Assembly (NCBI RefSeq): GCF_004364335.1
Contig: NZ_SOCR01000002.1
Coordinates: 186,001 to 250,000 of the forward strand
Length of the DNA: 64,000 bases
Source: Pseudomonas graminis
GTDB taxonomy: Bacteria > Pseudomonadota > Gammaproteobacteria > Pseudomonadales > Pseudomonadaceae
Reading direction: 5' to 3'
Part shown: positions 1 to 64,000 of the stretch, in pieces
How positions within the stretch are numbered: position 1 is the first letter of the stretch
Layout: each line of letters starts with the position of its first letter
Notes under the pieces: model-generated
Seen by the model: only the letters and a program-made list of their open reading frames with translations
Databases searched by the model: none
Told to the model about the DNA's origin: nothing
Translations under genes and position numbers: made by a program

Positions 1-666
1 CGCGGCAGCTTCTGGGTGCTGGCCGTCATCTCCCTGGTCATCGCCGTCCTGATGCAACTGTGCATGCCGACCTTGCCCTCCTCGCCTGCCAAGCACGGCG
101 AGAAGCAGACCGACATCCTCAAACAGCCGCGCTTTATCGCCCATGTGTTGCTGTCGGTACTGGCGTTCACCGCGATGTTCACGGCTTACACCTACCTGGC
201 CGATATCCTCCAGACCCTGGCCGGCGTTCCAACCAATCAGGTCGGCTGGTGGCTGATGGGCTTCGGTGCGGTCGGCATGATCGGCAACCAATGGGGCGGC
301 AAGCTGGTCGATCGCAGCCCGCTGGGCGCGATGGTGTTGTTCCTGGTGATTCTGAGTATCGGCATGGCCGCCGCCATTCCATTGGCCACAGACCACCTCT
401 GGCTAATCGCCGCGCTGGTCCTGTGGGGCATTGCGTATACCGCGCTGTTCCCGGTGTGTCAGGTGCGTGTCATGCAAGCCGGTGCCAAGGCTCAGGCGTT
501 GGCGGCGACCATGAATATCTCGGCGGCTAACGCCGGCATTGGCCTGGGCGCGATTTTTGGCGGGTTGGGTATCGGCCACTTCGGACTTGGGTCGCTGGGC
601 TGGATCGCGACCGGGATCGCTGCCCTGGCGATCGTGGTTGCGCTGTTGATGATGCGTAAGCAGTAA
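1..666 (+). CDS. MFS transporter, C-terminal part (5' end outside window)
   Basis: The frame is open from base 1, and the start codon lies to the left of the window. About 221 residues remain, made of six to seven hydrophobic segments, which fits the second half of a 12-helix major facilitator permease. A motif-A-like loop (GKLVDRSPLGAM) sits near residue 100 of the visible part, between two helices. The pattern resembles the DHA1 group of drug, sugar or nucleoside exporters (AraJ/YdhP-like). The substrate cannot be read from this fragment. The gene ends about 115 bases before the convergent hxlR-type gene, with no clear terminator. Confidence 0.8.
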   Translation, partial: RGSFWVLAVISLVIAVLMQLCMPTLPSSPAKHGEKQTDILKQPRFIAHVLLSVLAFTAMFTAYTYLADILQTLAGVPTNQVGWWLMGFGAVGMIGNQWGGKLVDRSPLGAMVLFLVILSIGMAAAIPLATDHLWLIAALVLWGIAYTALFPVCQVRVMQAGAKAQALAATMNISAANAGIGLGAIFGGLGIGHFGLGSLGWIATGIAALAIVVALLMMRKQ

Positions 667-781
667 GGACCCGGTCTGGCAGTGGGGCGATGATGGGTTG
701 CTGTCTTGCCAGGCACAACACGCCGAGTCGGGATGCCGCTTTTTGAGCGCGGCATTCCGGGTCTGCAATGAGAATAACCGG

Positions 782-1192
782 TCACCCAACCGCTACTTTT
801 CCTTCCCGCGCCGCCAGAATGCGCGGCAGATTGTCTTCGATCCAGGATGTCAGCCCGTCCATCTGTAAGGCAACCTCTTCGCCCATCGCCGTCAGCCGGT
901 ATTCAACGTGGGGCGGCACCACCGGCAGCGCCTTGCGCTCGACGAACCCATCCTGTTCCAGGCTCTGAAGTGCCTGCGAAAGCATCTTTTCACTCACCCC
1001 GCCGATTTTGCGCCGCAGCTCGCTGAACCGGTGCATGCCGTCCAGCAACACCACCAGTACCAGTACGCCCCAGCGGCTGCACACATGGTTGAGGATTTCC
1101 CGCGACGGGCAATCCCGAGCCAGCACCTCACCGGTACGGATTCGCTCCAGCAACGAGACGCTGCCTGCAGAGGTAGAAACGCTATCGTTCAT
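782..1192 (-). CDS. HxlR-family transcriptional regulator
   Basis: A 136-residue winged-helix protein of the HxlR/MarR-like family. The core (CPSREILNHVCSRWGVLVLV, then RFSELRRKIGGVSEKMLSQAL) carries the family N-terminal Cys followed by the helix-turn-helix. HxlR proteins are dimers that often sense electrophiles or quinones through this Cys. The ATG at 1192 is preferred; a GTG three bases upstream is possible, and AAGG lies just ahead of both. It is divergent from a QorB-like reductase, the same arrangement as E. coli ytfH-ytfG, so it probably controls that neighbour and itself. The inducer is not known from sequence. Confidence 0.85.
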   Translation of the reverse strand: MNDSVSTSAGSVSLLERIRTGEVLARDCPSREILNHVCSRWGVLVLVVLLDGMHRFSELRRKIGGVSEKMLSQALQSLEQDGFVERKALPVVPPHVEYRLTAMGEEVALQMDGLTSWIEDNLPRILAAREGKVAVG

Positions 1193-1200
1193 CACACTTA

Positions 1201-1225
1201 CCTTTTCGTACGTACTTACGAAAGG
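1201..1225. promoter_or_regulatory. Candidate HxlR operator in the divergent hxlR/qorB promoter region
   Basis: The 80-base gap between the divergent genes contains CCTTTTCGTACGTACTTACG followed by AAAGG, an imperfect inverted repeat centred on GTACGTAC. HxlR-type regulators bind such dyads next to their own start. Placement only 9 bases ahead of the regulator start suggests autoregulation. This is inference from position and symmetry. Confidence 0.45.
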
Positions 1226-1276
1226 TTAGCACGATGACTATGCTGGTCGCTCATTCCACCTCGTTCGGTAATCATC

Positions 1277-2134
1277 ATGATCGTCATCACTGGAGCATCA
1301 GGCCAGCTAGGCCGCCTCGTCATCGGTAAATTGCTGGAAACCGTGCCGGCCTCGCAGATCGTAGCGGCCGCCCGTGACCCGGAAAAAGTGGCTGACCTCG
1401 CCGCCAGGGGCGTGCAGGTTCGCCAGGCCGACTACTCACAGCCAGACACGCTTGACCGCGCCTTTGCAGGTGCCGAGAAGCTCCTGTTGATTTCTTCCAG
1501 TGAAGTGGGTCACCGGCTCGCTCAGCATCAGGCGGTGATCGACGCGGCGAAACGCGCCGGCGTCAAACTGCTGGGCTACACCAGCGTGCTCCACGCGGAC
1601 ACCTCCGCGCTGGGCCTGGCCGAAGAGCACAAGCAAACCGAGGCGGCACTGCTGCAATCCGGCGTTCCGGCGGTGGTGCTGCGCAACGGTTGGTACCACG
1701 AAAACTACACGGCGGGTGTGGCCCACGCGGTGGCGAACGGCGCGCATTACGGCAGCGCAGGTGAAGGCCGGATCAGCTCCGCCGCTCGGGCGGACTATGC
1801 AGCGGCGGCGGCCGTGGTGCTGACGTCGACGGACGATCAGGCGGGCAAGGTGTACGAACTGGCCGGCGACGAGGCCTACACGCTGAAGGAGTTCGCGGCC
1901 GAGATCGCGCGTCAATCCGACAAATCCGTCGTATACACCGACCTTCCAGAAGCCGCTTACAAGGCGGCGCTGCTGCAGGCAGGACTCCCAGAGTTTGTGG
2001 CCGAATTGCTCGCCAACTCCGATGCTGCTGCGGCCAAGGGTGCCCTTTTTGATGACAGCCGCCAGTTGAGCCGCCTGATTGGCCGGCCGACCACGCCGCT
2101 GTCCACCCGCATCGCTGAAGCACTGTCCCGGTGA
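1277..2134 (+). CDS. qorB: NAD(P)H-dependent quinone oxidoreductase, QorB/YtfG-like (SDR, NmrA type)
   Basis: A 285-residue atypical short-chain dehydrogenase. The N-terminal Rossmann motif GASGQLG is at residues 6-12, followed by RDPEK, which fits NADPH selection. The middle NGWYHENYT segment and the C-terminal LSRLIGRPTTPL segment match the QorB/YtfG pattern, which lacks the classical YxxxK pair. E. coli QorB reduces quinones with NADPH. Its partner here is the divergent HxlR regulator, so expression is probably induced by electrophilic or quinone stress. Length equals the usual family length. No strong Shine-Dalgarno is visible before ATG 1277. Confidence 0.85.
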   Translation: MIVITGASGQLGRLVIGKLLETVPASQIVAAARDPEKVADLAARGVQVRQADYSQPDTLDRAFAGAEKLLLISSSEVGHRLAQHQAVIDAAKRAGVKLLGYTSVLHADTSALGLAEEHKQTEAALLQSGVPAVVLRNGWYHENYTAGVAHAVANGAHYGSAGEGRISSAARADYAAAAAVVLTSTDDQAGKVYELAGDEAYTLKEFAAEIARQSDKSVVYTDLPEAAYKAALLQAGLPEFVAELLANSDAAAAKGALFDDSRQLSRLIGRPTTPLSTRIAEALSR

Positions 2135-2253
2135 CATTCGCTGCCGCGCCGCAACGGCACGCGGGCGACCCGCCAGCACGGGCACTGAATGATTTGCGCC
2201 GCCCAGGGTCGAAACTCATGACAGCGCACGACGCGCTGGCCAAGGAGTTTCGA

Positions 2254-2562
2254 ATGAACAGCAAATCGCTCATTGCCGGTCTGGCGATTCTGGGTAGCGT
2301 TTCCGTTGCGGGCTTTACGGTGCAGGCCGCCAATGCGACGGAGCCGACCATTCAACCTTCCAGAGATAACATGCGGGAGCTCGAAGTAGGCAGCCGTTCG
2401 CCGCAGGAATTTCAGCGTCCAGACGCCGCAATCAAGGACTGGAAAGCCAAGGGCCTGGAAGAGCCGGCCAAAATGAGCCAGTGGACGCGCATCCACGACA
2501 AATACGTCGAAGTGCAGACCACCAACGGTCAGATCACCAAGATTGTCCCGATCGAAAAATAA
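2254..2562 (+). CDS. RcnB-family periplasmic protein (first of tandem pair)
   Basis: A 102-residue secreted protein. The start at 2254 is chosen because AAGGAG lies six bases upstream and a signal peptide follows (MNSKSLIAGLAILGSVSVAG, cleavage near QAANA). The mature part ends in the RcnB signature of a DWK-x-KGL-x-x-P stretch, a W, then KYVEV and I.KIV. RcnB of E. coli is a periplasmic protein needed for nickel/cobalt homeostasis with the RcnA exporter. No rcnA is nearby, so a metal role is a family-based guess. The next gene is a paralogue 81 bases downstream, and the two are probably co-transcribed. Confidence 0.75.
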   Translation: MNSKSLIAGLAILGSVSVAGFTVQAANATEPTIQPSRDNMRELEVGSRSPQEFQRPDAAIKDWKAKGLEEPAKMSQWTRIHDKYVEVQTTNGQITKIVPIEK

Positions 2563-2643
2563 ATCGGGGCACTGACCCAGCGCGCCGGGTTCACGGGCGC
2601 GCGCCAGCTGAAAGAACGTATAAGAACGATCAGAGGAATTCCC

Positions 2644-2964
2644 ATGAACATGAAAAACCTGATGGCCTGCACGGCCATGGTCAGTTGTCTTGGTGGGGCC
2701 AGCTTCGCAGCGATGGCGCAGACCCCTGGTACGAAAAGCGTGCAGGCGGAGCACACCAATGTACATTACAAGGTCGGCGATACTACCCATGACCTTTACA
2801 AGGACGAGCGCGTCGGCGTGAAGGACTGGCAAGGCAAGGGCCTGACCGCGCCCAAAGAAGGTACGCAATGGGTACTGATCAGCGATAAATATGCGCTGAT
2901 CAACATGGAAGACGGCAAGGTCCTCGACATCGCGCCGGGCAACCTCAAACCGCTGAAAAAGTAA
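2644..2964 (+). CDS. RcnB-family periplasmic protein (second of tandem pair)
   Basis: A 106-residue secreted protein with signal peptide (MNMKNLMACTAMVSCLGGAS, cleavage after AMA) and an RcnB-like C-terminal domain: VKDWQGKGLTAP, then GTQWV, then DKYALI and a short beta-strand tail. AGAGGA lies six bases before the ATG. It is clearly related to the preceding gene, with the same layout and similar length, so a local duplication that has diverged strongly is likely. Function beyond family membership (periplasmic, metal or envelope homeostasis) is not shown by the sequence. Confidence 0.75.
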   Translation: MNMKNLMACTAMVSCLGGASFAAMAQTPGTKSVQAEHTNVHYKVGDTTHDLYKDERVGVKDWQGKGLTAPKEGTQWVLISDKYALINMEDGKVLDIAPGNLKPLKK

Positions 2965-3130
2965 CCACCGCTACGCCTGCCACCGTGCCCGACACTCGTC
3001 GGGCACCGCTTTGCCCGCCCTCTATCCAGACGCCCGGCCCTTCTGCTTTTCGCTGACAAGAAAGGTTGCACCCTAACGATCGCGCCCTCTACTCTGCGCC
3101 TCTCGTTTGTTCCCCACAGGCCCGGGTTCG

Positions 3131-4060
3131 ATGTCTTCCGTCTTGAATGTCTTGCTGCCGATCTTCGCGCTCATCCTGGTGGGCTACCTCTGTCGCCGCA
3201 CCAACCGCCTCGGGCCGACCGCCGCGTCTGAAATCAACCGAATGGTGGTCTGGCTGTGCTTGCCGGCGCTGCTGTTCACCGCCACGGCCCATGCCACCTG
3301 GGCGCAGATCTGGCACCCCGGCTTTGTACTGACCTTCACCCTGTCGACCCTGGCGATGTTCGTTATTACCCTGCTGCTGCGGCGCCGAAAGGCCGGGCAT
3401 TTTGCCGATGCCAGCATTGATGCCCTCAGCGCCTCCTACGCTAACACCGGCTATATCGGCATTCCGTTGTGCGTCATGGTGCTGGGGCAGGAAGGCCTGG
3501 AGCCGGCGCTCATCGCCTCGTTGCTGGTGGTCTGCGTGGTGTTCGGCATTGCCTTGGTGTGCATCGAAATCGGCCTGCAAAACGAGGCCCGGGTGCACCG
3601 CATTGTCCTCAAAGTGCTGCTGGCGCTGGGGAAAAACCCGCTGGTGGTCTCACCGATCCTCGGCGCCTGCTGGGCGTCGACCGGCGTGGCATTGCCGGGC
3701 GCGCTGGATAAGTTCCTCAGCCTGCTGGGTGCCGCGACGACGCCCTGTGCGTTGATTTCACTGGGCCTGTTTCTTGCCCAAAAACAGCAAGGTCCGCGTG
3801 AGGGCACCGCGCTGCTGGTGCTGATCAAGCTGATTGCCCACCCGCTGCTGACATGGTTTCTGGCGTATAGGGTGTTCCACCTGCCGCCGCTGTGGGCCAA
3901 CTCTGCCCTGCTGCTAAGCGCCCTGCCCACTGGCACCGGGCCGTTCATGCTGGCCGAATACTACAAACGCGAGGCATCGGTGGTGTCGAGCACGATTCTG
4001 ATGTCGACACTGGGTTCACTGGTGACGCTTTCGCTGTGCATTTACTACATCAACGGTTGA
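3131..4060 (+). CDS. AEC family transporter (auxin efflux carrier type)
   Basis: A 309-residue inner-membrane protein with about ten hydrophobic helices. The N-terminus (MSSVLNVLLPIFALILVGYL) and the central YANTGYIGIPLC motif, containing the family Asn-Thr-Gly-Tyr/Pro element, identify the AEC/PF03547 family, whose bacterial members move small carboxylates such as malate or malonate. A second signature is near the end (SALPTGTGPFMLAEYY). A TTG codon at 3107 would extend the frame, but ATG 3131 opens directly with the first helix. It is followed by a LysR gene in the same direction that may control it. The substrate is unknown. Confidence 0.85.
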   Translation: MSSVLNVLLPIFALILVGYLCRRTNRLGPTAASEINRMVVWLCLPALLFTATAHATWAQIWHPGFVLTFTLSTLAMFVITLLLRRRKAGHFADASIDALSASYANTGYIGIPLCVMVLGQEGLEPALIASLLVVCVVFGIALVCIEIGLQNEARVHRIVLKVLLALGKNPLVVSPILGACWASTGVALPGALDKFLSLLGAATTPCALISLGLFLAQKQQGPREGTALLVLIKLIAHPLLTWFLAYRVFHLPPLWANSALLLSALPTGTGPFMLAEYYKREASVVSSTILMSTLGSLVTLSLCIYYING

Positions 4061-4107
4061 CGGGCTGACGTCGGGCCTAGGCTCGGGAATAAGGTAGGTG
4101 CGTCGAA

Positions 4108-5034
4108 ATGAACAAGCTGGATTTGCTGAAAACCTTCGTCAGGGTCGCCGAGCTGTCGAGCTTCACCCTTGCCGGTGACGCCTTGGGCCTGCCGCGCTCG
4201 ACGGTATCGGAGCATGTGCGCAGCCTCGAAGGGTTGCTCGGCGCGCGACTGCTGTTGCGCACTACGCGCAAAGTGCAGGTAACGCCCGACGGCCAGGCGC
4301 TGTATGAGCGCAGCAAGGACCTGCTCAGTCAGATGGACGAGCTGGAAGGCCTGTTCCGCCAGGACAGTTCGGCGCTGAGCGGGCGTCTGCGGGTGGACAT
4401 GCCCACCGCCATTGCGCGGCGGCTGGTGATGCCCCGGCTGAGTGAATTCCTTGAGCGGCATCCGCTGATCGAGCTTGAAATCAGCAGCACGGACCGGCGC
4501 GTCGATCTGGTCCGCGAGGGCTTTGATTGCGTGCTGCGCATCGGCACATTGCCGGACACGCCGCTGGTCGCGCGCACGGTCGGCCTGTTCCGGATGATCA
4601 ACTGCGTGAGCCAGGGCTACGCCGACCGCTTCGGCATTCCGCAGAATCTGGACGAGTTGCAGCGGCACCGACTCATCAACTACGCACCGGCCTTTGGCAC
4701 TGCCGATGCGCTGTTCGAGTATTGCCGCGAGGGCAAGGACTTCCATGTGCCGATGCCCTGCAGCGTGACGGTCAACAACATCGAAGCTTATGAGGCGGCG
4801 TGTGTCGGCGGGCTGGGGATCATCCAGATTCCGCGCCTGGCCGACGCTTACCAGCAGCAACGCGGCGCGTTGATCGAAATCCTCCCCGAGTACCGGCCGA
4901 CGGCGATGCCGGTGTCACTGCTTTACGCCCATCGCCGGCACCTGCCCCAGCGCTGCCGGGTGTTTATGGATTGGCTGGAGGGGTTGCTCGCGGAATATGG
5001 GGTTGAGCGCAAGGGCTCGCGGGACCGGCTTTAG
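4108..5034 (+). CDS. LysR-family transcriptional regulator
   Basis: A 308-residue LysR-type regulator. Residues 1-60 hold the helix-turn-helix (MNKLDLLKTFVRVAELSSFT, then LGLPRSTVSEHVRSLEGLLG), followed by the linker and a type 2 periplasmic-binding-like effector domain. It resembles the CrgA/DmlR subgroup (ISSTDRRVDLVREGFDCVLRIG). It may regulate the AEC transporter 47 bases upstream. The last codons and the TAG stop lie inside a REP palindrome (GGGACCGGCTTTAG), so the C-terminal tail GSRDRL seems partly supplied by the repeat. Confidence 0.88.
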   Translation: MNKLDLLKTFVRVAELSSFTLAGDALGLPRSTVSEHVRSLEGLLGARLLLRTTRKVQVTPDGQALYERSKDLLSQMDELEGLFRQDSSALSGRLRVDMPTAIARRLVMPRLSEFLERHPLIELEISSTDRRVDLVREGFDCVLRIGTLPDTPLVARTVGLFRMINCVSQGYADRFGIPQNLDELQRHRLINYAPAFGTADALFEYCREGKDFHVPMPCSVTVNNIEAYEAACVGGLGIIQIPRLADAYQQQRGALIEILPEYRPTAMPVSLLYAHRRHLPQRCRVFMDWLEGLLAEYGVERKGSRDRL

Positions 5035-5041
5035 TCGGGCG

Positions 5042-5136
5042 GGTAGGACCGGCTTTAGCCGGGAAGGCGTCAGATGCCGTGCCGCAAAATCTATGGTTTG
5101 CAAACCGGCCTCTTCCCGGCTAAAGCCGGTCCCACT
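5042..5136. repeat. REP doublet (REPIN) with conserved spacer, copy 1
   Basis: A head REP (GGACCGGCTTTAGCCGGGAA, near 5047) and an inverted tail REP (CTTCCCGGCTAAAGCCGGTC, near 5112) flank a spacer of about 45 bases beginning GCGTCAGATGCC and containing GCAAAAT.TATGG. The same REP-spacer-REP layout recurs at 8938-9012 and 9055-9147. A further half REP overlaps the end of the preceding LysR gene. Confidence 0.85.
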
Positions 5137-5158
5137 AAAGCCCCCACCGTCTTCCTGA

Positions 5159-6403
5159 TCACTTCAACGCCGCGACCACCGCATCGAAGAAGGTCATCGG
5201 GTCGATGGGCTCTTTGTCCACCGGTTTGGGTTGCGCGCCGAAGGTGACGATGACCACGTTATTGGCCGGGTTGACGTAGATATTCTGACCCTGGATGCCC
5301 ACCGCCGAATAAGCACCATCTTTCACCGAGGGCGCGGTCCAGGCGGTCCACCACATGTAGCCGTAGTCGAGGGGCTTGCCGCCCTTGAGGGTGGTTGGCA
5401 GCGTTGCTTCCCTGACCCAGCCGTCCGGCAGAATCGAGGTGCCGTTGATCTTGCCGTCGTTCATGAAGAACAGCCCGAAGCGCCCGTAATCCCGCAGTGT
5501 TGCGCTGATCCCGCTGCCACCGATCTCCACGCCGTCAGGCGAGTCCAGCCACCAGGTCGCGTCGCTTTCCATGCCGAACGGCTGCCAGATCTTTTTCGAC
5601 AGGTACTCGGCGAGCGGCATCTTCACCGCACCCCGCACAATCTCGCCGAGGACCTGGGTTTCCCCGGTGCTGTAATTGTTTACCGTACCCGGCTCGGCCG
5701 CACGCGGCAGGCTCGCCATCAGCGCCATGGCCGAATGGGGCTGCTGGGAAATCTGCGCCTTGAGCAGCGCTCGCCGGTCCGACGCCGGATCGGTGTAGGT
5801 TTCGTTCCACTTCACCCCCGACGACATCATCAGCACGTTGCGCACGGTCACCCCGTCGTAGGCGCTGCCTTTGAGGGTCGGCACGTAATCCACCACCTGG
5901 GCGTCGAGGCCTTTGATCAAGCCGTCCTTGATCGCTGCGGCAGTCAGTGTCGAGGTAATGGATTTGGCCATCGACATCGACATCCAGCGAGTTTTCTCGG
6001 TGTTGCCCCGTTGATAGGTCTCGAAGACGATCTTGCCGTCCTTGATCACCAGCATTGCGGTAATGCTGTCCAGCGCTACGAAGTCATACAGGTCGTACTT
6101 TTTGCCCTCGACGGTGAAGCGCACGTTGGGCAGTTGCCGTTCCGACGTCGGCAGCGCATAGGGGTGATCGCCGGCCTTGATGGTGTGGGTGGGAAACAGC
6201 CGGCCGATGTTGCGATAGGTGCTGACAGCAAGGTCCGGGAGCATGGCGCCGTCATAGATCTGCTCGACCGTGCCGATGGGTTCCCGGGCGTGGGGGTAAT
6301 CGTCTGCCCATGCGCTGGAAACCAGCGTGGCGGCCAGCAGGCCGAAGGACAGGGTCAGCGGCCGGTTGAAGGCGGCGGGACCGGACAAGACGGGTGAGTG
6401 CAT
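5159..6403 (-). CDS. Serine hydrolase, beta-lactamase class C / 6-aminohexanoate-dimer hydrolase-like, exported
   Basis: A 414-residue protein. The ATG at 6403 is chosen because AAAGGA precedes it and a signal peptide follows (cleavage near SSAWA-DDY). The catalytic Ser-x-x-Lys is SMAK within SMSMAKSITS, and the second motif is NYSTGET, where class C beta-lactamases have Tyr-x-Asn. This arrangement and the WWLDSPDGVEIGGSG stretch are typical of NylB-like hydrolases and esterase-type penicillin-binding relatives rather than true AmpC. It probably acts in the periplasm on an amide or ester. The real substrate is unknown. It stands alone between REP elements. Confidence 0.8.
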   Translation of the reverse strand: MHSPVLSGPAAFNRPLTLSFGLLAATLVSSAWADDYPHAREPIGTVEQIYDGAMLPDLAVSTYRNIGRLFPTHTIKAGDHPYALPTSERQLPNVRFTVEGKKYDLYDFVALDSITAMLVIKDGKIVFETYQRGNTEKTRWMSMSMAKSITSTLTAAAIKDGLIKGLDAQVVDYVPTLKGSAYDGVTVRNVLMMSSGVKWNETYTDPASDRRALLKAQISQQPHSAMALMASLPRAAEPGTVNNYSTGETQVLGEIVRGAVKMPLAEYLSKKIWQPFGMESDATWWLDSPDGVEIGGSGISATLRDYGRFGLFFMNDGKINGTSILPDGWVREATLPTTLKGGKPLDYGYMWWTAWTAPSVKDGAYSAVGIQGQNIYVNPANNVVIVTFGAQPKPVDKEPIDPMTFFDAVVAALK

Positions 6404-6466
6404 GAGGTATCCTTTTTTGTCGTCGGTGACGGACGTCGGCCGATTTCCGGCAGGCCTTTTGGTTAA

Positions 6467-6492
6467 ATCGCCGGCTGAAGCCGGTCCCACTG
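6467..6492. repeat. Single REP element
   Basis: The palindromic core GCCGGCTGAAGCCGGTCCCA lies just upstream of the serine hydrolase start. It has the Pseudomonas REP stem-loop pattern seen elsewhere in the window. Confidence 0.7.
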
Positions 6493-6605
6493 AAACAACG
6501 CGCGCGCTTGAACCATAGCCCACCCGCCGGCGTTGCACCGGGGGATCAGTTCAGTGGCTTCATACCCTGACGTCTGTGATGACGTACGTGACCGAAGCGA
6601 GGGCG

Positions 6606-6638
6606 AAAAAAAACCACCGCGCCAAGGCGGTGGTTTTT
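6606..6638 (-). terminator. Rho-independent terminator of ilvE
   Basis: On the minus strand an eight-base stem (ACCACCGC / GCGGTGGT) with a short loop is followed by a run of eight Ts. It lies 22 bases beyond the ilvE stop. A-rich flanks on the other side could let it act in both directions. Confidence 0.85.
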
Positions 6639-6659
6639 GGACGTGCAGGACGCGTCGGG

Positions 6660-7679
6660 TCAGACCTTGACGATCCAGCCCGCCGGGCCATCGATGTCGC
6701 CGGACTGAATGCCGGTCAGCTCTTTGTACAAGCGCTGGGTCACGGGACCGACGTCGGTTTCGCTATGGAACACGTGGAGTTTGTCTTTGTAGCTGATGCC
6801 GCCGATCGGGGTGATCACCGCAGCCGTACCACACGCGCCGGCCTCTTTGAACAGGTCGAGCTTGTCGATGAACACTTCGCCTTCGGTGACCTTCAGGCCC
6901 AGACGGCTTTGCGCCAGTTCGATCAACGACAGGCGGGTGATGCCCGGCAGCACGGACGGCGATTTCGGCGTGATGAACTGGTCGTCGTGGGTAATCCCGA
7001 AGAAGTTGGCCGAGCCGACTTCTTCGATCTTGGTGTGGGTCAGCGGGTCGAGGTAGATGGCGTCGGCGAAATTGGCTTTCTTGGCCTCGGCGCCCGGCAT
7101 CATGCTGGCCGCGTAGTTGCCACCGACTTTAGCAGCGCCGGTGCCTTGTGGCGCGGCGCGGTCGTAGCTGGAGATCACGAAGTTGTGGGGTTTCATGCCG
7201 CCCTTGAAGTACGGGCCAACCGGGATGCAGAACACCGAAAAGATGAACTCGGGCGCAGCGCGCACGCCGATGTTGTCGCCGACGCCGATCACGAACGGGC
7301 GCAGGTACAACGCGCCGCCGGTACCGTACGGCGGGATGAAACGCTCGTTGGCGCGGACCACTTGCTTGCACGCTTCGATGAACTGCTCGGTCGGCACGTG
7401 GGGCATCAGCAGGCGGCTGCAACTGCGCTGCATGCGCGCAGCGTTCTGATCGGGACGGAACAGGTTGATCGAGCCGTCTTTGGCGCGATAGGCCTTAAGG
7501 CCTTCGAAGCATTGCTGGCCGTAATGCAGCGCGGTCGAGCCTTCGCTGATGTGCAGCACGTTGTCTTCGGTCAGGGTGCCTTGGTCCCACTCGCCATCGC
7601 GCCAGTGAGCCAGGTAGCGTTTGTCGGTCTTGATGTAGTCGAAGCCGAGCTTGTCCCAGTTAATGCTTTCGTTACCCAT
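6660..7679 (-). CDS. ilvE: Branched-chain amino acid aminotransferase
   Basis: A 339-residue PLP enzyme of fold type IV that interconverts branched-chain amino acids and their 2-keto acids with glutamate, the last step of Ile, Leu and Val synthesis. Seen features include HYGQQCFEGLKAYR near residue 70, the catalytic Lys in GSANFF / KVGGNYAAS context, and EEVGSANFFGI and PSVLPGITR, all typical of BCAT. The ATG at 7679 has GAGGG five bases upstream; longer frames lack this. The gene is monocistronic with a strong terminator downstream. Confidence 0.95.
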   Translation of the reverse strand: MGNESINWDKLGFDYIKTDKRYLAHWRDGEWDQGTLTEDNVLHISEGSTALHYGQQCFEGLKAYRAKDGSINLFRPDQNAARMQRSCSRLLMPHVPTEQFIEACKQVVRANERFIPPYGTGGALYLRPFVIGVGDNIGVRAAPEFIFSVFCIPVGPYFKGGMKPHNFVISSYDRAAPQGTGAAKVGGNYAASMMPGAEAKKANFADAIYLDPLTHTKIEEVGSANFFGITHDDQFITPKSPSVLPGITRLSLIELAQSRLGLKVTEGEVFIDKLDLFKEAGACGTAAVITPIGGISYKDKLHVFHSETDVGPVTQRLYKELTGIQSGDIDGPAGWIVKV

Positions 7680-7959
7680 GACACCCTCTATGTCCAGGCC
7701 AGCGCGGCCGGGAGTGTCCGGCGTCTGGCGTTTCATCGATAAGGCCCGGTACAGGACGCGACCCGTTCCGGTGTGTCGCCATATTACTGATTTTTCTCCC
7801 GGCAAACCGCCTTGGCGGCAGATGAGCTGAAAAAGATCCACTGCGGCCCGACGCGAGCCTTCTGGTTTGTGCCGTCTGTAGCAAAAGCATTATTGGACGT
7901 GGGCAGATTCGCCAATGTTGCCTATGGTGTGTACATCGTCTGAAACAGGAGCAGCACCC

Positions 7960-8784
7960 ATGGGTATCGATCAGTTATTTGCCGATTTGAGCAGTCTTCC
8001 CAGCATTCCCAAGGTGGCGCAGGACCTGATCAAGCAGTTCGACAGCCCGTCGTCGGACCTGGGCAGCATTGCCGGCAACATCGAAAAGGACCCGGTGATC
8101 GCGGCGAAGATCCTGCGGCTGGCCAACTCCGCGCGTTTTCGCGGGGCTCGGGAGTCGTCGAGCATTGAGGATGCGGCCATGCGTCTGGGCTTTAACACGC
8201 TGCGCACGCTCGTGCTGGCGTCGGCGGTGACCGGCGCGTTCAAGGCAGGGCCGAGTTTTGATTTGAAGGGCTTCTGGCTGAAGAGCTTTCAGGTGGCGGG
8301 GATCTGCCGTCTGCTGGCGAAACAGTCCGGTGCGGATGCGGAAATCGCCTTCACCTGCGGGGTCATGCACGACATCGGCGAACTGCTGATCCAGACCGGC
8401 GCGCCCGCTGTTGCCGAGCGTATCAACAGCGTAACCAAGACCGGGACGACCGGGCGTGCGGCGATTGAAACGTTGCAGCTGGGCTTTGGGTACCCGGAAG
8501 TCGGCGCGGAACTGGCCCGACGCTGGGGATTGCCCGAGGTTATCCAGAACGCCATCGCCTACCAGGCGCGGCCCATGCAGGCGCCCGGGGACGCGACCCA
8601 GCCCCGCATCGTTGCCCAGGCATTGACGATCTCGGCCGCCCTGGAAAATCACGGCGGAGCCACCGCGCAGGCGAAGCAGGAAGTGGATGGCCCGTTGTTG
8701 GAGGGTGTTGATCTGGAGGCGGTGTTCGCGGCGCTGCCGAAGGTGCTTGAGGATGACAAGGCGTTTGCGGAGTTGTTGAGTTAG
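7960..8784 (+). CDS. HDOD domain signalling protein
   Basis: A 274-residue single-domain HDOD protein (degenerate HD family, PF08668). Seen features are LPSIPKVAQDLIK near residue 12, the SIGNIEKDPVIAAKILRLAN-type helix, MRLGFNTLRTLVLAS, and a retained HD pair in CGVMHDIGELLIQ. HDOD proteins take part in bacterial signalling, often with cyclic-di-GMP or chemotaxis modules, and usually lack hydrolase activity. AGGAG precedes the chosen ATG by eight bases. No signalling partner lies next to it. Confidence 0.85.
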   Translation: MGIDQLFADLSSLPSIPKVAQDLIKQFDSPSSDLGSIAGNIEKDPVIAAKILRLANSARFRGARESSSIEDAAMRLGFNTLRTLVLASAVTGAFKAGPSFDLKGFWLKSFQVAGICRLLAKQSGADAEIAFTCGVMHDIGELLIQTGAPAVAERINSVTKTGTTGRAAIETLQLGFGYPEVGAELARRWGLPEVIQNAIAYQARPMQAPGDATQPRIVAQALTISAALENHGGATAQAKQEVDGPLLEGVDLEAVFAALPKVLEDDKAFAELLS

Positions 8785-8844
8785 AAGGCAACCGAGTCGC
8801 CCCGGACGCTGAGACAGCGGGAATCTCCGCTGATCCACCTATCC

Positions 8845-8933
8845 GTAGGAGCCGGCTTGCTGGCGAAAGCGTCCGTTCAGGCACTGCAAGGGTGACTGGA
8901 AAACCGGGTTCGCCAGTAAGCCGGCTCCTACAG
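8845..8933. repeat. REP pair of the GTAGGAGCCGGCTTGCTGGCG type
   Basis: Two inverted copies (GTAGGAGCCGGCTTGCTGGC at 8845 and GCCAGTAAGCCGGCTCCTAC near 8912) are separated by about 45 bases. This is a second REP family, distinct from the GGACCGGCTTTAGCCGGGA type. It fills the first part of the 398-base gap between the HDOD and sirtuin genes. Confidence 0.85.
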
Positions 8934-8937
8934 GGTC

Positions 8938-9012
8938 ATGGCGTCAGATGTCTCGCTGCAAAATGTATGGGGCTCACACCGGCCCCTTCCCGGCTGAAGC
9001 CGGTCCTACTAA
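8938..9012. repeat. REP with conserved spacer, copy 2 (tail REP only)
   Basis: The spacer GCGTCAGATG...GCAAAATGTATGG and the tail REP CTTCCCGGCTGAAGCCGGTC match copy 1 at 5042-5136. The head REP is replaced by the end of the preceding REP pair of the other family. Confidence 0.75.
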
Positions 9013-9054
9013 TGGATCGCCTGTACCCAGAGAAAATGAAGGTGACCTCGACTG

Positions 9055-9147
9055 TGGGACCGGCTTTAGCCGGGAATGCGTCAGGCGTCACGCTGCAAAA
9101 TCGAGGGTGGTCACCGGGGCCTCTTCCCGCGTGAAGCCGGGCCTACT
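9055..9147. repeat. REP doublet with conserved spacer, copy 3
   Basis: The head REP GGGACCGGCTTTAGCCGGGA, a spacer beginning GCGTCAGGCG and containing GCTGCAAAATCGAGG, and a diverged tail REP (CTTCCCGCGTGAAGCCGGGC). The layout and spacer match copies 1 and 2. It ends 35 bases before the sirtuin start. Confidence 0.75.
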
Positions 9148-9182
9148 AGTATCAGGGCACAGCGGCTACTGAGGACCTGTGC

Positions 9183-10025
9183 ATGCCGGATGTTCCTGAC
9201 ACCCACGTTGACACCCTGCTGGAATGGATGCACGACCGCTCCTTCGTCGTGCTGACCGGCGCCGGGATCAGCACCTCTTCCGGGATCCCGGATTACCGCG
9301 ACAGCGAGGGCGTGCGGCGCGGTCGGCAGCCGATGATGTTTCAGGAATTCCTCAATGCCCCTGAAGCCCGGCGCCGCTACTGGGCCCGGGCGATGCTCGG
9401 CTGGCCGCGGGTTCGCGTCGCGCAACCCAACGCGGCCCACGAAGCGATTGCGCGCTTGCAGCAGCATGACCTCATCAGCGGCGTCATTACCCAGAATGTC
9501 GACACCTTGCACGACCAGGCCGGCAGTCATGACGTGGTGGAATTGCACGGCAGTCTGCATTGGGTGCTGTGCCTGGACTGCCGCCAGCGCACCGAGCGCG
9601 ACATCATTCAGCTGACCCTGATCGAGCAGAACCCGTATCTGGCGGGCGTCGATGCGGTGCAAGCGCCCGATGGCGATACCCTGCTCGACCCGGCCTTCGA
9701 AGAGCGCTTCCAGGTGCCCCACTGCCCCCACTGCGGTGGCGAGCGAATGAAACCGGACGTTGTGTTTTTTGGCGAGAACGTCGCGCCACCCACGGCGGCC
9801 AAGGCCATGCAGCGGGTGGAAGACGCTCAGGGACTGTTGGTGGTGGGCTCGTCGCTGATGGCGTTCTCGGCGTTTCGCCTGTGCCGCGCCATCAGCGATC
9901 AGGGCAAACCGCTGATCGCGATTAACCTCGGCAAAACACGCGCGGATGAACTGTTGAATCTCAAGATCGAAGCGTCGTGCGAGGTGCTGTTGCCGGCCTT
10001 GGCGAAACGGTTGTTGGAGGCGTAG
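9183..10025 (+). CDS. NAD-dependent protein deacylase, Sir2 family, class II (SIRT4-like)
   Basis: A 280-residue sirtuin. It removes acyl groups from protein lysines using NAD+, giving nicotinamide and O-acyl-ADP-ribose. Seen features are the NAD motif GAGISTSSGIPDYRD near residue 21, TQNVDTLHDQAG near 104, catalytic His in ELHGSLHWV, a zinc site with Cys pairs CLDC and CPHC, and GSSL before the C-terminal Rossmann part. RRYWARAMLGWP and KPDVVFFGENV closely follow mitochondrial SIRT4, so it differs from the CobB type. GAGG lies eight bases before the ATG. It is monocistronic. Confidence 0.9.
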   Translation: MPDVPDTHVDTLLEWMHDRSFVVLTGAGISTSSGIPDYRDSEGVRRGRQPMMFQEFLNAPEARRRYWARAMLGWPRVRVAQPNAAHEAIARLQQHDLISGVITQNVDTLHDQAGSHDVVELHGSLHWVLCLDCRQRTERDIIQLTLIEQNPYLAGVDAVQAPDGDTLLDPAFEERFQVPHCPHCGGERMKPDVVFFGENVAPPTAAKAMQRVEDAQGLLVVGSSLMAFSAFRLCRAISDQGKPLIAINLGKTRADELLNLKIEASCEVLLPALAKRLLEA

Positions 10026-10037
10026 GCATTCAACTCC

Positions 10038-10064
10038 TCTTCGCGGGCAAGCGCGCTCCTGCAG
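10038..10064. repeat. REP-like element
   Basis: CTTCGCGGGCAAGCGCGCTC followed by CTGCAG matches a third common Pseudomonas REP variant (TTCGCGGGCAAGCCCGCTCC type). It lies between the convergent sirtuin and DUF2817 genes. Confidence 0.6.
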
Positions 10065-10098
10065 AAACCCTATCGGCGAATAGCCCGCATTCAGCCAG

Positions 10099-11217
10099 TC
10101 ACCTCTCGACGCTGCGAATCGCCGGCAACGCCGCCAATGCTCTGTCCCACACCTGCCGCGTCCTGACCCACGCCACCTCCTGCCAGTCCGGGTCCGCCGG
10201 ATAGAACTGCTCCAGCAGCCTCTGCTTGATGCGGCGACCCGTCTCGTCCAGCGGATCGCCGTGCAGGTGCAGCCAGTGATCATCCCGCAAATGCCCATGC
10301 ACTTCTGCGCCCGGGTACGTGCCGCATTCAATGACAAACGGCATCAGGTGCACACCCGGCAACGCGTCGAGAAGCATCTGCGAGGTGTAGCCGGTGGACG
10401 TCGCCGCCACACCGGTTTCGCTGACCCGATTGGCGCCGGTGATCAGCGTGAACAGCCACGGCCCGAACAACGCTTTCGCGTCTTCCAGCGCCGGGTAGGC
10501 TGACTCCACAATGCTCATCAGCATCGGATGACCGTAATCCCCGGCGCCGGTGTGCAGGTCGAAACAGCTCACCACCTCGGCGTCCCCCAAGTAATGCCCG
10601 ACGATGCTGCGCAGCGTGCGATTGGACCAGCTCGGCTCACTGCCGCCGAAAAACAGGCCATCGGGGAAAGCGTATTGCCCCGCCTCCACCACCGACATCA
10701 ACCCTGACCAACCCCGCGCGTCGATCGCGGCCTGAAACGACGCATCAGCCTGATCGCGCTTTGGCCCGCGCAACTGCTCGCAGGCATAAATGCTGTGGAC
10801 GTCGGCATAGGCACGGTTGTCCGGCAGCGGCCGGCTGAAGTCCAGGTAGTTGCGGTTCTGATCGAGGTTGTCCTCATTGACCCGGCGCATCCACGCCGTG
10901 CCCCAGGGGTTGATCAGGTGAATCATCAGGATCGCCACACCCTCAGGCAGCGAGCGTGGGTCAAACCCCTCGAGCCAGCGACTCTGGCAATCGGAACCGT
11001 AATAACCCTCCACGCCATGGGTGCCGCTCAGCGCCATCAACACTCGCCGTGCCTGCGGATCGCCGAGCCAGGCGACGTCCGTGGCCAGCGTCTCGCCAAA
11101 AGGCCCCGGCAGCGGGTGGACATACTCGCTCAATTGCGCGCCAGCGGCGGTCGCCGCCGCCATGAAGCGCTCGCGAAGCTGGCGATAACCTGGACGATCA
11201 GGAAAGAATTGGCTCAT
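10099..11217 (-). CDS. DUF2817 / M14-like metallopeptidase family protein
   Basis: A 372-residue protein. The ATG at 11217 is preferred (GGAG eight bases upstream); a longer frame adds a Cys-rich stretch unlike the family. GTHGVEGYYGS near residue 70 gives the His-x-x-Glu pair, HLINPWGTAWMRRVNEDNLD and NRNYLDF follow, and a later DLHTGAG supplies another His. These are the zinc carboxypeptidase-like features of DUF2817 (PF10994). It probably hydrolyses an amide in the cytoplasm, as no signal peptide is seen. The substrate is unknown. It is divergent from the tonB operon leader region. Confidence 0.8.
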   Translation of the reverse strand: MSQFFPDRPGYRQLRERFMAAATAAGAQLSEYVHPLPGPFGETLATDVAWLGDPQARRVLMALSGTHGVEGYYGSDCQSRWLEGFDPRSLPEGVAILMIHLINPWGTAWMRRVNEDNLDQNRNYLDFSRPLPDNRAYADVHSIYACEQLRGPKRDQADASFQAAIDARGWSGLMSVVEAGQYAFPDGLFFGGSEPSWSNRTLRSIVGHYLGDAEVVSCFDLHTGAGDYGHPMLMSIVESAYPALEDAKALFGPWLFTLITGANRVSETGVAATSTGYTSQMLLDALPGVHLMPFVIECGTYPGAEVHGHLRDDHWLHLHGDPLDETGRRIKQRLLEQFYPADPDWQEVAWVRTRQVWDRALAALPAIRSVER

Positions 11218-11807
11218 TGATGCGCTCCAAAGGGGGTAACACCGCACGTACAGCCGCCTACCAGACAGCCCGAACGCCGCGCAAAAAGGACACTGCGTCA
11301 AAAATGTTACAACCGGACACGTTTTGGCACACTTCTTTCTAGTGTTTCTCTTGTGGAACGTCAGTACCACGAAACGCTTCGCGTCCAGCCCTGGCTGACG
11401 TGAGTCTACGCTGCCAAACGGTGCGCACCACGCACCCGTGTGCAGGAACCGGACACTACCCCGTCCGAAACAGTGCAGGACGCCGACCAGAAGTCTGGCG
11501 TCCGTCGATAAGGAATTCGATTCGTGCCACCCATGCGCCCTTCACATCCGATCCGCCCACGCCGCGCCTTGCCTTTTCCGCTGCACGCATCCGTCAGCGA
11601 GCCTGCCATCCGCCCCATCTCCCTTCAGCGCTCCGGCTGAAACGCAGCGCCAGCTCGTCGCAGTGCCCGACATTTATTTTGATGTACATGGCTGTCGCTT
11701 TTATAGCGATCCGGTGGCCACTTTTTATTGTTCCTGTTCGGCACAGGTGCGCCTGCCCAATAACATTCTTAATAAACAGCGGGATCGCGCGGTGTTGATC
11801 CACACAC

Positions 11808-11836
11808 ACTAAAAATCGTCACTGATCATTTTTAGT
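11808..11836. promoter_or_regulatory. Nine-base inverted repeat, candidate operator
   Basis: ACTAAAAAT and ATTTTTAGT are perfect inverted arms around an 11-base spacer. The AT-rich arms and the absence of a T-run after a GC stem argue for a protein-binding dyad over a terminator. It lies about 580 bases before tonB. Confidence 0.35.
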
Positions 11837-12324
11837 AAGTGCGCCCCAACGATAACGACTCTTCACGCTCTGACCGACAAGTCACACTTTCAGGACATAC
11901 CACAATGATCACTTGAACACTCACGCACCAACTTGCACCCACTTAATCACGTTTGGTGCAGCGCACTTCTGATTGAATCGGAACAGGTCACCGTGCCAAC
12001 ACGCGGTGAACCTGACTGGATAGGTTCGCCCCCTGGTTCAGCAACTTACCCTGCCTCCCTAGAGCGAACAGACCCAGACCTGAGCAAATTCGCTAAAAAG
12101 TTACAGGAATGCGACATCGGCACACCCCTGCCCAAAAACAGCGGGATAGAGCCTTACGCTGGCATAGCGGTTGCAATAGCGATGATCGTTACGTAGTCAT
12201 TCTGAAATAAAGACGTACTTCTTCGTACTCAACAAGAAATCAGGGACCTGCAATGTCGTCTCCATAACCCAGGCTGCAACGGCAGTTATAAGAGTGGTTC
12301 TTCAACGACCTGCTCCCCCGGCCT

Positions 12325-12343
12325 CGTGCTTTGCGAAAGCACG
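12325..12343 (+). promoter_or_regulatory. Leader hairpin upstream of tonB
   Basis: CGTGCTTT, loop GCG, AAAGCACG: an eight-base perfect stem 72 bases before the tonB start. No T-run follows, so it is not a simple terminator. It could stabilise the mRNA or be part of a larger regulatory structure. Confidence 0.35.
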
Positions 12344-12415
12344 GACGTCAACTTCAAACAGGGTGACTTGTTTGAACGGACCCTTATTGCCCTTCAACCA
12401 CCCGAGGGAGCTTTA

Positions 12416-13261
12416 ATGAATGACGCGGTAAAAGCGAAAGCCATACCTGACCCGGCTCCGGACGCACTGTCCATGGCCTGGCCACGTATTCCTTTCAAGG
12501 AAAATACGTCGCGCCCTGGTGAACTAAGCCGCACGCACGTGTTGATATTGATTGCCGCCTCGGTCCTTATTCACGGCGGCATCTGGTGGTATATGCAGAC
12601 CGCCAAAGCCGACGTCCCGGAAGTTGCGCCGCAAGTGCCCGAGATGACCGTGGAACTGACCAGCCCGACGCCGCCAACTCCGGAGCCGCCACCCCCGCCG
12701 CCCCCGCCCGAGCCGCCGCCACCTCCACCGCCGCCTGAACCGGAGCAACCGGTCGAGGACCCCGACGCCGCCAAGCCGCCGCCCAAACCGGTGGAAAAGC
12801 CTGTCGAGAAGCCGAAGGTCGAGAAGCCCAAGCCGGTCAAGAAACCCGAACCGGTGAAAAAGCCGACACCGCCCGCGCCGGCTGCACCCGCTGCGCCGAG
12901 TCCGCCTGTGCCCGCCGCACCATCGCCCTCGCCCGCCCCACCGGCCCCGTCTGCTGCACCGGCGGCACCGGTCAAGGAATCGGCGGCGATTTCCGGGCTC
13001 GCCAGCCTGGGCAACCCGCCACCGGAATACCCCGGCGCGGCGCTGCGCAAGGGCATGGAAGGCCGCGTGATCCTGCGCATCAAGGTGCTGCCCAACGGCC
13101 GCGCCGGCACGGTCGAGGTGACCAAATCCAGTGGCAAGCAGGTGCTGGACGATGCGGCGGTGGAGACGGTGCGCAACTGGAAGTTTATTCCGGCCAAGCG
13201 CGGCGACACGCCGATCGAAGGCTTCGCGACGCAAACCATCGACTTCAAGCTGCCCGAATGA
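12416..13261 (+). CDS. tonB: Energy transducer TonB
   Basis: A 281-residue inner-membrane protein that carries proton-motive energy to outer-membrane receptors. Order of parts: a cytoplasmic segment of about 40 residues, one membrane anchor (VLILIAASVLIHGGIWWYM, 42-60), a long Pro-rich rod (about 80-185, with runs of Pro-Glu and Lys-Pro repeats) and a C-terminal TonB domain (PPEYPGAALRKGMEGRVILR to the end). The ATG at 12416 has GAGGGAG six bases upstream. It heads an operon with exbB, exbD and a TonB-dependent receptor, so it is probably dedicated to that receptor. Confidence 0.93.
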   Translation: MNDAVKAKAIPDPAPDALSMAWPRIPFKENTSRPGELSRTHVLILIAASVLIHGGIWWYMQTAKADVPEVAPQVPEMTVELTSPTPPTPEPPPPPPPPEPPPPPPPPEPEQPVEDPDAAKPPPKPVEKPVEKPKVEKPKPVKKPEPVKKPTPPAPAAPAAPSPPVPAAPSPSPAPPAPSAAPAAPVKESAAISGLASLGNPPPEYPGAALRKGMEGRVILRIKVLPNGRAGTVEVTKSSGKQVLDDAAVETVRNWKFIPAKRGDTPIEGFATQTIDFKLPE

Positions 13262-13313
13262 ACCCGGTCAGCCCATCAACAACAACTCTTTATATAGCGG
13301 GTGAGGTGTAACC

Positions 13314-14021
13314 ATGAACGAATCGATCTCTTCGATGATTGTCCCCGGCGTACTCTGGGCGCTGGTGGTGTTTTCAGTGCTGAGCTGGGGACTGTTGCTG
13401 ATCAAATCCGCACAGTACTTACGCTTAAAGACCCAGAACAAACAGTTCACCAAAGCCTTCTGGGCGGCGCCGGATCTGCTCACCGCCGCCGAGCATTCCA
13501 GCCAATACCCGGGCTCACTGGCACGCATCGCCAACAGCGGTTTCGAAGCGATGGCGGTGGACGATACGCCGCGTAACACCCAGCAGCTCGCCCACACCAT
13601 CAACCGCTCCGACCGCCTGGAGCGGAACCTGCGGCAGCAGATCCAGAAAGAACGCCGTGCACTGGAAGCCGGTCAGGCCATCCTCGCCAGTATTGGCAGC
13701 ACGGCGCCGTTCATCGGCCTGTTCGGTACCGTCTGGGGAATCATGGAAGCGCTGCAAAGCATCGGCGCCAGCGGTTCGGCCAGCCTGGAAACCGTGGCCG
13801 GCCCCATCGGTCACGCCCTGATTGCCACCGGTGTCGGCATCGCCGTCGCGGTCCCGGCGGTGCTGATCTACAACTTCTTCCTGCGCCGCCTCAAGCTCGC
13901 CGTCGCTGACATGGATGATTTCGCCCATGACTTCGACGCCCTCGCCCAGCGCAGCGCCTTCGCCATCAACCGTCAGGCCATCGCCAGCAAGCACAGCCAG
14001 GCTGTGCGGGAGGCGAGCTGA
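13314..14021 (+). CDS. exbB: ExbB/TolQ/MotA proton channel protein
   Basis: A 235-residue inner-membrane protein with three membrane segments (about 8-30, 120-145, 160-190). The conserved core GSTAPFIGLFGTVWGIMEAL and the third helix GHALIATGVGIAVAVPAVLI identify the ExbB/TolQ family. With ExbD it forms the proton-driven motor that energises TonB. GAGGTG lies six bases before ATG 13314. Its stop shares one base with the exbD start, so the two are translationally coupled. Confidence 0.93.
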   Translation: MNESISSMIVPGVLWALVVFSVLSWGLLLIKSAQYLRLKTQNKQFTKAFWAAPDLLTAAEHSSQYPGSLARIANSGFEAMAVDDTPRNTQQLAHTINRSDRLERNLRQQIQKERRALEAGQAILASIGSTAPFIGLFGTVWGIMEALQSIGASGSASLETVAGPIGHALIATGVGIAVAVPAVLIYNFFLRRLKLAVADMDDFAHDFDALAQRSAFAINRQAIASKHSQAVREAS

Positions 14022-14422
14022 TGTCGTTCTCCACCCAAGACAGCGATGAAGTGCTCAGCGAAATGAACGTCACGCCGCTGGTGGACGTGATGCTCGTGCT
14101 GCTGGTGGTGTTCATCGTCACCGCGCCGCTGATGACCAACGCGATCAAGGTCAACCTGCCGAAGACCGACGCCGTCGCTCCCGCTGACAAAAAAGACCCG
14201 GTGGTCGTCAGCGTCGACCAGGACGGCAAGTTCTACCTGGCCAAATCCGAAGTCGCGCCGGAATCTCTCGAGCTCAGCCTCAAGGACGTCAAGGCCAAGG
14301 ACCCGGAGGTGCGCGTGCAATTGCAGGCCGACACCAACGTCAACTACGGCCAGGTGGCCAAGGCGATGGCGTCGATCGAGCGCTCCGGCATCACCAAAAT
14401 TTCAGTGATGACATCCAAATGA
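14021..14422 (+). CDS. exbD: ExbD/TolR family protein
   Basis: A 133-residue protein with one N-terminal membrane helix (PLVDVMLVLLVVFIVTAPLM, about 19-38) that holds the family Asp needed for proton flow, followed by a periplasmic domain. It forms the TonB motor with ExbB. It overlaps exbB by one base and precedes the TonB-dependent receptor by 216 bases. That gap contains a GC hairpin (CCGGGG/CCCCGG at 14511-14527) without a T-run. Confidence 0.93.
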   Translation: MSFSTQDSDEVLSEMNVTPLVDVMLVLLVVFIVTAPLMTNAIKVNLPKTDAVAPADKKDPVVVSVDQDGKFYLAKSEVAPESLELSLKDVKAKDPEVRVQLQADTNVNYGQVAKAMASIERSGITKISVMTSK

Positions 14423-14638
14423 CCGGCCCATGACCCGCACCTGATCTGCACCTGAAGCAGGCGCCGCACCCGCTGCGGCCCTGCACACCCTACTCCCGAT
14501 TCAACGCCGTCCGGGGTTTTGCCCCGGAGGGGAGCGGCTTGCTTGAAATAAGGAAATTCCCGACCGCCATCACCGCGTCGGAGCAACGAGGGCTCACAAG
14601 GCCATTTCAATAACATCTGGAATAAGTCGGAAACTACC

Positions 14639-17377
14639 ATGCTGATGAGCTTTCCCGGTTTTACCCTCAAGCCCCTTGTTGTTGCCGTACAACGCCACCC
14701 CCGTGCGCTGATCTGCGCACTGGCGGTCGGCATGAGCCCGGCCTATGGCGCCGACAGCACGGACAGCGCCGCCGATGCCGCGACCGGCAGTGAGGCCGCT
14801 GTCCCCGCCGCGGCGGTGGCGGCTGCGCCGGCGACCACTCAGCTCAAACGGGTGGAAGTGACCGGTTCGGCCGTGCGCCGGGCTGACGCCGAAACCGCCG
14901 TGCCGGTGACCATCCTGCGCGCCGACGAGCTGAAGAAACAGGGTGTGACGACCACCGAGCAGATGGTTCAGCGCATCACCGGCAGCCAGTCGATGATGAA
15001 CAGCGCAGGCTCGGTCGGCGCCTCCACCGGTGGCGCGTCCTATGCCGACATGCGCGGGATCGGCGCCAACAAAACCCTGATCCTGCTCAACGGCCGTCGT
15101 CTGGCCAATAACGCCTTGTCCGGCGTCGGCACGCCCAACGGCAGCGCCATCGACCTGAACATGATTCCGTTCGCCGCCATCGACCGCATCGAAGTGCTGC
15201 GCGACGGTGCCTCGGCGCTGTACGGCACCGACGCCATCGGCGGCGTGATCAACTTCATCACCAAGAAATCCCTGACCGACGGCACCCTGAGCCTCGGCGG
15301 CGACACCCCGACCGCCAGCGGTGGCGGCGCCAGCAAAGACGTCAGCGCCAGCTGGGGTTTCGGCGATCTGGACGAAGACCGCTTCAACGTCATGGGCGTG
15401 TTCAACTACAACAAGCAGCAGAACCTCGACGCCAACGACCGCTCCTTCGACAAGGATTACGTCCCGGGCCGCGGCCTCAACCAGACCTCGGGCACCGCTT
15501 ATCCTGGCAACTACTATCAGGGCAACAACAGCACCAACCCCCTCGCGCCCAACTGCGCCGGACCGGGTCTGGTGAGCGTGAACGGGCTGTGCCGGTTCAG
15601 CACCCGCGATTACATCGACCTGGTGCCGCAGACCGAGAAGACCTCGTTTTTCGGTCGCGCCACCGGCAAGCTGGCGGAAGACCATAACGTCAGCCTCGAA
15701 TACTTCTTTGCCCGCAACAACAACGCCACCAGCATCGGCCCGGCGCCGTTGACCGGCCTGAGCATCGACCCGTCTTCCCCGTATTACCCCGGCAATGGCA
15801 TTACCCCAGGCCCGAACAACTTCGCCCTCGACCCGACTCAGCCGGTGGACACCGCCTGGCGTGAGACGGCCGCCGGCCCCCGTGGCAGCAAGGACCAGAA
15901 CACCAACCAGCGCCTGCTGCTGACCTTCGACGGCACCGTCGGCGGCTGGGATTACAACCTCGGCGCCAACTACAACCAGAGCAAGGTCGTTTCCAGCGTG
16001 ACCTCGGGTTACGCCAGTGACGCCGCCCTCAAGGCGGGCCTGGCCAGCGGACTGCTCAACCCGTTCGGCGCGCAATCGGCAGCGGGTCAGCAGTACATCG
16101 ACGACGCCGCGTACCACGGCGAATACTCCACCGCCGTCGGTCGCGTCTACGGGGTGGACGGACGTATCAGCCGCGAGATCGGCAACTGGTTCGGTGCCGG
16201 TGAATCCGGCCTTGCACTGGGCGGCGAATACCGCAAGGAAAAACTGCACCAGAACTACGAGGACTTCGTCGACGACATCGACAGCCTGGGCCTCGATTCG
16301 GCCGGCTCGGTGTCCGGCGATCGCAGCGTCAAGGCCGAATACGCCGAGCTGAACGTCCCCGTGATCGACAGCCTGGAACTGACCGCTGCCGTGCGTCACG
16401 ACAAATACAGCGACTTCGGCAGCACCACCAACCCGAAATACTCGTTCCGCTTCCAGCCGTTCAAAGAGCTGGTCATGCGCGGCGCGTACAGCGAAGGCTT
16501 CCGTGCGCCGTCGCTGTACGAGCTGTATGCCCCGCAAAGCCTGGCCTACAGCCAGGGTTACTACGATGACCCGACGCTGTGCGCGGGCGGTACCGTGCAA
16601 CCGGGCGGTCAGGCCGGTCGCGACTGTAATCAGCAGTTCCTCAATCGCAGCGGTGGCAACGCGAATCTGTCCCCGGAGAAAGCCCGCAACGTCACCCTGG
16701 GCTTCGTTTATCAGCCGATGAACAACCTTTCCATGGGCCTGGATTTCTGGTGGATTCACATCTCCAACCAGATCCAGTCGTTTCCTGAATCCACCGTGTT
16801 CGATCAGGCCGACCTGTACGGCGACCGTATCATCCGCAACGCCGACGGCTCCATCGCCAACATCGTCACCGGCAACTCCAACCTGGGCATCGTCAAGACC
16901 AACGGTGTCGACGTGACCCTGGACTACCGCTTCCCGAACACGCCGTATGGCCAGTTCGGTCTGGGGCTGACCGGGACCTACGTCAATCGCTACGACTTCC
17001 AGAACATCATCGACGGTCCGTACACCGACAAGGTCGGCGACTTCCAGGGTGATGGCGTGATTGCGCGCTGGAAACACGTGTTGATCGGCAGCTGGACCCT
17101 GGGCGACAGCCGTGCGTCGCTGACCAACCGCTTCACCAGCGGCTACAACGACTACGACCGCAGCACCAACGGCACCGTACCGTCGTACTCGCTGTGGGAC
17201 CTGTCCGTGGGCCACACCTTCGAGAAGGTGCTGGACGTCGATGCCGGCGTGCGCAACCTGTTCGACCGCGACCCGCCGTTCACCAACCAGGCCTACAACT
17301 TCCAGTCCGGCTATGACCCTCGTTACGCCGATCCACTGGGCCGCACGCTGTTCGCGCGGGCGACGTATCACTTCTAA
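14639..17377 (+). CDS. TonB-dependent outer-membrane receptor
   Basis: A 912-residue receptor. The N-terminus has a signal peptide (cleavage near SPAYGA) and an Ala-rich linker, then a TonB-box-like VEVTG near residue 78. The plug domain runs about 85-205 (MRGIGANKTLILLNGRRL, then IDRIEVLRDGASALYGTDAI and GGVINFITKK). The rest is the 22-strand barrel ending in the outer-membrane signature ...ATYHF. The type is close to receptors of Xanthomonas and Stenotrophomonas for unknown or peptide substrates rather than classical siderophore receptors; no siderophore genes are nearby. Position between its own TonB/ExbBD and a peptide ABC importer suggests a peptide-like ligand. Confidence 0.92.
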   Translation: MLMSFPGFTLKPLVVAVQRHPRALICALAVGMSPAYGADSTDSAADAATGSEAAVPAAAVAAAPATTQLKRVEVTGSAVRRADAETAVPVTILRADELKKQGVTTTEQMVQRITGSQSMMNSAGSVGASTGGASYADMRGIGANKTLILLNGRRLANNALSGVGTPNGSAIDLNMIPFAAIDRIEVLRDGASALYGTDAIGGVINFITKKSLTDGTLSLGGDTPTASGGGASKDVSASWGFGDLDEDRFNVMGVFNYNKQQNLDANDRSFDKDYVPGRGLNQTSGTAYPGNYYQGNNSTNPLAPNCAGPGLVSVNGLCRFSTRDYIDLVPQTEKTSFFGRATGKLAEDHNVSLEYFFARNNNATSIGPAPLTGLSIDPSSPYYPGNGITPGPNNFALDPTQPVDTAWRETAAGPRGSKDQNTNQRLLLTFDGTVGGWDYNLGANYNQSKVVSSVTSGYASDAALKAGLASGLLNPFGAQSAAGQQYIDDAAYHGEYSTAVGRVYGVDGRISREIGNWFGAGESGLALGGEYRKEKLHQNYEDFVDDIDSLGLDSAGSVSGDRSVKAEYAELNVPVIDSLELTAAVRHDKYSDFGSTTNPKYSFRFQPFKELVMRGAYSEGFRAPSLYELYAPQSLAYSQGYYDDPTLCAGGTVQPGGQAGRDCNQQFLNRSGGNANLSPEKARNVTLGFVYQPMNNLSMGLDFWWIHISNQIQSFPESTVFDQADLYGDRIIRNADGSIANIVTGNSNLGIVKTNGVDVTLDYRFPNTPYGQFGLGLTGTYVNRYDFQNIIDGPYTDKVGDFQGDGVIARWKHVLIGSWTLGDSRASLTNRFTSGYNDYDRSTNGTVPSYSLWDLSVGHTFEKVLDVDAGVRNLFDRDPPFTNQAYNFQSGYDPRYADPLGRTLFARATYHF

Positions 17378-17389
17378 GCGCTGATGCCT

Positions 17390-17413
17390 GACGCGCTGCT
17401 GCTTCGGCGCGTC
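17390..17413 (+). promoter_or_regulatory. Intercistronic hairpin between receptor gene and yejA
   Basis: GACGCGC and GCGCGTC are perfect seven-base arms around a ten-base loop, 12 bases after the receptor stop. No T-run follows. Such structures often protect the upstream mRNA, which would fit separate levels of receptor and ABC parts. It could also act as a weak terminator. Confidence 0.4.
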
Positions 17414-17437
17414 GGGCTGCTCACAAGGATTGTCCGC

Positions 17438-19390
17438 ATGTCCGCCACCCCCATTTCACTGCCGCGCCGCTCACCGGGCGAGGCATTGCTGTACACGGTG
17501 CTGTTGTGTACCTCGCTGCTGCTGGGCAGCCCTCAGGTCTGTGCCGCGCCGGTGCATGCGCTGACCGTCTATGGCGAAGCGCCGAAATACGCCGCTGACT
17601 TTCAGCACTTTGATTACGTCGACCCTGACGCGCCCAAAGGCGGTTCCATGAGCCGCGCGTCCGAGGAGATCGGCCAGTTCAACTACCTCACCCCCTATGT
17701 CGATCAGGGCATTTCCGTGAGCCAGATCGACACGTGGGTGTATGCGCCGCTGGGCTATCGCTCACTCGACGAGCCCTACACGGTGTACGGACTGGTCGCC
17801 GAGAAAATGGAGCGTGACCCCGACAATCTCTGGGTGCGCTTCTACCTCAATCCCAAAGCACGCTTCGATGACGGCACGCCGATTACCGCCGAAGACGTGC
17901 GCTACACCTGGCAAACCCTCATCACCCAGGGCAGCTTCAGCTATCGACCGCTGTACGCCGACGTCAAGGACGCGGTCATTGAAGCGCCGGGGCAGATCCG
18001 TTTCGATTTCAAGACCGGCACCAACCGTACCCTCGCACTGGACATCGCCAGCCTGCGCATCCTGCCCGAGCACTGGTGGAAAACCCGCGACTTCACCAAG
18101 GGCGGTGGTTTCGAACCGCCGCTGGGCAGCGGGCCGTATCGGGTCTCGCGGGTCGACGCCGGGCGCAGCGTCAGCTTCGAACGGGTCAAGGACTGGTGGG
18201 GCAAAGACCTGCCGGTGAGTCGTGGGCTGTACAACTTCGACGCGCTGACGGTGAATTTCTATGGCGATGTCGACGTGGCCCGTCAGCTGGTCCAGGCCGG
18301 CAACTTTGATTACAACCGCGAGTTCTCTTCGGCCGGTTATGTCGTCGGCTACACCGCGCCGAGCCTGCAGGACGGCCGTTTGCAAAAAACCATTCTGGCC
18401 AAACGCCGCCCGGTGGCCGGTCAGGGTTTTGTGTTCAATCTCGACAAACCGATCTTTCAGGACCGCCGTGTGCGCGAGGCCCTGGCGATGCTGTGGGATT
18501 TCGAGTGGGTCAACGGCCAGATCATGCGCAACTTCTATGTGCGCGAACAAACCTACTTCCCGAAGAGCGAAATGGCCGCCACCGAACTGCCTGACGCCCA
18601 GGAGCTGAGCCTTCTCGAGCCCCTGCGCGGGCAGGTGCCGGACGAAGTCTTCGATCAGGTCTGGCGGGCACCGAAGACCGACGGCAGCGGCTACATCCGC
18701 GACAAGCAGCTCAAGGCCCTCAAGCTGTTGGCCGACGCCGGCTGGCACGCGAAAAACAACAGACTGGTCAACGCCGCCGGTCAGCCGCTGGAATTTTCCT
18801 TCCTCGACGGTCAGGGCGGTTTCGAGCGGCTGGTGCTGCCGTACAAGCGCGTGCTGGCGCAGATCGGCATCACCCTGAATTTCCGTCGGGTGGACTCGGC
18901 GCAGTACATGAACCGCCTCAACGCCCGGGACTACGACATGATCGTGGTGACGCTGCCCGCCAACGGCAATCCGATCCTTTCCCCCGGCCGCGAGCTGTAC
19001 AACCTGTTCGGCTCGCAAAGCGCCCGGCAGGTCGGCAGTTCCAACGCCATGGTCCTGCGCAATCCGGCGGTCGATCGCCTTATCGACGGCCTGGTCGCGG
19101 CCAACAACCGCACCGACATGCTGCACTACGCCCGCGCCCTGGATCGGGTGCTGCTCTGGGGTTTCTACATGATTCCGAACTATTACTCCCAAGGCACGCC
19201 GGTAGTGTTTGCCAACCGTTTTGGCAGGCCGGCCATCGAGCCGATCTACGACGTCGGCCTGGAAAGCTGGTGGGAAGTCAGCCGCGTGCCGCTGAGCAAC
19301 GCTCAAATGGCCGCGCGTCTGACGCCACAACGTAGTGTGTCGAACGACCGTCCTGCGCCAACGCCAATGCCAGAAACGGAGGACCAGTGA
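17438..19390 (+). CDS. yejA: Periplasmic peptide-binding protein, YejA-like
   Basis: A 650-residue family 5 extracellular solute-binding protein. ATG 17438 is preferred over 17384 because AAGGA lies eight bases upstream and a signal peptide follows (cleavage after VCAA). The mature start [20 protein letters not shown] and [12 protein letters not shown], then [13 protein letters not shown], match YejA, the binding protein of the E. coli YejABEF importer that takes up microcin C and oligopeptides. It should deliver cargo released by the receptor to the YejBE channel. One base separates its stop from yejB. Confidence 0.9.
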
Positions 19391-19391
19391 C

Positions 19392-20462
19392 ATGCTCGCC
19401 TACACCCTGCGTCGCCTGCTGCTGATCATTCCCACGCTGCTGTGCATTCTGGTGGTTAATTTCCTCATCGTGCAGGCCGCGCCGGGCGGTCCCGTCGAAC
19501 AAGCCATCGCCCGGGTTCAGGGCATGGGCCCAACGGGCGGGATTGGTGGCGGCGGTGGCGAAGTCGCGGCCACGGGCGGCATCAGTCGGGGTGCCCAGGG
19601 TCTGGACCCTGAACTGTTGGAAGCCATCAAGCACCAATACGGTTTCGACAAGCCGCTGCACGAGCGCCTGTGGCTGATGCTCACCCACTACGCGCAGCTG
19701 GACTTCGGCAGCAGCTTCTTTCGCGGCGCCACGGTGACCGGGCTGATTCTGCAAAAGCTGCCGGTGACGATATCCCTGGGCCTCTGGGCGACGCTGATCA
19801 CGTACTTGATTTCGATCCCGCTGGGCATCCGCAAGGCCGTGCTGCATGGCAGCCGCTTTGATGTCTGGAGCAGCACGGTGATCATCATCGGCTACGCCAT
19901 CCCGGCGTTTCTGTTCGCCATTCTGCTGATCGTGGTGTTTGCCGGCGGCAGCTACTGGAGCTGGTTTCCGGCCCAGGGCCTGTTCTCGGACGACTTCGAC
20001 AGCCTCTCGCCCTTCGGCAAGCTGCGCGATTACCTCTGGCATCTGGTGTTGCCGGTCAGCGCGCTGGTCATCGGCGGCTTCGCGACCCTGACGATTCTCA
20101 CCAAAAACAGCTTCCTCAACGAGATCGGCCGCCAGTACGTGGTCACCGCCCGGGCCAAGGGCCTCAGCGAACAGCGGGTGCTCTACGGCCACGTATTCCG
20201 CAACGCCATGTTGCTGGTGGTGGCGGGCATTCCCCAGGCGCTGATCGAGGTGTTCTTCGCCGGGTCGCTGCTGATCGAAACCATCTTCGGCCTTGATGGC
20301 ATCGGCCGCATGAGCTACGAAGCGGCGGTGTCCCGGGATTACCCGGTGGTGTTCGGCACGCTGTTTCTGTTCACCTTGTTCGGCCTGTTGATCAAGCTGG
20401 CGGGCGACCTGTGCTACACCCTGGTCGACCCGCGCATCGACTTTTCCGCGAGGAGCGCCTGA
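19392..20462 (+). CDS. yejB: ABC transporter permease, YejB-like
   Basis: A 356-residue inner-membrane protein of the DppB/OppB type. Residues 1-30 form the first helix ([20 protein letters not shown]). A Gly-rich insertion at about 45-70, with runs of Gly and Gly-Thr, is a feature of YejB relatives. The binding-protein-dependent permease domain follows, with the coupling loop [21 protein letters not shown]. It pairs with YejE. The start is one base after yejA and has GGAGG upstream. Its stop shares one base with the yejE start. Confidence 0.92.
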
Positions 20463-21484
20463 TGTTCGAGTTTTCCCCGCAAAACCGGCGCCGCATCGCC
20501 AACTTCAAGGCCAATCGGCGCGGCTGGTGGTCGCTGTGGCTGTTCGTGGCGTTGTTGGTCATCTGCCTGTGCGGCGAACTGATTGCCAACGACAAGCCGT
20601 TGATTGTCCGCTATCAGGGCGAGCTGTATTTCCCGGCGATGCACCAGTACCTGGAGACCGATTTCGGCGGCGAACTGCCTTTCGAGCCGGATTATTCGAG
20701 CGACTACGTGCGCAAACTGATCGCCGACAAGGGCGGCTGGATGCTGTTCGCCCCCATCCCGTTCAGCTACGACACGGTCAATTACGAACTCCGCGAGCCG
20801 TCGCCCAGCCCGCCCAGCGCGCGCAACTGGCTGGGCACCGACGACCAGGCTCGGGACGTGATGGCGCGGGTGCTGTTCGGCACCCGCGTGTCGATCCTGT
20901 TTGCCTTGGCGCTGACCGCCATCAGCACGGTGATCGGCGTGTTCGCCGGGGCCATTCAGGGCTATTACGGCGGCCTGGCGGATTTGATCGGCCAGCGCTT
21001 GCAGGAAGTCTGGTCGGGGCTGCCGGTGCTGTACCTGCTGATCATTCTGTCCGGTTTCGTCGAGCCGGATTTCGGGTGGCTGCTGGGGATCATGTCGCTG
21101 TTTTCCTGGCTGGCGCTGGTCGACGTGGTCCGCGCCGAGTTTCTGCGTGGGCGCAACCTGGAATACGTCAAAGCCGCCCGCGCCCTGGGCCTCAGCGACG
21201 GCGCGCTAATGTGGCGGCACATTCTGCCCAATGCCATGACCAGCACCCTCACCTACCTGCCGTTCATTGTGACCGGCGCCATCGCCACACTGACCGCGCT
21301 GGATTTCCTCGGCTTCGGCATGCCCGCCGAAAGCGCGTCCCTGGGCGAGCTGATCGGTCAGGCCAAACGCAACTTGCAGGCGCCATGGCTCGGTGTCACG
21401 GCGTTCTGCGCCCTGGCATTGATTCTTACGCTACTGGTGTTCATCGGCGAAGCCTGCCGTGACGCCTTCGACCCCCGCACATGA
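20462..21484 (+). CDS. yejE: ABC transporter permease, YejE-like
   Basis: A 340-residue inner-membrane protein of the DppC/OppC type, with an N-terminal helix (about 22-42), a periplasmic segment that includes GTDDQARDVMARVLFGTRVS, and a five-helix permease domain with the EAA-like loop VKAARALGLSDGALMWRHIL. It forms the channel with YejB. It overlaps yejB by one base and yejF by four (ATGA), so the operon is tightly coupled. Confidence 0.92.
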   Translation: MFEFSPQNRRRIANFKANRRGWWSLWLFVALLVICLCGELIANDKPLIVRYQGELYFPAMHQYLETDFGGELPFEPDYSSDYVRKLIADKGGWMLFAPIPFSYDTVNYELREPSPSPPSARNWLGTDDQARDVMARVLFGTRVSILFALALTAISTVIGVFAGAIQGYYGGLADLIGQRLQEVWSGLPVLYLLIILSGFVEPDFGWLLGIMSLFSWLALVDVVRAEFLRGRNLEYVKAARALGLSDGALMWRHILPNAMTSTLTYLPFIVTGAIATLTALDFLGFGMPAESASLGELIGQAKRNLQAPWLGVTAFCALALILTLLVFIGEACRDAFDPRT

Positions 21485-23085
21485 GCGCCGCCATGAATGA
21501 CCCTCTGATCCAGATCCGCAACCTGCGCGTGGCCTTCAACGGCGCCGAGGTGGTGCACGGCATCGACCTCGACATCCAGCCCGGCGAATGCCTGGCGCTG
21601 GTCGGCGAGTCCGGCTCGGGCAAGTCGGTGACCGCCCACTCGATCCTGCGCCTGCTGCCCGCCAAATCCGTCAGCACCCAGGGCAGCATTCGCTACAAGG
21701 GCGTCGATCTGCTGCAGGCCAGCGACAAGGTGCTGCGGGGGCTGCGTGGCAACCGCATCGCGATGATTTTTCAGGAGCCGATGACCTCGCTGAACCCGTT
21801 GCACACCGTGGAGAAACAGATCGGCGAAATCCTCGCCATGCACAAGGGCCTCAAGGGCAAGGCCGCCCGCGAGCGCACCCTGGAACTGCTCGGGCTGGTG
21901 GGCATTCAGAACCCGCCGCAGCGGCTCAAGGCCCTGCCCCATCAGCTGTCCGGCGGGCAACGCCAGCGGGTGATGATCGCCATGGCCCTGGCCAACGAGC
22001 CTGAGTTGCTGATCGCGGACGAGCCGACCACCGCGCTGGACGTCACGGTGCAGCTGAAGATTCTCGAGCTGCTCAAATCCCTGCAACAACGGCTGGGCAT
22101 GTCGCTGCTGCTGATCAGCCATGACCTGAATCTGGTCCGGCGCGTCGCCCAGCGGGTCTGCGTGATGCGCGCCGGCGAAATCGTCGAGCAGGCTGACTGT
22201 CAGACGCTGTTCGCCGCTCCGCAACACCCCTACAGCCGCCTGCTGATCAACGCCGAGCCCGACGGTGAACCGGTGCCCGGCGAGCACACCCAGACGCTGC
22301 TGGCGGTGGACGCGCTGAAGGTCTGGTTTCCCCTCCCCAAGCCGTTGCTGCGGCGGGAGCGGCAGTACATCAAGGCGGTGGATGGGGTGAGTTTCGAGCT
22401 GTTGAAAGGCCAGACACTGGGCATCGTCGGCGAGTCCGGCTCGGGCAAATCGACCCTGGGCCAGGCGATTCTGCGGCTGATCGATTCCGAAGGCAGCATC
22501 CGTTTCGCCAACAAGGAGCTGAGCCTGCGCAGCCAGCAACTGATGAGGCCATTGCGCAAGCGCATCCAGGTGGTGTTTCAGGACCCGTTCGGCAGTTTGA
22601 GTCCGCGCATGACGGTGCAGCAAATCATCGCCGAAGGGCTGCTGACCCACGGCATCGGCACCCCGGCCCAGCGTGAACAGACGGTCATCCGCGTGCTCGG
22701 CGAAGTGGGCCTGGACCCAGCCAGTCGTCATCGCTACCCCCACGAATTCTCCGGCGGTCAGCGCCAGCGCGTGGCCATTGCCCGGGCGCTGGTGCTGGAG
22801 CCGGAGCTGATCCTCCTCGACGAACCCACCTCGGCGCTGGACCGCACCGTGCAGAAGCAGATCATCGCCTTGCTGCGCGATCTGCAGATTCGTCACGGCC
22901 TCAGTTATCTGTTCATCAGCCATGACCTGGCGGTGGTTCATGCATTGGCCCATGACGTGCTGGTGATCAAGGATGGCAAAGTGGTCGAGCAAGGCGCGGC
23001 ACGGGAGATCTTCGGCAACCCTCGGCAGCCCTACACCCAGGAACTGCTGCGTGCTTCCGGGCTGAATTTCGGCGGACGGGCGTGA
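21481..23085 (+). CDS. yejF: ABC transporter ATP-binding protein, YejF-like (two ATPase domains)
   Basis: A 534-residue protein with two complete ATPase domains, as in YejF. Domain 1 has Walker A GESGSGKS near residue 41 and signature LSGGQRQRV near 155. Domain 2 has Walker A GESGSGKS near 316 and signature FSGGQRQRV near 425, each with a Walker B and the H-loop SHDL. Each domain is followed by the oligopeptide-type C-terminal extension ([18 protein letters not shown]). It powers the YejBE channel. It is the last gene of the operon; no clear terminator follows. Confidence 0.93.
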
Positions 23086-23169
23086 GCCGACAGACCTTGC
23101 GACACCTACTATAATGCCCGGCCACGGCGTATCATCCCGCCCCCTCGATTTCCTGCTCTGGTGCCTGTC

Positions 23170-24225
23170 ATGACTGCCCTCCCGCTCACCTCCGAACGCC
23201 GCGGCTGGTCGTTCTGGTGGAAACCCCTGGCGTTCCTGCTGGTGGCCGCCATCGGCTTGTACTACGTCAAATGGTCGCCGTATTACCTGAAATCCTTCAT
23301 CGCTGCCGACACCCATAACATTGGGGGCTCGATCATCAACGACAACCCGGCCACGCCGTGGGCCGCCGCATTGGCGTACGCCCAGGTGTACTTTCTGGCC
23401 ATCTGGAAGGCGGCCGTGCTGGCGGTCATCCTTGGCTCGCTGCTGCAGGTGCTGATTCCCCGGGACTGGCTGCTGAAACTGTTCGGCCGCGCCGGGCTGG
23501 GCTCGACCATCCGCGGCGGCCTGTTCGCCCTGCCCGGCATGATGTGCAGCTGCTGCGCGGCGCCGGTGGCGGCGGGCTTGCGCAAGCAGAACGTGTCGGT
23601 GGGCGCGGCGCTGGCCTTCTGGATCGCCAACCCGGTGCTCAACCCGGCCACGCTGGTGTTCATGGGCTTCGTGCTGGGCTGGGGCTTCACGGCGCTGCGA
23701 CTGGTGGCGGGCCTTGTGCTGGTGATCGGCGTGTCGTTGGTGGCGCAACGCATTTCGCGCCCGGAAGCCGTGCCTGAACAGGCACTGGAGGCCGTGGCCA
23801 ATGCCGAGACGCCGGAGGAAGGAAGCCTGTTGGTGCGCTGGGGCAAGACGATTTGGCAGTTGTTCTGGACCACCATCCCGATCTACGTCATCGCCGTGCT
23901 GATCCTCGGCGCCGCGCGGGTCTGGCTGTTCCCCCACGTTGACGGCGCGATGGGCAACAGTCTGTTGTGGCTGGTGCCGTTGGCGATCGTCGGCACGCTG
24001 TTTGTGATCCCGACCGCCGCCGAAATCCCGATCGTGCAAACGCTGCTGACCTTGGGCCTGGGCACTGCGCCGGCCGTGGCGTTGCTCATGACCCTGCCGA
24101 GCGTAAGCCTGCCGTCGCTGCTGATGCTGCGCAAATCCTTCGACGCGAAGGTGCTGGTGACCGTGGGTCTGCTGACCATGCTGGTCGGGGTCATCAGTGG
24201 GCTTGCTGGCGCCGCTCTGTTGTAA
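23170..24225 (+). CDS. DUF318 / ArsP-like permease
   Basis: A 351-residue membrane protein with about eight to ten helices, of the predicted-permease family PF03773. The Cys pair in LPGMMCSCCAAPVAAGLRK recalls ArsP and related permeases that export organoarsenicals or move metals. NPVLNPATLVF and VIPTAAEIPIVQTL are the other family motifs. A GTG nine bases upstream could also serve as start; neither has a strong ribosome binding site. No ars genes are nearby, so the substrate is open. It is separate from the yej operon by 84 bases. Confidence 0.8.
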   Translation: MTALPLTSERRGWSFWWKPLAFLLVAAIGLYYVKWSPYYLKSFIAADTHNIGGSIINDNPATPWAAALAYAQVYFLAIWKAAVLAVILGSLLQVLIPRDWLLKLFGRAGLGSTIRGGLFALPGMMCSCCAAPVAAGLRKQNVSVGAALAFWIANPVLNPATLVFMGFVLGWGFTALRLVAGLVLVIGVSLVAQRISRPEAVPEQALEAVANAETPEEGSLLVRWGKTIWQLFWTTIPIYVIAVLILGAARVWLFPHVDGAMGNSLLWLVPLAIVGTLFVIPTAAEIPIVQTLLTLGLGTAPAVALLMTLPSVSLPSLLMLRKSFDAKVLVTVGLLTMLVGVISGLAGAALL

Positions 24226-24235
24226 AGCCAGGATC

Positions 24236-24525
24236 AAGATCTACAGCGGCTCTGCCTAACGGCAGAGCATTTCGCCTTCGGCGAGTTACTTGGAAAAGTC
24301 GAAAGTCGCACCATCCCCAAGTAACCAAGGGTGCTTGCTCTCGGTTTGGCCCGACTTCGTCGGGTTCCCTCACTTCGACGACGCTCCGTGGGCCCGCGCC
24401 GAACGGACATCCATGTCCTGACGGCGCTCTCGCCGCATCCATGCGGCTCGGCCCACTGCGCGAAACCTGCGTTCAGCCTGCACCCAAGTCGCGTTTTGTA
24501 GTGTCTGGAACTGCTGTGTACGAAG
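24236..24525. repeat. Interspersed Pseudomonas repeat with several hairpins
   Basis: A block of small stem-loops: GCTCTGCC-TAAC-GGCAGAGC at 24249-24268, CGCC-TTC-GGCG near 24274, and CCCGACTTCGTCGGG near 24350, then GAACGGACATCCATGTCC and CACCCAAGTCGCG. From memory of Pseudomonas genomes this block recurs in intergenic positions and gives rise to spurious short ORF annotations. It follows the permease gene, so the first hairpin could also end its transcript. Confidence 0.55.
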
Positions 24526-24540
24526 ATCAAAATCAACGGC

Positions 24541-24783
24541 TTCCCGGCTCAAGCCGGTCCTACAGCCAAAGCCAGGCCCACTGGCTGCACGCGTGGTGAT
24601 GATCGTGCCCACGCTCTGCGTGAGCACGCATCCCAGGACGCTCCGCGTCCATCCCCGGCTAAAGCCTGCATGAACACCGCGGGCAGCCACTACTTGTAGG
24701 AGCCGGCTTGCTGGCGAATGCGCTGGGTCAGTCGACATTTTCGTTTCAGATCCCCCGCGTCCGCCAGCAAGCCGGCTCCTACA
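24541..24783. repeat. Cluster of REP and related palindromic repeats
   Basis: It contains a REP (CTTCCCGGCTCAAGCCGGTC, 24541), a repeat of the form GTGCCCACGCTCTGCGTGAG followed by GACGCTCCGCGTCC (24606-24652), and an inverted pair GTAGGAGCCGGCTTGCTGGC (24697) / GCCAGCAAGCCGGCTCCTAC (24763). The right end of the last palindrome runs into the 3' end of the kinase gene. Confidence 0.8.
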
Positions 24784-25855
24784 GTTTGGACTGAGTCCAG
24801 TCAGTAGGGCCGGCCTCAGCCGCGAGCTTTTCTCTCCAGGCTGGGCGGATTTTCCTGCACCACGGCCAGGACGAGGTGCCGGTGAAAGCATCACGCATTT
24901 TCCCCGCCGTTATCGTGCGCGCACCGGGGTCAAAAGCGAGCGCGGTTCGCAAGGCAGGCCAGCAACGTTTTGGTAGACGGACTGGTGCCTGCAAGCCGAC
25001 GTCGAGATGTTCATCCCGGGCCTGGGTCGAGGGCAGGTGGTGAAAGGGGTGTTTGCCGCTTGCCAGTTCGAAGATCACACACGCCACCGCGTAGAGGTCA
25101 GCGCGTGCCGAAAGCTTGCGCTGTTCAAGCAGTTCAGGTGCGGCGTAACCCGGCGTCCAGGCGTTGAAACGTTCGCGACTCAGGTGCGGCAGGCCGGGCA
25201 ATACGCCCTCCTCGGCCCTGCCAAGGCCGAAGTCGAACAGGCGCACGCCCTTCTCGCTGAGCATGACGTTGCTCGGTTTAATGTCTCCGTGAACAATGCC
25301 GCAGGCGTGGGCGTACGCCAATGCGTCCAGCAACGGCAGCGCGATGTGTCGCAGTTCTTTCCACGGCAGACCCAAAGGCCGCTCGCAGAGCAGTTTATCC
25401 AGCGTCAGGCCTCGCATCAGTTCCATAGTGATGAAGGCGCGCTCGCAGGCGGTGTCGACGTGAAACCCGTGCACACGCAGCACGTTGTCATGGCGCAGGT
25501 ATCGGGTGAGGCAGAACTCGCTGTAAAGCACGGCGCTGGCGTCCGGCGATTCGGCGAAGTCTTCGTTGAGGACCTTGAGCGCGACGTAGGGATCGGGATC
25601 GCCGTACTGCTCGGCCAGCAAATCGCGGGCGCGGTAGACCGCTCCCATGCCACCGGCGCCAAGCAATCGCTCAATGCAGTAACGGCCTGCGAGAACGTCG
25701 GGCATCGTGCTGAAGCCGGATGGGGCGGACGGGCGAGCGGGTTCAGGGGCATTCGACCCAGCGAAAGCATAGTAGGTGAGATCGTCGGGCTGGCCAGTAC
25801 CGAGGGGAGCAACGAGGGCCGGTCCATCGGGATCTGGTTGCAGAGGCTCGGTCAT
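24779..25855 (-). CDS. stk1: T6SS-associated serine/threonine protein kinase (Stk1/PpkA type)
   Basis: A 358-residue Hanks-type kinase without a membrane segment. The domain spans about 52-310: Gly loop LLGAGGMGAVYRA, Lys in VALKVL, catalytic loop VHGDIKPSNVM (HGD in place of HRD), DFG in LFDFGLG and APE in YAAPELLE. With the phosphatase PppA it should set the phosphorylation state of the FHA protein and so T6SS activity, as for PpkA/PppA in P. aeruginosa. Its ATG overlaps the pppA stop (ATGA). The last 10-14 residues (GPTDWTQSKL) and the TAG stop come from REP sequence. Confidence 0.9.
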   Translation of the reverse strand: MTEPLQPDPDGPALVAPLGTGQPDDLTYYAFAGSNAPEPARPSAPSGFSTMPDVLAGRYCIERLLGAGGMGAVYRARDLLAEQYGDPDPYVALKVLNEDFAESPDASAVLYSEFCLTRYLRHDNVLRVHGFHVDTACERAFITMELMRGLTLDKLLCERPLGLPWKELRHIALPLLDALAYAHACGIVHGDIKPSNVMLSEKGVRLFDFGLGRAEEGVLPGLPHLSRERFNAWTPGYAAPELLEQRKLSARADLYAVACVIFELASGKHPFHHLPSTQARDEHLDVGLQAPVRLPKRCWPALRTALAFDPGARTITAGKMRDAFTGTSSWPWCRKIRPAWREKLAAEAGPTDWTQSKL

Positions 25856-26580
25856 CCGCGAATCACCACCGCCGTCAGGTTATCTCGGGCGGCCCCACGC
25901 AACACGTCATCGAACAGGCGCTTGAGTGCCATTGCCGGCAGAGCAAGGTTCAATGCGTGGCCCAATGCATCGCTGCTCAAGCCCTGATACAAACCATCGC
26001 TGCACAGCAAGAACGCATCACCCGCAAACACCTCAAGCTCCAGCACTTCCAGCGTCAGTTGCTCGGCAGCGCCCACCGCGCGCGTCAAGGCATGGCCGCC
26101 AGGGTAGGCCCGGGCCTGTCGAGCATTCATCTGACGTTCGTCGATCAGCTGCTGTTCCAGCGAATGGTCCCGGGACAGCTGGTACAGCCGCTGACCGCGC
26201 CACAAGTAGCAGCGGCTGTCGCCCGCCCATACGCAGGCCGCCCGGTTTCCTTCCATGAGCAGTGCGACCACCGTGCTACCGATGATGCTGTCCTGCCGGC
26301 CTGCATTGACGGTCAGCTCCTGGCCCAGCCGGCGGTTGAGCCAGTGCAGGCACTGTCTGATGCCGATAAGCCTGGCATCGAAGTTTTCGTGCACAGGCAG
26401 CTCCGCCAGACTGGCGACGATCATCTGGCTGGCGATATCGCCCCCCTGGTGACCGCCCATGCCATCGGCGACCACCCACAGCCCATGCTCGGGACACTCC
26501 AGGTACGCATCTTCGTTACGTTCCCGAACCTTGCCGGTGTGGGTCCGCGCAGCGCTGCGCCAATGGCGGGCGACCGGCAT
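25852..26580 (-). CDS. pppA: T6SS-associated PP2C-type phosphatase (PppA/Stp1)
   Basis: A 242-residue PP2C phosphatase. The metal-binding motifs are in order: VRERNEDAYL, WVVADGMGGHQGGDIAS, VWAGDSRCYLWR, LLCSDGLYQGLS and DNLTAVVI. It reverses the action of the kinase encoded just downstream. The ATG at 26580 shares one base with the tssM stop. It is the penultimate gene of the cluster, as stp1 is in the P. aeruginosa H2-T6SS. Confidence 0.92.
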   Translation of the reverse strand: MPVARHWRSAARTHTGKVRERNEDAYLECPEHGLWVVADGMGGHQGGDIASQMIVASLAELPVHENFDARLIGIRQCLHWLNRRLGQELTVNAGRQDSIIGSTVVALLMEGNRAACVWAGDSRCYLWRGQRLYQLSRDHSLEQQLIDERQMNARQARAYPGGHALTRAVGAAEQLTLEVLELEVFAGDAFLLCSDGLYQGLSSDALGHALNLALPAMALKRLFDDVLRGAARDNLTAVVIRG

Positions 26581-29500
26581 CAGAGTTGTGCCGGCAGGCG
26601 GAAGGTGCGCAGCACGGTCATGTCGAACGGGTTCGGCGAGCGCTGGCTCGTCAACAGGTAGCTGGCACGCAGTCCCCCCACGTCGGCCTTCAGTACCAGC
26701 ACGTCGCGACCGGTCAGCTCCTCCCGCTCCATCGAATCCAGCAGACGGAACAACGACCACGGCCCTGAGCTTTCTTCGATACCCAATGGGCGGCCAGCCA
26801 TTCTGTCCAGCACCAGACTGGTTCGACCGGCCTGCGCATCGGTGGGCCACTTGAATGACACCGGGACAATGGGACCATGGCGGTATTCGAGGGCCTTGTC
26901 GCCCAGCTTGAATTCGGAACGGCTGACAGAAGAGTCCAGGGAATGAGGCTCGAGTTTGAACTGCACCTGAGGTTCGGCCGGGTTGTCCGCGAAGAACCCC
27001 TGTCGAATGACCCGAGCAGCGCTCATCTGATCCAGATAAGGCCGGGAGATGGGCAAGCTTTGCCCGTCGATACTGCGCAGCCGGTAACTGCCCTTTTCGC
27101 CACTCACGAACGGCCGCAGGAATCCGTCGAAGAAGCGGTCTGCAACGCCCTGAACCTTGAAGAACTCGCGAAAGTCACCGAGTGCGACCTCGCTGGCACT
27201 GTCGGCGTTGAACGGATAACGCTTGCTGATCGCCTTGGCGTAAAAACTGTACACCTCGCTCTGGTAGTGCTGGTTCACGTGTTGATAGGCGTCGCGAAGC
27301 ACCAGCCGCCACGCGTCCTCGGCCAGGGTGTTGAACCACCCGCTCACCGGGCGCGGCAGGCGACTGGACGCCGCACGCAAGGTGCCCAGCGCGTCACGCT
27401 GCCCGCCCATGCGTGATTTGGCCATGTCGAACGCAGCCTGTTCCGGCGAACTGGCCCTGCCGAGACTGGCCATCTGCATCTGCAGTTCGTTGAGCACGGC
27501 CAGAACGGGGATCAGATCGGCAGCCGGACCGTCCTTGTCGTCGAGCAACCGGTGCAACGGATCAAACCGGTTCTGCAGTGATTTTCGCGCGGTATCCAGA
27601 ACCGATGCACCCAACGCTTCAGAGGCTTTACCGGACACGGCGATCGCCAGTTTGCCGGATTTTTCACCCTTGTCCGCCAGCAGCGCAGCGGCATCGACGG
27701 CGTTTGTCAGTGCCTCGGCGACAGGCGTGAAGCGGGTATTCTCGCGTACTTCCCTGAGCAGATTGATCAACGGCGATTGGGCCGACGTCAGGCCAGCCAG
27801 TTGCTCGGCACTGTCGGCAAAATCGTAGGGCGCGGGCAGCTCGACCGCGCTCACCGCCTCGCCCCAGTAATCGGCGTAATCGCGGAAATACAGCTGCTCG
27901 AGTTCAACCATCAGACGCCGCATGTCCATGTCGGTGAGACCGGATCCTTCGCCCAGCACCCAATTGTCCCGCAGGATATCGGCCACCACTCGGGAGCCTT
28001 GCCCCGAAAAGTACTGGTCGTAGCCCTGTCGGGTGTAGAACCCGGGAATTGCATAGTCGGCGCCGACGAACAGCGCCGCCTGCGACCCGAGGTGCTGGTC
28101 GAAACTGTAGTCCGGCAAGTTGCCGGCCTGCTCGCGCAGCATCCGGTAGACGACGTTCGCCAGGGACTCACCGCGCAACAACTGCCGTGCCTGCGCCACG
28201 CGTTGATCATTCAGGGGATGGACGAACGGCAGCTTCAACAATCGTTCGAAGTGGCTGTTCAAACCGTCTTGCGCGGCGGCGTTGCCGGGATACAGCTCTG
28301 ACCAGCCAGCGGCGACCCGTTCCTTCAGCCACGCCGCATCACGCCGGTCTTTCATGCCCAGCATCAAATAGGCACGCAGGCTTTTGAGCAGGCCCTCCCG
28401 ATTTTCCAGGTTGGCGGCAATCTGTCCTTCCAGCAGCGTCGCCACCTGAGGCAGAAGCAGCCGTTCCAGTTCGCGCTCGTAAGCGCCTTCGATGACCGGG
28501 TTCACCGCTTCGCCTTGATAAAGGCCACCACGTGCCTGGTAACCGACATCCCCTTTGTCTGGGAAAACCCGGGTCGCTGCATAGCCGGTGTCTAACGCGT
28601 TCAGCGCTGCGAAAAGGTCATCCTGGGCCTTTTTCGCCGAACGCTGCTCGGCCCAGGTTCTGGCAAGGGCGCTCACACTGTCGAGCCGTTCGTAGTTCCC
28701 GGAAAAGCTCACGGCCCAGAGGCTGCCGAACAGCGCGAGTGACCCCAGCGCACCTGCATATAGCGCGCGCTGGGCCCAATGGATACGGCTGCGCTCGCGC
28801 ATGTCCAGCCCGGCAAGGTCCGCTTCCGGGAAGATAACCCGGCTGAGCAGGTGATTGATGAAACGCGATCGGCCGCTCCCAAAGGTCGGCAGCGTGCCCG
28901 TGCTCATCCCCGGACTCACTGCCCTGCCGACATCGGGCCCGTGCAGGTCCTGTTCAAAGCCTGGCGCGCTGGTGAGGTAGAAGCCTCGCAAGTGGCTGGC
29001 CGACTGATAGCGATTGCCGGTGAACGCCAGTTCCACAAACACGCACACACGCTCGCCGATTCGACTGAGTTGGTGTGGGAAGTCAAGAATGCCCCCACGG
29101 CGCGATGTATCGCGCTCTTGATGGATGCGGGTGATCACCTGACTGTTAAGCCGAACCAGCAGTGCGCCGAATTCGCTGCGCAGCACGTCGGCGTCGGTGC
29201 CGCTCTGCCCGATCCGGAAGGTGGTACCGAGCACCTGATCGCGTTCCTCACGGGTCAGTTGATCGAAAAACGCGTCGAAGCCCGGAAGGCTGTCGGCCTT
29301 GCTCAACACCAGGTAGACCGGCACCTCGACGTGCAGCTTCTGATACACCTCCTGCAGACGCGTACGCACGTGTCGGGCGAGGATTTCAAGTTCAGGGTCA
29401 CTGCCGTGGAGCAGCGTGTCGACAGGGAGTGTGACGAGTACGCCGTTCAGAGGTCGGTTGCGGCGATATCTGCGCAGCAGGTCAAGCAGCGTGCACCAGG

Positions 29501-30107
29501 CGTTGCGGTCGATGTCGGCGCTCGGCTGGGTCAGGTAACGACCGGCGGTGTCGACGAGCACGGCGTTGTTGGCAAAATACCAGTCGCAATGGCGAGTGCC
29601 TCGAGGGTCACGGGTGAGTGTGCGCTCGACCTTGTTGAGCGGAAACTCGAGCCCTGAAAAGTCCAGCAGGCTGGTCTTGCCGCTGCCCTCGGGTCCGATC
29701 AGCAGGTACCACGGCAGCTCGGTGCGCCAGTGTTCGCTGCGGCCGCGATACAGGCTTGAGGTCTTCAGTGTTTTCAGCGCCTCCTTGAAACGTGCCGTCA
29801 GTTCAGCGTGCTCCTCGTGGATCTGATCGTCGCGCAGGTGGCGCGCCTGGCCATCCTCGCTGTCCTCGACCGCCTTTTTGCGCTCCCCGGCACGCCAGCT
29901 GACATAGACCATGGTAAGGCCCCAGAGCAGGAACAGCGAACTGATGGTCAACAGCCGAGAGGTTGAACCCTCCCAAAACTTTCGGTCGTCGACCGCGAGG
30001 GCCGGCCCGATGAACCAGACCATCAGCGCCACGAGCCATACCAGCAGCAGCGTCCACACCCACGTCTGACGCAAAAGCGCGCCGGTTTTCTTGAAAAAGT
30101 TTTTCAT
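26580..30107 (-). CDS. tssM: T6SS membrane complex protein TssM (IcmF)
   Basis: A 1175-residue inner-membrane protein. Two helices lie near residues 14-38 and 50-72, and a third near 440. Between them is a cytoplasmic NTPase-like domain with an intact Walker A (GPEGSGKTS, about 138-146). The long periplasmic part ends in the IcmF C-terminal beta domain that meets TssJ. With TssL and TssJ it forms the trans-envelope complex. ATG 30107 (MKNFFKKTG) is preferred over the GTG one codon upstream. It lies 26 bases after tssL. Confidence 0.95.
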   Translation of the reverse strand: MKNFFKKTGALLRQTWVWTLLLVWLVALMVWFIGPALAVDDRKFWEGSTSRLLTISSLFLLWGLTMVYVSWRAGERKKAVEDSEDGQARHLRDDQIHEEHAELTARFKEALKTLKTSSLYRGRSEHWRTELPWYLLIGPEGSGKTSLLDFSGLEFPLNKVERTLTRDPRGTRHCDWYFANNAVLVDTAGRYLTQPSADIDRNAWCTLLDLLRRYRRNRPLNGVLVTLPVDTLLHGSDPELEILARHVRTRLQEVYQKLHVEVPVYLVLSKADSLPGFDAFFDQLTREERDQVLGTTFRIGQSGTDADVLRSEFGALLVRLNSQVITRIHQERDTSRRGGILDFPHQLSRIGERVCVFVELAFTGNRYQSASHLRGFYLTSAPGFEQDLHGPDVGRAVSPGMSTGTLPTFGSGRSRFINHLLSRVIFPEADLAGLDMRERSRIHWAQRALYAGALGSLALFGSLWAVSFSGNYERLDSVSALARTWAEQRSAKKAQDDLFAALNALDTGYAATRVFPDKGDVGYQARGGLYQGEAVNPVIEGAYERELERLLLPQVATLLEGQIAANLENREGLLKSLRAYLMLGMKDRRDAAWLKERVAAGWSELYPGNAAAQDGLNSHFERLLKLPFVHPLNDQRVAQARQLLRGESLANVVYRMLREQAGNLPDYSFDQHLGSQAALFVGADYAIPGFYTRQGYDQYFSGQGSRVVADILRDNWVLGEGSGLTDMDMRRLMVELEQLYFRDYADYWGEAVSAVELPAPYDFADSAEQLAGLTSAQSPLINLLREVRENTRFTPVAEALTNAVDAAALLADKGEKSGKLAIAVSGKASEALGASVLDTARKSLQNRFDPLHRLLDDKDGPAADLIPVLAVLNELQMQMASLGRASSPEQAAFDMAKSRMGGQRDALGTLRAASSRLPRPVSGWFNTLAEDAWRLVLRDAYQHVNQHYQSEVYSFYAKAISKRYPFNADSASEVALGDFREFFKVQGVADRFFDGFLRPFVSGEKGSYRLRSIDGQSLPISRPYLDQMSAARVIRQGFFADNPAEPQVQFKLEPHSLDSSVSRSEFKLGDKALEYRHGPIVPVSFKWPTDAQAGRTSLVLDRMAGRPLGIEESSGPWSLFRLLDSMEREELTGRDVLVLKADVGGLRASYLLTSQRSPNPFDMTVLRTFRLPAQL

Positions 30108-30133
30108 CACACGTCTCTGTTTTACGGCGGCGG

Positions 30134-31033
30134 CTACGATTGCGCTTGCGCTTGCGCTTGCAGCTCGGATTGCGGGTGAACGGCAGGCTGATCAAACGGC
30201 TGATAAGGTCGCAGGACGGCGTTGCGGTGTTCGCCCAGCACCCAGGCGAAACCCGAATACATCACGATCAGACAGATCAGGGTGAAGCCCACCACCATCC
30301 AGGTGGGCACGATGCGCACCAGGTTGCGGCGCTGGTTGCTCAGGCCTTCCCAGTGGGGCGACAGCTCGCGGGACGCATCTCCGCGCAGCTGACGAATTTG
30401 TCGATAGACCGCGTCGCGAATGTTCTCGAGTTCCTGCACGCCGCGGGTCTGCACCCGGTAGCGGCCCTCGAAACCCAGCGACAGGCACAGGTACATCAAC
30501 TCCAGCATCGACAAATGCTTCACCGGGTTTTTCGAGAGTCGATCCAGCAGCTGGAAGAACTTTTCGCCGCCGAAGGTTTCCTGATGAAACCTGCTGAGCA
30601 GGCTCATCTGCGACCACTCGCTTTCGTTGCCCCAGCCGCTCGTGACAACGGCCTCATCCAGCGCAGTGCAGAGCACATAGCGGGCGCCCGCGACCTGACT
30701 GCTCTCGGCGCCGTTGTGCAGCGCCCGGGCTTCAAAGGATTTCATCACGCGGCTCAGATGCTCATGGAGTGCGCTCATGTCCTGGGGGAGGTCACCGTTC
30801 TTGAGCCGCACAACTTCGGACAACAGCTCCGATGCAGCGGCCACAAGCGAGTTCATGCCGACATTGAACGTTTGCGCCGGGCGCAGGTGCGCGGCGTAGA
30901 TCATGCGTGCTTCCAACTGCTCGAAGCGCGGCGGCGGCGTGGAATCCGTGATCGGCTTCGATGCCGGGCCATGACCCTGCCGGCTGACCAGCACGGTTTT
31001 GTGGTCCTGGCTGTAATCGTTATCCTTGATCAT
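30134..31033 (-). CDS. tssL: T6SS membrane complex protein TssL (DotU)
   Basis: A 299-residue protein with a cytoplasmic DotU domain (about 45-235, including SLLSRFHQETFGGEKFFQLL and ELMYLCLSLGFEGRY) and a C-terminal membrane anchor (about 243-262). It has no OmpA-like peptidoglycan-binding extension, so anchoring to the wall must come from another protein. The C-terminus ends in a short Gln-Ala repeat (QAQAQAQ) encoded by a tandem six-base repeat. It partners TssM and TssK. It starts six bases after the tssK stop. Confidence 0.95.
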   Translation of the reverse strand: MIKDNDYSQDHKTVLVSRQGHGPASKPITDSTPPPRFEQLEARMIYAAHLRPAQTFNVGMNSLVAAASELLSEVVRLKNGDLPQDMSALHEHLSRVMKSFEARALHNGAESSQVAGARYVLCTALDEAVVTSGWGNESEWSQMSLLSRFHQETFGGEKFFQLLDRLSKNPVKHLSMLELMYLCLSLGFEGRYRVQTRGVQELENIRDAVYRQIRQLRGDASRELSPHWEGLSNQRRNLVRIVPTWMVVGFTLICLIVMYSGFAWVLGEHRNAVLRPYQPFDQPAVHPQSELQAQAQAQS

Positions 31034-31038
31034 GGCGG

Positions 31039-32370
31039 TCAGTTCCTGATGGCCCAGAATTTGAGCTCAAGCTCGGCGAACTCACCGGACACGTGGAACG
31101 CGAAACCGCCGGAGCGCTCGAGCTGCGTCAGGTCCTCGGAACTAAGTTCAAGGACGAAATAGGTTTTGTTCGAATGAAAGGCAATTTGCCGCGGCGCCAC
31201 CGGCAACGGGGTGAGCTTGATGCCGGGCAGGTGCAGGTTCACCAACTGACGGATACGCTCCACCGGTGCGACCTTGAAATGCGCGGGCAGACGATGGCGC
31301 AGTTCCTCGGAGTCGCAATTGGCACTCGCCGCCAACACGAAGGAGGCCGAACCCAGCAGCGTGCGATCGTGCAGCGGAGAAACGGTGATGCCGTATTGAC
31401 GCGGCTGCAACACCAGCTCGATAGCGTGTTGCTCCAGCACCATCGACAGCATCTGCCGCAGCGCCTCCATCAACCTGCGAAAGCTTTCCCCTTGATCGCT
31501 ATGCCGATAGCGGCTGTCCAGACGCGGTCGCTTGCTGTCACTCGAGAAGGTCGCCAGATCGCCCAGCAGCGTCAGCAACGCGCGGTAGAGTGCTTCCGGA
31601 TGCACATGCTCCAGACCCAGGTAGTGACGCAGCAGCAGTTCGGCACGATTGATCAGCTGGAGCATCATGAAATCGCCCACTTCGGCGCCCGCGACCGTGC
31701 CGCTGGAGCGGATGCGTTCGGCAATGCTGTCGCCCCGGTGGCTGAGCATGCTGATGACTTCCTTCAGACATGACAGCAGATAGCTGGAGGCGTGAGCCTG
31801 AAGGTAGGTGGGTACGAAATCAGCAGCGAGGCTGACCACCCCGTCAGGAGAGGTGTCGAGGACATCGCAGATCTTCAGCTTGACGTACGCGTGGTCGCTC
31901 TGCTGTTCGCCCAGCAGCAACCTGAAGTCGGGACGAGCGCAGCTGACCTGACACGCCGCGTCATCACCTGCATTTGAATCGGCGACCTGGGCTTCATACG
32001 CGGTGTAACGCGCCAGCACGTCGGACTGCTCCGGTCGCCGGGCTTCTACGTGATTGCCGGTGACCAGCGGCAACGCCAGGTAAACAGGCGTATTGCCGGT
32101 ATTGGGCGGTATGTCGAGGGCCAATGATTCTGTGGTACCGCCCAGCTCGAACACGCTGCCGTCAGGGAGGATGCCCGACGCCTGGCTGATCACCAGTTTG
32201 CCCATGTTGAGAAACGGCAGGTCGATCTCCAGCGTCAGAAATCCCCAGGCGTAGCCACCCATTAATCGAGTCCGGATTTTCAACTGGTGGTCGTAATAGC
32301 GGTCGTTGTGCTGGAAGTGCTGCGGACGCAACAGCATCCCTTCCTGCCAGATGACTTTGTGCGTATTCAT
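31039..32370 (-). CDS. tssK: T6SS baseplate protein TssK
   Basis: A 443-residue protein of the TssK family (PF05936). The N-terminus has the typical VIWQEGMLLRPQHFQHNDRY motif and the C-terminal part has the receptor-binding-like region (VAPVERIRQLVNLHLPGI). TssK trimers connect the baseplate to TssL/TssM. The start overlaps the tssJ stop by four bases (ATGA), which indicates translational coupling. Confidence 0.95.
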   Translation of the reverse strand: MNTHKVIWQEGMLLRPQHFQHNDRYYDHQLKIRTRLMGGYAWGFLTLEIDLPFLNMGKLVISQASGILPDGSVFELGGTTESLALDIPPNTGNTPVYLALPLVTGNHVEARRPEQSDVLARYTAYEAQVADSNAGDDAACQVSCARPDFRLLLGEQQSDHAYVKLKICDVLDTSPDGVVSLAADFVPTYLQAHASSYLLSCLKEVISMLSHRGDSIAERIRSSGTVAGAEVGDFMMLQLINRAELLLRHYLGLEHVHPEALYRALLTLLGDLATFSSDSKRPRLDSRYRHSDQGESFRRLMEALRQMLSMVLEQHAIELVLQPRQYGITVSPLHDRTLLGSASFVLAASANCDSEELRHRLPAHFKVAPVERIRQLVNLHLPGIKLTPLPVAPRQIAFHSNKTYFVLELSSEDLTQLERSGGFAFHVSGEFAELELKFWAIRN

Positions 32371-32882
32371 GGCTGGTCAACCGCCTCGGCGAGCACTTCA
32401 TGTGACGGCCGAATGCCGCTTCCATCAAGGGTCAGATCGACGTCGGTAGCGGTCTGCGGCGCGAGGTGAAGCGTGTAGCGCCACGAGGCTTGTGACAGAT
32501 CGCGGTACGCCGCCACCACGCCGACATAGCGACTGCCCTTCTGCACACTGAGTTTGAGATCGACCGTTTCGCCCGGACGCAGCTCAAGCTCCTCGGTGGC
32601 GACAATGTCCGGGGCCAGGGACTCTTTGGCCCGCTCATACAGGCTGAAAAAGTCAGCGTTTTCGAAGGCCGCCGCATGTTTGAGTTCGTACAGGCGGACC
32701 ACGATCGGTGACGGCCGGCCGTTCAGATCGGGGTTCAGCTGATCACTGGCCGTGAGTCTGAGGTCGAGTTTGGTGAGGTGTGAAAACGGCGACAGCGTCG
32801 AGCAACCAGCCAACATCAGCAGAGCAATCAACGCAGTCAGCGTGTGTAAAAATTCAGTAGAACGGCGAAACATGCGCTTCAT
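32367..32882 (-). CDS. tssJ: T6SS outer-membrane lipoprotein TssJ
   Basis: A 171-residue lipoprotein with signal peptide and lipobox LAGC at about residues 24-27, so it is lipidated and sits at the outer membrane. The mature part is the TssJ beta-sandwich (VVRLYELKHAAAFENADFFS is the family motif). It binds the periplasmic end of TssM. It overlaps the fha stop by four bases and tssK by four bases. Confidence 0.95.
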   Translation of the reverse strand: MKRMFRRSTEFLHTLTALIALLMLAGCSTLSPFSHLTKLDLRLTASDQLNPDLNGRPSPIVVRLYELKHAAAFENADFFSLYERAKESLAPDIVATEELELRPGETVDLKLSVQKGSRYVGVVAAYRDLSQASWRYTLHLAPQTATDVDLTLDGSGIRPSHEVLAEAVDQP

Positions 32883-34084
32883 CCCTGGTGATCTGTGTGG
32901 AGGGTGGAAATCAGACGAATTTGCTCTTCGTAGGCCTGGGCGAAATCTCGCGCCAGCAAGCGCTCGCTCCAGTCATTGTCCTGACGCAGCGCCTGGTAAT
33001 AGCGGCCATAAGCCCTCCAGCGACTGCCGGAGGTCGCGAGCAGTGGCGGGTTGTCGCGCTCGAATCGCAGGGTCAGTTGCTCCGGTGAAAAATGCTCCAG
33101 CGTGGCGCGGCTTGCTGCGCGACTGGCGGCCAGCAAGGCGACCTGGTGCGCCTGCACGTCTTGGAAGGCTCGGCTTACCGCCAGCTCAGCGGGCAGTTGC
33201 CCCGGCTTGCCAGGTCGCAGCAACGCCGACAGTGCCTGGCCAGCATCGGCCGCTGACTTCAGCGGGTTGCGTTGGGCGCCCTGCACGGTTGTCTGCGACA
33301 GACGCAATTCGTTTTTCAGCTCGCTGCGCGTGTGCAGGTTCTGCTGCAGACCGCCGACGCACTGCCTGAGCAAACGGCCGGCATTGAGCGCCAGCGCCTC
33401 CCGGGCATCCTGATCAAGCTCGTCGAATTCGATACCCAGCGCTTCGGCAAACCGGGTCCAGAAATCATCGGTCGGGCGCTCGACCTCACTGGCTGCATGC
33501 GCGGGTGCCGGAGCGGGCCGTGCGGCGGAATCTTCGACCAGTTCGGGCACGCGCAGGCTTTCCATGTCCACCCGGGCATAGTCCGTACGCTGTTGGCCGG
33601 TCTTGATGGCGGCGCCTGGCGAAATCAGTTCGTCGATGTCCGAGTGCACGCGCTCCTGCTGGTCAAGCACATTCAGCGGGTCGAGGTCCAGAAACGAGTC
33701 GTCCGGGATGATGCTGCCGGCCGCATAAATATGACCCACGTCACCGTCAAATGAGGCCGGGTCATCTATGATCCGGGCGCGCAGCTCGAAATCGCCCAGC
33801 ACGTACAGACTGCCATGCTCAATGCGAACGGCTTGCCCCTTGGGCAGGCGCTCCCTGCTCTCCCCGCTCAGCACGCCATTGCTGCTGGTGTCGGTAAGAT
33901 AAAACCCGCCATCGCGGTAGCTGATCGTGATGTGGTGGTGGGACACGTGCCGATTGCGATCAGGAATAATCCAGTCGCAGTCCGCGCCCCGTCCGATCAC
34001 GCCGCCTGCCTGCCTGAAAGTCTTTTGACACTGCTCCACAGGCACAAACTGCCGGGCGCTCAGCATTTCGAAAACCAGTTCCAT
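32879..34084 (-). CDS. fha: T6SS FHA-domain protein (Fha/TagH)
   Basis: A 401-residue protein. The FHA domain fills residues 1-100 with the phosphothreonine-binding residues GRG, SHHH and SNG in order. The C-terminal part (about 200-400) is the T6SS-specific FHA-associated domain. It is the expected target of the Stk1/PppA pair. ATG 34084 is preferred because AGGAGG lies six bases upstream; an ATG two codons earlier would sit on top of that site. It follows orfX by 17 bases. Confidence 0.92.
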   Translation of the reverse strand: MELVFEMLSARQFVPVEQCQKTFRQAGGVIGRGADCDWIIPDRNRHVSHHHITISYRDGGFYLTDTSSNGVLSGESRERLPKGQAVRIEHGSLYVLGDFELRARIIDDPASFDGDVGHIYAAGSIIPDDSFLDLDPLNVLDQQERVHSDIDELISPGAAIKTGQQRTDYARVDMESLRVPELVEDSAARPAPAPAHAASEVERPTDDFWTRFAEALGIEFDELDQDAREALALNAGRLLRQCVGGLQQNLHTRSELKNELRLSQTTVQGAQRNPLKSAADAGQALSALLRPGKPGQLPAELAVSRAFQDVQAHQVALLAASRAASRATLEHFSPEQLTLRFERDNPPLLATSGSRWRAYGRYYQALRQDNDWSERLLARDFAQAYEEQIRLISTLHTDHQG

Positions 34085-34101
34085 GGTCATCCTCCTGGCG
34101 G

Positions 34102-34242
34102 TCAGTTATCGCGGTTGGTGGCCTGGGGATCACCCAGCGGGCGATAGGTGTTGTCGTTGAACGTGTAATTGCCGCTGCAGCCCGACAAGCCACAGAGAAG
34201 CACAAGGGTCAGCAGAACAGCATGCCGGTGAGGAGCAAACAT
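34102..34242 (-). CDS. Small T6SS-locus lipoprotein (OrfX position)
   Basis: A 46-residue frame between sfa and fha: MFAPHRHAVLLTLVLLCGLS, then GC and a 24-residue tail with NYTFNDNTYRPLGDP. It has a signal sequence and a lipobox (LSGC, Cys-22), so the mature peptide would be about 25 residues attached to lipid. GGAG lies about eight bases before the ATG. The P. aeruginosa H2-T6SS has a small orfX at the same place between sfa2 and fha2, which supports it being a gene. Its function is unknown. Confidence 0.75.
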   Translation of the reverse strand: MFAPHRHAVLLTLVLLCGLSGCSGNYTFNDNTYRPLGDPQATNRDN

Positions 34243-34320
34243 CAGAGGGTCTCCAGAGGTGAGCACAAGGCGCGGACGGTTGGCGCGATGGAAAGCGAGT
34301 GGGAAAGAAGTCGTTCGTGC

Positions 34321-35838
34321 CTACGCATTGACTTCACCCAGATTGATATTGAGGCGGCCAAGGCGGTACAGCAGCGTGCGCCTGGGCAGGCCGAGCTCAC
34401 GGGCGGACAGGCTCTGATTACCATCGTTTTTACGCAGGCAATCGAGCAGCAAGCCGCGTTCGACCTGCTCCAGGCGTTCGCGCAGAGTCAGGCGGGCATC
34501 GCCAGGGGAATGCTGCGCGCGGAGGGCGAAATGCTCGGGAAGCAATTCGCCCCCTTCGCACAGCAGAACGGCACGTTCGACCAGCCCCTTGAGCTCTCGA
34601 ACGTTGCCGGGGAAGGCATAGCTGCACAGGTGGTCAAGCGCCGCGTCCGACCAGCACAGCGCATCGCGTTGCAGAAATGCGCAGGCCTTGTCGGCGAAAT
34701 GTCGGGCAAGATCGACGATGTCATCGCCCCGCTGGCGCAGGGCCGGCAGCTCGATGGGGAATTGCGAGAGGCGGTAGTAGAGGTCCTCGCGAAACGTGCC
34801 TTCGCTGACCATGACCGACAAATCCCGATGGGTCGCGGCAAGGATGCGCACGTCTATCTTGTGCGTGTCGTTTGAGCCCAGCGGGCGTATCTCACGCTCC
34901 TGCAGCACGCGCAGCAGCTTGGCCTGCAGCGACAGCGGCATGTCGCCGACTTCATCGAGCAACAGGGTGCCGCCGTTGGCTGCGTCGAAGAGTCCGGCGC
35001 GATTACGCAGAGCGCCAGTGAATGCCCCCTTGCTGTAGCCGAACAGCTCGCTCTCCAGCAGGCTTTCAGGCAGTGCCGCGCAGTTCTGAACGATAAAGGC
35101 CTGGGAGCGGCGCGGACCAAAGTCGTGGATGGCACGTGCCACCACTTCCTTGCCGGTGCCTGTCTCTCCGCGGAGTAGAACGGTGTACGGGCTGTGCAGG
35201 ACTTTACTGATCATCGAACAGGTCTGGCGCATGGGTGCGCTTTTGCCGATCAATCCGTAGGCGCTGATGCTTGGCACACTGACGCGCACCGGTGGTGAAT
35301 CATCCGTACGCCGCCTCAAGCGCTGAAGCAGGCGCAATTGACGCAGCACGAACGTGCCCAGCCGCCCCAGGGAATCGGCGAAGGCCTGCAGCTCGACAGG
35401 TCGACTGCTCGCGCAGACGAGCAAGCCTTCCACCGTCTGTTGATCACTGACAATGGGCACGCACAACAGCGACTGCCAGGGCACGGCCGTGGTTGGCAGG
35501 AAGCTAGTTTCGTGAAGGCTGCCCGGTAGATCGTCAAGGCACACAATGCGGTTTTGGCACAGCGCAAACTGCAGCAATTGCTCACCGTGGTAATCGGCGG
35601 GCAGGCTTTGTCCCTTACGGGGTTGCACGCTGCCCTCAAGGTACTCGGCGGTCAGGCCCAGACACGTATCGGCCGCGTCCAGAAGATAAAGCTGTGTCAG
35701 CTCGCAGCCGCTCAATTCGGAAAGGCCATGCACGAAGCCGCCCAGCAGCGCAGCATCGTCGGCGGCGCACGCAAGCCGGGCGAATTGCTCCAGCAACGCT
35801 TCTGCGTAGGCCAGCGGCTGCGGCACCTGAATGAACAT
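34321..35838 (-). CDS. sfa: Sigma-54-dependent T6SS activator (Sfa/VasH)
   Basis: A 505-residue enhancer-binding protein. A GAF-like sensor covers about 15-165. The AAA+ domain spans about 195-430 with Walker A GETGTGKE near 225 and an intact GAFTGA loop, which is needed to contact sigma-54. The C-terminal Fis-type helix-turn-helix is QSLSARELGLPRRTLLYRLG. In Vibrio and P. aeruginosa such proteins switch on hcp and the secretion genes with RpoN. ATG 35838 follows the clpV stop by ten bases with GAGGTGG upstream. Likely targets are the palindromes and the -24/-12 promoter before hcp. Confidence 0.93.
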   Translation of the reverse strand: MFIQVPQPLAYAEALLEQFARLACAADDAALLGGFVHGLSELSGCELTQLYLLDAADTCLGLTAEYLEGSVQPRKGQSLPADYHGEQLLQFALCQNRIVCLDDLPGSLHETSFLPTTAVPWQSLLCVPIVSDQQTVEGLLVCASSRPVELQAFADSLGRLGTFVLRQLRLLQRLRRRTDDSPPVRVSVPSISAYGLIGKSAPMRQTCSMISKVLHSPYTVLLRGETGTGKEVVARAIHDFGPRRSQAFIVQNCAALPESLLESELFGYSKGAFTGALRNRAGLFDAANGGTLLLDEVGDMPLSLQAKLLRVLQEREIRPLGSNDTHKIDVRILAATHRDLSVMVSEGTFREDLYYRLSQFPIELPALRQRGDDIVDLARHFADKACAFLQRDALCWSDAALDHLCSYAFPGNVRELKGLVERAVLLCEGGELLPEHFALRAQHSPGDARLTLRERLEQVERGLLLDCLRKNDGNQSLSARELGLPRRTLLYRLGRLNINLGEVNA

Positions 35839-35848
35839 CGCGCCCACC

Positions 35849-38422
35849 TCAGGCAAACTCGCAGGTCACGGCGGCTTCGTGATCAAGCGTTGCGTGCACA
35901 GACGTGAGACGTTGACCTGCCGCCATCGCGTCGAGCAACCGGTCAGCCACCCGGGGCACAACGTGAAGGTCCAGCAAGTGGTCGATCAGACGTGCGCCGC
36001 TGTCACCTTGGCTGCAGCGCTCAACCAGATGATCGACCAACGCCTCGGAAAATGTGAACGCCAGCTGACGGCGGTTCAGACGTTCTCTCAGACTTCCCAG
36101 TTTGATCTCGATCAGTTCACGCAGCACCGATCCGCTCACCGGGTAGTAAGGGACGACGCGCATGCGTGCCAGCAGCGCCGGTTTGAAGTGGCTGGCGAGG
36201 ACCGGACGGATACGCTCCTCGAGCACCTGCGCAGAGGGCCGCGCGCCATCGGAGCAGAGGTCACTGATGAGATCGCTTCCAAGGTTCGAGGTCATCAGGA
36301 TCAGCGTATTGCGGAAGTTGATCTCCCGCCCTTCCCCGTCGTTGGCCACGCCCTTGTCAAAGATTTGATAGAACAGGTTCAGCACGTCCGGATCAGCTTT
36401 CTCGACTTCATCGAGCAGGACCACGGAATACGGTTTCTGCCGCACCGCTTCGGTGAGCATGCCGCCTTCGCCGTAACCGACGTAGCCGGGCGGCGCGCCA
36501 ATCAGGCGCGAGACGGTGTGCTTCTCCTGAAACTCGGACATGTTGATGGTGGTGATGAAACGCTCGCCGCCGTACAGCAAGTCGGCGAGCGCCAGCGCGG
36601 TTTCTGTCTTGCCGACGCCGCTCGGCCCGACCAACAGGAACACGTCCACGGGTGCGTCAGGTTTGTTAAGGCCGGCTGCAGTGGCACGCATCGAACGATC
36701 AAGGGCGTGCACGGCTTGCTCCTGACCGCGAATACGGGCGCGCAGGTCAGTCGCAAAGGTGGTGATTTTGGCATTGTGCTCTCGCGCCAACTGCGCCAGG
36801 GGCACGCCGGTCCAGGCACTGATCACTTCGGCGACAAGACGCGGGCAGACCTCGAAGCTCACCAGCCGCTCCTGGGCCTGAGTCAGGGTGCGGTGAATCT
36901 CGTCACGCACGGTTTGCAGGTCTTCGATGCCTGGCGTTTTATCGGCATCACGGGCCTGCGCGAGTTGCTGGCGCACATCCAGAAGGCGCTCGGCCAGGCC
37001 TTTCTGTTCCAGCCAGAGGGATTCGAGCGCAAGGCGTTCTGCATCGGCAGCGCGCAGACGGTTTTCCAATGCTTCCAGGGCCGAATGATCAATGAGCAAA
37101 CCGGCTTCGGCGTCACGACGCAACGCCTGACGCTCACGGCTGCCTTCAGCCAGTTCGTTGCGCAGACGCTCAAGAGGTTGTGGCGCGGCGGCGAGGCTGA
37201 TGCGAACGCGGGCGCACGCCGTGTCGAGCACATCGACGGCCTTGTCCGGCAACTGGCGGCCGGCGAGATAGCGAGCAGACAATTCAGCGGCCGCCACCAC
37301 TGCGTCATCCCGCAAATAGATGCCATGGCTCCGTTCGTAGACGGGAGCAAGGCCCCGCAGAATGGTCACTGCCTCATCGACCGTCGGTTCGTGCAGCCGC
37401 ACCGGCTGAAACCGTCGGGCCAATGCCGGGTCTTTCTCGAAGTATTTTTTGTACTCGCTCCAGGTGGTCGCCGCGATGGTGCGCAGTTCGCCGCGCGCCA
37501 GGGCCGGCTTGAGCAGGTTGGCCGCATCGGAACCACCCGCATCACCGCCGGCCCCGATCAGGGTGTGGGCCTCGTCGATGAATAATATGATCGGCGTGGG
37601 GGATGCCTTGACCTCGTCGATCACGCCCTTGAGACGACGTTCGAACTCCCCTTTTACGCTGGCGCCGGCCTGCAACAGCCCCATGTCCAGCGACAGCAGC
37701 TCAACACCCTTTATGGCCTGCGGCACTTCCCCTGTGACGATGCGCGACGCCAACCCTTCAACTATCGCCGTCTTGCCAACACCGGCCTCACCCACGACGA
37801 TCGGATTGTTTTTCCGTCGGCGAGCGAGAATATCCACCATTTGCCGAATGGCGTCGTCTCGGCACAGCACCGGGTCGAGTTTGCCGTCCCGGGCCTGTTG
37901 GGTGAGGTTGTGGGTGAAGCGCGTCAGCAGTGACTCGCCGGCCGCACCCTGTTTGCCTGTGTCGGAATGCGCCTTCTGCGACAAGGCGAATGCTTTCAGT
38001 CGCTCGATATTCAGTCGGGCGAGCAATGCCTGATAACGGCTGCCGGCGTAGCGCATGGGGTTGCGCAACAGCGCAAGGATCAGCGCCCCTTGCTCAACCT
38101 GGGTCTGGCCCAGTTCAAGGCTGGCCGCAAGCAACGCATCCTGCAGCCACTGCACCAGTTCCGGCGCAAATACCGGGTTGCGGGAGGCGCTGTTTTCCAT
38201 CCTCACCTGCAGCGCAGCGCCGAGTTCACCCGCGTCCACACCGGCATCCTGCAGTGCGAGGAACAGCAGGCCCTGTGGGCGCTCCAGCAAGCACAGCAAC
38301 AGGTCTTCGATGAGGACCTTGCTGCCGCCACGTGCCACACAGCGTTCGGCGGCATGCTCCAGGTCGCGGCGGCTTTCGGCGTCAAGCGCCTGAATAAGTT
38401 GTTGCAGATTGACGTTACTCAT
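35849..38422 (-). CDS. clpV: T6SS AAA+ ATPase ClpV (TssH)
   Basis: An 857-residue Clp/Hsp100 protein. The N-terminal domain (1-150) is followed by two AAA+ modules: Walker A GEAGVGKT near 215 with Walker B ILFIDEAHTL, and Walker A GPSGVGKT near 610 with Walker B VVLLDEVEKA. The middle coiled-coil is short, as in ClpV. It disassembles contracted TssB/TssC sheaths for reuse. The ATG overlaps the tssG stop by four bases. Confidence 0.96.
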   Translation of the reverse strand: MSNVNLQQLIQALDAESRRDLEHAAERCVARGGSKVLIEDLLLCLLERPQGLLFLALQDAGVDAGELGAALQVRMENSASRNPVFAPELVQWLQDALLAASLELGQTQVEQGALILALLRNPMRYAGSRYQALLARLNIERLKAFALSQKAHSDTGKQGAAGESLLTRFTHNLTQQARDGKLDPVLCRDDAIRQMVDILARRRKNNPIVVGEAGVGKTAIVEGLASRIVTGEVPQAIKGVELLSLDMGLLQAGASVKGEFERRLKGVIDEVKASPTPIILFIDEAHTLIGAGGDAGGSDAANLLKPALARGELRTIAATTWSEYKKYFEKDPALARRFQPVRLHEPTVDEAVTILRGLAPVYERSHGIYLRDDAVVAAAELSARYLAGRQLPDKAVDVLDTACARVRISLAAAPQPLERLRNELAEGSRERQALRRDAEAGLLIDHSALEALENRLRAADAERLALESLWLEQKGLAERLLDVRQQLAQARDADKTPGIEDLQTVRDEIHRTLTQAQERLVSFEVCPRLVAEVISAWTGVPLAQLAREHNAKITTFATDLRARIRGQEQAVHALDRSMRATAAGLNKPDAPVDVFLLVGPSGVGKTETALALADLLYGGERFITTINMSEFQEKHTVSRLIGAPPGYVGYGEGGMLTEAVRQKPYSVVLLDEVEKADPDVLNLFYQIFDKGVANDGEGREINFRNTLILMTSNLGSDLISDLCSDGARPSAQVLEERIRPVLASHFKPALLARMRVVPYYPVSGSVLRELIEIKLGSLRERLNRRQLAFTFSEALVDHLVERCSQGDSGARLIDHLLDLHVVPRVADRLLDAMAAGQRLTSVHATLDHEAAVTCEFA

Positions 38423-39441
38423 CGTTCGGCTGTCCTTAATGATTGGCTACCCAGGGTCACCACGCCGTCCGCACGTTCGCGGCCCAGCCAACTGGTCCAT
38501 CCCAGGCGACATGCGTTCTGTCCGGCCAGGCGCAGTTCGCGAATTTCTTCCTGACGCAGCGCCAGGCGGACGTCGTAATCAAGTGGGTCACGCAGCGTGA
38601 ATCTCACCAATGCGCACAGCGGCTGGTAGCCCGTGCCGATTGGCAGGAACTCGTGGAAACGCTGCCAGCCAAGCTCTCGAACATGAATGCGGAACTTGCC
38701 ACTGCGGTCGCGAACGTGTTCGCCGAGCACCAGGTCCTCGCCCAGCTGGCTATTGGCTCGGCCAAGGCTGTTGCGTTGCTCTTCGAGAATGCCCACGCGA
38801 CGCTCCATGCACTGTTCGATCGTCAGCTCGGCATGTTTGAAGTAGTACCGCAGCACCGCCTCGATCAGCGCCGCCGAATGTGCGCGCAGGCTGAGCAAAC
38901 CCAGGTACGGCAGCAGTCGCTTCCAGTTCAGCTCCCGCGCACTTCGAATCTCCTCGCTGCCCAGTCCGATCAGCGAGAACAGCTGCGAAGAAAACGGATC
39001 GATTGCGCCGCTTTCAAAACAGGCGCGGTAGCGATATTTAGTCCAGATCGGCAGCATCAGCCGATGCAGGCGATGGTGAAACAGATCGAGGAACTGGCGG
39101 GTCGGATTCCCCTCCTCGTTGTCGCCCAGTGCCTGCTCGCTATAAAACGCAGGCAAGGGTGATCCGGACCCGACAAGGCCCAGCGGGTTTAATCGCAGGC
39201 GCGCGCGCATCAGCCCGGACTCTTCAAAAAACTCCACGCGGTCCACATCACTTCCTGGAAAGCCCAGGCTCGGGTTGGCCTGGAATTCCAGCAGGTCGTA
39301 CAAGTCGTCATCGTTCAGACGCGGATGCTCAGTGCGCAACCGGTCGATGACCAGCAAGACGGCCTGAAACAGCGAGTATTCGCGTATGCCTTGGGTCAGC
39401 CCGCTCAAAGCAGGGGCTGCAGGCCCATACGGGGTGTCCAT
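38419..39441 (-). CDS. tssG: T6SS baseplate protein TssG
   Basis: A 340-residue protein of the TssG/ImpH family (PF06996). Typical segments are REYSLFQAVLLVIDRL, PSLGFPGSDV and FLDLFHHRLHRLMLPIWTKYRY. It forms the baseplate wedge with TssE, TssF and TssK. Its start lies inside the 3' end of tssF (37-base overlap) and its stop overlaps clpV, so the block is tightly coupled. Confidence 0.95.
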   Translation of the reverse strand: MDTPYGPAAPALSGLTQGIREYSLFQAVLLVIDRLRTEHPRLNDDDLYDLLEFQANPSLGFPGSDVDRVEFFEESGLMRARLRLNPLGLVGSGSPLPAFYSEQALGDNEEGNPTRQFLDLFHHRLHRLMLPIWTKYRYRACFESGAIDPFSSQLFSLIGLGSEEIRSARELNWKRLLPYLGLLSLRAHSAALIEAVLRYYFKHAELTIEQCMERRVGILEEQRNSLGRANSQLGEDLVLGEHVRDRSGKFRIHVRELGWQRFHEFLPIGTGYQPLCALVRFTLRDPLDYDVRLALRQEEIRELRLAGQNACRLGWTSWLGRERADGVVTLGSQSLRTAER

Positions 39442-41192
39442 TGGTACACGTCCCCCTGTGTGCTCTTCACGCGCAGCTCGTGATACGAATTGAGGCTGGC
39501 GTAAAGTGCAAAAAACTCATTGAGAACAGAGGCGAACACGAACACGTCGCCCTCGCCGATATAGCCTTGCGGGTCGATGGTCAGCTCGGTGCGCAATCCG
39601 CGTACCGGCAGCCCTCTGTGCAGCCGGTCGACATGCTGGTGGCTGATTGACTTGAGCCCGCCCAGCAGGCGCTTGCTGACTTTTTCTGCGTGGGGGTCGT
39701 AATAGCGCGGCAGGTCGTATGTTTCGAGGATCACCTTCAAGGCGTTGACGTCCGCCAGGGACAGGTAGTTAAGCGACATGTTGCTGATCAGCTTCCACAG
39801 AAAGTCCCGGTTCAGCGGCGGCGCATAACTGGGTGTGGCCGGGGTGATATTGCGGAAGGTCAGAAATTCCGGTGTCTGCTCGCAGGCGATGCAAATGTCA
39901 CCCAGCTTGAGCCTGCGCGGCAGGTTCTGATTGGTGCACATCATCTCGACCGACAGTGTTTCAGAGGCTTCGGTGTGACGGATGCCGAAGCTCAGGTAGG
40001 TGTCGAGGCCATCGTGCAGCGACGATGAACGCTGGCGAATGCTGTAATGGGGACGGCGGTTCGGCACATCGAAACTGGGGTCATGCTCGAAGGACTCGAA
40101 GGGCACGTAGGCCTCGTAACCCAGGCCCCCGGGCTTCCAGCCGATCACGGATTCGACCGAAAACACGCCGCAATTTTCCGGGCTGTAGAGCGACGGCATC
40201 AACAGGTACTCGTCCTGTTTGCCCTCAAGGCGTATCGGCGAGGCGTCATGCTTGAACAGGTTCACGATGGGCGTGCAATGGAGCTTCACGTTGTCCAGCG
40301 TAGGGCGCAGTCGCTGGACGACGCTCTTGCGAATGTCGAAACGCAATGCAAGCCCGCGCATTTGTCTGAGCGTGTCGTCCGGCAATCCGGCGAGCACGTT
40401 CAGGCCATTCACGTCCACGAACAGAAACTTGTCCTGGAAGGCGAAGTACTCCTGCAGGTAGCGATAGCCGCGAAAGGTGTTCAGCGGATACGGAATCAGC
40501 GCTTCGTCTTCGGCAAACCCCACGGGCTGAATACGATCCCCGGGCACTTTGAATGCCAGGGGCATTCCGTTAACGCCGTGTATGGACTTGCCATCCCCGT
40601 CCAGCGGCACCAGCTCGATGCTCTCCAGATTGCGCAGAAGGCTTAGATAGAGCATCTGGCTGATGTAGCGCTCGCCAGCAAAATGCAGGCGCAAACGGCT
40701 TAATTCCAACTCGCCAAAATGGCCTTCGCCGCTCATCCCCAGACGCAAGCTCAACAGCGAGCCCTCGCCCTTGACCGAGTACGTCAGTTCCACCAGATCC
40801 AGCGCCTGAACGTCGGTTGGGTAGCACGTGCGAAAGCGGCACTGCACGCCATCGATCGGCACGCTGTCCACCGGCGTACCCCGCTCCACCCTCAGCGCAG
40901 GCCCTGCCCGCTTCAAGGGGTCAAACTGGAGAATGCTGAAGGCCGGCAGTGGCTGCATGTAATTGGGCCACAGCAGATGCATCAGCGAATGGCTGAGCTC
41001 AGGCAGCTCGTCATCGAGCTTCTGCCGCAGGCGTCCGGTCAGGAACGCAAAGCCCTCCAGCAACCGTTCCACGTCCGGATCCCGCCCGGCCTGCCCCAGA
41101 AAAGGCGCCAACGCCGGACTGCGCTCGGCGAATCGACGACCTAACTGGCGAAGCGCGGTGAGTTCGCTTTGGTAGTAGTGGTTAAAGGACAT
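39405..41192 (-). CDS. tssF: T6SS baseplate protein TssF
   Basis: A 595-residue protein of the TssF/ImpG family (PF05947). The N-terminus MSFNHYYQSELTALRQLGRR with FAERSPALAPFLG and DPDVERLLEGFAFL is characteristic, and LWPNYMQPLPAFSI follows. It builds baseplate wedges with TssG and TssE. ATG 41192 has GAAGGT eight bases upstream; a start 33 bases earlier is less likely. It lies 107 bases after tssE, the largest gap in this part of the operon. Confidence 0.95.
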   Translation of the reverse strand: MSFNHYYQSELTALRQLGRRFAERSPALAPFLGQAGRDPDVERLLEGFAFLTGRLRQKLDDELPELSHSLMHLLWPNYMQPLPAFSILQFDPLKRAGPALRVERGTPVDSVPIDGVQCRFRTCYPTDVQALDLVELTYSVKGEGSLLSLRLGMSGEGHFGELELSRLRLHFAGERYISQMLYLSLLRNLESIELVPLDGDGKSIHGVNGMPLAFKVPGDRIQPVGFAEDEALIPYPLNTFRGYRYLQEYFAFQDKFLFVDVNGLNVLAGLPDDTLRQMRGLALRFDIRKSVVQRLRPTLDNVKLHCTPIVNLFKHDASPIRLEGKQDEYLLMPSLYSPENCGVFSVESVIGWKPGGLGYEAYVPFESFEHDPSFDVPNRRPHYSIRQRSSSLHDGLDTYLSFGIRHTEASETLSVEMMCTNQNLPRRLKLGDICIACEQTPEFLTFRNITPATPSYAPPLNRDFLWKLISNMSLNYLSLADVNALKVILETYDLPRYYDPHAEKVSKRLLGGLKSISHQHVDRLHRGLPVRGLRTELTIDPQGYIGEGDVFVFASVLNEFFALYASLNSYHELRVKSTQGDVYQWTPRMGLQPLL

Positions 41193-41299
41193 GGTATTAC
41201 CTTCGGGCGGAGCTGTTTGGTTCAAGGGTGGGGGTGCGGAAACACCGTCTGCTGGCGCCTTATGTCATCCGTGCACTCCCAGGCAGCGAGTTCCTGACA

Positions 41300-41719
41300 T
41301 CAGGTTTTTCTGTGGTTGACCTGTACCTGACCGCCACCCTCCAGACGTGCGGCGAACGTCACCTGACGCTTGAAACCCTCAACCTCCAGCAACCCTTCGA
41401 TCGTGAAGGCGAGACGAAGCGGGTCGTTGTCGTGGGGCAGTGAGACAACCCGGACGCTGCTGAGACGGGGCTCGTAGGTTTCGATGAAGACCTCGATAGC
41501 GAGCCGCGCCTTCGTCAGAGCATCATGAAGGCTCAACCGCATGTCATTGAGATCCGGCAGCCCGTAGTCCGAAAGCGTCTGCACGCTCCCAGCCCGGGTA
41601 CTGAGCATCTTGGCCAGATGGGCAGCCACCGACGCCGTCGCTGCGTCTTCGCGGCTCCAGCCGACGCGCTTGTCTGCGTCGCCACCCAGGCGTTCGAAAA
41701 GGCTGCCGTATCCCGTCAT
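41300..41719 (-). CDS. tssE: T6SS baseplate protein TssE (gp25-like)
   Basis: A 139-residue protein of the phage T4 gp25/GPW family. MTGYGSLFERLGGD at the start, YGLPDLNDMRLS in the middle and a segment around IEVFIETYEPRLSSVRV carrying the family Glu-x-x-Glu-Pro-Arg-like core are visible. It links the sheath to the baseplate. It starts 13 bases after the tssC stop. Confidence 0.95.
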   Translation of the reverse strand: MTGYGSLFERLGGDADKRVGWSREDAATASVAAHLAKMLSTRAGSVQTLSDYGLPDLNDMRLSLHDALTKARLAIEVFIETYEPRLSSVRVVSLPHDNDPLRLAFTIEGLLEVEGFKRQVTFAARLEGGGQVQVNHRKT

Positions 41720-41732
41720 GCGTCGAATCCCT

Positions 41733-43208
41733 TCACTCTTTGTCCAGCTTGCCCACCAGCGACAGGGTGAAATCGGCGCCCATGTATTTGAAATGCGGGC
41801 GCACGTTCAAGCTAACGCGATACCAGCCGGGTTCGCCCTCCACGTCACTGACGATGATCTGCGCGGCACGCAGGGGACGACGCCCACGGACTTCGGCGCT
41901 CGGATTCTCCTGATCGGCGACGTACTGACGGATCCATTTGTTCAGTTCCAGCTCGAGGTCGGTGCGTTCTTTCCAGGAACCCAGCTGCTCGCGTTGCAGA
42001 ACTTTCAAATAGTGAGCAAGACGGTTGACGATCATCATGTAGGGCAGCTGGGTGCCGAGTTTGTAGTTCAGCTCCGCCGCCTTGCCTTCCGCGCTGGTGC
42101 CGAAAAACTTCGACTTCTGTACCGAGCTGGCGGAGAAGAACGCCGCGTTGTCTGAGCCCTTGCGCATGGTCAGGGAGATGAAACCCTCGTCCGCCAGTTC
42201 GTATTCACGCCGATCGCTGACCAGTACTTCGGTAGGGATCTTGGTTTCGATTTCACCCATGCTTTCGAAGTGATGCAGCGGCAAATCCTCGACTGCGCCA
42301 CCGCTCTGCGGGCCGATGATGTTCGGGCACCAGCGGAATTTGGCGAAGCTGTCGGTCAGCTTCGTACCGAAGGCGTACGCCGTGTTACCCCACAGATAGT
42401 GCTCATGGCTGTTGGCAACGGTTTCCTTGTAGACGAACGACTTGACCGGGTTCTCTTCAGGGTCGTAAGGGTTGCGCAGCAGGAAGCGCGGCACCGTCAG
42501 GCCGACGTAACGGGCGTCTTCGGACTGACGGAAGCTTTGCCATTTGGCGAACTGCGGGCCCTCGAAATGATCCTTCAGATCTTTCAGGTCAGGCAGGCCG
42601 GTGAAGCTTTCCAGGCCGAAGAACCTGGGGCCGGCGGCGGCGATGAACGGCGCGTGGGACATGCAGGCGACGCTGGAAACGTACTGCATCAGCTTCACGT
42701 CCGGTGAACTGGGGGACATGAAGTAGTTGGCGATGATCGCCCCCACAGGCTGCCCACCGAACTGGCCGTACTCAGCGGTGTAGATATGTTTGTAAAGGCC
42801 GGCTTGCATGACCTCGGGTGAGTCTTCGAAATCCTCCAGCAAGTCCTCTTTGGACACGTTGAGGATTTCAATCTTGATGTTCTCGCGGAAGTCGGTCCGC
42901 TCGACCAGCAATTGCAGTCCACGCCAGGACGACTCAAGCGACTGGAAGTCCGGGTGGTGCAGAATCTCGTCCATCTGGCGGCCGAGCTTGGCATCGATCT
43001 CGGCAATCATGCGGTCAACCATCGCCTTCTTGACCGGCTCACCCGCGTTTTGCGGTTTGAGCAGCTCTTCGATAAACGCCGATACGCCGCGCCTGGCGAT
43101 GCCATATGCGTCTTCATCTCGAGGCAGACGGGTTTCGGCGATGATGCTGTCGAGAATGCTGGACTCGCCGGATGCTTTGCTCTGCTGCTGCGCTGGTGTA
43201 GTAGTCAT
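41733..43208 (-). CDS. tssC: T6SS sheath large subunit TssC (VipB)
   Basis: A 491-residue protein of the VipB/EvpB family. LLVERTDFRENIKIEILNVS, PVGAIIANYFMSPS, PFIAAAGPRFFGL and the C-terminal EGEPGWYRVSLNVRPHFKYM are family signatures. It assembles with TssB into the contractile sheath. The gap from tssB is 25 bases. Confidence 0.97.
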   Translation of the reverse strand: MTTTPAQQQSKASGESSILDSIIAETRLPRDEDAYGIARRGVSAFIEELLKPQNAGEPVKKAMVDRMIAEIDAKLGRQMDEILHHPDFQSLESSWRGLQLLVERTDFRENIKIEILNVSKEDLLEDFEDSPEVMQAGLYKHIYTAEYGQFGGQPVGAIIANYFMSPSSPDVKLMQYVSSVACMSHAPFIAAAGPRFFGLESFTGLPDLKDLKDHFEGPQFAKWQSFRQSEDARYVGLTVPRFLLRNPYDPEENPVKSFVYKETVANSHEHYLWGNTAYAFGTKLTDSFAKFRWCPNIIGPQSGGAVEDLPLHHFESMGEIETKIPTEVLVSDRREYELADEGFISLTMRKGSDNAAFFSASSVQKSKFFGTSAEGKAAELNYKLGTQLPYMMIVNRLAHYLKVLQREQLGSWKERTDLELELNKWIRQYVADQENPSAEVRGRRPLRAAQIIVSDVEGEPGWYRVSLNVRPHFKYMGADFTLSLVGKLDKE

Positions 43209-43233
43209 GATGTTGGTTCCTTGGCGGATGGAC

Positions 43234-43737
43234 TCAGGTGTCCTGGGCGGCGGCGTTCAAACCCAGCTCGCCGAGCACGCGATCACGGGACTCGCCGTCG
43301 GCAAGGACGCCTTCGATGGCTTTGCGAAAGGCGGGCGCGTTACCCAGCGGTCCTTTTACCGCCACCAGAGCGTCGCGCAGTTCCATCAGTTTTTTCAGTT
43401 CGGGTACCTGGTCAACGAGGGAGGCCGGATTGAAGTCCTTCATCGATTTGACGTGCAGTTGCACCGCCAGCTCTTCATTGCCCTCATCCTCTTGCAGACG
43501 GTTTGGCACGCTCAGCGTCAGGCTCAGGGCCTGCTTCGCCAGCACCTCGTCAAACGTCATCTTGTCGATGCTGATCGGCTTGCGCTCTTCGACTTTTCGC
43601 TCGTCTTTACGCAGGGTGTAATCACCGATCGCGAGCAGCTTCAGCGGCAGCTCGATCTCTTCCTGCGCACCACCCGTGGCGGGTTTGAACGTGACATTGA
43701 TACGTTCTTTAGGGGCTACCGATCCTTCTTTGGCCAT
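43234..43737 (-). CDS. tssB: T6SS sheath small subunit TssB (VipA)
   Basis: A 167-residue protein of the VipA family (PF05591). The N-terminus KERINVTFKPATGGAQEEIE with LPLKLLAIGDYT and the C-terminal LRDALVAVKGPLGNAPAFRK are typical. It pairs with TssC in the sheath and offers the ClpV binding site. It starts 32 bases after the tssA stop. Confidence 0.97.
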   Translation of the reverse strand: MAKEGSVAPKERINVTFKPATGGAQEEIELPLKLLAIGDYTLRKDERKVEERKPISIDKMTFDEVLAKQALSLTLSVPNRLQEDEGNEELAVQLHVKSMKDFNPASLVDQVPELKKLMELRDALVAVKGPLGNAPAFRKAIEGVLADGESRDRVLGELGLNAAAQDT

Positions 43738-43769
43738 GGCCGTTCTCCTGGTAATTAGGGCCCAGAGGC

Positions 43770-45326
43770 CTATTCAAGTACGACTTCGAGGTCGAGGTGG
43801 CAGAGCCTGCGATAAACCTCTTCCTTGCGCTCCCGGGATCCATGACCCTGAGGCAGCAATTCGAAACAGCTGTGCAAGAGATGCAGCACCTGCAGCGCGA
43901 GATCAGGCTCCCAGGCATTGATGCCAGAGTCCTGCAGGGTTTGGTCGAGGGTTTCGAGCTGGGTCCTGGCGAGTTCGTATTTCCTGGCGGTGAAGCACAG
44001 CCGCGCCAGAGCGAATTGCCAGAAAAATCGTGCACGCCCGCCCCGGGCGCTGTGCAGGCCTTGCTTGAGAAGCTGTACAGCGGCTCTGAGTCCGTCATTG
44101 CGCAGTACCGGGATCGCGCTCTCCAGGGCGGATTCCCAGGCCGGCTGCTCATCGGTGGGGGCGACGCTGCGAGGCGCACTGGCAGCCTGCAGGCGAGGCA
44201 TGACGCTGGCGCCTATCCAGGCGCGAGTCGCCTGATCCGCAAACGGGGTGCCGTCATAAAAGCGCAGTTCGATTACTCCCGGCAGCCGCTGAATCAACAG
44301 CGCAAATTGAATTTCTACCTCGCGCATGGCCGGCTCGGCGTTCATCGCGTGCAGACACTCCCAGACCATTCGCTGGCCATCGAACCAGAACGGCGCCTTT
44401 GCCAGACTCGCCTCCAGCTCGACAAGCAGGTTGGCGTAGTTGCCCTGATCGTACTGGTCTCGATAGCCCTTGAGCTTGTCTGGCGGAAGCCCGCGCAGCG
44501 CGGTGATATGCTCTGCGTTGCGCTCTGGGAGTGCTTCGATAGGCAACCACAGCAGTGTCCGATTCAGGCGCAACGCGCGCAGGTCGCCGGCTTTTTGCTG
44601 GAGCCACCAGGCACACAACGAGCGCGCCCTGTCCTGCTGAAATCGCAGTGACGTGTGCGCGTCTTTCTCGCTGGCGATCAGCGCATTGGGAAGGAGTGAC
44701 TGGGTAGCAGGCGGCGTGACTGGCGCGTCGGCGCTCCCAGCCATCCCGGCGTCGGGGAGATCGTGAACCGCGCGTTGGGCCATATTTTTCAAACGCCGGG
44801 AGATCGGCAACAGCAAAGGTGCGTCGTCGCCCATGTGTTGTGTAAACACCTTATCAAGGTCTTCGAGTATCTCGACGAGGCGACCGAACAGCGGTAACTG
44901 CGCTTTGATTGCGACGTGATCAAAAAGCACTTGCTCTAGACGGGGGAGCAGCCAGCCGATGGCTGCGGAGCGGGTACGGGCCTTGACGGGATGAACTTCA
45001 TCCCAATGGTGCAGGCAAAGATGGTGAATAAGCCCAAGTCCTGCCAACAGCCCCTGGAAAGACTCGCGCTGATGCAAGGCCCACGTAAGCCAGGCCGCGA
45101 CGCGAAGATCCTTGGATTGGGTGCGAAGCAGGTGTTCACTTTGTTCACGCACTTTCAGCCAGTCGATCTGAACCGTTTCGTGTATGGATTGAGCTTTGTT
45201 GACTTCACTTTCCAACGCCTCGTATTCAGTTGAAAAACGAACGTCTTCACCCGCGAAGCTCTCGGTGGATATAGAGGCTCTAGCAGCTTCGAGATAATAT
45301 TCAGAAAGTTGGCTTGAGAAAGACAT
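43770..45326 (-). CDS. tssA: T6SS cap/assembly protein TssA (ImpA_N plus VasJ-type C-terminus)
   Basis: A 518-residue protein. The ImpA_N domain is at about 15-115 (GEDVRFSTEYEALESEVNKA, then WLTWALHQRESFQGLLAGLG). The C-terminal part has the helical VasJ-type domain (ARLCFTARKYELARTQLETL, LALQVLHLLHSCFELLPQG). TssA proteins prime tail-tube and sheath assembly. It is the first gene of the minus-strand T6SS operon. The region ahead, shared with divergent hcp, holds the regulatory sites. Only a weak GAAGA is seen before the ATG. Confidence 0.93.
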   Translation of the reverse strand: MSFSSQLSEYYLEAARASISTESFAGEDVRFSTEYEALESEVNKAQSIHETVQIDWLKVREQSEHLLRTQSKDLRVAAWLTWALHQRESFQGLLAGLGLIHHLCLHHWDEVHPVKARTRSAAIGWLLPRLEQVLFDHVAIKAQLPLFGRLVEILEDLDKVFTQHMGDDAPLLLPISRRLKNMAQRAVHDLPDAGMAGSADAPVTPPATQSLLPNALIASEKDAHTSLRFQQDRARSLCAWWLQQKAGDLRALRLNRTLLWLPIEALPERNAEHITALRGLPPDKLKGYRDQYDQGNYANLLVELEASLAKAPFWFDGQRMVWECLHAMNAEPAMREVEIQFALLIQRLPGVIELRFYDGTPFADQATRAWIGASVMPRLQAASAPRSVAPTDEQPAWESALESAIPVLRNDGLRAAVQLLKQGLHSARGGRARFFWQFALARLCFTARKYELARTQLETLDQTLQDSGINAWEPDLALQVLHLLHSCFELLPQGHGSRERKEEVYRRLCHLDLEVVLE

Positions 45327-45714
45327 TCGAGATCTTCAGTGTAAAACCGCACATGGCACCGACCATTAAATCGGCGAGCCTAATGAAACCAAATAAGCGC
45401 TAGTTGGGCAGTTTGATATGTAACAAAACCTCCGCCCTTCAGAGGCCGGGGATAATACTCAGCGCCAATGACACTATCAAGCTCTCTATAAACGCGATAA
45501 CTCCACTCAAGCTGTAGGACGTTTCTTTGATATTCAAGATTCAGGGCAACTTCCTACTCGTGTCTATTTCTGTCGATGCTTGAGCGGCGAGGAACGCCCA
45601 TCCAGAGCACAGGCGCGGTATCTCTCGATGATGCAAACAGATGTAAGAGTGTTTGAGCATTCTTCCTCAACTGATCTGCAATCACTGGCGTAAATCAATA
45701 GCACGTGGCCTCCA

Positions 45715-45732
45715 TGCGCAAGAACTTGCGCA
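45715..45732. promoter_or_regulatory. Enhancer-type palindrome 1 (tssA/hcp interval)
   Basis: TGCGCAAGAACTTGCGCA, with perfect eight-base arms around a two-base centre. It is the most distal of three related 18-bp sites upstream of the hcp sigma-54 promoter, about 190 bases from it. It is a likely binding site for the Sfa/VasH activator encoded in the cluster; the protein-site link is inference. Confidence 0.65.
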
Positions 45733-45797
45733 CTTCCTGATCGAAAAGTCGCTTACTGAAACTGTGCAACCCTTATAACGCGTACCTCGCAGATGAG

Positions 45798-45815
45798 TGC
45801 GCAAGAAGTTGCGCA
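45798..45815. promoter_or_regulatory. Enhancer-type palindrome 2 (tssA/hcp interval)
   Basis: TGCGCAAGAAGTTGCGCA: seven-base perfect arms around GAAG. Its start is 22 bases from that of palindrome 3, about two DNA turns, so proteins bound to both would lie on the same face. Confidence 0.7.
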
Positions 45816-45819
45816 ACAC

Positions 45820-45837
45820 TGTGCAACTTCTTGCGCA
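45820..45837. promoter_or_regulatory. Enhancer-type palindrome 3 (tssA/hcp interval)
   Basis: TGTGCAACTTCTTGCGCA, which is the reverse complement of palindrome 2 with one change. It ends about 86 bases before the -24 element of the hcp promoter, a usual distance for sigma-54 enhancer sites. Confidence 0.7.
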
Positions 45838-45850
45838 CATTCACGCCACA

Positions 45851-45866
45851 CTGTCATTTCTGACAC
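45851..45866. promoter_or_regulatory. Lux-box-like palindrome before hcp
   Basis: CTGTCATTTCTGACAC. The inner 14 bases TGTCATTTCTGACA are an exact reverse complement match to those at 50942-50955 before the acyl carrier protein gene. The 16-base CT-N12-AG geometry resembles LuxR-type boxes (one end base differs here). The binding protein is not known from the sequence. Confidence 0.5.
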
Positions 45867-45922
45867 GGCATGACGTCGTCAAACACCCATCAAACCTAAC
45901 TAACACCTGGATAATTCCTGAC

Positions 45923-45939
45923 TTGGCACGAAGCTTGAA
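45923..45939 (+). promoter_or_regulatory. Sigma-54 (-24/-12) promoter of hcp
   Basis: TTGGCACGAAGCTTGAA matches the RpoN consensus YTGGCACGrNNNTTGCW at all but one strongly conserved base (TTGA for TTGC in the -12 element). GG-to-GA spacing is correct. Transcription would begin near 45949, leaving a leader of about 60 bases before hcp. Confidence 0.85.
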
Positions 45940-46007
45940 ATAATACTTCTGCCCACCAGGCAATTCGCTGCTGGGCATTTTTAATTTATGAGGCAAGGAG
46001 CATCTTC

Positions 46008-46526
46008 ATGGCGACACCAGCATATATGTCCATTACAGGCACCAAGCAGGGCCTGATCACCGCCGGCGCTTTTACTGCAGACTCGGTTGGCAACACGTTT
46101 CAGGAAGGCCACGAAGATCAGGTCATGGTGCAAGGGTTTCAGCATGAAATGATCATCCCGCGCGACCCGCAGTCGGGTCAGCCAACGGGTCAGCGTGTTC
46201 ACAAGCCGGTCAAGATCACCAAGGTGTTCGACAAGTCTTCGCCATTGTTGCTGGCAGCGTTGACGTCGGGCGAACGCCTGACCGAAATCACTATTCAGTG
46301 GTATCGCACCTCGGCAGCGGGCACACAGGAGCACTACTACACCACCAAACTTGAAGACGCGATTATCGTCGACATTAAAGACTACATGCATAACTGCCAG
46401 GACCCGTCGAACGCCCACTTCACCCATCTGGAAGACGTGGAGTTCACCTACCGCAAAATCACCTGGACCCACGAGGTATGCGGCACTTCGGGTTCCGATG
46501 ACTGGCGCTCCCCGGTCACTGGCTAA
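46008..46526 (+). CDS. hcp: T6SS tail-tube protein Hcp (TssD)
   Basis: A 172-residue Hcp-family protein. MATPAYMSITGTKQGLITAG at the start, then KPVKITKVFDKSSPLLLAAL, LTEITIQWYRTS and the C-terminal VEFTYRKITWTHEVCGTSGS region are typical. Hexamer rings stack to form the tube and also carry or chaperone effectors. AAGGAG lies eight bases before the ATG. It is divergent from tssA and transcribed from its own sigma-54 promoter. No vgrG follows; the next gene is an unrelated LysR regulator on the other strand. Confidence 0.96.
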   Translation: MATPAYMSITGTKQGLITAGAFTADSVGNTFQEGHEDQVMVQGFQHEMIIPRDPQSGQPTGQRVHKPVKITKVFDKSSPLLLAALTSGERLTEITIQWYRTSAAGTQEHYYTTKLEDAIIVDIKDYMHNCQDPSNAHFTHLEDVEFTYRKITWTHEVCGTSGSDDWRSPVTG

Positions 46527-46546
46527 GTTCGGCTGACCTTTGAAAC

Positions 46547-46569
46547 CTCGGCCGGCGACGCTGGCCGAG
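46547..46569 (+). terminator. Possible hairpin terminator after hcp
   Basis: CTCGGCC and GGCCGAG form a seven-base stem with a nine-base loop 20 bases after the hcp stop. No T-run follows, so termination is uncertain; it may protect the hcp mRNA 3' end. Confidence 0.4.
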
Positions 46570-46616
46570 TCTGCCCTCGGCATACGCCCCTGATCTTGAT
46601 CGCAAAGACATCAGGC

Positions 46617-47552
46617 TTACAGATGCCCCGCCAACTCACATGCCTCCCGATCCGCCTTCGCATTCGCGCCAAAATCTTCAGCCAGCAAATCCACCAGGCC
46701 CCGCACCGACGGCAACAATCCCCGGCGAGACGGGAACACCGCATGAATCAGCCCGCTTGGCGGTCGAAAGCCCGGCAGCAACTCCACCAGCCGCCCCTCA
46801 TGCAACGAATGCCGAACCATGATCTCCGGCATTTGCACCACACCCACCCCCTCAACCGCTGCGCGGTGCAACGCATCCAGATCCGACGTCACAAAGCGCG
46901 GCTGATGAGCAACCTCGATCCGCTTATCACCCGGCCCGATCAACGCCCAACGGTGCTCACGGTTCGCCGGTGCCAGATCCATGCTCGGCAGCCCCGCTAG
47001 ATCCTCCGGCGTTCGAATCGTCCTGCCCTCCAGCAACGACGGGCGAACAACCAACCGCTGGTGGCTCTCGCCCAACACCTTCATTACCAGATTCTCGTCG
47101 TCCAGCGGCGGAAAACGCACCCTCAGCGCGATGTCATACCCCTCACCCAACACATCCACCCGACGGTTGCTGCTTTCCACCTGAATCTGCACTTTCGGGT
47201 GCAGCACCAGAAACTTCGCGATCGTGTCGCTCACCCCCATCGCACCCAGTGCCGGCGGGCAACTGATGCGCACGATGCCTTGAGGTTCGGACCTCGACTG
47301 CTCGACCACCTTCTCCGCTGCATCGGCCTCCATCAGCATCGCCACGCAGTGACGGTAATAATCCAGCCCCACTTCGGTCACCGTAAACTTGCGCGTGGTG
47401 CGCTGGATCAGCCGCACCCCGAGCCGATCCTCCAGCTGAGCAATGCGCCGACTGAGCTTGGTCTTTGGCACCTCGATCTTGCGCGCGGCAGCGGCGAACC
47501 CCTTGTTCTCCACCACCTGCACGAAGTAGTACAAATCGTTGAAGTCGTACAC
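46617..47552 (-). CDS. LysR-family transcriptional regulator
   Basis: A 311-residue LysR-type regulator. The GTG at 47552 is chosen because the protein then opens as [20 protein letters not shown], the usual distance before the helix-turn-helix ([20 protein letters not shown]). An ATG 96 bases upstream would add a non-family tail. The effector domain follows with MSV-poor but typical [20 protein letters not shown]. Close relatives are common next to unrelated genes in Pseudomonas. It is divergent from copA, and no obvious target lies nearby. Its role is unknown. Confidence 0.85.
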
Positions 47553-47665
47553 GGTATGCCGCTCGCCTGGCCGAAAGGGGCTGCGATTGTCGCAGGTTGC
47601 CAATGCACTGTCCTGTGCAGCGCTCTCCACGCTCGGGCGCATTGCATTCATCGGCCTGTCGATCC

Positions 47666-47696
47666 TTGACCTTGCCAACGTGGCAAGGTTAATCCT
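47666..47696 (+). promoter_or_regulatory. CueR-type dyad and promoter of copA
   Basis: ACCTTGCCAACGTGGCAAGG followed by T (47669-47689) is a perfect eight-base inverted repeat between a TTGACC -35 and a -10 near 47690-47696. The long spacer with a central dyad is the mark of MerR-family copper promoters. The CueR gene is in the same operon. Confidence 0.85.
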
Positions 47697-47727
47697 TACT
47701 GGCAATCGCCTTACCGGAGTGTCCACG

Positions 47728-50028
47728 ATGCCCAGTCCCGCAACATTCGATCTGCCGATTACCGGCATGACCTGCGCCAGCTGCGCAGGCCGGGTCGAGC
47801 GCGCGTTGCGCAAGGTCCCCGGCGTCCAGGTCGCCACGGTCAACCTCGCCAACGAACGGGCTCACGTCGAGGTCAGCGGGCAGGTCGACCCCGCCCTGCT
47901 GCTGGCTGCCGTGGACAAGGCCGGCTATAGCGCCAGCCTTGATCAGGATTCAGCCACCCAGCACGCCGACCAGCGCAAACGCCACAACACCGAGCGCTGG
48001 CAGCTGATACCCGCCGTCGTCCTCGCGCTGCCGCTGGTGGTGCCGATGCTGCTGCAACCGCTGGGCGTGCACGGGATGCTGCCGGCGTGGTTGCAGTTCG
48101 CCCTGGCAACGCCCGTGCAATTCCTTCTCGGCGCGCGCTTCTACGTCGCCGCCTGGAAAGCCGTGCGTGGCGGTGCGGGCAACATGGACCTGCTCGTCGC
48201 GTTGGGCACCAGCGCCGGTTATGGGTTGAGCGTTTACCAATGGCTAAGCGCCGCGCCCGGGACGATGCCGCACCTGTATTTCGAAGCGTCGGCGGTGGTC
48301 ATCGCGCTGGTCCTGCTCGGCAAATACCTGGAGAGCAACGCCAAGCGCCAGACCGCCAGCGCGATTCGGGCGCTGGAGGCATTGCGCCCTGAACGGGCGA
48401 TCAAGTGGGTAGACGGGCAGGAAGTGGAGGTCGCCATCAGCGCGCTGAGCGTCGGTGATTGTGTGGTGGTAAAACCCGGCGAGCGCTTCCCGGTGGATGG
48501 CGAGGTGCTCGAAGGCCAGAGCCACGCCGACGAAGCCCTGATCAGCGGCGAGAGCCTGCCGGTGCCAAAACAGCCCGGCGACAGGGTCACCGGCGGCGCA
48601 ATCAATGGCGAGGGTCGCCTGCTGATCAGCACCCGGGCGCTGGGCGCGGAAACAGTGCTGGCGCGCATCATCCGTCTGGTAGAAGCCGCACAGTCAGCCA
48701 AGGCGCCGATCCAGAAGCTGGTCGACAAGGTCAGTCGGGTGTTCGTGCCCGTGGTGCTGTTGATCGCCGTCGCAACGCTGGCCGGCTGGCTGATGGTTGG
48801 CGCATCGCTGGAGACCGCGTTGATCAACGCCGTCACCGTGCTGGTCATCGCCTGCCCCTGTGCGCTGGGGCTGGCCACGCCGACCGCGATCATGGCCGGC
48901 ACCGGCGTGGCCGCACGTCACGGCATTCTGATCAAGGACGCCGAAGCCCTGGAACGCGCCCATGAAGTCACCACGGTGGTCTTCGACAAGACCGGCACGC
49001 TGACCTCCGGGACGCCGCGCATTGCTCACATGGCCGCGCTCGACGGTGACGAAAACGCCTTGCTGCAACAGGCCGGGGCGCTGCAGCGGGGCAGCGAACA
49101 CCCGTTGGCCAAAGCAGTGCTGGACGCGACCACCGAGCGGGACCTGAACCTGGAGGCCGTCAGCAATAGCCACGCGCTGGCCGGACGCGGTATTGCCGGG
49201 ACCCTGCAGGGCCGCGAGCTGGCGCTGGGCAATCGGCGTTTGCTGGAAGAAAGCGGCTTACTGCAAAAAAGCGGCTTGCTGCAGGAAAGCGGCTTGCTGC
49301 AGGAAAGCGGCTTGACCGGGGATGCCCTGCACGGGCGGGCTCAGGCCTGGGAAGCCGAAGGCCGCACGCTGTCCTGGCTGATCGAACTGAGCCCGCAGCG
49401 TCAGGTGCTCGGCCTGTTTGCCTTCGGCGACACGCTCAAGCCCGGCGCCTTTGAGGCCATCGCGCAACTGAATGCGCGGCACATCAGCAGCCACTTGCTG
49501 ACGGGTGACAATCGCGGCAGTGCCAGGGTCGTCGCCGAGGCGCTGGGCATCAGCGACGTGCACGCCGAAGTGTTGCCCGCCGAAAAAGCCGCGATTGTCG
49601 TGGCGCTGAAGAAAACCGGCGTGGTGGCGATGGTCGGTGACGGCATCAACGACGCCCCTGCTCTGGCCGCGGCCGACATTGGCATCGCCATGGGCGGCGG
49701 AACGGACGTGGCCATGCACGCCGCCGGGATCACCCTCATGCGCGGCGACCCACGGTTGATCCCCGCCGCCCTCGACATCAGCCGCAAGACCTACGCGAAG
49801 ATCCGGCAGAACCTGTTCTGGGCCTTGGTCTATAACCTCATCGGCATTCCGCTGGCCGCGTTCGGCCTGCTCAATCCGGTGCTGGCGGGCGCAGCCATGG
49901 CCCTGTCCAGCGTCAGCGTCGTGAGCAACGCCCTGCTGTTGAAAACCTGGACACCCAAAGACGAACCCGAAGACAAACCCGAACACAAGACCAAAGACAA
50001 GACCAAAGACACCGGAGACGCGTCATGA
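47728..50028 (+). CDS. copA: Copper-exporting P1B-type ATPase CopA
   Basis: A 766-residue inner-membrane ATPase that pumps Cu(I) out of the cytoplasm. One N-terminal heavy-metal domain has GMTCASC (about 12-18). The membrane metal site is CPC in [15 protein letters not shown], the phosphorylation motif DKTGTLTSG, and the hinge [13 protein letters not shown] 47728 has GGAG upstream and lies 39 bases after the CueR dyad. The nucleotide-binding domain holds an in-frame tandem repeat of a six-residue unit (SGLLQE) at 49252-49314. cueR overlaps its stop by four bases. Confidence 0.96.
49252..49314 (+). repeat. 18-base in-frame tandem repeat in copA
   Basis: Units of 18 bases, AGCGGCTTGCTGCAGGAA and variants, occur three times plus a half unit. 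They encode [18 protein letters not shown] and SGL. The two middle units are identical, which suggests recent slippage. Confidence 0.9.
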
Positions 50029-50471
50029 ACATCGGACAAGCCGCAAAACGCAGCGGCCTGAGCGCCAAGATGATTCGCTATTACGAATCCATCGGCCTGC
50101 TGCCGGCTGCCACCCGCACCGACAGCGGCTATCGCCTGTACGGCCCGAACGAGTTGCACACCCTGGCGTTCATCAAACGCTCGCGGGATCTGGGCTTTTC
50201 CCTGGAAGAAGTCAGCAAACTGCTGACCCTCTGGCAGGACCGCGGCCGCGCCAGCGCCGACGTCAAGGCGCTGGCCCACAAGCACATCGTCGAGCTCAAT
50301 CAGAAGATCGAGGAACTGGCCGGGCTGCGCGACACCCTGCAGAATCTGGTCAGCCACTGCCAGGGCGACCGCCGGCCGGACTGCCCGATTCTGGCGGACC
50401 TGGCGTCGAATGGCGGTCGCACCGATCAGCCCGCCGCTGATGCTGCGCGCGCAAATTTGGGCGATGGTTGA
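50025..50471 (+). CDS. cueR: Copper-responsive MerR-family regulator CueR
   Basis: A 148-residue MerR-family activator. The N-terminal helix-turn-helix is [20 protein letters not shown], followed by the dimer helix and a metal-binding loop with two Cys seven residues apart (CQGDRRPDC), which is the Cu(I)/Ag(I)/Au(I) pattern. It should bind the dyad before copA and activate the operon in response to copper. The ATG overlaps the copA stop (ATGA). Confidence 0.93.
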
Positions 50472-50625
50472 GACAACTGGCGTTTAGGGGTTTTGCACCC
50501 GTTGCAAGGGAATATCAGGAAGCAACCCTGACAGTGGTGCTTAGAGCTCAGGACGGAAGGCGTTTTGAACAATGGTTGGGCTGAATGAGAGGGGGCTGTA
50601 TCATAAAGCCCATCTCGGTACCTTC

Positions 50626-50871
50626 TCAGCGGGCTTTGATGAAAATCAACTCGATTGCCTGGCCAACCGTCTGAATTTCAGCTTTGTTTTCCTCTATCTC
50701 CATCTCAATCTCGAACTCCTTTTCCACGGCCATCACTAGCTGTACGAGGTCGATTGAGTCAGCGCCCAGGTCGTCGATGAAAGACGATGTCTCGGAAACT
50801 TTCCCTTCATCGACATCAAGTTGATTAGCGATTACTTTCTTAACCCTGGAAGCAATACCGGCCCTGTCCAT
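50626..50871 (-). CDS. Acyl carrier protein (stand-alone, secondary)
   Basis: An 81-residue acidic four-helix carrier protein. The phosphopantetheine site is Ser in GADSIDLVQL (DSI instead of the usual DSL). The C-terminal half is unlike housekeeping AcpP. No fab or polyketide genes flank it, so it is probably a secondary ACP whose partner enzymes lie elsewhere. A perfect 16-base palindrome (50941-50956) lies 70 bases upstream and matches one before hcp. Confidence 0.88.
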   Translation of the reverse strand: MDRAGIASRVKKVIANQLDVDEGKVSETSSFIDDLGADSIDLVQLVMAVEKEFEIEMEIEENKAEIQTVGQAIELIFIKAR

Positions 50872-51153
50872 GTCACACCTCTTTTTTCGTTGGTTGAGTA
50901 CGCTATTTCGAATTCTCCCCCCGATAGCCCTGCCCGACTACTGTCAGAAATGACAGGTTTGGCTCGAAAACCTTGCCATTTCGATGAGTGGCACTGTGTT
51001 GCAAGCCCGGCATTCAGTTTTCAAGCCGCACTCATGGGTTTGCTCGCAATCCGCTCAGCGACTTGCGGCACAACGGCGTTTCCGACACTGAAAGTTTCTG
51101 CAAGGTTGCCGCATCCAGTCCGAGGCAAAGTCCGTCATGCTGGCATTAAGCAC
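50872..51153. other. Gap upstream of the acyl carrier protein gene
   Basis: Non-coding region with a T-rich stretch next to the ACP start and the lux-box-like palindrome at 50941-50956. Frames crossing it have poor coding character. No other clear structure was seen. Confidence 0.5.
50941..50956. promoter_or_regulatory. Perfect 16-base palindrome before ACP gene (lux-box-like)
   Basis: CTGTCAGAAATGACAG is a perfect palindrome except for the four-base centre. Its inner 14 bases are the reverse complement of the site before hcp. The CT-N12-AG form is that of LuxR-type quorum-sensing boxes. Confidence 0.55.
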
Positions 51154-51315
51154 TCACCCGTATCCCGAATACCGGCAATCCGCAAGGGCCCTGATGACTG
51201 TCTCAAAGTCTTCGCTATCGTTGGCAGCGAGCAGGTTAAAGGCATTCTCAGGCACCACCCCGCGGGGTTGTATTTCGTTGAGGATGCGTATGACTTCCCG
51301 GAATAAAGAGTCCAT
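51154..51315 (-). CDS. Candidate 53-residue small protein
   Basis: The frame starts at ATG 51315 and reads MDSLFREVIRILNEIQPRGV, then a tail with FNLLAANDSEDFETVIRALA and a short Gly/Tyr end. It has alternating hydrophobic and acidic residues that look like a soluble helical protein. There is no strong ribosome binding site and no family is recognised. It could instead be the remnant of a longer gene. It lies on the strand opposite the YjbR gene. Confidence 0.35.
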   Translation of the reverse strand: MDSLFREVIRILNEIQPRGVVPENAFNLLAANDSEDFETVIRALADCRYSGYG

Positions 51316-51359
51316 TCGAGCCTGTGGCAGAATGCACTTTTTGAACCCGGGAACTCCTT

Positions 51360-51719
51360 ATGCAAGTTGAAGCCCTCCAAATTGAAGCAGTCGCCGCGTT
51401 CTGCCTGAATCTTCCGGGCGCGCGGGAAGATTACAAATGGGGCGGCGTCAGGGTTTTCTCCATCGCCGACACCAAGATGTTCGCGGTGATGGGCCTGGCC
51501 GGAAATGACCTGTCGTTCAAGGTCGGCGCCGAGCTGTTCCTCGGCTACGTCGACCGTCCGGGGGTGCGCCCTGCGCCATACCTGGCTAGGGCCCACTGGA
51601 TCACCCTGACTTACCCGTTCGCCATGGGCGAGGCGGAGCTGAAGGAGTTGCTGACCCACTCCCACCAACTGGTGGTCGGCAAACTGGCGAAGCGCCGGCA
51701 AGTGGCGCTGAAGTTGTGA
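51360..51719 (+). CDS. MmcQ/YjbR family protein
   Basis: A 119-residue protein of the MmcQ/YjbR family (CyaY-like fold, PF04237). FCLNLPGAREDYKWGGVRVF is the family N-terminal motif and ARAHWITLTYPFAMGEAELK the later one. Proteins of this family are sometimes called DNA-binding, but no biochemical role is certain. It is monocistronic and 30 bases from the convergent DUF1294 gene. Confidence 0.85.
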   Translation: MQVEALQIEAVAAFCLNLPGAREDYKWGGVRVFSIADTKMFAVMGLAGNDLSFKVGAELFLGYVDRPGVRPAPYLARAHWITLTYPFAMGEAELKELLTHSHQLVVGKLAKRRQVALKL

Positions 51720-51749
51720 CCGCTCATCCCGCTTTTTCAGGTGAGCCGT

Positions 51750-52190
51750 TCAGAACAGGTGACGTGAAATCAGTCGACCGCTGAACAGCAGGCGGTCCAT
51801 CCAGAACAGTTCGTGCAGCAGCACAATCAGCCAGAACACTGATTGGTACGAAAACTTGCGGGTCTTGTGGCGAAACACTTGCTGGGCCAGCAGCGCACCT
51901 GGCCAGCCGCCGAGCAGTTCAGTGGCGTGCAGCAGCTTTTCGGGGGTGCGCTGGCCATCGTGCCGCGCCTGCTTCTTGTCATAGCCGTACAAGGCAAACG
52001 CGGCAACGCTCATCAGCCCGTAGATCGCCGCCGGTAGCCAGCTGACGCCACTCGTCCAATAGGTGACGACCCCGTAAACCGGCAGGCCGCACAGCAACAG
52101 CAGCGCCAGCAGCTTGAGTTTCAGAAAGCGCACGACAGGCGTGCCAGCGGGCCGTCGACCCGGGTTTTGCGGTTCAGAGCGTTGAGTCAT
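51750..52190 (-). CDS. DUF1294 membrane protein
   Basis: A 146-residue protein with about three helices and the DUF1294 signature: a YGYDKKQAR stretch, RTPEKLLHATELLGGWPGAL, then QQVFRHKTRKFSYQSVFW. In other proteins this domain is joined to a cold-shock domain; here it stands alone. It starts seven bases after the uppP stop, so the two are co-transcribed. Function is unknown. Confidence 0.82.
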   Translation of the reverse strand: MTQRSEPQNPGRRPAGTPVVRFLKLKLLALLLLCGLPVYGVVTYWTSGVSWLPAAIYGLMSVAAFALYGYDKKQARHDGQRTPEKLLHATELLGGWPGALLAQQVFRHKTRKFSYQSVFWLIVLLHELFWMDRLLFSGRLISRHLF

Positions 52191-52197
52191 CGGAAGA

Positions 52198-53028
52198 TCA
52201 GCCCTGCACACTGGACCAGTCAACCCAGCCGAATTGCCAGGTCGCCAGAATCAGCAAACCGAAGGCGATGCGGTACCAGGCGAACACGTCGTAGCTGTGG
52301 GTGGCGATGAACTTGAGCAAGGCGCGCACGGCGATCATGGCGAAGATGAATGCGGCGATGAAGCCGATGGCGAACACCGGCAGGTCATCGGGCTGGAACA
52401 GGTGGCGGTATTTGTACCCCGAGTACACCGAGGCCGCGATCATGGTCGGCATCGCCAGGAAGAACGAAAACTCGGTGGCCGTCTTGCGCGACAGGCCAAA
52501 CAGCAGCCCGCCGATGATGGTCGAGCCCGACCGCGAAGTGCCCGGAATCATCGCCAGGCATTGTGCGAAGCCGACCTTCAACGCGTCTACCCAGGTCATC
52601 TCGTCCACGGTCTCGGCGTGGACCACATGCTCGCGGCGCTCGGCCCAGAGCATGATGAAGCCGCCCACCACCAGCGCCACGGCCACGGTGATCGGGTTGA
52701 ACAGGTACTCGTGGATCAGATCGGAAAACAGCACCCCGAGGACCATGGCCGGCAGCACGCCGACGATGAGGTTGAGGGTGAATCGGCGCGCCTCGGGCCG
52801 CGTGGGCAAACCGGTCACGACGTCGAGGATCTTGCGGCGAAACTCCCACATCACCGCGAGGATCGCCCCGAGCTGAATAATGATATTGAACGCCATCGCG
52901 CGCTCGCCGCCGAAACCGATCAGATCCGCGACGATGATCTGATGGCCCGTGCTGGAAATCGGCAAAAACTCCGTCAGCCCTTCTACAACCCCAAGTATCA
53001 GCGCCTGTGCAGCGGTCCAAAGATCCAT
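52198..53028 (-). CDS. uppP: Undecaprenyl-diphosphatase UppP (BacA)
   Basis: A 276-residue inner-membrane enzyme that removes one phosphate from undecaprenyl diphosphate, recycling the lipid carrier for cell-wall synthesis; extra copies give bacitracin resistance. The motif [14 protein letters not shown] (about 16-29) holds the catalytic Glu and Ser, and [10 protein letters not shown] (about 160) the second catalytic segment. ATG 53028 sits at better distance from GGGGGA than the ATG one codon upstream. It is followed by DUF1294. Confidence 0.95.
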
Positions 53029-53386
53029 CATTCCCCCGGCTGGAACCCGCTCATGGCAAGGCTCTCTTGATTTGTATTACAAACTGTTGCGCGAACGATA
53101 AACGGTCGCGCGTAAAAAAAGCATGAACGCTGAAGCGGTCTGGTGCGGGCATGAGCGCGGCGATGCTAGCAGACCTTTCTGACGAACGCGCTAGCATGAA
53201 TACTGGCGCGAAGGCATTGACGTTTGTCTCATCGTCGTTACATTTCCTCTATGAACCCTGCGGGTTTCTCTGGCTGTTTTTCCACTGCCTGTTCGGACGC
53301 TTGCGACGCATCATCGCGTCCCACCTCGGGCGATAAAGCGCCTACAATCGCCGACCCGTTTTTCCACCGTTTCCTCAGGAGTTGCC
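53029..53386. other. Divergent uppP/pnuC promoter region
   Basis: A 358-base gap. An eight-base perfect inverted repeat, ATGCTAGC (53163-53170) and GCTAGCAT (53190-53197), lies in its middle. A possible promoter toward pnuC is TTGACG (53217) with TACATT at 16 bases; another TACAAT occurs at 53343. No known riboswitch fold was recognised. Confidence 0.45.
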
Positions 53387-53950
53387 ATGTCAGGGCTTGA
53401 ACTGTTCGCCGCTGCACTCGGTGTCATTGCCGTCTGGCTGACAGTCAAACAGAACCCATGGTGCTGGCCGATCGGCCTGGTCATGGTGTTGCTCTACACC
53501 TGGATCTTCTTTGACGTGAAGCTTTACTCCGACATGCTGCTGCAGGTGGTGTACGCCGGGCTGCAAGTGTATGGCTGGTGGCAGTGGACCCGGCGTGGCG
53601 CGGTAGACAGCGGCCGCATCGTCACCTCGCTGGGCAGCGGCAGCCTGTTGCTGAGTCTGGCGGCCGGCGCGGTGGTCAGCCTTGTGCTTGGCGCGGCCAT
53701 GGCCCATTTCACCGACGCTGCACAACCCTGGCTCGACGCCGCACTGACCGGTTACAGCCTGGTGGCCCAGGTCTGGATGGCGCAGAAGCGGGTGCAGTGC
53801 TGGCCGCTGTGGATCCTGCTCGACGTGATCTTCGTCGGGCTGTTTCTCTATAAGGCGCTGTACCTCACCGCTGCCCTCTACGCGCTGTTCACCCTGCTCG
53901 CCGTGCAAGGCTGGCGGGACTGGCGCGCCGACCCTGGGCTGGCGCGTTGA
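53387..53950 (+). CDS. pnuC: Nicotinamide riboside transporter PnuC
   Basis: A 187-residue inner-membrane protein with about seven helices of the PnuC family. Visible motifs include WLTVKQNPWCWPIGLVMVLL, LQVVYAGLQVYGWWQWTRRG and AQKRVQCWPLWILLDVIFVG; the paired Trp-x-x-x-Asn/Trp-Pro elements bind the nicotinamide ring. It takes up nicotinamide riboside by facilitated diffusion, trapped by phosphorylation. The next gene encodes the matching kinase. CAGGAG precedes the ATG. Confidence 0.92.
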   Translation: MSGLELFAAALGVIAVWLTVKQNPWCWPIGLVMVLLYTWIFFDVKLYSDMLLQVVYAGLQVYGWWQWTRRGAVDSGRIVTSLGSGSLLLSLAAGAVVSLVLGAAMAHFTDAAQPWLDAALTGYSLVAQVWMAQKRVQCWPLWILLDVIFVGLFLYKALYLTAALYALFTLLAVQGWRDWRADPGLAR

Positions 53951-53955
53951 CCGGG

Positions 53956-54480
53956 ATGAAAGTACTGGTACTGACAGGGCCCGAGTCCAGCGGCAAGAGC
54001 TGGCTGGCGGAAGAGATTCAGCGGCAGTTCGGTGGCGTGCTGGTGGGCGAGTACGTGCGCCAGTACATCGATGAAGTCCAGCGAGACACCGTTTACGCAG
54101 ACATCGATGTCATCGCCCATGAACAACTGGCCCGGGAAGACGCCGCCCGGGCGATCAGGCCGGCGCTGCTGATCCTCGACACCCATTTGCTCAGCAACAT
54201 CCTCTGGAGTCGCACGCTGTTCGACGACAGCCCGGCGTGGCTCGAAACCGCCCTCGCCCAACGCCGGTACGATCTGCACCTGTTGCTGTCACCGGAAGGC
54301 GTCGAATGGATCGGCGACGGCCAGCGTTGCCAGCCAGGCCTGGACGAACGCCAGGCATTCTTCGAGGCCAGCCGGCAATGGCTGGTGGCCCACGGGCAGC
54401 CTTTCGAGGTGATTGGCGGGAGCTGGAGCGACCGCAGTGAGCGGGCATTGCAGCGGGTCGGCCAGCTGCTTGACGACTGA
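53956..54480 (+). CDS. Nicotinamide riboside kinase (NadR kinase-domain type)
   Basis: A 174-residue P-loop kinase (GPESSGKSWLAEEI at about 8-20; EYVRQYID and LDTHLLSNILWS follow). It corresponds to the C-terminal kinase domain of NadR, without the DNA-binding and adenylyltransferase parts. It phosphorylates nicotinamide riboside to NMN, pulling transport through PnuC. ATG 53956 is five bases after the pnuC stop; a TTG at 53947 would overlap pnuC by four bases. The two genes form an NAD salvage unit. Confidence 0.88.
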   Translation: MKVLVLTGPESSGKSWLAEEIQRQFGGVLVGEYVRQYIDEVQRDTVYADIDVIAHEQLAREDAARAIRPALLILDTHLLSNILWSRTLFDDSPAWLETALAQRRYDLHLLLSPEGVEWIGDGQRCQPGLDERQAFFEASRQWLVAHGQPFEVIGGSWSDRSERALQRVGQLLDD

Positions 54481-54532
54481 ATGCCTGCACCCCAGACATA
54501 CGCGCCGGCGGCTAAATCGGCCCGGCGCCTGG

Positions 54533-55870
54533 TCAACGAATCTGGTGTTTGTGCAGCAAGCGATAGAACGTCGGCCGAGAAATACCGAGCACTTTGGCTG
54601 CCACGCTGAGGTTGTCGCTGTGACGGGTCAACACATCGCACAGCGCTTGCCGTTCCGCCCGGGACTTGTATTCATCCAGGGTGGCCATGCTGGAGCTGAT
54701 TTCCTCTTCGCCCAGCAGCCCGAGATCGAACGCTTCGACCTGCCGCCCTTCCGCCAGCACCAGCCCGCGCCGCACCCGGTTTTCCAGCTCCCGCACGTTG
54801 CCGGGCCAGTCGTGCTTGCCCATGGCGACCAGTGCGTCCTGACTGAAATTGCGCGCCCGCCGGCCGGTCTCCCGGCTGTAGAACTGGGCGAAGTGATTGG
54901 CCAGCAAGGCCAGATCGCCGTGCCGTTCACGCAAAGGCGAGGTGCCCACCTGCAACACGTTGAGCCGGTAATACAGGTCTTCACGAAAACGCTTCATGCG
55001 AATCGCCGCTTCCAGGTCGACATGGGTCGCCGCCAGCACGCGCACATCAACCGGAATCCGCTCGCCCCCCACGTCAATGTGCCGGTCCTGCAGGAACCGA
55101 AGCAAGTTCGCCTGGACCTCCAGCGGCAAATCGCCGATCTCGTCGAGAAACAGCGTGCCGCCGTTGGCCTCTTCGATGCGGCCCGCCTTGCGCTGGCGTG
55201 TCGCGTCCACGCCATCGACCGGTACGCCGAACAACGCCTCCTGCAGCAAATGCTCTGGCGTCGCCCCGCAGTTGATCGTAATAAAGGGCCGCTCGCGGCG
55301 CTGGGACTGCCCATGCAGCGTGCGTGCAATCAATTCCTTGCCCGTACCGCCTTCGCCGCGGATCAGCACCGGCGATTCGGTGGGCGCCAGCTTGCTCAGC
55401 AATCGCCGCAACTCGCGCATGGGCCGACTTTCCCCCAGCAGTTGCTGGCCAGGGTTCTCTCCAGCAGGTGCACCGTTGACAGAGCTGGCCCCCTTGGCAC
55501 GCAGCCGCGCCATGCCGTAGGCACGGCCCAGCGTGACCTGCACTCGGGCAACGTCGAAGGGCAAGGTATGGAAATCGAAGAACCACTCGCAGACGAAATC
55601 ACCGATGTGCTCGCGGCGCAGGACCTCGCTGCTCAGCACGGCGATCCATTCGGTGTTGCTTCGGGAGATAAGCGACTTGACCACTCCGGGGTGTTCGAAG
55701 TGCTCGGGCAGCAGACGGATAAGGCCGACGTCACAGGGACGCAACGCCGCTTCTTCGAGGGTGCAGCTGTCGACATCCCAACCGGCGATGCGCAAGCCGG
55801 GAACCAGTTGCAGACATTCCTCGCACGGTTCGACGATCAGCAGGCGGCGTATGGAGGCCAGATCATGCAT
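54533..55870 (-). CDS. VpsR-like AAA+ regulator lacking GAFTGA
   Basis: A 445-residue regulator: an N-terminal degenerate receiver-like domain (1-125), an AAA+ domain (about 145-375, Walker A GEGGTGKE, Walker B TLFLDEIGDLPL) and a Fis-type helix-turn-helix at the end (NLSVAAKVLGISRPTFYRLL). Where sigma-54 activators have GAFTGA the sequence reads ALFGVPVDGVDATR, so contact with sigma-54 is unlikely. Length, domain order and missing loop match V. cholerae VpsR, which controls exopolysaccharide genes and responds to cyclic-di-GMP. Pseudomonas homologues are poorly known. It is convergent with the kinase gene upstream. Confidence 0.85.
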   Translation of the reverse strand: MHDLASIRRLLIVEPCEECLQLVPGLRIAGWDVDSCTLEEAALRPCDVGLIRLLPEHFEHPGVVKSLISRSNTEWIAVLSSEVLRREHIGDFVCEWFFDFHTLPFDVARVQVTLGRAYGMARLRAKGASSVNGAPAGENPGQQLLGESRPMRELRRLLSKLAPTESPVLIRGEGGTGKELIARTLHGQSQRRERPFITINCGATPEHLLQEALFGVPVDGVDATRQRKAGRIEEANGGTLFLDEIGDLPLEVQANLLRFLQDRHIDVGGERIPVDVRVLAATHVDLEAAIRMKRFREDLYYRLNVLQVGTSPLRERHGDLALLANHFAQFYSRETGRRARNFSQDALVAMGKHDWPGNVRELENRVRRGLVLAEGRQVEAFDLGLLGEEEISSSMATLDEYKSRAERQALCDVLTRHSDNLSVAAKVLGISRPTFYRLLHKHQIR

Positions 55871-56257
55871 GTGAGTTTCCTTGGCGCCGGGGTCGCTTAA
55901 TCATCATGGAGAAAAAGTTCTTATAAACAGTGCCTTGTGAAGGCCGATTGACACCATAGCAAGGATTTTGACGCCCCCTTGGATCGATTCTCTATAAGCC
56001 TAAGATCGAAACGTGCTTAGCGCTTGGGTGCGACATCCAACGTTCCTGGCCTTGGAAAGGCTGTCTCATGTGAGTTTGGCCCAGGCGTGGGGAGGAAGCG
56101 CGGCTTTAGCACCGATTAAAATAAATCAGGAAATTTCAGGAATGGGTGTGACTCAGTCGAGGGGGACGGTCATCAGTACAAGTAGGAACACCAGTAACCA
56201 CCGAGCGAAACGCCCGCCGCCGGTGCACAACGGATACGGGCACTTTGAGGACAGTCC
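55871..56257. other. Gap between VpsR-like regulator and small protein gene
   Basis: A 387-base region. A possible promoter to the right is TTGACG (55968) and TCTATA (55991) at 17 bases. The frames across it have poor coding character. Nothing else was recognised. Confidence 0.4.
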
Positions 56258-56524
56258 ATGAACGCCCCCTTGCGCTTCAACGATGCTTTGCTGATTGCCG
56301 GCCACGCCTTCGAACCCTTCCAGTGTGTGGCCTGGGCCCCGCAGGATGGCAACGGCGAGCTGAGCCTGACCGTCGTCGACCGCACCAGTACCCGCATTGG
56401 CCGCAAGCAGATCCCGAGCAGCGCCTACTCCGATCCGAAACAACTGGCGCAGTTTCTCGAACAGGCCCGTGCCGAGATCAGCGGTGAAGGCTACAGCCTT
56501 GAGCCGTGGACCATGCCTGCCTGA
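56258..56524 (+). CDS. Conserved hypothetical small protein
   Basis: An 88-residue soluble protein (MNAPLRFNDALLIAGHAFEP start, WTMPA end) with no signal peptide or membrane segment. GAGGAC precedes the ATG. Codon use is normal, and the predicted structure is mixed beta and helix. I do not recognise a named family. It is convergent with the VWA part of chlD, 36 bases away. Confidence 0.7.
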   Translation: MNAPLRFNDALLIAGHAFEPFQCVAWAPQDGNGELSLTVVDRTSTRIGRKQIPSSAYSDPKQLAQFLEQARAEISGEGYSLEPWTMPA

Positions 56525-56560
56525 ATCCCCGCTGATGAAACACCTGCCGACGAAGGGTTA

Positions 56561-57223
56561 TCAGCAGTCGTCGATGTGGCGGTAGTCAGCGTTTAGCTGC
56601 GCGGCAATGTCCCGGGCGCGGCCCAGTCGAATGGGGCCGCGCTCGATGTCGATCAGCAGCACGGGGCCGCTGAACAGGGTCAGTGCGGGCATGTCCTTGA
56701 CGCGCCCATCCGTGAGAATCAGCACCCGTTGCTGTTCCGCCGGGCAGCGCTTGTTCCGCTTTGCCGACCAGTCCCCCGCTTGATGGATTGCATCCGACAG
56801 CGGCGTGCCGCCCCCCGCACCCAGCGCGTCGAGCCAGGGCTGTAACGCAGCGCTGGCTTTCAGGCCCTGATGCTGCCAGCGCGGGCCCTTGCCGCTGGCG
56901 GTGAGCAACGCCAGTCTGGCGCGCTGCCGATACGCGTCGTCGAAAACCCCCGCCAACAAACCCTTTGCCTGACTCAACGCCTGATTACGCCGGGTCGATG
57001 CCGACGTGTCGACGATCACCAGCCAGAGCTGCTCCGGCCGGCGACTGCGGGGTTGGTGTACCAGATCGCTGCGCACCCGAGGGCGGCCGCGGAGCAAGGT
57101 CGGCAACCAGGCGATCGCCCCCTTGGCACCCGCGCGGGCAGCGCCGCTTCGGCCGCCGCCCAGGGTGCCCGGTCGAGGGCTGGCATTCGCCCCCTTCGAC
57201 AGGCGGGGGCGAATGCCTAGGGC
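56561..57223 (-). CDS. chlD: VWA domain of ChlD-type chelatase subunit, read by -1 frameshift from the AAA+ gene
   Basis: A 220-residue extension in the -1 frame of the upstream AAA+ gene. The first 60 residues are a basic linker; then the VWA domain has the MIDAS motif DTSAS, later T in GGTPLSDAIH and D in LILTDGRV. No ATG in this frame lies before the VWA domain (a GTG occurs at 57076). The fused product would be 563 residues. In cobalt chelatase the AAA+/VWA protein is the CobT-like partner of CobN. The published idea that chlD genes make both CobS-like and CobT-like subunits by frameshifting fits this gene. Confidence 0.85.
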   Translation of the reverse strand, partial: ALGIRPRLSKGANASPRPGTLGGGRSGAARAGAKGAIAWLPTLLRGRPRVRSDLVHQPRSRRPEQLWLVIVDTSASTRRNQALSQAKGLLAGVFDDAYRQRARLALLTASGKGPRWQHQGLKASAALQPWLDALGAGGGTPLSDAIHQAGDWSAKRNKRCPAEQQRVLILTDGRVKDMPALTLFSGPVLLIDIERGPIRLGRARDIAAQLNADYRHIDDC

Positions 57224-57229
57224 TTTTTT
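57183..57229 (-). promoter_or_regulatory. -1 programmed frameshift signal in chlD
   Basis: On the minus strand the zero-frame codons CCA AAA AAG contain the heptamer A AAA AAG (57229-57223), the dnaX-type slippery site. Six bases later, just after the zero-frame TAG stop, is a perfect 12-base stem GCATTCGCCCCC / GGGGGCGAATGC with a ten-base loop (57183-57216). Slip site, spacing and stem have the canonical layout, and the -1 frame is open into the VWA domain. Confidence 0.9.
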
Positions 57230-58251
57230 GGCCAGTGGGGCACTTCTTTGCGAATGCCGGCCTGCACGGAGCGAGCGGGCAACTCTCCCCAACTGCCCTC
57301 GCCTTTTTCTGCTGAATCCTGCTGCGGCTGAGCACCGTCGTCGGGCTTCGGCGGACGTTGCTCTGCGGCCGCAGGCGGTTGGGACTGATGGGGCGGCTGG
57401 GGTTCGCGCCGACGGTGGCGCAAGGCGAAATCGGCCACGGCGTCGATGTCCGCCTCGGTGATATTTACACCGCCGCGCCAGGCGGCATGGGCTCGGGCTG
57501 CCCGCAACCAGACCAGATCTGCCCGCAAACCATCAACCCCGGCCGCAAAGCAACGCTCGGTGATCAGGTCCAGACTGACGTCATCCAGTTCAATGCTCGG
57601 CAACAGGCCCCGGGCGGTTTCGCAACGGGCTTTCAACGCCTGCTGTTGCGGGGCCCACTGCTCACAGAACGCTTCAGGCGCGGCGTCGAAATCCAGCCGA
57701 CGGCGAATGATCTGCCCGCGTTGCGCCGGGATCGTTTGTCCGCTCAACGCCACGTTCAGACCGAAACGGTCGAGCAGCTGCGGGCGCAGTTCGCCTTCCT
57801 CCGGGTTCATGGTGCCGATCAGCACAAAGCGCGCTGCGTGGCGATGGGACAGGCCATCTCGCTCCACCAGATTGATCCCGCTGGCGGCCACGTCCAGCAG
57901 CAGATCAACCAGATGGTCGGGCAGCAGATTGACCTCATCGACGTACAGCACACCGCCGTCCGCCTTGGCCAGGACCCCTGGCGAGAATACCGCGCGGCCT
58001 TCGCCCAGCGCCGCGTCAAGGTCCAGCGTACCGACCAGACGCTCTTCGGTCGCACCCAGCGGCAGCGTCACGAACTGACCGCTGGCCAGCAGATCCGCCA
58101 GCCCTCGGGCCAGGGTCGATTTGGCCATGCCACGCGGCCCCTCGATCAATACCCCGCCGATTTTCGGGTCGATGGCGGTGAGGCACAGGGCGAGCTTCAG
58201 GTCATCGGCACCGACGACGGCGGCCAGGGGGAAATGGGGGGTGTCGGTCAT
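57217..58251 (-). CDS. chlD: Chelatase AAA+ subunit (ChlI/CobS-like), zero-frame product of chlD
   Basis: A 344-residue AAA+ ATPase of the magnesium/cobalt chelatase type. Walker A is GPRGMAKST (about 38-46), Walker B VLYVDEVNLL, sensor GTMNPEEGELRPQLLDRFG. A charged Pro/Gln-rich tail follows residue 285. It supplies ATP hydrolysis for CobN-catalysed cobalt insertion into hydrogenobyrinic acid a,c-diamide. It ends at TAG 57217, two codons after the slip site. Its ATG overlaps the stop of a 31-codon ORF (ATGA). Operon: cobW-cobN-small ORF-chlD. Confidence 0.93.
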   Translation of the reverse strand: MTDTPHFPLAAVVGADDLKLALCLTAIDPKIGGVLIEGPRGMAKSTLARGLADLLASGQFVTLPLGATEERLVGTLDLDAALGEGRAVFSPGVLAKADGGVLYVDEVNLLPDHLVDLLLDVAASGINLVERDGLSHRHAARFVLIGTMNPEEGELRPQLLDRFGLNVALSGQTIPAQRGQIIRRRLDFDAAPEAFCEQWAPQQQALKARCETARGLLPSIELDDVSLDLITERCFAAGVDGLRADLVWLRAARAHAAWRGGVNITEADIDAVADFALRHRRREPQPPHQSQPPAAAEQRPPKPDDGAQPQQDSAEKGEGSWGELPARSVQAGIRKEVPHWPKKP

Positions 58252-58343
58252 GTTCGATTCTCGTCAAGCCAGGGGTCAGTCATGTCGTTCAAGCCGGTCA
58301 GGCGCCTTTGCAGACTGCCCGGCAGGCGTTCTTCCTGGGTCAT
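58248..58343 (-). CDS. 31-residue ORF coupled on both sides between cobN and chlD
   Basis: A 32-codon frame (MTQEERLPGSLQRRLTGLND, then MTDPWLDENRT). Its ATG overlaps the cobN stop (ATGA) and its stop overlaps the chlD start (ATGA), so the whole cobN-chlD gap is one open frame. GAAGAG lies just upstream within cobN. It may be a tiny protein or a coupling peptide that carries ribosomes from cobN to chlD. No family is recognised. Confidence 0.6.
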   Translation of the reverse strand: MTQEERLPGSLQRRLTGLNDMTDPWLDENRT

Positions 58344-61300
58344 GACTCTTCGATGTCCAGCAACAGGTTCTCCAGCGCTTCACGGTACTCGCCCGGTTCC
58401 TGCCACAAGCCACGCTGCTGCGCTTCGAGCATGCGCTCGGTCATGTCCCGCAGCGCGTCGGGGTTGTGCTGCTGGATGAACTCGCGGGTCGAGGCATCCA
58501 GCAGATAGGCATCGGCCAGCAGCGCGTATTGGTGATCGTCGATCAGCTCGGTGGTGGCGTCGAAGGCAAACAGGAAATCCACCGTCGCCGCCATCTCGAA
58601 CGCGCCCTTGTAGCCGTGGCGCTTGACCCCTTCGATCCACTTCGGATTGGCCGCCCGCGAGCGCACCACCCGGTTGAGCTCTTCCTTCAACGTACGGATC
58701 TTCGGCAGATCAGGCTGGCTGTGGTCGCCGTGATAGCTGGCGACCTTCTCGCCCGACAGGCTTTCCACCGCCGCCAACATGCCGCCCTGGAACTGGTAGT
58801 AATCGTTGGAATCCAGCAGGTCGTGTTCGCGGTTGTCCTGATTCTGCAGCACTGCCTGGACCTGGCTCAGCCGTTTGGCGAAACCGTCACGGGCCGGCGT
58901 GCCTTCGTCGCTGCCGCCGTAGGCGTAGCCGCCCCAGTTCAGGTAGACCTCGGCGAGGTCTTCGCGGCTCTGCCACAAGCGCCCGTCGATGGCGTTCTGC
59001 ACACCCGCGCCGTACGCCCCCGGTTTGGCACCGAAGATGCGCCAGCCGGCCTGCTTCGCCGCTTGCTCGGCATCCAGACCGTCGCGCTGCAATTGCTCGC
59101 GCTCCTGGCGCACGCGGGCGGCCAGCGGGTTCATGTCGTCGGGCTCGTCCAGTGCGGCGACGGCCTGCACCGCCGCGTCGAACAGACGAATCAGGTTGGC
59201 GAACGCATCACGGAAGAAACCGGAGACCCGCAGGGTGACGTCGACCCGCGGCCGATCAAGCAGGCTCAGTGGCAAGATTTCGAAATCGTCCACCCGCTGA
59301 CTGCCCGTCGCCCACACCGGGCGCACGCCCATCAGGGCCATGGCCTGGGCGATATCGTCGCCGCCGGTGCGCATGGTGGCCGTGCCCCAGACCGAAAGCC
59401 CCAGTTGACGTAAATAGTCACCATGATCCTGTAAGTGCCTCTCCAGCAACAGATTGGCTGACTGGAAGCCAATGCGCCACGCGGTCATGGTCGGCAGGTT
59501 ACGGACGTCCACAGAGAAGAAATTGCGCCCGGTGGGCAGCACGTCCAACCGTCCGCGACTGGGCGCGCCGCTCGGGCCGGCGGGGACAAAGCGACCGCCT
59601 AGCGCGTTGAGCAGGTTCGTCATTTCGGCAGGGCCGCAGGCGTCCAGGCGCGGGATCACTACCTCATAAATAGACTGAACAACATCGAACAAGCCTTTGT
59701 TATCAAAGTGATTACCGAGCAGGGAGCCGCTGGCAATCTGCTCAATCAGTTGCGCTGCCAGCAGCTCCAGCCGCTCGCGGGTATCACCCGTGGTGCGCCA
59801 GGGGTCAGCACTGACCTCATGTAACGCCTGAGGTTTATCACCGGTCCATGGCGCGCCAAGATCACAGTCCAGCGGATCGAAATCCAGCGCCAGCGCCTGG
59901 CTCAATCCCCGCAGCAGGCTGGCCTGGCCGCCGCGACCATCACCCCGAGGCACGCGCACCATCGCCAGCAGCGTGTCGATGCGAAGCCGCCCGGTGGGCG
60001 ATTCGCCGAACACGTGCAGGCCATCGCGGATCTGCGATTCCTTCAGGTCACACAGATAGGTGTCCAGCCGCGGCAGCCACACCGCGGCGTCGGCCTCGCT
60101 GTTGGCATCCCCGTCCATGGCCAGCTCGCGGTCGATGTGGGTTTCGCGGACCAGCCTGAGAATGTCTTTCTGCAGTTCCCGGGCACGGCGCGGATCGAGC
60201 AGCTGCGCCTCGTAGTATTCGTCCGCCAGCACTTCAAGGTCGCGCAATGGACCGTAGGTTTCGGCGCGGGTCAGCGGCGGCATCAGGTGGTCGATGATCA
60301 CTGCCTGGGTGCGGCGCTTGGCCTGGGCGCCCTCGCCCGGATCGTTGACGATGAACGGGTAGATATTCGGCATCGGGCCGAGGATCGCGTCCGGCCAGCA
60401 GTGCTCGGACAGGCCGACGCCTTTGCCCGGCAGCCACTCCAGATTGCCGTGCTTGCCGACGTGGATGACGGCGTGGGCGCCATAGCGTTTGCGCAGCCAG
60501 AAATAAAATGCCAGATAGCCGTGGGGCGGGACCAGATCGGGGTCGTGATACACCGCACTGTGGTCTACGTTGTAGCCCCGCGCCGGTTGAATGCCGACGA
60601 AGGTCATGCCGAAACGCAGGCCGGCGATCATCATCCGCCCGCCCCGGCACATGGGGTCGGTGTCAGGGGCTCCCCATCGCGCGATGACGGCATCGCGATT
60701 GGCTTGCGGCAAGGCCTGAAACGCCGCCAGGTACTCGTCCATGGCCATGCTCTGGTGGCACGGCCGCTGATCGAGGCTGTCCGGGTCGTTGGTGACGCCA
60801 CCGAGCAACGCGTGAATCAGTGCGGTGCCGGTCTCGGGCAAGTCCTCGACCGGGTAACCCTCGGCCTGCATGGCCTTGAGGATGTTCAGCGCGGCCGCCG
60901 GCGTGTCGAGGCCGACGCCGTTGCCGATGCGCCCGTCGCGGGTCGGGTAGTTCGCCAGAATCAACGCCACGCGCTTGTCGGTGTTGGCGGTGCGGGCCAG
61001 CAGCACCCAACGCCGGGCCAGTTCAGCGACGAAATCCATACGCCCCGGCTGGGCGCGGTAGCAGACCACGTCGGACTGGCTGCGCTCGCTGTGCCAGGCC
61101 AGGTCCTTGAAGCTGATCGGCCGGCTGATGATGCGCCCGTCCAGTTCCGGCAACGCGATGTGCATGGCCAGATCGCGAGCCCCCAGGCCCTGGGCGCTGG
61201 TCTGCCAGGCCGGTTCGTTGTCCTGGGCGCAAATGGCCTGAATGACCGGAATGTCCCGGCGAAACGGCCGCACATCCGGCGCTTCCGGGCTGGATTGAGC

Positions 61301-62104
61301 AAAGCCCGTGGTGTTGAGAATGACCTCGCACTCCACCTCGTCGAGCCAATCCTGTATCGCGCTCATGCAGCCGGCTTCCTTGAGGCTGGCGACGGCAATC
61401 GGCAACGGGTTCAGGCCCTGGGCCGACAAGCGCTGGCAGAACACATCGATGAACCCGGTGTTGGCCGCTTGCAGGTGGGAGCGGTAGAACAGCACGGCAG
61501 CGACCGGCTGATCCGCGCGCCAGTCGGCCTGCCAGCGGGCCAGGTCGGCGTTGGCGTTCTGCGGGTGATAAATCACGGTGCGCGGCAGGGTCTGCGGCTC
61601 GGCCCAGGCATAGTCCCCGCCCAGCCAGCGGGTGGCGATGAAGTTAAACAGCGACTGCGCGTTGTGCTTGCCGCCCTGACGAAGGTAGTGCCAGAGCCGC
61701 TCGCGGTCTTCGGCGGACTCCGTGCTGTGCGCGCTCAGCTCGGGGTCCGGCCGATCACAGCCCGGCACCAGAATCAGCTTCACCCCTTTCGCCGCCAGTT
61801 CCACCAGCCGCTCGACGCCGTAACGCCAGTAGCCGATGCCGCCGTGCAGGGAAATCAGGATGACCTTGGCGTGGCGCAGCACCTCGTCGACGTACAAATC
61901 CACCGATGCATGGTTTTGCACCTGCATCGGATTGGCCAGGCGCAGGCTCGGGTAGTCGTCCGGCAGTTGCTGCGCGGTTTCGGCCAGCAGGGCCAGATTC
62001 GAGTCGGCGCTGCACAGGATCACCAGCTCGGCGGGCGTCTGGCCCAGGTCAGCGATGTTGTCGTCAGGAACGAAGCCGCCGGGCTGAGTACGCAGCAGGT
62101 GCAT
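58340..62104 (-). CDS. cobN: Cobaltochelatase large subunit CobN
   Basis: A 1254-residue protein of the CobN/ChlH/BchH family, the porphyrin-binding catalytic subunit that inserts cobalt into the corrin ring in the aerobic B12 pathway. Seen features are the N-terminal Rossmann-like part (LVILCSADSNLALLAETAQQ), the core GYNVDHSAVYHDPDLVPPHG, HVGKHGNLEWLPGKGVGLSE, and the C-terminal WGGYAYGGSDEGTPARDGFA and NPKWIEGVKRHGYKGAFEMA motifs. It starts two bases after the cobW stop and is followed by the small ORF and chlD. Confidence 0.97.
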   Translation of the reverse strand: MHLLRTQPGGFVPDDNIADLGQTPAELVILCSADSNLALLAETAQQLPDDYPSLRLANPMQVQNHASVDLYVDEVLRHAKVILISLHGGIGYWRYGVERLVELAAKGVKLILVPGCDRPDPELSAHSTESAEDRERLWHYLRQGGKHNAQSLFNFIATRWLGGDYAWAEPQTLPRTVIYHPQNANADLARWQADWRADQPVAAVLFYRSHLQAANTGFIDVFCQRLSAQGLNPLPIAVASLKEAGCMSAIQDWLDEVECEVILNTTGFAQSSPEAPDVRPFRRDIPVIQAICAQDNEPAWQTSAQGLGARDLAMHIALPELDGRIISRPISFKDLAWHSERSQSDVVCYRAQPGRMDFVAELARRWVLLARTANTDKRVALILANYPTRDGRIGNGVGLDTPAAALNILKAMQAEGYPVEDLPETGTALIHALLGGVTNDPDSLDQRPCHQSMAMDEYLAAFQALPQANRDAVIARWGAPDTDPMCRGGRMMIAGLRFGMTFVGIQPARGYNVDHSAVYHDPDLVPPHGYLAFYFWLRKRYGAHAVIHVGKHGNLEWLPGKGVGLSEHCWPDAILGPMPNIYPFIVNDPGEGAQAKRRTQAVIIDHLMPPLTRAETYGPLRDLEVLADEYYEAQLLDPRRARELQKDILRLVRETHIDRELAMDGDANSEADAAVWLPRLDTYLCDLKESQIRDGLHVFGESPTGRLRIDTLLAMVRVPRGDGRGGQASLLRGLSQALALDFDPLDCDLGAPWTGDKPQALHEVSADPWRTTGDTRERLELLAAQLIEQIASGSLLGNHFDNKGLFDVVQSIYEVVIPRLDACGPAEMTNLLNALGGRFVPAGPSGAPSRGRLDVLPTGRNFFSVDVRNLPTMTAWRIGFQSANLLLERHLQDHGDYLRQLGLSVWGTATMRTGGDDIAQAMALMGVRPVWATGSQRVDDFEILPLSLLDRPRVDVTLRVSGFFRDAFANLIRLFDAAVQAVAALDEPDDMNPLAARVRQEREQLQRDGLDAEQAAKQAGWRIFGAKPGAYGAGVQNAIDGRLWQSREDLAEVYLNWGGYAYGGSDEGTPARDGFAKRLSQVQAVLQNQDNREHDLLDSNDYYQFQGGMLAAVESLSGEKVASYHGDHSQPDLPKIRTLKEELNRVVRSRAANPKWIEGVKRHGYKGAFEMAATVDFLFAFDATTELIDDHQYALLADAYLLDASTREFIQQHNPDALRDMTERMLEAQQRGLWQEPGEYREALENLLLDIEES

Positions 62105-62106
62105 GG

Positions 62107-63198
62107 TTAGCCTTTGATCCCAGAGACCGCGTCGCGCAATGAGACCGCGTTGCGCAATTGCGCTTCAAGGACGTTGGCGTCCAGTTCCTGGCCGATCAGC
62201 ACCAGGTGGGTTTCGCGGGCTTCGTCTGCTTTCCAGGCGCGGTCGAAATGCTTGTCGAAGCGTGTACCGACGCCCTGGACCAGCAGGCGCATGGGTTTGC
62301 CGGGAATGGCGGCGAAGCCTTTGACCCGCAGGATGCCGTGCTGGACGACGGCCTGGGTCAGGGCATCGAGCAACAGCGACTCATCGGCCTGGGGCAGCGT
62401 GATGGAAATCGAGTCGAAGGCATCGTGGTCGTGATCATCATGATCGTCGCCTTCGTGGTGATCGTGGTGGGTCTTGCGGCCATCGATGTGCAGCTCGGAT
62501 TCCGCGCCCAGGCCCAGCAACACGCTGATCGGCAGCTGGCCCCGGTTCGCTTCGACGATCTTCACCGCCGGCGGCAGCTCTTCGGAAACTTCGGCACGCA
62601 CGGCGGCCAAAGCGTCGGCGTCGAGCATGTCGGCCTTGTTCAGCACCACCAGATCGGCGCTGGCCAGTTGGTCGGCGAACAGCTCGTGCAACGGCGATTC
62701 GTGGTCCAGGTTAGGGTCAAGCTTGCGCTGGGCGTCGACCTGATCCGGGAACGCGGCGAAGGTGCCGGCGAGCACGGCCGGGCTGTCGACCACGGTGATC
62801 ACGGCATCGACGGTGCAGGCGTTGCGGATTTCCGGCCACTGGAAGGCTTGCACCAGCGGCTTGGGCAGGGCCAGGCCCGAGGTTTCGATGAGGATGTGAT
62901 CGAGGTCGCCGCGACGGGCGACCAGTTCCTGCATCACCGGGAAGAACTCTTCCTGAACGGTGCAGCACAGGCAGCCGTTGGCCAGTTCGTACACGCGACC
63001 CACTGCTTCTTCTTCGGTGCAGCCGATGGTGCATTGCTTGAGGATGTCGCCGTCGATGCCCAGTTCGCCGAATTCGTTGACAATGACGGCGATGCGTCGG
63101 CCTTCGGCGTTGTCCAGCATGTGCCGCAGCAAGGTCGTTTTGCCCGAGCCGAGAAAGCCGGTGACGATGGTGACGGGAAGTTTGGCCAGTGTTTTCAT
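62107..63198 (-). CDS. cobW: CobW-type GTPase, cobalt chaperone
   Basis: A 363-residue G3E-family GTPase. The P-loop is GFLGSGKTTLL (about 14-24), the metal-binding motif NGCLCC (about 73-78), the base motif NKAD, and a His/Asp-rich loop (HHDHHEGDDHDDHDHD, about 245-260) binds metal. CobW is thought to deliver Co(II) to the CobNST chelatase. GAGGG lies seven bases before the ATG, inside a hairpin. The 3' end has an 18-base tandem duplication. It is the first gene after a cobalamin riboswitch. Confidence 0.95.
   Translation of the reverse strand: MKTLAKLPVTIVTGFLGSGKTTLLRHMLDNAEGRRIAVIVNEFGELGIDGDILKQCTIGCTEEEAVGRVYELANGCLCCTVQEEFFPVMQELVARRGDLDHILIETSGLALPKPLVQAFQWPEIRNACTVDAVITVVDSPAVLAGTFAAFPDQVDAQRKLDPNLDHESPLHELFADQLASADLVVLNKADMLDADALAAVRAEVSEELPPAVKIVEANRGQLPISVLLGLGAESELHIDGRKTHHDHHEGDDHDDHDHDAFDSISITLPQADESLLLDALTQAVVQHGILRVKGFAAIPGKPMRLLVQGVGTRFDKHFDRAWKADEARETHLVLIGQELDANVLEAQLRNAVSLRDAVSGIKG
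62123..62158 (-). repeat. 18-base tandem duplication at cobW 3' end
   Basis: GAGACCGCGTCGCGCAAT and GAGACCGCGTTGCGCAAT lie head to tail (plus strand) and encode the repeated ALRNAVSLRDAVS-like end of CobW. One base differs between the copies. Confidence 0.85.
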
Positions 63199-63200
63199 CG

Positions 63201-63228
63201 GTTGCCCTCAGGCATGCGGCAGGGCAAC
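63201..63228 (-). promoter_or_regulatory. Hairpin hiding the cobW ribosome binding site
   Basis: On the minus strand GTTGCCCT and AGGGCAAC form a perfect eight-base stem with a 12-base loop. The 3' arm contains most of the GAGGG Shine-Dalgarno and ends three bases before the cobW ATG. It is a natural OFF structure for riboswitch control of translation. A second stem (CGAGG/CCTCG, 63228-63244) adjoins it. Confidence 0.75.
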
Positions 63229-63334
63229 GAGGACGAAAACCTCGCAGGCCGGCGGAAGCAGGCGCGCGGTTCGATTCGCCACCGGATCACCCCGCCCGGT
63301 TGTAGTGGAATTCCTCGGCCGCTGGCAGGCGGTC

Positions 63335-63534
63335 CGATTCGAGGCAGGTCTCCTGGCTCACGGCGGCCGGTCGCTGACAGGCATCGTCAGGCGACTGGCA
63401 TTCATCGCGCCTTCCCGCTCGCGCAGTGGCTGTGCAATGAAGCGGTCCGTTTACAGTTGCGGGGGCAGCTGCGGCTTGAAACCGCATTCCCTTCTTAGCG
63501 CCGGTGGTCTTAATAAAGACGGCCAGCGAACCTC
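63335..63534 (-). ncRNA. Cobalamin riboswitch upstream of cobW
   Basis: On the minus strand the B12 box AGCCAGGAGACCTGCC is at 63358-63343. Upstream are GCTGCCCCCGCAACTGTAA and GAAGGGAATGCGG, conserved parts of the class I cobalamin aptamer. P1 is formed by GGTTCG (63532-63527) with CGAATC (63341-63336). It senses adenosylcobalamin and should repress cobW-cobN-chlD when B12 is plentiful, probably by hiding the cobW ribosome binding site. Confidence 0.93.
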
Positions 63535-63600
63535 AAGTGCGCAAGGCTACGCAGTGACTGGAAGTCGGTCAATCGCGCTGTTGCAATGATTGCCACGCCA

Positions 63601-63672
63601 ATTGACGCACCGATCGCTGCATCGATTGACCTACCGACCGACGCGTCGATTGACGCGTCAAACAGCCCGTGG
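63601..63672. repeat. 24-base degenerate tandem repeat between two riboswitches
   Basis: Three units begin ATTGAC at 63601, 63625 and 63649, exactly 24 bases apart, each continuing with a CG-rich stretch (CACCGATCGC, CTACCGACCG, GCGTCAAAC). TTGAC resembles a -35 element to the right. It lies in the promoter gap of the two divergent riboswitch transcripts. Confidence 0.7.
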
Positions 63673-63685
63673 TCTCCTACACACC

Positions 63686-63910
63686 TTGTTACGGGTGCCC
63701 TTCACAGGGTGAAACGGGAAACCGGTGCGTGCAGACCTTCGGGTGTGCATCAGTCCGGTGCTGCCCCCGCAACGGTAAGCGAGTGAAGAATCAGATCCAC
63801 TGTGTCGGCAACGACATGGGAAGGGGATTCTTGAAGGCACGACGGTTGTAAAGGCTGTTGCATGTGCCCCTCGCGAGCCCGGAGACCGGCCCGACAACGT
63901 ACCATAACAA
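63686..63910 (+). ncRNA. Second cobalamin riboswitch, reading toward the right edge
   Basis: Plus-strand aptamer with CTGCCCCCGCAACGGTAAGC near 63759, a B12 box AGCCCGGAGACCGGCC at 63876-63891, and terminal pairing of TTGTTA (from 63686) with TAACAA (63905-63910). A following CCCGC/GCGGG hairpin (from 63911) may be the switching element. The window ends in AGAGGGAA, a ribosome binding site, so the controlled gene starts just outside. It is likely a B12 or cobalt uptake gene (BtuB or Cbt type), which cannot be checked here. Confidence 0.93.
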
Positions 63911-64000
63911 CCCGCGGTGGGCGGGCGCTGTTGAGCACTGCCGGCACTCGCCTGCGGTGTCTTCGCGCCTTTCCGTCCGCTGAATCCATTTCAGAGGGAA

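Follow-up and report, generated by a model that had tools for sequence, protein, structure and literature searches.

Organization of the Cobaltochelatase Locus

The window (the whole 64-kb stretch of Pseudomonas graminis DNA that was analyzed) carries on its reverse strand a cobW-cobN-chlD gene set preceded by a cobalamin riboswitch (Table 1), which probably governs this chlD gene. The adjacency of cobN and chlD had been claimed in an earlier reading made from the DNA letters alone (herein the sequence-only reading), and it holds; cobN scores over the TIGR02257 cut-off. A 31-codon mini-ORF (58248-58343, minus strand) joins cobN and chlD with an ATGA overlap at either end; it possibly serves translational coupling, and its sequence is not conserved in the one relative compared (L002). 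A second cobalamin riboswitch (63676-63908, plus strand; 96.2 bits) is divergent from the first and points to the right end of the window.

Table 1. Features of the chlD locus (positions within the window)
Feature	Position	Strand	Remarks
-1 frame past the slip, linker and VWA domain, 220 aa	56561..57223	-	
Stimulatory stem-loop with a perfect 13-bp stem and a 10-nt loop	57182..57217	-	
Zero-frame product, ChlI-like AAA+ ATPase, 344 aa	57217..58251	-	TAG end at 57219-57217
Spacer CCCTA, 5 nt	57218..57222	-	
Slippery heptamer A_AAA_AAG, in phase	57223..57229	-	
TTG in -1 frame, SD-like GGCGAGGG upstream	57290..57292	-	one upstream candidate start in this copy
cobN, large cobaltochelatase subunit, 1254 aa	58340..62104	-	TIGR02257, 1737 bits, over cut-off
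cobW, 363 aa	62107..63198	-	TIGR02475, 531 bits, over cut-off
Cobalamin riboswitch, upstream of cobW-cobN-chlD	63326..63550	-	RF00174, 96.9 bits

The zero frame of chlD ends CCA AAA AAG CCC TAG, with a lone sense codon (CCC) between AAG and the stop. The sequence-only reading had the AAA+ frame ending at a TAG just past a slip site and a 563-residue fusion reached through the -1 frame; coordinates and frame are correct, and the fusion is made up of 343 residues of the ATPase frame and 220 of the -1 frame. The ATPase frame matches AAA_5 and AAA_lid_2 over their cut-offs and the ChlI structure 6l8d (Protein Data Bank) with an E-value of 5.6e-85; it scores 414 bits against TIGR02442 and 337 bits against TIGR02030, which does not reach the curated cut-offs of 779 and 467, respectively. 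The VWA domain of the -1 frame matches VWA_2 (PF13519; 35 bits, over cut-off), TIGR02442 (66 bits, under cut-off) and the BchD structure 2x31 (E 8.7e-5). It carries a DTSAST motif of the DxSxS type, which we take to be a metal site.

By their best-matching models (TIGR02442, TIGR02030 and TIGR02031, all under curated cut-offs), both products belong by family to the ChlI/ChlD type and not to CobS/CobT; the sequence-only reading had expected them to act as a CobS-like and a CobT-like subunit. The CobS and CobT of CobNST resemble the products encoded here in comprising an AAA+ small subunit and a VWA-bearing medium subunit with an expected CobN partnership; they differ in family, and the CobT profile (TIGR01651) has no match in the organism's own genome. 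That genome also lacks a second strong ChlI/ChlD match, the next best reaching only 38 bits. Among the 80 matches listed, the closest named relatives are Pseudomonas sp. CFBP 13711 and P. graminis (90% ATPase identity).

Conservation of the Slippery Heptamer

AAAAAAG occurs three times per strand in the window. We scanned both strands for stop-to-stop stretches of at least 150 codons ending within 31 nt of an in-phase XXXYYYZ heptamer, with the -1 frame open for at least 100 codons after it; the arrangement in chlD is unique in the 64 kb.

Relatives were collected from 298 genomes of the genus, of which 280 have a strong chlD match (best E-value above 1e-9 in the other 18), and from 198 genomes of the family, 110 of which, in 12 of 19 genera, match at E 1e-30 or better. 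From these matches 228 loci were fetched, giving 226 distinct Pseudomonadaceae loci, the window's own included. The VWA domain lies in the -1 frame in 219 of them, and each of these 219 has an in-phase heptamer (A_AAA_AAG in 218; A_AAA_AAA in L218, from another genus), although loci related by descent are not independent trials. The sequence-only reading had called for an alignment of slip sites and had named heptamer loss beside two intact ORFs as the outcome that would speak against frameshifting; no such locus, and no -1-frame VWA without the heptamer, occurs among the 226. The remaining seven loci are frame-broken or stop at a contig edge: three run out at the edge (L194, L219 and L117), L059 has a downstream and L108 an upstream indel with the heptamer sequence retained, L116 is broken by several indels and has lost the heptamer to a five-A run, and L115, whose frame is broken at another place, has lost it by substitution. 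L133 has its zero-frame stop shifted by six codons downstream and L155 has it directly after AAG; both keep the heptamer and the stem.

Per-position conservation values at the heptamer come about by selection and were set aside. CCA makes up 10.8% of proline codons and AAA 31.7% of lysine codons in the ATPase ORFs; the retention of the heptamer despite these shares lends strong support to a frameshift at this site. The A run is six long in 218 of the 222 loci; three have seven A and one has eight. Elsewhere in the ATPase ORFs (226 loci with 217,163 nt in total, not counting the final 40 nt ahead of the stop), no run reaches six A. The set of 80 named loci comprises 67 with a -1-frame VWA, nine in-frame fusions and four in which the VWA domain was not found; the 67 have A_AAA_AAG in 64 cases and A_AAA_AAA in three, all from Caballeronia.

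A Stem-Loop Downstream of the Heptamer

A perfect GC-rich stem past the heptamer, as described in the sequence-only reading, is present; its length is 13 bp rather than 12 and the spacer 5 nt rather than 6. The arms (57217-57205 and 57194-57182) fold with an energy of -29.5 kcal/mol, and the first stem base is the last base of the TAG stop codon. Compared with control windows from the same genes, perfect stems of at least 8 bp that start within 12 nt of the heptamer are enriched (182/217 loci versus 290/2170 windows), as are those of at least 12 bp (94/217 versus 6/2170), and the 40 nt from the stop onward fold with a mean energy of -23.9 kcal/mol versus -11.8 in the controls. Heptamer and stem are 5 or 6 nt apart in 200 of the 217 loci. 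No perfect helix reaches 8 bp in 35 of the 217, the folds listed there ranging from -13.2 to -25.7 kcal/mol. TAG and TGA segments differ in the first stem pair, to which the stop codon contributes its last base: it forms in 94% of the former and 9% of the latter.

Of the stem cells in 181 distinct segments, 79.2% are paired; the fraction drops to 34-47% when the partner is slid by one to three positions, and it is 75.7% (sd 0.3) in column shuffles, which barely lower it because the stem columns are conserved. One stem pair is C-G in 116 segments, T-A in 33 and T-G in 17. Double changes in the stem number 84 versus 33.3 (sd 4.6) in shuffles; as slid controls give 48-118, one of them reaching 118, this count is an unclean test of the stem and weak evidence by itself.

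Frame Constraint and Other Explanations of the Two Frames

To follow the coding frame across the site, we compared 146 loci of >72% identity. The most variable codon position is the third of frame 0 up to the heptamer and the third of frame -1 thereafter. In the first 42 codons past the slip, stops occur in none of the 146 loci in frame -1, in 53 in frame 0 and in 86 in frame +1. By both measures, coding constraint passes from frame 0 to frame -1 at the heptamer.

An alternative to frameshifting is a pair of overlapping genes, in which the VWA protein would start at TTG 57292 or at a TTG or GTG past the slip, perhaps coupled to termination at the TAG. The sequence-only reading had given the VWA domain no ATG of its own; an ATG is indeed lacking, but TTG and GTG codons, which that reading did not mention, exist. 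TTG 57292 sits 23 codons upstream of the slip, is preceded by GGCGAGGG and opens a -1 frame that runs into the VWA domain, and this copy has further TTG/GTG codons in the -1 frame at +39, +42 and +49. Such starts are common among relatives: an ATG, GTG or TTG open to the slip is found at the equivalent place in 78 of 217 loci, TTG or GTG codons cluster around +36 to +54 in many (TTG at +42 in 95/217), 87/217 have a start codon with an SD-like 4-mer upstream, and only eight have no ATG, GTG or TTG at all ahead of the VWA core. Against this, an ATG ahead of the core is absent in 153/217 loci, and in 81/217 no ATG, GTG or TTG occurs from the upstream stop to +30 codons. Of the three closest relatives, two (L002 at 93% identity and L004 at 92%) close the frame with a stop after the TTG and ahead of the slip, and L003 does not; in the copies displayed, the NTG at -23 arises from a zero-frame tryptophan codon (TGG). 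The -1 frame is, moreover, constrained past the stem and before the common downstream start codons, and separate initiation leaves the A6G site and the stem unexplained. With a start at -23 in only 78/217 loci and none up to +30 in 81/217, separate initiation is not a general route to the full linker; as such a route it is rejected on the 217 loci, and we regard the two-gene explanation as quite unlikely. Single copies may still use it, and a shorter VWA product may arise.

The fusion could also be read from an mRNA altered by transcriptional slippage on the six-A run rather than by a ribosomal shift. The run is present at the site, and transcriptional slippage on longer A runs is known in bacteria, but a run of exactly six A in 218/222 loci, together with a codon phase and a 5- to 6-nt spacing to the stem that suit ribosomal slippage, makes this highly improbable. 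That chlD is simply a broken gene or a sequencing error has next to no chance of being right: four loci do carry broken frames (L059, L108, L115 and L116), but the arrangement is shared by 219 of the 226 distinct loci, whose genomes are related yet not the same.

Proposed Decoding Mechanism

The reading that we favor, and which is strongly supported by the conserved site and the frame constraint, is that programmed -1 frameshifting yields an ATPase-only product and an ATPase-VWA fusion. It builds on the sequence signals, their conservation, the coding-frame switch at the heptamer and the gene neighborhood, all observed directly; slippage in this organism and its efficiency are what we infer from them. 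Very probably, then, chlD is decoded as follows. Ribosomes would translate the ChlI-like AAA+ domain up to A_AAA_AAG, where tRNA-Lys(UUU) in the P and A sites would slip back by one base while the 13-bp hairpin, 5 nt downstream, holds the ribosome. Those that do not slip would terminate at TAG and release the 344-aa ATPase, small-subunit-like; those that do would continue through the linker and VWA domain to give the 563-aa ATPase-VWA protein, medium-subunit-like. Both products would act with CobN in an aerobic cobaltochelatase, under the cobalamin riboswitch.

All 56 tRNA matches in the draft genome were typed, and UUU is the only lysine anticodon, with two genes. A tRNA-Lys(UUU) alone is expected to favor slippage on AAA AAG, as is established for E. 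coli. There, dnaX (tau/gamma) combines A_AAA_AAG and a downstream stem with an SD-like stimulator ~10 nt upstream, and its shift gives the short product. Heptamer and downstream stem are common to both genes; the shift in chlD makes the long product, and at the position of the dnaX stimulator chlD reads GAAGTGCCCCACTGGCC, in which no SD-like core is seen by eye.

Relation to Published Frameshifted chlD Genes

The locus is a new copy of a published system; the mechanism is already in print, Pseudomonas included. The sequence-only reading was right that chlD frameshifting had been proposed before, and E. coli reporter tests of three genes have been published as well (PMC3711429). In the sections of Antonov et al. 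(2013; PMC3711429) that treat the gene cluster, Pseudomonas is among its members, the genes are described as annotated as two adjacent genes, and three cassettes from the cluster, of unstated genera, shift frame in E. coli at 63% (11 A), 40% (9 A) and 10% (7 A). Kuznetsov et al. (2022; PMC9227772), in the passage concerned, derive small and medium subunits from one gene, citing Antonov 2020; the archaeal part is restated in PMC8211752. As portrayed in those sections of PMC3711429 and PMC9227772, the frameshifted chlD genes have the same layout as here: a ChlI-like AAA+ domain followed by a -1-frame VWA domain, an A-rich site, a stem and a cobN in the genome. The measured cassettes had 7-11 A and this copy has A6G and a strong stem; otherwise these accounts (PMC3711429) point to no substantive difference.

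A close published comparison is the shift site of the P. protegens magnesium chelatase gene, whose hairpin is quoted in the relevant passage of Atkins et al. (2016; PMC5009743). That passage describes A_AAA_AAR as under strong purifying selection in Pseudomonas and others, and suggests a regulatory role as well as triplex formation with divalent-cation binding. The site in P. protegens as given there has A_AAA_AAR and an almost identical hairpin, the stretch starting CTAGGCATCCGCCCCCG in that species and CTAGGCATTCGCCCCCG here; one stem position is C-G in P. protegens and T-A, a compensated change, in this copy. As a recoding site in a vitamin B12 gene, the one in chlD is well defined, and its near-invariance across the Pseudomonadaceae loci read recommends it as a reporter of -1 frameshifting in Pseudomonas.

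Association with cobN and the Question of a Separate Small Subunit

The frameshifted gene goes with cobN across genomes. Among 12 genomes with a frameshifted chlD match, picked for low scores or a CobT-like gene, cobN is over cut-off in 11 and split on two contigs in the twelfth; the 18 genomes of the genus without a strong match have a cobN over cut-off in one (G273, at a contig end), a diverged CobN-like protein in six and none in 11. The diverged proteins (G060, G082, G180, G185, G242 and G260, all Pseudomonas) have open frames of 1408-1491 codons, and four of these six genomes have a CobT-like gene below the curated cut-off.

The sequence-only reading had taken the shift to supply two required subunits in a set ratio, and such a role, with the short form as small and the fusion as medium subunit, seems plausible; the AAA+ domain is identical in both forms. 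Outgroups bear on this point. The nine in-frame ATPase-VWA fusions among the 80 named loci (L334-L337, L339, L342, L344, L347 and L348) come from Neptuniibacter, Motiliproteus, Marinomonas, Psychromonas and three MAGs. Each of the nine genomes has just one ChlI-like match at E 1e-25 or better, and eight have cobN (in two pieces in G488). CobS was considered as their small subunit and rejected, with a strong match (>500 bits) in just three of the nine and only G494 over the curated cut-off. Five genomes of unstated completeness (G486, G488, G489, G491 and G492) have cobN and no recognizable small subunit; with neither a second ChlI-like match nor a strong CobS match in these, not every genome visibly needs a small subunit of its own. 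In three genomes of Caballeronia, a frameshifted chlD with A_AAA_AAA is accompanied by a CobS-like gene that scores 524-538 bits and narrowly misses the cut-off of 558.55. The five in-frame outgroups and Caballeronia count against the small/medium-subunit reading of the shift. The relative P. graminis (G499) has no CobS match.

Given that cobN is accompanied in some other proteobacteria by one in-frame chlD and no recognizable small subunit, the shift might be a regulatory valve and more than a supply of an essential second subunit. In addition to the riboswitch, it would tune the ratio of ATPase-only to ATPase-VWA product in response to cobalt, polyamines or the supply of cobalamin; to this we assign a small chance. 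Outgroups with a sole in-frame fusion make the need for an ATPase-only subunit directly testable. We also looked by eye in the nine in-frame linkers for an inverted, dnaX-like slip leading to an early stop, and none of the heptamers listed is shared at equivalent positions. Only in L348 does the linker contain A_AAA_AAA with a -1 stop three codons on, and an inverted shift may be the source of a small subunit there.

A further arrangement is seen in L033 (genome G176), in which cobN and the ChlI frame form a single open frame of 1582 codons, followed by the slip site and stem. From a single start, one chain could there comprise the large and small parts and, after a shift, the medium part as well; a GTG at the cobN/ChlI junction could still start chlD.
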